A program made the position numbers and the translations under genes. From positions 1 to 7,775 of the forward strand of contig CAMLMI010000218.1 of assembly GCA_946480965.1 (NCBI GenBank): 7,775 nt of DNA, written 5' to 3'. This document shows positions 1 through 7,775 of the stretch, piece after piece. This DNA is from an uncultured Verrucomicrobiales bacterium. Lineage in GTDB: Bacteria > Verrucomicrobiota > Verrucomicrobiae > Limisphaerales > CANJSG01. Position 1 is the first letter of the stretch, and each line of letters opens with the position of its first letter. The notes beneath the pieces are model-generated. The model saw only the letters and a list, made by a program, of their open reading frames with translations. It had not been told where the DNA came from and did no database searches.

Positions 1-224
1 TGCTGCTGCTCGACGGGCACGTCCTGTTCCTCGGAGGTCACCTTGTCGAGGCCGCCCATGGCGATGAGCGACTCCTTCATGGCGTTCTCCATGCCCTTCA
101 CCACGGCGGACATGGCGACGAGGCTGCTCACGCCGAGCACGATGCCGAGCATGGTGAGCATGGAGCGGAACCGGTTGGCCCAGATTTCCTTGAACCCGAC
201 GAGGATGGCGTTGAACAGGAACAT
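1..224 (-). CDS. MacB/FtsX-type ABC transporter permease 2 (N-terminal part only)
   Basis: Only the first 74 codons lie in the window; the rest continues past the left edge. The visible protein has a short cytoplasmic start, a basic KEIWANRFRS stretch, one hydrophobic membrane segment (about residues 21-42) containing TMLGIVLGVSSLVAM, then VVKGMENAMKE and the beginning of the periplasmic domain. This is the N-terminal signature of MacB-type permeases (a MacB_PCD periplasmic domain and an FtsX-like C-terminal domain should follow). It aligns residue for residue with permease 1, with well over half of the first 60 positions identical, so the two are tandem paralogues. The ATG at 224 lies 6 bp after the stop of permease 1 and is supported by that alignment; no Shine-Dalgarno sequence precedes it. 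It probably pairs with, or replaces, permease 1 in the complex. Family is secure; substrate is unknown. Confidence 0.9.
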   Translation of the reverse strand, partial: MFLFNAILVGFKEIWANRFRSMLTMLGIVLGVSSLVAMSAVVKGMENAMKESLIAMGGLDKVTSEEQDVPVEQQ

Positions 225-230
225 CGTCGT

Positions 231-1586
231 CTATTCGTAGCGGAGCGCCTGCATGGGTTCGAGCCGGCTGGCCTTCATGGCGGGATACAGTCCCGCGAGG
301 ATGCCGACGACGACGCTGGCGGAGAAACCGACCGCCAGCGCGGTCAACGTGATCTCCGGCGTGTTGTCCGTGGGCGACGCGAACTTGAGCACCTCGACCA
401 GGCCGACCGAGGCCAGCAGCCCGGCGACGCCGCCGATGAAGGCGATGACCACGCTCTCCACCAGGATCTGCACGAAGATGTCGGGACCGGTCGCGCCCAC
501 GGCCTTGCGCAAACCGACCTCGCGGACGCGCTCGGTGATGCTGGCCATCATGATGTTCATGATGCCGATGCCGCCGACGAGCAGGCTGATCGCCGCGATG
601 AAGCCGCCGCTGATCCGCTGGTTCAGGATCGCCACCTTGATCCGCTCCGCCCAGTCCTCCTCGGTCATGAAGCCGAAGTCCTCGATGCCCTTGTGGACGG
701 ACATCAGCACGTTGCGGATCTGGCCGAGGGCGGGTTCCAGCGACTCGTAGCGGTCGAGCCGGAGGTTGATGGTGGTGAGGCGGTAGTCGGGGATGCTGTT
801 GGTGCCGGTGGCGGAACGGAAGTTCATCATGGCCGTGTTCAGCGGCATGAGGATCGTCATGTTCTTCATGTGATAGACGAAGCTGGTGCCGCCCCGGCGT
901 CCGCCACGCCCGCCGGTGCGCGGCCTCTGGTCCGGGTTCTGCGCGTAGAACTCCCGTAGCTTCTTGTCCTGCGCGCTCTCGTAGTGCTCGAACATGCCGA
1001 CGACGGTGAACGGCTGGTTGTTGAGGAAGATGACCTCGCCCACGGGATCGACCGGCTCGCCCGTCTCCTCCGGCGAGCCGAACAGCTCGTCGCGGATGGC
1101 GGTGCCGATGACGCAGACGCTGCGGGCCGATTCGTCGTCGATCTCGTTGAACATCCGGCCGTGGGCCACGCGGTGCTGGCCGATCTCCAGGTAGGAGGGC
1201 GTGGTGCCGAGGACCATCCAGGAGAAGGTGGACTTGCCGCCCTTGCGCGCGTTGATGCCGCGCAGGCGGACCTCGGGGGCGATGAGGTTCACGTAGGGCA
1301 CGTTGTGCCGGATGGCGGTCACGTCGTTCATCGTGGTGCCCACGGCCTGGTCCACGAGATGGAGCTGGTGCGGCGGCAAGTCGTCGTTCTCCACGACGCG
1401 GATGCGCTCCAGTCCGCCGATGGCGATGAACGCTTCCTTCATCCCGTTCTCCATGCCTTTCACCAGCGCGGACATGGCCACGAGGCTGGCGACGCCGAGG
1501 ATGATGCCGAGCATGGTGAGCAGGGAGCGGAACTTGTGCGCCCAGATCTCTTTCAACCCGACGGAAATGGCCATCCAGAGGTCCAT
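231..1586 (-). CDS. MacB/FtsX-type ABC transporter permease 1
   Basis: A 451-residue inner-membrane permease without a fused ATPase, the normal length for a stand-alone MacB/LolC-type subunit. Order of parts: cytoplasmic KEIWAHKFRS, first membrane segment (about residues 21-42, TMLGIILGVASLVAM), a large periplasmic MacB_PCD-type domain (about 50-320), then an FtsX-like domain with three membrane segments (about 325-350, 372-400, 414-436). The cytoplasmic loop carries the conserved TERVREVGLRKAVGAT motif (351-366), which in this family contacts the ATPase, and the protein ends with LYPAMKASRLEPMQALRYE. These proteins transmit ATPase strokes to a periplasmic adaptor to export peptides, lipoproteins or small molecules. 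The periplasmic domain has an unusual Gly/Arg-rich patch (GGRGGRRGG, 225-233). The ATG at 1586 matches the paralogue's start but lacks a Shine-Dalgarno sequence and lies only 7 bp from the end of the GxxExxY repeat unit. Substrate cannot be told from sequence. Confidence 0.93.
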   Translation of the reverse strand: MDLWMAISVGLKEIWAHKFRSLLTMLGIILGVASLVAMSALVKGMENGMKEAFIAIGGLERIRVVENDDLPPHQLHLVDQAVGTTMNDVTAIRHNVPYVNLIAPEVRLRGINARKGGKSTFSWMVLGTTPSYLEIGQHRVAHGRMFNEIDDESARSVCVIGTAIRDELFGSPEETGEPVDPVGEVIFLNNQPFTVVGMFEHYESAQDKKLREFYAQNPDQRPRTGGRGGRRGGTSFVYHMKNMTILMPLNTAMMNFRSATGTNSIPDYRLTTINLRLDRYESLEPALGQIRNVLMSVHKGIEDFGFMTEEDWAERIKVAILNQRISGGFIAAISLLVGGIGIMNIMMASITERVREVGLRKAVGATGPDIFVQILVESVVIAFIGGVAGLLASVGLVEVLKFASPTDNTPEITLTALAVGFSASVVVGILAGLYPAMKASRLEPMQALRYE

Positions 1587-1593
1587 GTGATTT

Positions 1594-1623
1594 TTAACCG
1601 CAGAAAACGCGGACTACGCAGAA
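1594..1623 (+). repeat. Left inverted repeat of GxxExxY unit (three 9-nt units)
   Basis: After the leading bases, the + strand from 1597 reads as three 9-nt units: ACCGCAGAA, AACGCGGAC, TACGCAGAA (consensus NACGCAGAA). It is the reverse complement of the right repeat with three mismatches in 30. The stop codon (TAG, 1616-1614 on the minus strand) of the GxxExxY gene lies inside it, and its outer edge is 7 bp from the permease 1 start codon. Confidence 0.8.
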
Positions 1624-2024
1624 CCGAGCTTGGAGCGGACGATGCGCTCGTATTCGAGGCCGGGATAATGGCCGAAGTTCACCAGCAGGCCGACCTTGAG
1701 GCCGGCTGCTTTGAGATAGTTGTGGACCTGGGAACGGTGCTCGTCCGCCAAAGCCTTCACCGCCTTGATCTCCAGCACCACTTGGTCGAAGCAGAGGAAA
1801 TCGGGATCGTAGGTTTGCCGCAACGGCTGGCCTTTATAGGACAGCGACAGCTTGGGTTCGTGGACCGCGGGGATGTTCTGCAAACGGAACTCCACGTCCA
1901 AACACTCGTGATAGACGGGCTCCAAGAAGCCGCAGCCCTTTTCCTTGTAGACCTCGAAGCACGCGCCGATGACGCGATACGTCTCGTCTTTCAGGGGGAA
2001 ATCGTTGTGCCGGTCGGATTCCAT
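1614..2024 (-). CDS. GxxExxY protein (PDDEXK_3-like, possible nuclease fold)
   Basis: A 136-residue protein of the GxxExxY family (TIGR04256 / Pfam PDDEXK_3). The naming motif is present as GFLEPVY (G32, E35, Y38), preceded by the typical YRVIGACFEVYKEKGCGF helix. A PD-(D/E)XK-like core follows: DPDF (D75), then LEIK (E85, K87), then HRSQVHNYLKAAG (Q99), the residues expected of that nuclease superfamily. The C-terminal half (GLKVGLLVNFG) is also typical. No member function is established as far as I know, so nuclease activity is inference from fold. The ATG at 2024 is chosen because it has a GGAAG sequence 8 nt upstream and leaves a family-like start; an in-frame TTG at 2054, overlapping the ATPase stop, would add ten repeat-encoded residues (MTAENAEDAE). 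It interrupts an ABC exporter operon and has no evident link to export. Confidence 0.9.
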   Translation of the reverse strand: MESDRHNDFPLKDETYRVIGACFEVYKEKGCGFLEPVYHECLDVEFRLQNIPAVHEPKLSLSYKGQPLRQTYDPDFLCFDQVVLEIKAVKALADEHRSQVHNYLKAAGLKVGLLVNFGHYPGLEYERIVRSKLGSA

Positions 2025-2050
2025 TTCTGCGTCTTCCGCGTTTTCTGCGG

Positions 2051-2054
<4 letters not shown>
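2025..2054 (-). repeat. Right inverted repeat of GxxExxY unit (three 9-nt units)
   Basis: On the minus strand the three units are ACCGCAGAA, AACGCGGAA, GACGCAGAA, preceded by TTG. Read in the frame of the downstream gene these give the tripeptides TAE, NAE, DAE. The outer bases TTGA hold the TGA stop of the ATPase gene, and the inner part holds the GGAAG before the GxxExxY start. It pairs with the left repeat at 27 of 30 positions. Confidence 0.8.
2033..2037 (-). promoter_or_regulatory. Shine-Dalgarno-like GGAAG for the GxxExxY gene
   Basis: GGAAG lies 8 nt upstream of the ATG at 2024 and inside the right inverted repeat. It is the only start in the window with a recognisable ribosome binding site, and it favours the ATG at 2024 over the TTG at 2054. 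Confidence 0.4.
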
Positions 2055-2752
<698 letters not shown>

Positions 2753-2758
2753 GACGGG

Positions 2759-3976
2759 TCAGGCTTTGGCGCTGCGGAGCGACGAACCGTGGAGACCGCT
2801 GCGCGCGCCGGCGCCGGGTTTGCCGGCGGACTTGGCGTCCTGGGACGGTTCCACCGCGCGGGTGCCGGGCGGTTCAAGGGAGACGGTTTCGCCGCCGTTC
2901 AGGCCGGACTGGACCTCGGCGTGGAAGAAGTCGGAAACGCCGATGCGGACGGGGCGTTTCTCGAACATCCCGTCGGCCCGCTGCACATAGACGAAGCGAC
3001 CGTCCTGTTCGGTGAACACGGCGGGCAGCGGCACGGTGACCACGTTCGAGGCGGAGGCGACGGGGATGGAGATGTTGGCCGTCATGCCGGGGCGAACGCG
3101 GGGGTCCGCGGCCTTGAGCGTGATGCGGCAGGCGAAGCCCTTGATCTGGTTCTTGATCGTCGCCTGCGGGGCGATGCGGTCCACGATGCCGACGAGCTTC
3201 AGGCCCGGCACGGAATCGATCTGGATGCCGACCTCCTGGTTCACGAAAAGGCGTGTGACATCGACCTGGTTCACGTGGGCGTTGATCACCAGATCGTTGA
3301 GGTTCGCGATGGTCAGCACCTCGGTGCCGCTGTTGAAGCCGCCGGAGCCGGACACGGCCTGCCCCACGGAGACGGGCCGGGTGAGAATGGTGCAGTCGAA
3401 CGGGGCGAAGATGCGGGTCTTGGTGAGGCGTTCCTCGACCAGCGCCAGTTCCTTCTCGGAACGCTTCAGGCTGTTCTCGGCCAAGGCCACCTCGTTCTTG
3501 GCGCGGTCCAGCGCGGTCTGGGCGTCGTCGAACAGCTCCTGCGACACGAGCCGCTCCTCGAAGAGCTGTTTGGAACGGGTGAAGTTCCGCTCGGCCTGCT
3601 CCAGGTTGAACTTCGCGCCGTTGATCGAAAGCTTCGCGCCGTCGATCTGGTCGATGCGCTGCTGGCGCTCGATCTGCAGGTCCTTGTCGTCGAGGCTGAA
3701 CAGCAGCGAGCCCTTCTTGACCGAATCGCCGATGTCCACCGGGAGCTGGTCGATCTTGCCGTTGACCTCGGGACGGACGGAAACCTGGTCGGCCGGGCCG
3801 ATGTCGCCGGCGACGTTGATGGCGAAGCTGATGTCGCGCTTCTCGGCCACGGCGGTGCTGGGAAGCTTGCTGGCGGACTCGGCCGCCGCCGGGGCGCCGC
3901 CCCATTTCTTCCAGGCGAACCAGCCCCCGCCTCCGAGGACGCCCGCCACCACCAGTGTCGTTATGAGTTTGCTCAT
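2759..3976 (-). CDS. HlyD/MacA-family periplasmic adaptor (membrane fusion) protein
   Basis: A 405-residue membrane-fusion protein that should link the ABC permeases to an outer-membrane channel. An N-terminal membrane anchor (residues 4-22) leads into a low-complexity linker, then the first half of the lipoyl/barrel-sandwich domain (about 60-100, with RPEVNGKIDQLPVDIGDSVKKG), a long coiled-coil hairpin (about 100-185, rich in E/K/Q/L), the second lipoyl half (186-225, IFAPFDCTI, VSVGQAV), a beta-barrel (228-305) ending in the family motif RVRPGMTANISI, and a membrane-proximal domain (about 315-370). The last 35 residues are low-complexity and Ala/Gly/Ser-rich. The ATG at 3976 is chosen because the anchor starts right after it; an upstream in-frame ATG at 4039 would add 21 polar residues before the anchor. 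It is the first gene of the exporter operon. No outer-membrane TolC-like gene is visible. Confidence 0.93.
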   Translation of the reverse strand: MSKLITTLVVAGVLGGGGWFAWKKWGGAPAAAESASKLPSTAVAEKRDISFAINVAGDIGPADQVSVRPEVNGKIDQLPVDIGDSVKKGSLLFSLDDKDLQIERQQRIDQIDGAKLSINGAKFNLEQAERNFTRSKQLFEERLVSQELFDDAQTALDRAKNEVALAENSLKRSEKELALVEERLTKTRIFAPFDCTILTRPVSVGQAVSGSGGFNSGTEVLTIANLNDLVINAHVNQVDVTRLFVNQEVGIQIDSVPGLKLVGIVDRIAPQATIKNQIKGFACRITLKAADPRVRPGMTANISIPVASASNVVTVPLPAVFTEQDGRFVYVQRADGMFEKRPVRIGVSDFFHAEVQSGLNGGETVSLEPPGTRAVEPSQDAKSAGKPGAGARSGLHGSSLRSAKA

Positions 3977-4040
3977 GAGAATTTGGCCCAAACTAGAGAA
4001 TGATACGTATGCGTGCAATCGGCTTTTTGCTTCCCGCACC
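3977..4040 (-). promoter_or_regulatory. Candidate promoter/leader of the exporter operon
   Basis: This is the most AT-rich stretch of an otherwise GC-rich gap and lies directly upstream of the adaptor start. A TATCAT (4005-4000) could be a -10 element, giving a leader of about 17 nt. I find no good -35 element at the proper spacing and no Shine-Dalgarno sequence before the ATG. Position and composition are the main support. Confidence 0.25.
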
Positions 4041-4352
4041 GACGAAAAAGCAGCGCGGGGAACGCGCCGGAAGGCGCAACCGATGTCGGACGGAGCCGAG
4101 ACGGGGCATGTTCAGCCGATGGCGGAGAAAAGGCCGTCCCCAATTCCGGGGACGCGCAGCGATGCCTGCGGCGAAAAGGAGCGGACGGGCTCGTCCACAA
4201 GGCCGACCAGAAGAGAATGTTCGGCGAACACCGTGGGAAGCGGGGCGGGAACTCTTTGGAGGACATGCCCATTGTGCCCTAGGGGCGCGGGACGGGTAAG
4301 AGACCGGGCTCCCCAACCCGGCGTTCGGCCTCCTTCCCGAAAACTCGCCCCT
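4041..4352. other. Intergenic region between mtnA and the exporter operon
   Basis: About 310 bp without a gene I can support. It contains one strong hairpin (4135-4154), a CCCTAGGG palindrome (4277-4284) and a weaker CCGGG/CCCGG inverted repeat (4304-4308 with 4317-4321). Reading frames are open across it on both strands, but the predicted peptides are Arg/Pro/Ser-rich, match no family I know and look like chance openings in GC-rich DNA. Confidence 0.6.
4128..4154 (-). terminator. Hairpin with short U-tract, possible terminator after mtnA
   Basis: On the minus strand CGTCCCC (4154-4148) and GGGGACG (4141-4135) form a perfect 7-bp GC-rich stem with a 6-nt loop (GGAATT), followed by GCC and a TTTT run (4131-4128). 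It could end the TPR-mtnA transcript about 200 nt after the mtnA stop. The U-tract is short, so it might instead be a REP-like palindrome or a processing site. Confidence 0.35.
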
Positions 4353-5474
4353 TCAACCTCCCAGCAACGTCCGCTTCGGCCACAGCTCCCGGGGCTTGAA
4401 TATCCCGACGGGCGTGATGATGCCGGTGATCAGCTCCGGCGGCGTGACATCGAAGCCGGGATTGCGCGCCGGGCTGGAGGGGTTCGCAACGCGCACGTAG
4501 GTGCGTTCCGCCGCCTTCCGCTTTCCGCTTTCCGCTTTCGCCGCCACGCCCCACGCCCCGAGAATTTCGCTTTCGTGCCGTTCTTCGATGGGGATGTCGG
4601 TCCCTCGTTTGAGGTTCCAGTCGATGGTGGAGAGCGGAATGGCGACGTAGAAGGGTATGCCGTGGCGATGGGCGAGGACGGCCTTGGTGTAGGTGCCGAT
4701 CTTGTTGGCCACCTCGCCGGTGCGCCCGAGGGTGCGGTCGCTGCCGACGATGACGAGGTCGATCTCCCCGCGCTGCATGAGATGGCCGGCGGCGTTGTCG
4801 GCGATGATGTGGTGGGGAATGCCCTGCTGGGCCAATTCCCAAGCGGTGAGGGTCGCGCCCTGGCTACGCGGACGGGTCTCGTCGCAGAAGACGTGGAACT
4901 TCCGCCCCTTCTCCTGCGCGGCATACATGGGCGCGGTGGCGCTGCCGTAGTCCACGAAGGCCAGCCAGCCGGCGTTGCAGTGGGTGAGCACGTTCATGCC
5001 GTTGCGGATGAGCTTCGCGCCGTGTTTCCCGATGGCGAGGCAATGCTCCGCGTCTTCGTGGGCGAATTCTTCGGCGGCGGCCAAGGCCAAGGCTTGGCGC
5101 TCGGCCACGGTCGTTCCGTCGGACATTGTCTTGCGCACACCGAGCATGGCGTTGACCGGGTCCACGGCCGTGGGCCGGGCGTCCTTCAACACTTGGAAGA
5201 CGGTTTCGAAGTGGGCCTCGAACTTGGCGAGATCCTTTCCCCGGAACACCGCCGCGCCCTGGGCCAAACCATACGCCGCCGTCGCGCCGATCGCCCCGGC
5301 GCCGCGCACGACCATGTCGCGGATGGCGGCGGCGGTTTCGCGGAAGGTGCGGGTGCGCACGATGCGGAACTCGTGCGGCAGCAGCCGTTGCTCGATCAGA
5401 CGGACTTCGTTGGCCGCCGCGTCGAAGGTGACGGTGCGGTAGTGGCGGGACTGGCCGCCGTGCTGGACGATCAT
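4353..5474 (-). CDS. mtnA: S-methyl-5-thioribose-1-phosphate isomerase (MtnA, eIF-2B-like superfamily)
   Basis: A 373-residue enzyme that converts 5-methylthioribose-1-phosphate to 5-methylthioribulose-1-phosphate in cytoplasmic salvage of methylthioadenosine. The N-terminal MVVRGAGAIGATAAYG (54-69) is the phosphate-binding region; the catalytic cysteine is C166 in LTHCNAGW and the catalytic aspartate is D246 in VGSDRT, followed by ANKIGTYTKA. The combination HCNAGWLA, DETRPRSQGA, IADNAAGHLM, FYVAIPLSTIDW and IPIEER resembles, from memory, the MtnA subgroup of Rhodospirillum-like bacteria more than the Bacillus type. A lysine-rich insert (about 311-324, AAKAESGKRKAAER) lies between conserved segments and is encoded by a triplicated 7-nt repeat. 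The ATG at 5474 is 9 bp after the TPR gene's stop, so the two are probably co-transcribed. No other methionine-salvage gene is in the window. The main alternative is another eIF-2B-like sugar-phosphate isomerase, which is less likely. Confidence 0.92.
   Translation of the reverse strand: MIVQHGGQSRHYRTVTFDAAANEVRLIEQRLLPHEFRIVRTRTFRETAAAIRDMVVRGAGAIGATAAYGLAQGAAVFRGKDLAKFEAHFETVFQVLKDARPTAVDPVNAMLGVRKTMSDGTTVAERQALALAAAEEFAHEDAEHCLAIGKHGAKLIRNGMNVLTHCNAGWLAFVDYGSATAPMYAAQEKGRKFHVFCDETRPRSQGATLTAWELAQQGIPHHIIADNAAGHLMQRGEIDLVIVGSDRTLGRTGEVANKIGTYTKAVLAHRHGIPFYVAIPLSTIDWNLKRGTDIPIEERHESEILGAWGVAAKAESGKRKAAERTYVRVANPSSPARNPGFDVTPPELITGIITPVGIFKPRELWPKRTLLGG
4516..4539. repeat. 7-nt tandem repeat (TTCCGCT x3 plus partial) inside mtnA
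   Basis: Three perfect copies of TTCCGCT (4516-4536) and a partial TTC follow head to tail on the + strand. On the coding strand they give the residues around AESGKRKA. Three copies are 21 nt, so the reading frame is kept; gain or loss of one or two copies would shift it. Confidence 0.85.
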
Positions 5475-5483
5475 GCCCGCAGG

Positions 5484-5903
5484 CTAGGAGCCCTGTTCGG
5501 AGAGTTCACCCTCAATCAACGCCTGGATGGGCGCGAAGCGTTCGTCGGCGCGGAGCTTGCGCAGATCGGGGTCCTGCATGAGCCAGTCGAAATCGCGGTA
5601 GCCGAGCTGGATGGATTTCCGGAGGGCTTCGGCCGCTTCGTCCAGGCGCTTCAGGAGAGAGAGGCTGCAGGCCAGGTTGAAGAGCACGCCGGGATCGGTC
5701 GGCTTCAGGGCCACGAGCTTCTGGTCGATGGCAAGACCCTCTTCGTGCCGCCCGCGCTTGGTGTAGTCGTCGCCGAGGATTTCCAGCGCCTCCACGTATC
5801 CGGGATCGCGGCGCAGGACGCCTTCGAGGAAGCCGATCTCGATGTCGATGTCACGCTGCTGCTTGCGGGTGAGGCGACGCCGGGACGGGTTTTTCTTGGC
5901 CAT
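5484..5903 (-). CDS. Small tetratricopeptide-repeat protein
   Basis: A 139-residue soluble protein. A basic N-terminus (KKNPSRRRLTRKQQR, residues 3-17) precedes about three helical TPR units: roughly 18-35 (partial), 36-69 (ALEILGDDYTKRGRHEEGLAID, with the G, Y, G and A positions of a TPR) and 71-104 (GVLFNLACSLSLLKRLDEA). The C-terminus has the DPDLRKLRADERF ending often seen after the last TPR in this kind of protein. TPRs bind partner proteins; no partner is evident. There is no signal peptide, so it should be cytoplasmic. The ATG at 5903 is chosen because the frame upstream (open to 6113) gives a composition unlike a protein domain and because the TPR region starts soon after. It is followed after 9 bp by mtnA, suggesting one operon, though a functional link is not established. 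Confidence 0.85.
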   Translation of the reverse strand: MAKKNPSRRRLTRKQQRDIDIEIGFLEGVLRRDPGYVEALEILGDDYTKRGRHEEGLAIDQKLVALKPTDPGVLFNLACSLSLLKRLDEAAEALRKSIQLGYRDFDWLMQDPDLRKLRADERFAPIQALIEGELSEQGS

Positions 5904-5913
5904 ACAACGGCGT

Positions 5914-5944
5914 TCTATATGTGCCCGAAGAGGTGAGCTGTCCA
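5914..5944 (-). promoter_or_regulatory. Candidate promoter of the TPR-mtnA operon
   Basis: On the minus strand TGGACA (5944-5939) and TATAGA (5919-5914) resemble -35 and -10 boxes with a 19-nt spacer (17 if CATATA is taken as the -10). The -10 is only 10 nt before the ATG, so transcription would start within a few bases of it and give a leaderless or nearly leaderless mRNA, which fits the absence of a Shine-Dalgarno sequence. Confidence 0.3.
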
Positions 5945-6215
5945 CCCCTTTTCTCCGGCGCGAAACCGGCGGAACGGGAACCGCGAATCGACCCGAATCC
6001 GCACGAGCGAGAACGGGCGGAAAGACCGCCGCAACCTCATCCGGGACCGATCTGGTTGCGGGGCATCTTCCTCCGGAGACCCAGGCCTGATCGACCGAAA
6101 AATCCCGACACAAGGTGGAGAGGTATTCGGAGACCGGCTGAACGCTTGTCCTGCTCTGGCCCGATGCTCTTGGCGGTCATCTTTCCGGGCATTTGCCCAT
6201 CTGCATCGTTCGGGA
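5945..6215. other. Intergenic region between polA and the TPR gene
   Basis: No gene can be supported here. Just past the polA stop is a small GGGC/GCCC inverted repeat (in GGGCAAATGCCC on the minus strand, about 6188-6199) without a T-run, and further on a TTTTT run with only a weak preceding stem. No convincing terminator for polA is visible. Confidence 0.5.
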
Positions 6216-7775
6216 TCAGTGCGCTTCCAGCCAGTTCGCGCCGGTGCCGATCTCCACGTCGATGGGCACGGGCAGGGGCAGGGCGGTCTTCATCTGGTCG
6301 GCGACGAGGGCGCGGACCTCCGCTTCCTCGGGGACGAAGAGGTCGAAGACGAGTTCGTCGTGGACCTGGAGGAGCAGGCGGGATTTCAGGCCGCGTTTGC
6401 CAATCTCCGCGTGGATGCGCGCCATGGCGATCTTGATCATGTCGGCGGCGGTTCCCTGGATGGGCGTGTTGATGGCGTTGCGTTCGGCCGCGCCGCGCAC
6501 GGTGGCGTTGGCGGAGTTGATGTCGCGCAGAAGACGACGGCGACCGGTCACGGTCTGGACGTAGCCATGCGTGCGGGCGAACTCGATCGTCTCCTGCATG
6601 TAGCGCTGGATGCCGGGATAGCTGCGGAAGTAGTGCTCGATGATCTCGGCCGCTTCCTTGCGCGGGATGGAGAGCCGCTGGGCCAGGCCGAAGGCCGAGA
6701 TGCCGTAGGCGATGCCGAAGTTCACCATCTTGGCCTTGCGCCGCATCTCGGGCGTGACGAGTCCGGGCATCACGCCGAAGACGCGCGCGGCAGTGGCGGT
6801 GTGGATGTCTTCGCCGTTCTGGAAGGCTTCGATCATCGCTTCCTCGCGGCTGAGCGCGGCGATGATGCGGAGTTCGATCTGGGAATAGTCGGCGGAGAGG
6901 ATGCGCCAATCAACGGCGTCCCTCGGAACAAACGCCCGGCGGATCTCCTGCCCCAGTTCGGTGCGGATGGGAATGTTCTGGAGGTTCGGATCGTTCGAGC
7001 TGAGACGGCCGGTGGCGGTGGCGCACTGGAGGTAGTTCGTGTGGACGCGGCCGGTCTTCGGATGGATCGCGGCGGGCAAGGCGTCGGCGTAGGTGCTCTT
7101 GAGCTTCGACACGCCTCGGTAGTCGAGGATGCGTTGCACGATCGCGTGCGTGCCGGCCAGCGCGGTGAGCGTCTGTTCGTCCGTGGCGAACTGGCCGGTG
7201 GCGGTCTTCTTCGGCTTCTCGACGAGCTTGAGCTCGTTGAAGAGCACTTCGCCGAGCTGCTTGTTCGAGTTCACGTTGAACTCGCGTCCGGCCAGCCGCT
7301 GGATGTCGGCCTCGGCGGCGGCCATTTCTTTCGCAAGCTGCGCGCTGAAGTCGGCCAACACGGCGGCATCGACGCGGATGCCTTCCAGCTCCATCGCGGT
7401 GACGGTGGGCAACACGGGCATCTCGACCTCGTGGAATACCTGCTCCAGCCCGTTCTCGCGAAGCATCGGCTCCAGCTTTTCACGAAGCTGCCAGGTGACA
7501 TCGGCGTCTTCGGCGGCGTAGCGGGCGACGTCTTCGACCGGCACGTCGGACATCTTGCGTTGGCCCGGCCCCTTGGGGCCGATGAGCGCCTCGATGGAGA
7601 TGGGCGAGTAGCCGAGCAAGCGTCCGGACAAATAGTCCATGCCGTGGCGTTGATCGGGCTCGATCAACGCGTGGGCGATCATGGTGTCGTAGAACGGTCC
7701 GGCGACGGCGACGCCGTGGGTCTGGAGAATGGCGAGGTCGAACTTGAGGTTGTGGCCGACTTTGAGCGCGGAGGA
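6216..7775 (-). CDS. polA: DNA polymerase I, C-terminal part (3'-5' exonuclease remainder and polymerase domain)
   Basis: The last 519 residues of a family A DNA polymerase; the frame is open to the right edge, so the 5'-3' exonuclease domain and the start are outside. The fragment begins within the proofreading domain: VGHNLKFD (residues 6-13; D13 corresponds to E. coli D424) and YAAEDADVT (Y86, D90; E. coli Y497 and D501), so Exo II and Exo III are intact while Exo I is not visible. The polymerase domain has motif A DYSQIELRIIA (D296), motif B RRKAKMVNFGIAYGIS (345-360, with F353 at the position of E. coli F762) and motif C LLQVHDELVFD (H472, D473). The conserved TATGRLSSNDPNLQNIPIR and NTPIQGTAADMIK are also present. 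It fills gaps in repair and removes RNA primers during replication. The C-terminus (NWLEAH) is normal, so the 3' end is complete. Confidence 0.97.
   Translation of the reverse strand, partial: SSALKVGHNLKFDLAILQTHGVAVAGPFYDTMIAHALIEPDQRHGMDYLSGRLLGYSPISIEALIGPKGPGQRKMSDVPVEDVARYAAEDADVTWQLREKLEPMLRENGLEQVFHEVEMPVLPTVTAMELEGIRVDAAVLADFSAQLAKEMAAAEADIQRLAGREFNVNSNKQLGEVLFNELKLVEKPKKTATGQFATDEQTLTALAGTHAIVQRILDYRGVSKLKSTYADALPAAIHPKTGRVHTNYLQCATATGRLSSNDPNLQNIPIRTELGQEIRRAFVPRDAVDWRILSADYSQIELRIIAALSREEAMIEAFQNGEDIHTATAARVFGVMPGLVTPEMRRKAKMVNFGIAYGISAFGLAQRLSIPRKEAAEIIEHYFRSYPGIQRYMQETIEFARTHGYVQTVTGRRRLLRDINSANATVRGAAERNAINTPIQGTAADMIKIAMARIHAEIGKRGLKSRLLLQVHDELVFDLFVPEEAEVRALVADQMKTALPLPVPIDVEIGTGANWLEAH

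What the first reader, a model, noticed from the sequence alone, without database searches (positions are those of the whole stretch)
1594..2054. A compact inverted-repeat cassette carrying a GxxExxY gene sits inside an ABC exporter operon
Seen directly: 30-nt inverted repeats (27/30) bound a 461-bp stretch whose only ORF starts at one repeat and stops inside the other. It lies between the ATPase and its permease, where all other gaps in the operon are 6 bp, and its GC is near 58% against about 67% in the flanking genes (hand counts of sample lines). Known: GxxExxY genes are patchily distributed, have a PDDEXK-like core and no settled function. Inference: repeat plus gene form a small mobile or transmissible unit, perhaps a non-autonomous element moved by an enzyme elsewhere, or one in which the PDDEXK-like protein itself acts on the repeats.
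Basis: partly seen in the sequence, partly recalled or inferred. Interest (0 to 1): 0.75.

Follow-up and report, generated by a model that had tools for sequence, protein, structure and literature searches.

The report
Tiny mobile element with nuclease gene
A stretch of 461 DNA letters sitting between two transporter genes looks like a miniature jumping gene: it carries one small protein of a DNA-cutting kind and six copies of a short code word, three at each end, and the evidence suggests that the protein reads these words; similar units recur in many bacteria, and I found no explanation of them in print.

Summary
Confirmed: 30-nt inverted repeats (27/30) at 1594-1623 and 2025-2054 bracket a GxxExxY (TIGR04256/PF13366) gene inside a MacA-ATPase-MacB-type operon. 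Each repeat ("arm") is three 7-bp words (iterons) at 9-nt spacing. The pattern is general: 112 of 131 GxxExxY genes have such inverted flanks; 97 gene-less hairpins with the same arms were found. Of 288 Verrucomicrobiota genomes, 140/163 with GxxExxY but 24/125 without carry arms. One ABC ATPase-permease junction is occupied, empty or deleted in different species; element and host-gene trees conflict, and arm type follows the element. Iteron letters 5 and 7 agree across the six iterons of an element, spacers hardly do: a protein reading six sites rather than base-pairing. Two protein residues track two iteron letters, also in new loci (suggestive). The model resembles Cas4/RecB nucleases. Best reading: a compact selfish element whose own RecB/Cas4-like nuclease recognises its iteron ends, gene-less hairpins being derivatives. 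Mobility well supported; recognition likely; cleavage and insertion inferred. Closest architecture: 23S rRNA intervening sequences.

The parts
1594..1623 (+). Left arm (terminal inverted repeat), read outside to inside; iteron words at 1599-1605 CGCAGAA, 1608-1614 CGCGGAC, 1617-1623 CGCAGAA (9-nt period)
   Evidence: 27/30 with the other arm; word positions read; period-9 arms
2025..2054 (-). Right arm, read outside to inside on the - strand; iteron words at 2043-2049 CGCAGAA, 2034-2040 CGCGGAA, 2025-2031 CGCAGAA. Its outer 4 nt contain the stop codon of the ATPase gene
1614..2024 (-). GxxExxY gene (136 aa from the ATG at 2024; an upstream TTG at 2054 would add 10 residues encoded by the arm). 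RecB/Cas4-like PD-(D/E)XK fold with E..D..ExK..QxxxY
1594..2054 (.). The whole element, 461 bp
2051..2752 (-). Host operon: LolD/MacB-type ABC ATPase (upstream neighbour)
231..1586 (-). Host operon: MacB-like permease (downstream neighbour)
2759..4039 (-). Host operon: MacA-like periplasmic adaptor (ORF limits as listed; the true start may be further in)

Best explanation
The stretch is one copy of a widespread compact selfish DNA element. Anatomy (shown): two inverted arms of about 28 nt, each with three 7-bp iterons at 9-nt spacing, and between them a single gene for a RecB/Cas4-like protein (GxxExxY). The unit has moved between genomes and into a recurrent site (supported by trees and by occupied, empty and deleted junctions). 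The protein most likely binds the six iterons of its own ends (inferred: the main variable iteron letters co-vary across the six copies and with the protein's clade, and two residues track two letters), brings the ends together and cuts or resects them. The element is then copied or pasted into permissive gaps such as stop-start junctions inside operons, perhaps by break repair against another copy, which would also explain replacement of one element type by another at the same junction (inferred; chemistry not shown). Gene-less hairpins with the same arms are non-autonomous derivatives; two cases read here (L245 junction; L005 4716-4894) look like internal deletions of the gene.
Against: No clear target-site duplication in 61 arm pairs. 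24 of 125 genomes without a GxxExxY match hold arms, so another mobiliser or old remnants must be allowed, and 23 of 163 GxxExxY genomes show neither arm class. Letter 4 of the middle word hardly agrees between own arms (0.54 against 0.46), and letter 4 in general only 0.72 against 0.56. The residue-base link is best of a scan: 64 columns were tested for letter 5, V111 ties with residue 15, and p 0.008 would not survive that correction alone; on supported branches only 1-2 independent pairs remained; K27 also occurs with final G (9 training rows) and final T with several residues. In genome G016 many hairpins have unequal arms and lie inside a larger dispersed repeat. Linkage of gene and arms alone would also make arm class follow the protein tree. 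No binding or cleavage was measured.
Confidence: 0.62

Rival explanations
1. The arms matter as an RNA stem. As in 23S rRNA intervening sequences, the transcript folds, RNase III cuts the stem, and the host operon tolerates the insert; the ORF is a passenger.
For: The Coxiella IVS has a similar size and a 28-bp terminal stem cut by RNase III in vitro (PMC4990558, passages). The window's RNA folds with paired arms, z -3.3 against 100 shuffles. The window's element and 19 of 80 others sit between an ABC ATPase and its permease.
Against: Two free spacer letters are nearly free between the two arms of one element (0.43 and 0.33 against 0.29 and 0.26), although a conserved stem would keep them paired. 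Mismatches are not biased to G-U on the sense strand (72 G-U type against 90 A-C type, p 0.18). Letters 5 and 7 change together in all three words of an arm, which pairing does not require.
Confidence: 0.13
2. A passenger unit: gene and arms are moved by an unrelated enzyme elsewhere in the genome, and GxxExxY has another role (for example defence or repair).
For: Arms occur in 24 of 125 genomes without a GxxExxY match, with gene-less hairpins in loci of such genomes. No clear target duplication. A larger repeat family in G016 contains hairpins.
Against: Arm class follows the GxxExxY clade and two of its residues track letters; genome-level co-occurrence is strong; elements with different words coexist in one genome, e.g. 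G020 (L074, L083, L102).
Confidence: 0.2
3. The arms are binding sites of a host regulator or nucleoid protein (IHF/HU), as proposed for paired tandem repeats in Geobacter metallireducens.
For: PMC2700814 (passages) describes paired opposite-strand triplets of TCTCCGTS[Y], reverse complement [R]SACGGAGA, close to our CACGGAG word, and ascribes them to unknown global regulators.
Against: One host regulator does not explain different words in one genome, each matched at both ends of its own element, nor the tree conflict.
Confidence: 0.05

Closest known systems
23S rRNA intervening sequences (IVS) with S23 protein ORF (IVS details from PMC4990558, passages read; that TIGR02436 is the S23-type family is recalled)
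   Same: About 430 nt, terminal inverted repeats of about 28 nt, one small ORF between them, origin described as unclear; a mobility role for the ORF was proposed earlier (as cited in that paper)
   Different: IVS lie in rRNA genes and encode another protein; here a RecB/Cas4-like protein lies between protein genes. In the genomes searched TIGR02436 genes are often bracketed by 7-nt (some 8-nt) period arms (15 of 25 loci with inverted flanks above 28), GxxExxY genes by 9-nt period arms
MITEs / REP-RAYT / insertion sequences (recalled; MITE and REP papers seen only in listings)
   Same: Terminal inverted repeats, gene-less hairpins beside gene-bearing copies
   Different: No transposase of a known type in the element, no clear target duplication, ends built from three iterons, encoded protein of the Cas4/RecB nuclease group
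Homing endonuclease genes (recalled)
   Same: Nuclease-like gene found again and again at one site, element tree in conflict with host tree
   Different: Target specificity at the junction not shown; the element carries its own repeat ends
Paired tandem-repeat 'global regulator binding sites' of Geobacter metallireducens (PMC2700814, passages)
   Same: Opposite-strand pairs of three tandem 8-9-nt words; class 2 word resembles our CACGGAG word
   Different: Interpreted there as IHF/HU sites; the passages read do not mention GxxExxY
Cas4 / lambda exonuclease / RecB nucleases
   Same: Predicted fold and E-D-ExK-QxxxY positions
   Different: 136 aa alone, in a mobile-element setting; iron-sulfur cysteines and activity not examined

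Membership tests
GxxExxY protein family (TIGR04256 / PF13366) | Score above curated cut-off | tested here: met
   131.8 bits against 35; 133.8 against 22
RecB/Cas4-type PD-(D/E)XK nucleases | Fold and D..ExK..QxxxY motif | tested here: met
RecB/Cas4-type PD-(D/E)XK nucleases | Nuclease activity | not testable with these tools
   needs an assay
Transposable element with terminal inverted repeats | Inverted ends bounding a unit found at different sites | tested here: met
Transposable element with terminal inverted repeats | Empty sites in relatives | tested here: met
   Opitutales ATPase-permease junction, e.g. L235 (76% permease identity, 11-nt gap); for the window's own operon only distant homologues
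Transposable element with terminal inverted repeats | Target-site duplication | tested here: inconclusive
   no clear excess in 61 pairs; ends not fixed to the base
23S rRNA IVS | Location in a 23S rRNA gene | tested here: not met
   lies between ABC transporter genes
23S rRNA IVS | S23-type ORF | tested here: not met
   only PF13366 and TIGR04256 matched
Known Rfam RNA element | Match at gathering score | tested here: not met
   0 matches in the window and 6 loci

The most novel reading that the evidence does not exclude
GxxExxY proteins are the mobility enzymes of a new superfamily of minimal selfish elements: Cas4/RecB-like nucleases that recognise a heptamer code (protein residues 15 and 27 helping to set letters 5 and 7) in six iterons at the ends of their own element, and that parasitise stop-start junctions across several bacterial phyla, leaving behind hairpin remnants that have been taken for regulatory repeats. 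TIGR02436 genes with 7-8-nt arms would be a parallel superfamily, which would place 23S rRNA IVS in the same class.
Probability: 0.42. Interest if true: 0.92.

Novelty: new variant of a known kind. Interest (0 to 1): 0.82.

Why it matters
GxxExxY is a very large protein family (7,095 relatives for this one query). The searches showed me no paper that describes its function (one passage and listings seen). If the element model holds, it explains the family, gives a meaning to thousands of short inverted tandem repeats (about 6,300 pattern matches in 288 genomes, chance matches included), adds a nuclease class to the enzymes that move DNA, and offers a small protein with an apparently readable code for a 7-bp word. 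It would also bear on an old open question about IVS: why a small ORF sits between inverted repeats.

Tried and rejected
Rejected or weakened: (1) chance repeat. (2) RNA-stem selection. (3) Other genes as usual cargo of the 9-nt arms: of the 65 convergent pairs at 350 nt or more, the ones in which I see no GxxExxY frame are L038 4658-5061 and one place of G019 seen in four overlapping loci; L069 5651-5954 (252 nt between arms, 88-aa frame) is a possible exception; most fetched loci were chosen for GxxExxY, so this is biased. (4) Phage or plasmid vehicle: no match in 50,697 phage records; 8 of 72,556 plasmid records, all under 60% identity. (5) Rfam element: none in the window and 6 loci. (6) A sequence relative in PDB: none. 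(7) Target duplication: not clear. (8) First arm motif taken as general: wrong. In one search a crude gene finder located 35 of 58 loci and the A/T-type motif missed 27 of these 35, many of which use words ending in G or other words; one search added the G class.

Led nowhere: no genome is held for the window, so copies in its own genome could not be counted. The best full-length permease relatives in 288 Verrucomicrobiota genomes have 40-42% identity, so the host lineage and a close empty site stayed unknown. Paper search with sequence letters gave only unrelated papers in the 15 listed. The TAACTGA repeats of Beggiatoaceae (PMC4679880 and PMC4853749, passages) are mostly direct repeats and were not tied to this family.

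Dropped rows: L023 from the tree tests (permease frame not read cleanly; one search used 18 of 19). In one search, 40 of 131 genes without a clear arm class were left out. One search used 46 of 131 (ungapped arms found by the A/T-type motif). In one search, 85 of 131 had a readable heptamer. In the new set 22 rows were usable; loci without a readable heptamer or with weak inverted flanks were left out. The loci are the best 80 of 160 relatives of the window protein, so their arm classes are biased. Groups for the AU tests were named after seeing the trees. Outputs were cut.

Full report
Observation. The 30-nt inverted repeats are present as described, and the enclosed ORF is a GxxExxY protein. 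The likely start codon (ATG at 2024) follows the arm directly; the stop is inside the other arm. GC is 58.3% against about 64-68% in windows clear of the element.

Generality. The genome scan found 160 stretches encoding a relative and kept the best 80 loci. Local alignment of each upstream flank with the reverse complement of its downstream flank exceeded the 99th percentile of 931 control pairs in 62 of 81 loci, window included; the largest control (81) was higher than any element. From 91 ungapped arms the consensus is CCACGRAW-N-ACACNRAW-N-ACACGRAW with invariant C and A positions. A weight matrix made from them gave 268 hits at score 14 or more in 689 kb and none in shuffled sequence; 70 of 81 loci had both arms and the other 11 one arm. 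After adding loci from whole-genome searches, 132 distinct genes were found; 131 had flanks; 94 had inverted flanks above score 33 and 112 above 28, and the arms' best self-shift was 9 nt in 57 of the 80 arms measured. With full flanks, an element's own partner was among the top 5% of 127 downstream flanks in 92 of 127 cases and the very best in 40. Other words occur: CACAGAG, CACGAAG, CGCAAAG, CGCCAAG, CACGAAT, ACAGGAT.

Copies and co-occurrence. Twenty genomes hold 1-9 GxxExxY matches each, fragments included, and 0-281 arms of one class (reversed-pattern control 0-2 per genome). In 288 Verrucomicrobiota genomes (the same draw in each search), 157 held A/T-class arms and 163 GxxExxY matches, 132 both. 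With the G class added (at least 4 matches and more than twice the control), 140 of 163 GxxExxY genomes and 24 of 125 others have arms (Fisher 1.4e-31, kinship not corrected). Exceptions are real: 24 genomes have arms without the gene and 23 have the gene with neither arm class. In seven genomes with A/T-class arms but no gene, the 30 loci read show short hairpins and single arms. Hairpins with under 330 nt between arms number 97 distinct cases, inner length 6-252 nt.

Mobility. Nineteen of the 80 loci sit at one junction, between an ABC ATPase and a large permease. The best 30 permease loci from 177 genomes of the order (66 with a match) were read: in 28 with a recognisable ATPase, 6 hold the element (two of them already in the first set), one (L245) has both arms and only the first codons of the gene in a 124-nt gap, one (L238) has what looks like a single arm of the ACAGGAT type, and 20 lack it, for example L235 with 11 nt between the genes and 76% permease identity to L028 (the call for L263 is uncertain, L259 and L262 hold another ORF, L261 a 211-nt gap without arms). 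Another hairpin, L005 4716-4894, reads LKSESYQ-VNFGHYPKVEW, the gene's start fused to its end. GxxExxY identity and permease identity at the site do not correlate (rho 0.13, p 0.096, which still included the badly read L023). In one search (18 loci) GxxExxY data reject the host groupings {L033, L035, L037} (p 0.0013) and {L057, L080, L074} (p 7e-12), while permease and ATPase data both reject the group of the seven CGGAA-armed loci (p 9e-59 and 9e-5). The groups were named after seeing the trees. Thus the unit, arms included, seems to have been exchanged or re-inserted at one junction. In homologues of the window's own operon (29-40% identity), the 20 junctions that could be read out of 30 loci have no insert of this size (gap -4 to 142 nt against 464 here).

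What conserves the arms. In 46 elements with ungapped arms, each taken by motif score and not by match to its partner, iteron positions that vary between elements are mostly the same in both arms of one element (0.91 against 0.65 for mixed pairs). Letter 5 is the same in 0.96 of iteron pairs within an arm and 0.96 across arms, but 0.52 between elements; letter 7 in 0.96 and 0.93 against 0.74; letter 2 in 0.85 and 0.85 against 0.73; letter 4 only in 0.72 and 0.67 against 0.56, and the middle word's letter 4 hardly at all between arms. The two free spacer letters match only in 0.43 and 0.33 of elements against 0.29 and 0.26. Gene-less hairpins show the same: 0.85 against 0.65 for iteron letters, 0.36 against 0.26 for spacers (83 hairpins). 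Selection for a stem, or copying of one arm onto the other, would keep spacers too; six sites read by one protein would not. Mismatches show no G-U bias (72 against 90). The arm class (last letter A/T or G) changes only twice on the protein tree of 91 labelled genes (200 shuffles: minimum 18, mean 22.9).

Does the protein read them? Scanning columns, residue 27 (136-aa numbering) best separates words ending in T (N in 8, gap in 1) from A (K 48, R 2), and residue 15 goes with letter 5 (T with G 22, S or C with A 40, against 4 S-G and 1 T-A). In 22 loci not used for this, T had G in 9 of 9, S or C had A in 9 of 10 (Fisher 1.2e-4), N27 had T in 6 of 6 and K27 had A in 3 of 4; but words ending in T also occurred with other residues. 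Phylogenetically independent pairs on the best tree gave 8 same, 0 opposite, 3 without difference (p 0.008) and 6, 0, 0 (p 0.03); a second column (V111) does as well for letter 5 and 64 were tried, and on supported branches only 1-2 pairs remain. I treat this as suggestive support that GxxExxY itself binds the words. The window agrees: T15 with G at letter 5, K27 with final A.

Known work. Two papers in the held library contain the word GxxExxY; I saw one passage (PMC8934634, about CRISPR-associated reverse transcriptases) and for the other only the listing. One paper held PF13366 (listing). The Coxiella IVS paper (passages) describes a 428-nt element with a 28-bp terminal stem and one small ORF, of unclear origin. 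The Geobacter metallireducens paper (passages) lists paired opposite-strand triplets of TCTCCGTS[Y] as putative regulator sites; this is close to the word CACGGAG found here. TIGR02436 occurs in 17 of 20 genomes searched, and 15 of 25 readable loci have inverted flanks above 28 with arm period 7 in 11, 8 in 3 and 6 in 1.

Conclusion. The finding is real and part of a large class of compact elements for which I found no description. That it is a mobile unit is well supported; that its nuclease-like protein recognises its six iterons is the most economical reading; how it cuts and inserts is open.

Noticed in passing
L264-L293 (e.g. L272, L267, L278, L284): TIGR02436 genes in the same genomes are often bracketed by inverted arms of 7-nt (some 8-nt) period, a parallel class to the 9-nt arms of GxxExxY.
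   Followed up: partly
L326-L345 (genome G016): A dispersed family with a mostly 79-bp hairpin core whose two arms often use different words (CGGAA and CGAAA) and whose outer flanks are similar too; hairpins seem amplified inside a larger repeat.
   Followed up: partly
L204-L233: Genomes without a detected GxxExxY gene that still hold arms, e.g. G284, G264, G250.
   Followed up: partly
L069 5651-5954: An 88-aa open frame of unknown kind between two convergent arms: possible other cargo.
   Followed up: no
L238 junction: A 65-nt ATPase-permease gap that looks like a single arm of the ACAGGAT type.
   Followed up: no
L259, L262: The same ATPase-permease junction holds a different small ORF (359-nt gap) in two genomes, so it may be a general insertion spot.
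   Followed up: no
L146, L155 junctions: Gaps of MacB-type ATPase-permease junctions that contain short tandem repeats of other words.
   Followed up: no
L005, L013, L025, L039, L053, L068, L070, L080: 8 of 80 GxxExxY matches hold a stop in the matched stretch or a length not divisible by three, as expected for decaying selfish genes.
   Followed up: no
L002, L010, L019, L022: GxxExxY gene with a hairpin-like arm pair on both sides as direct repeats rather than one arm per side.
   Followed up: no
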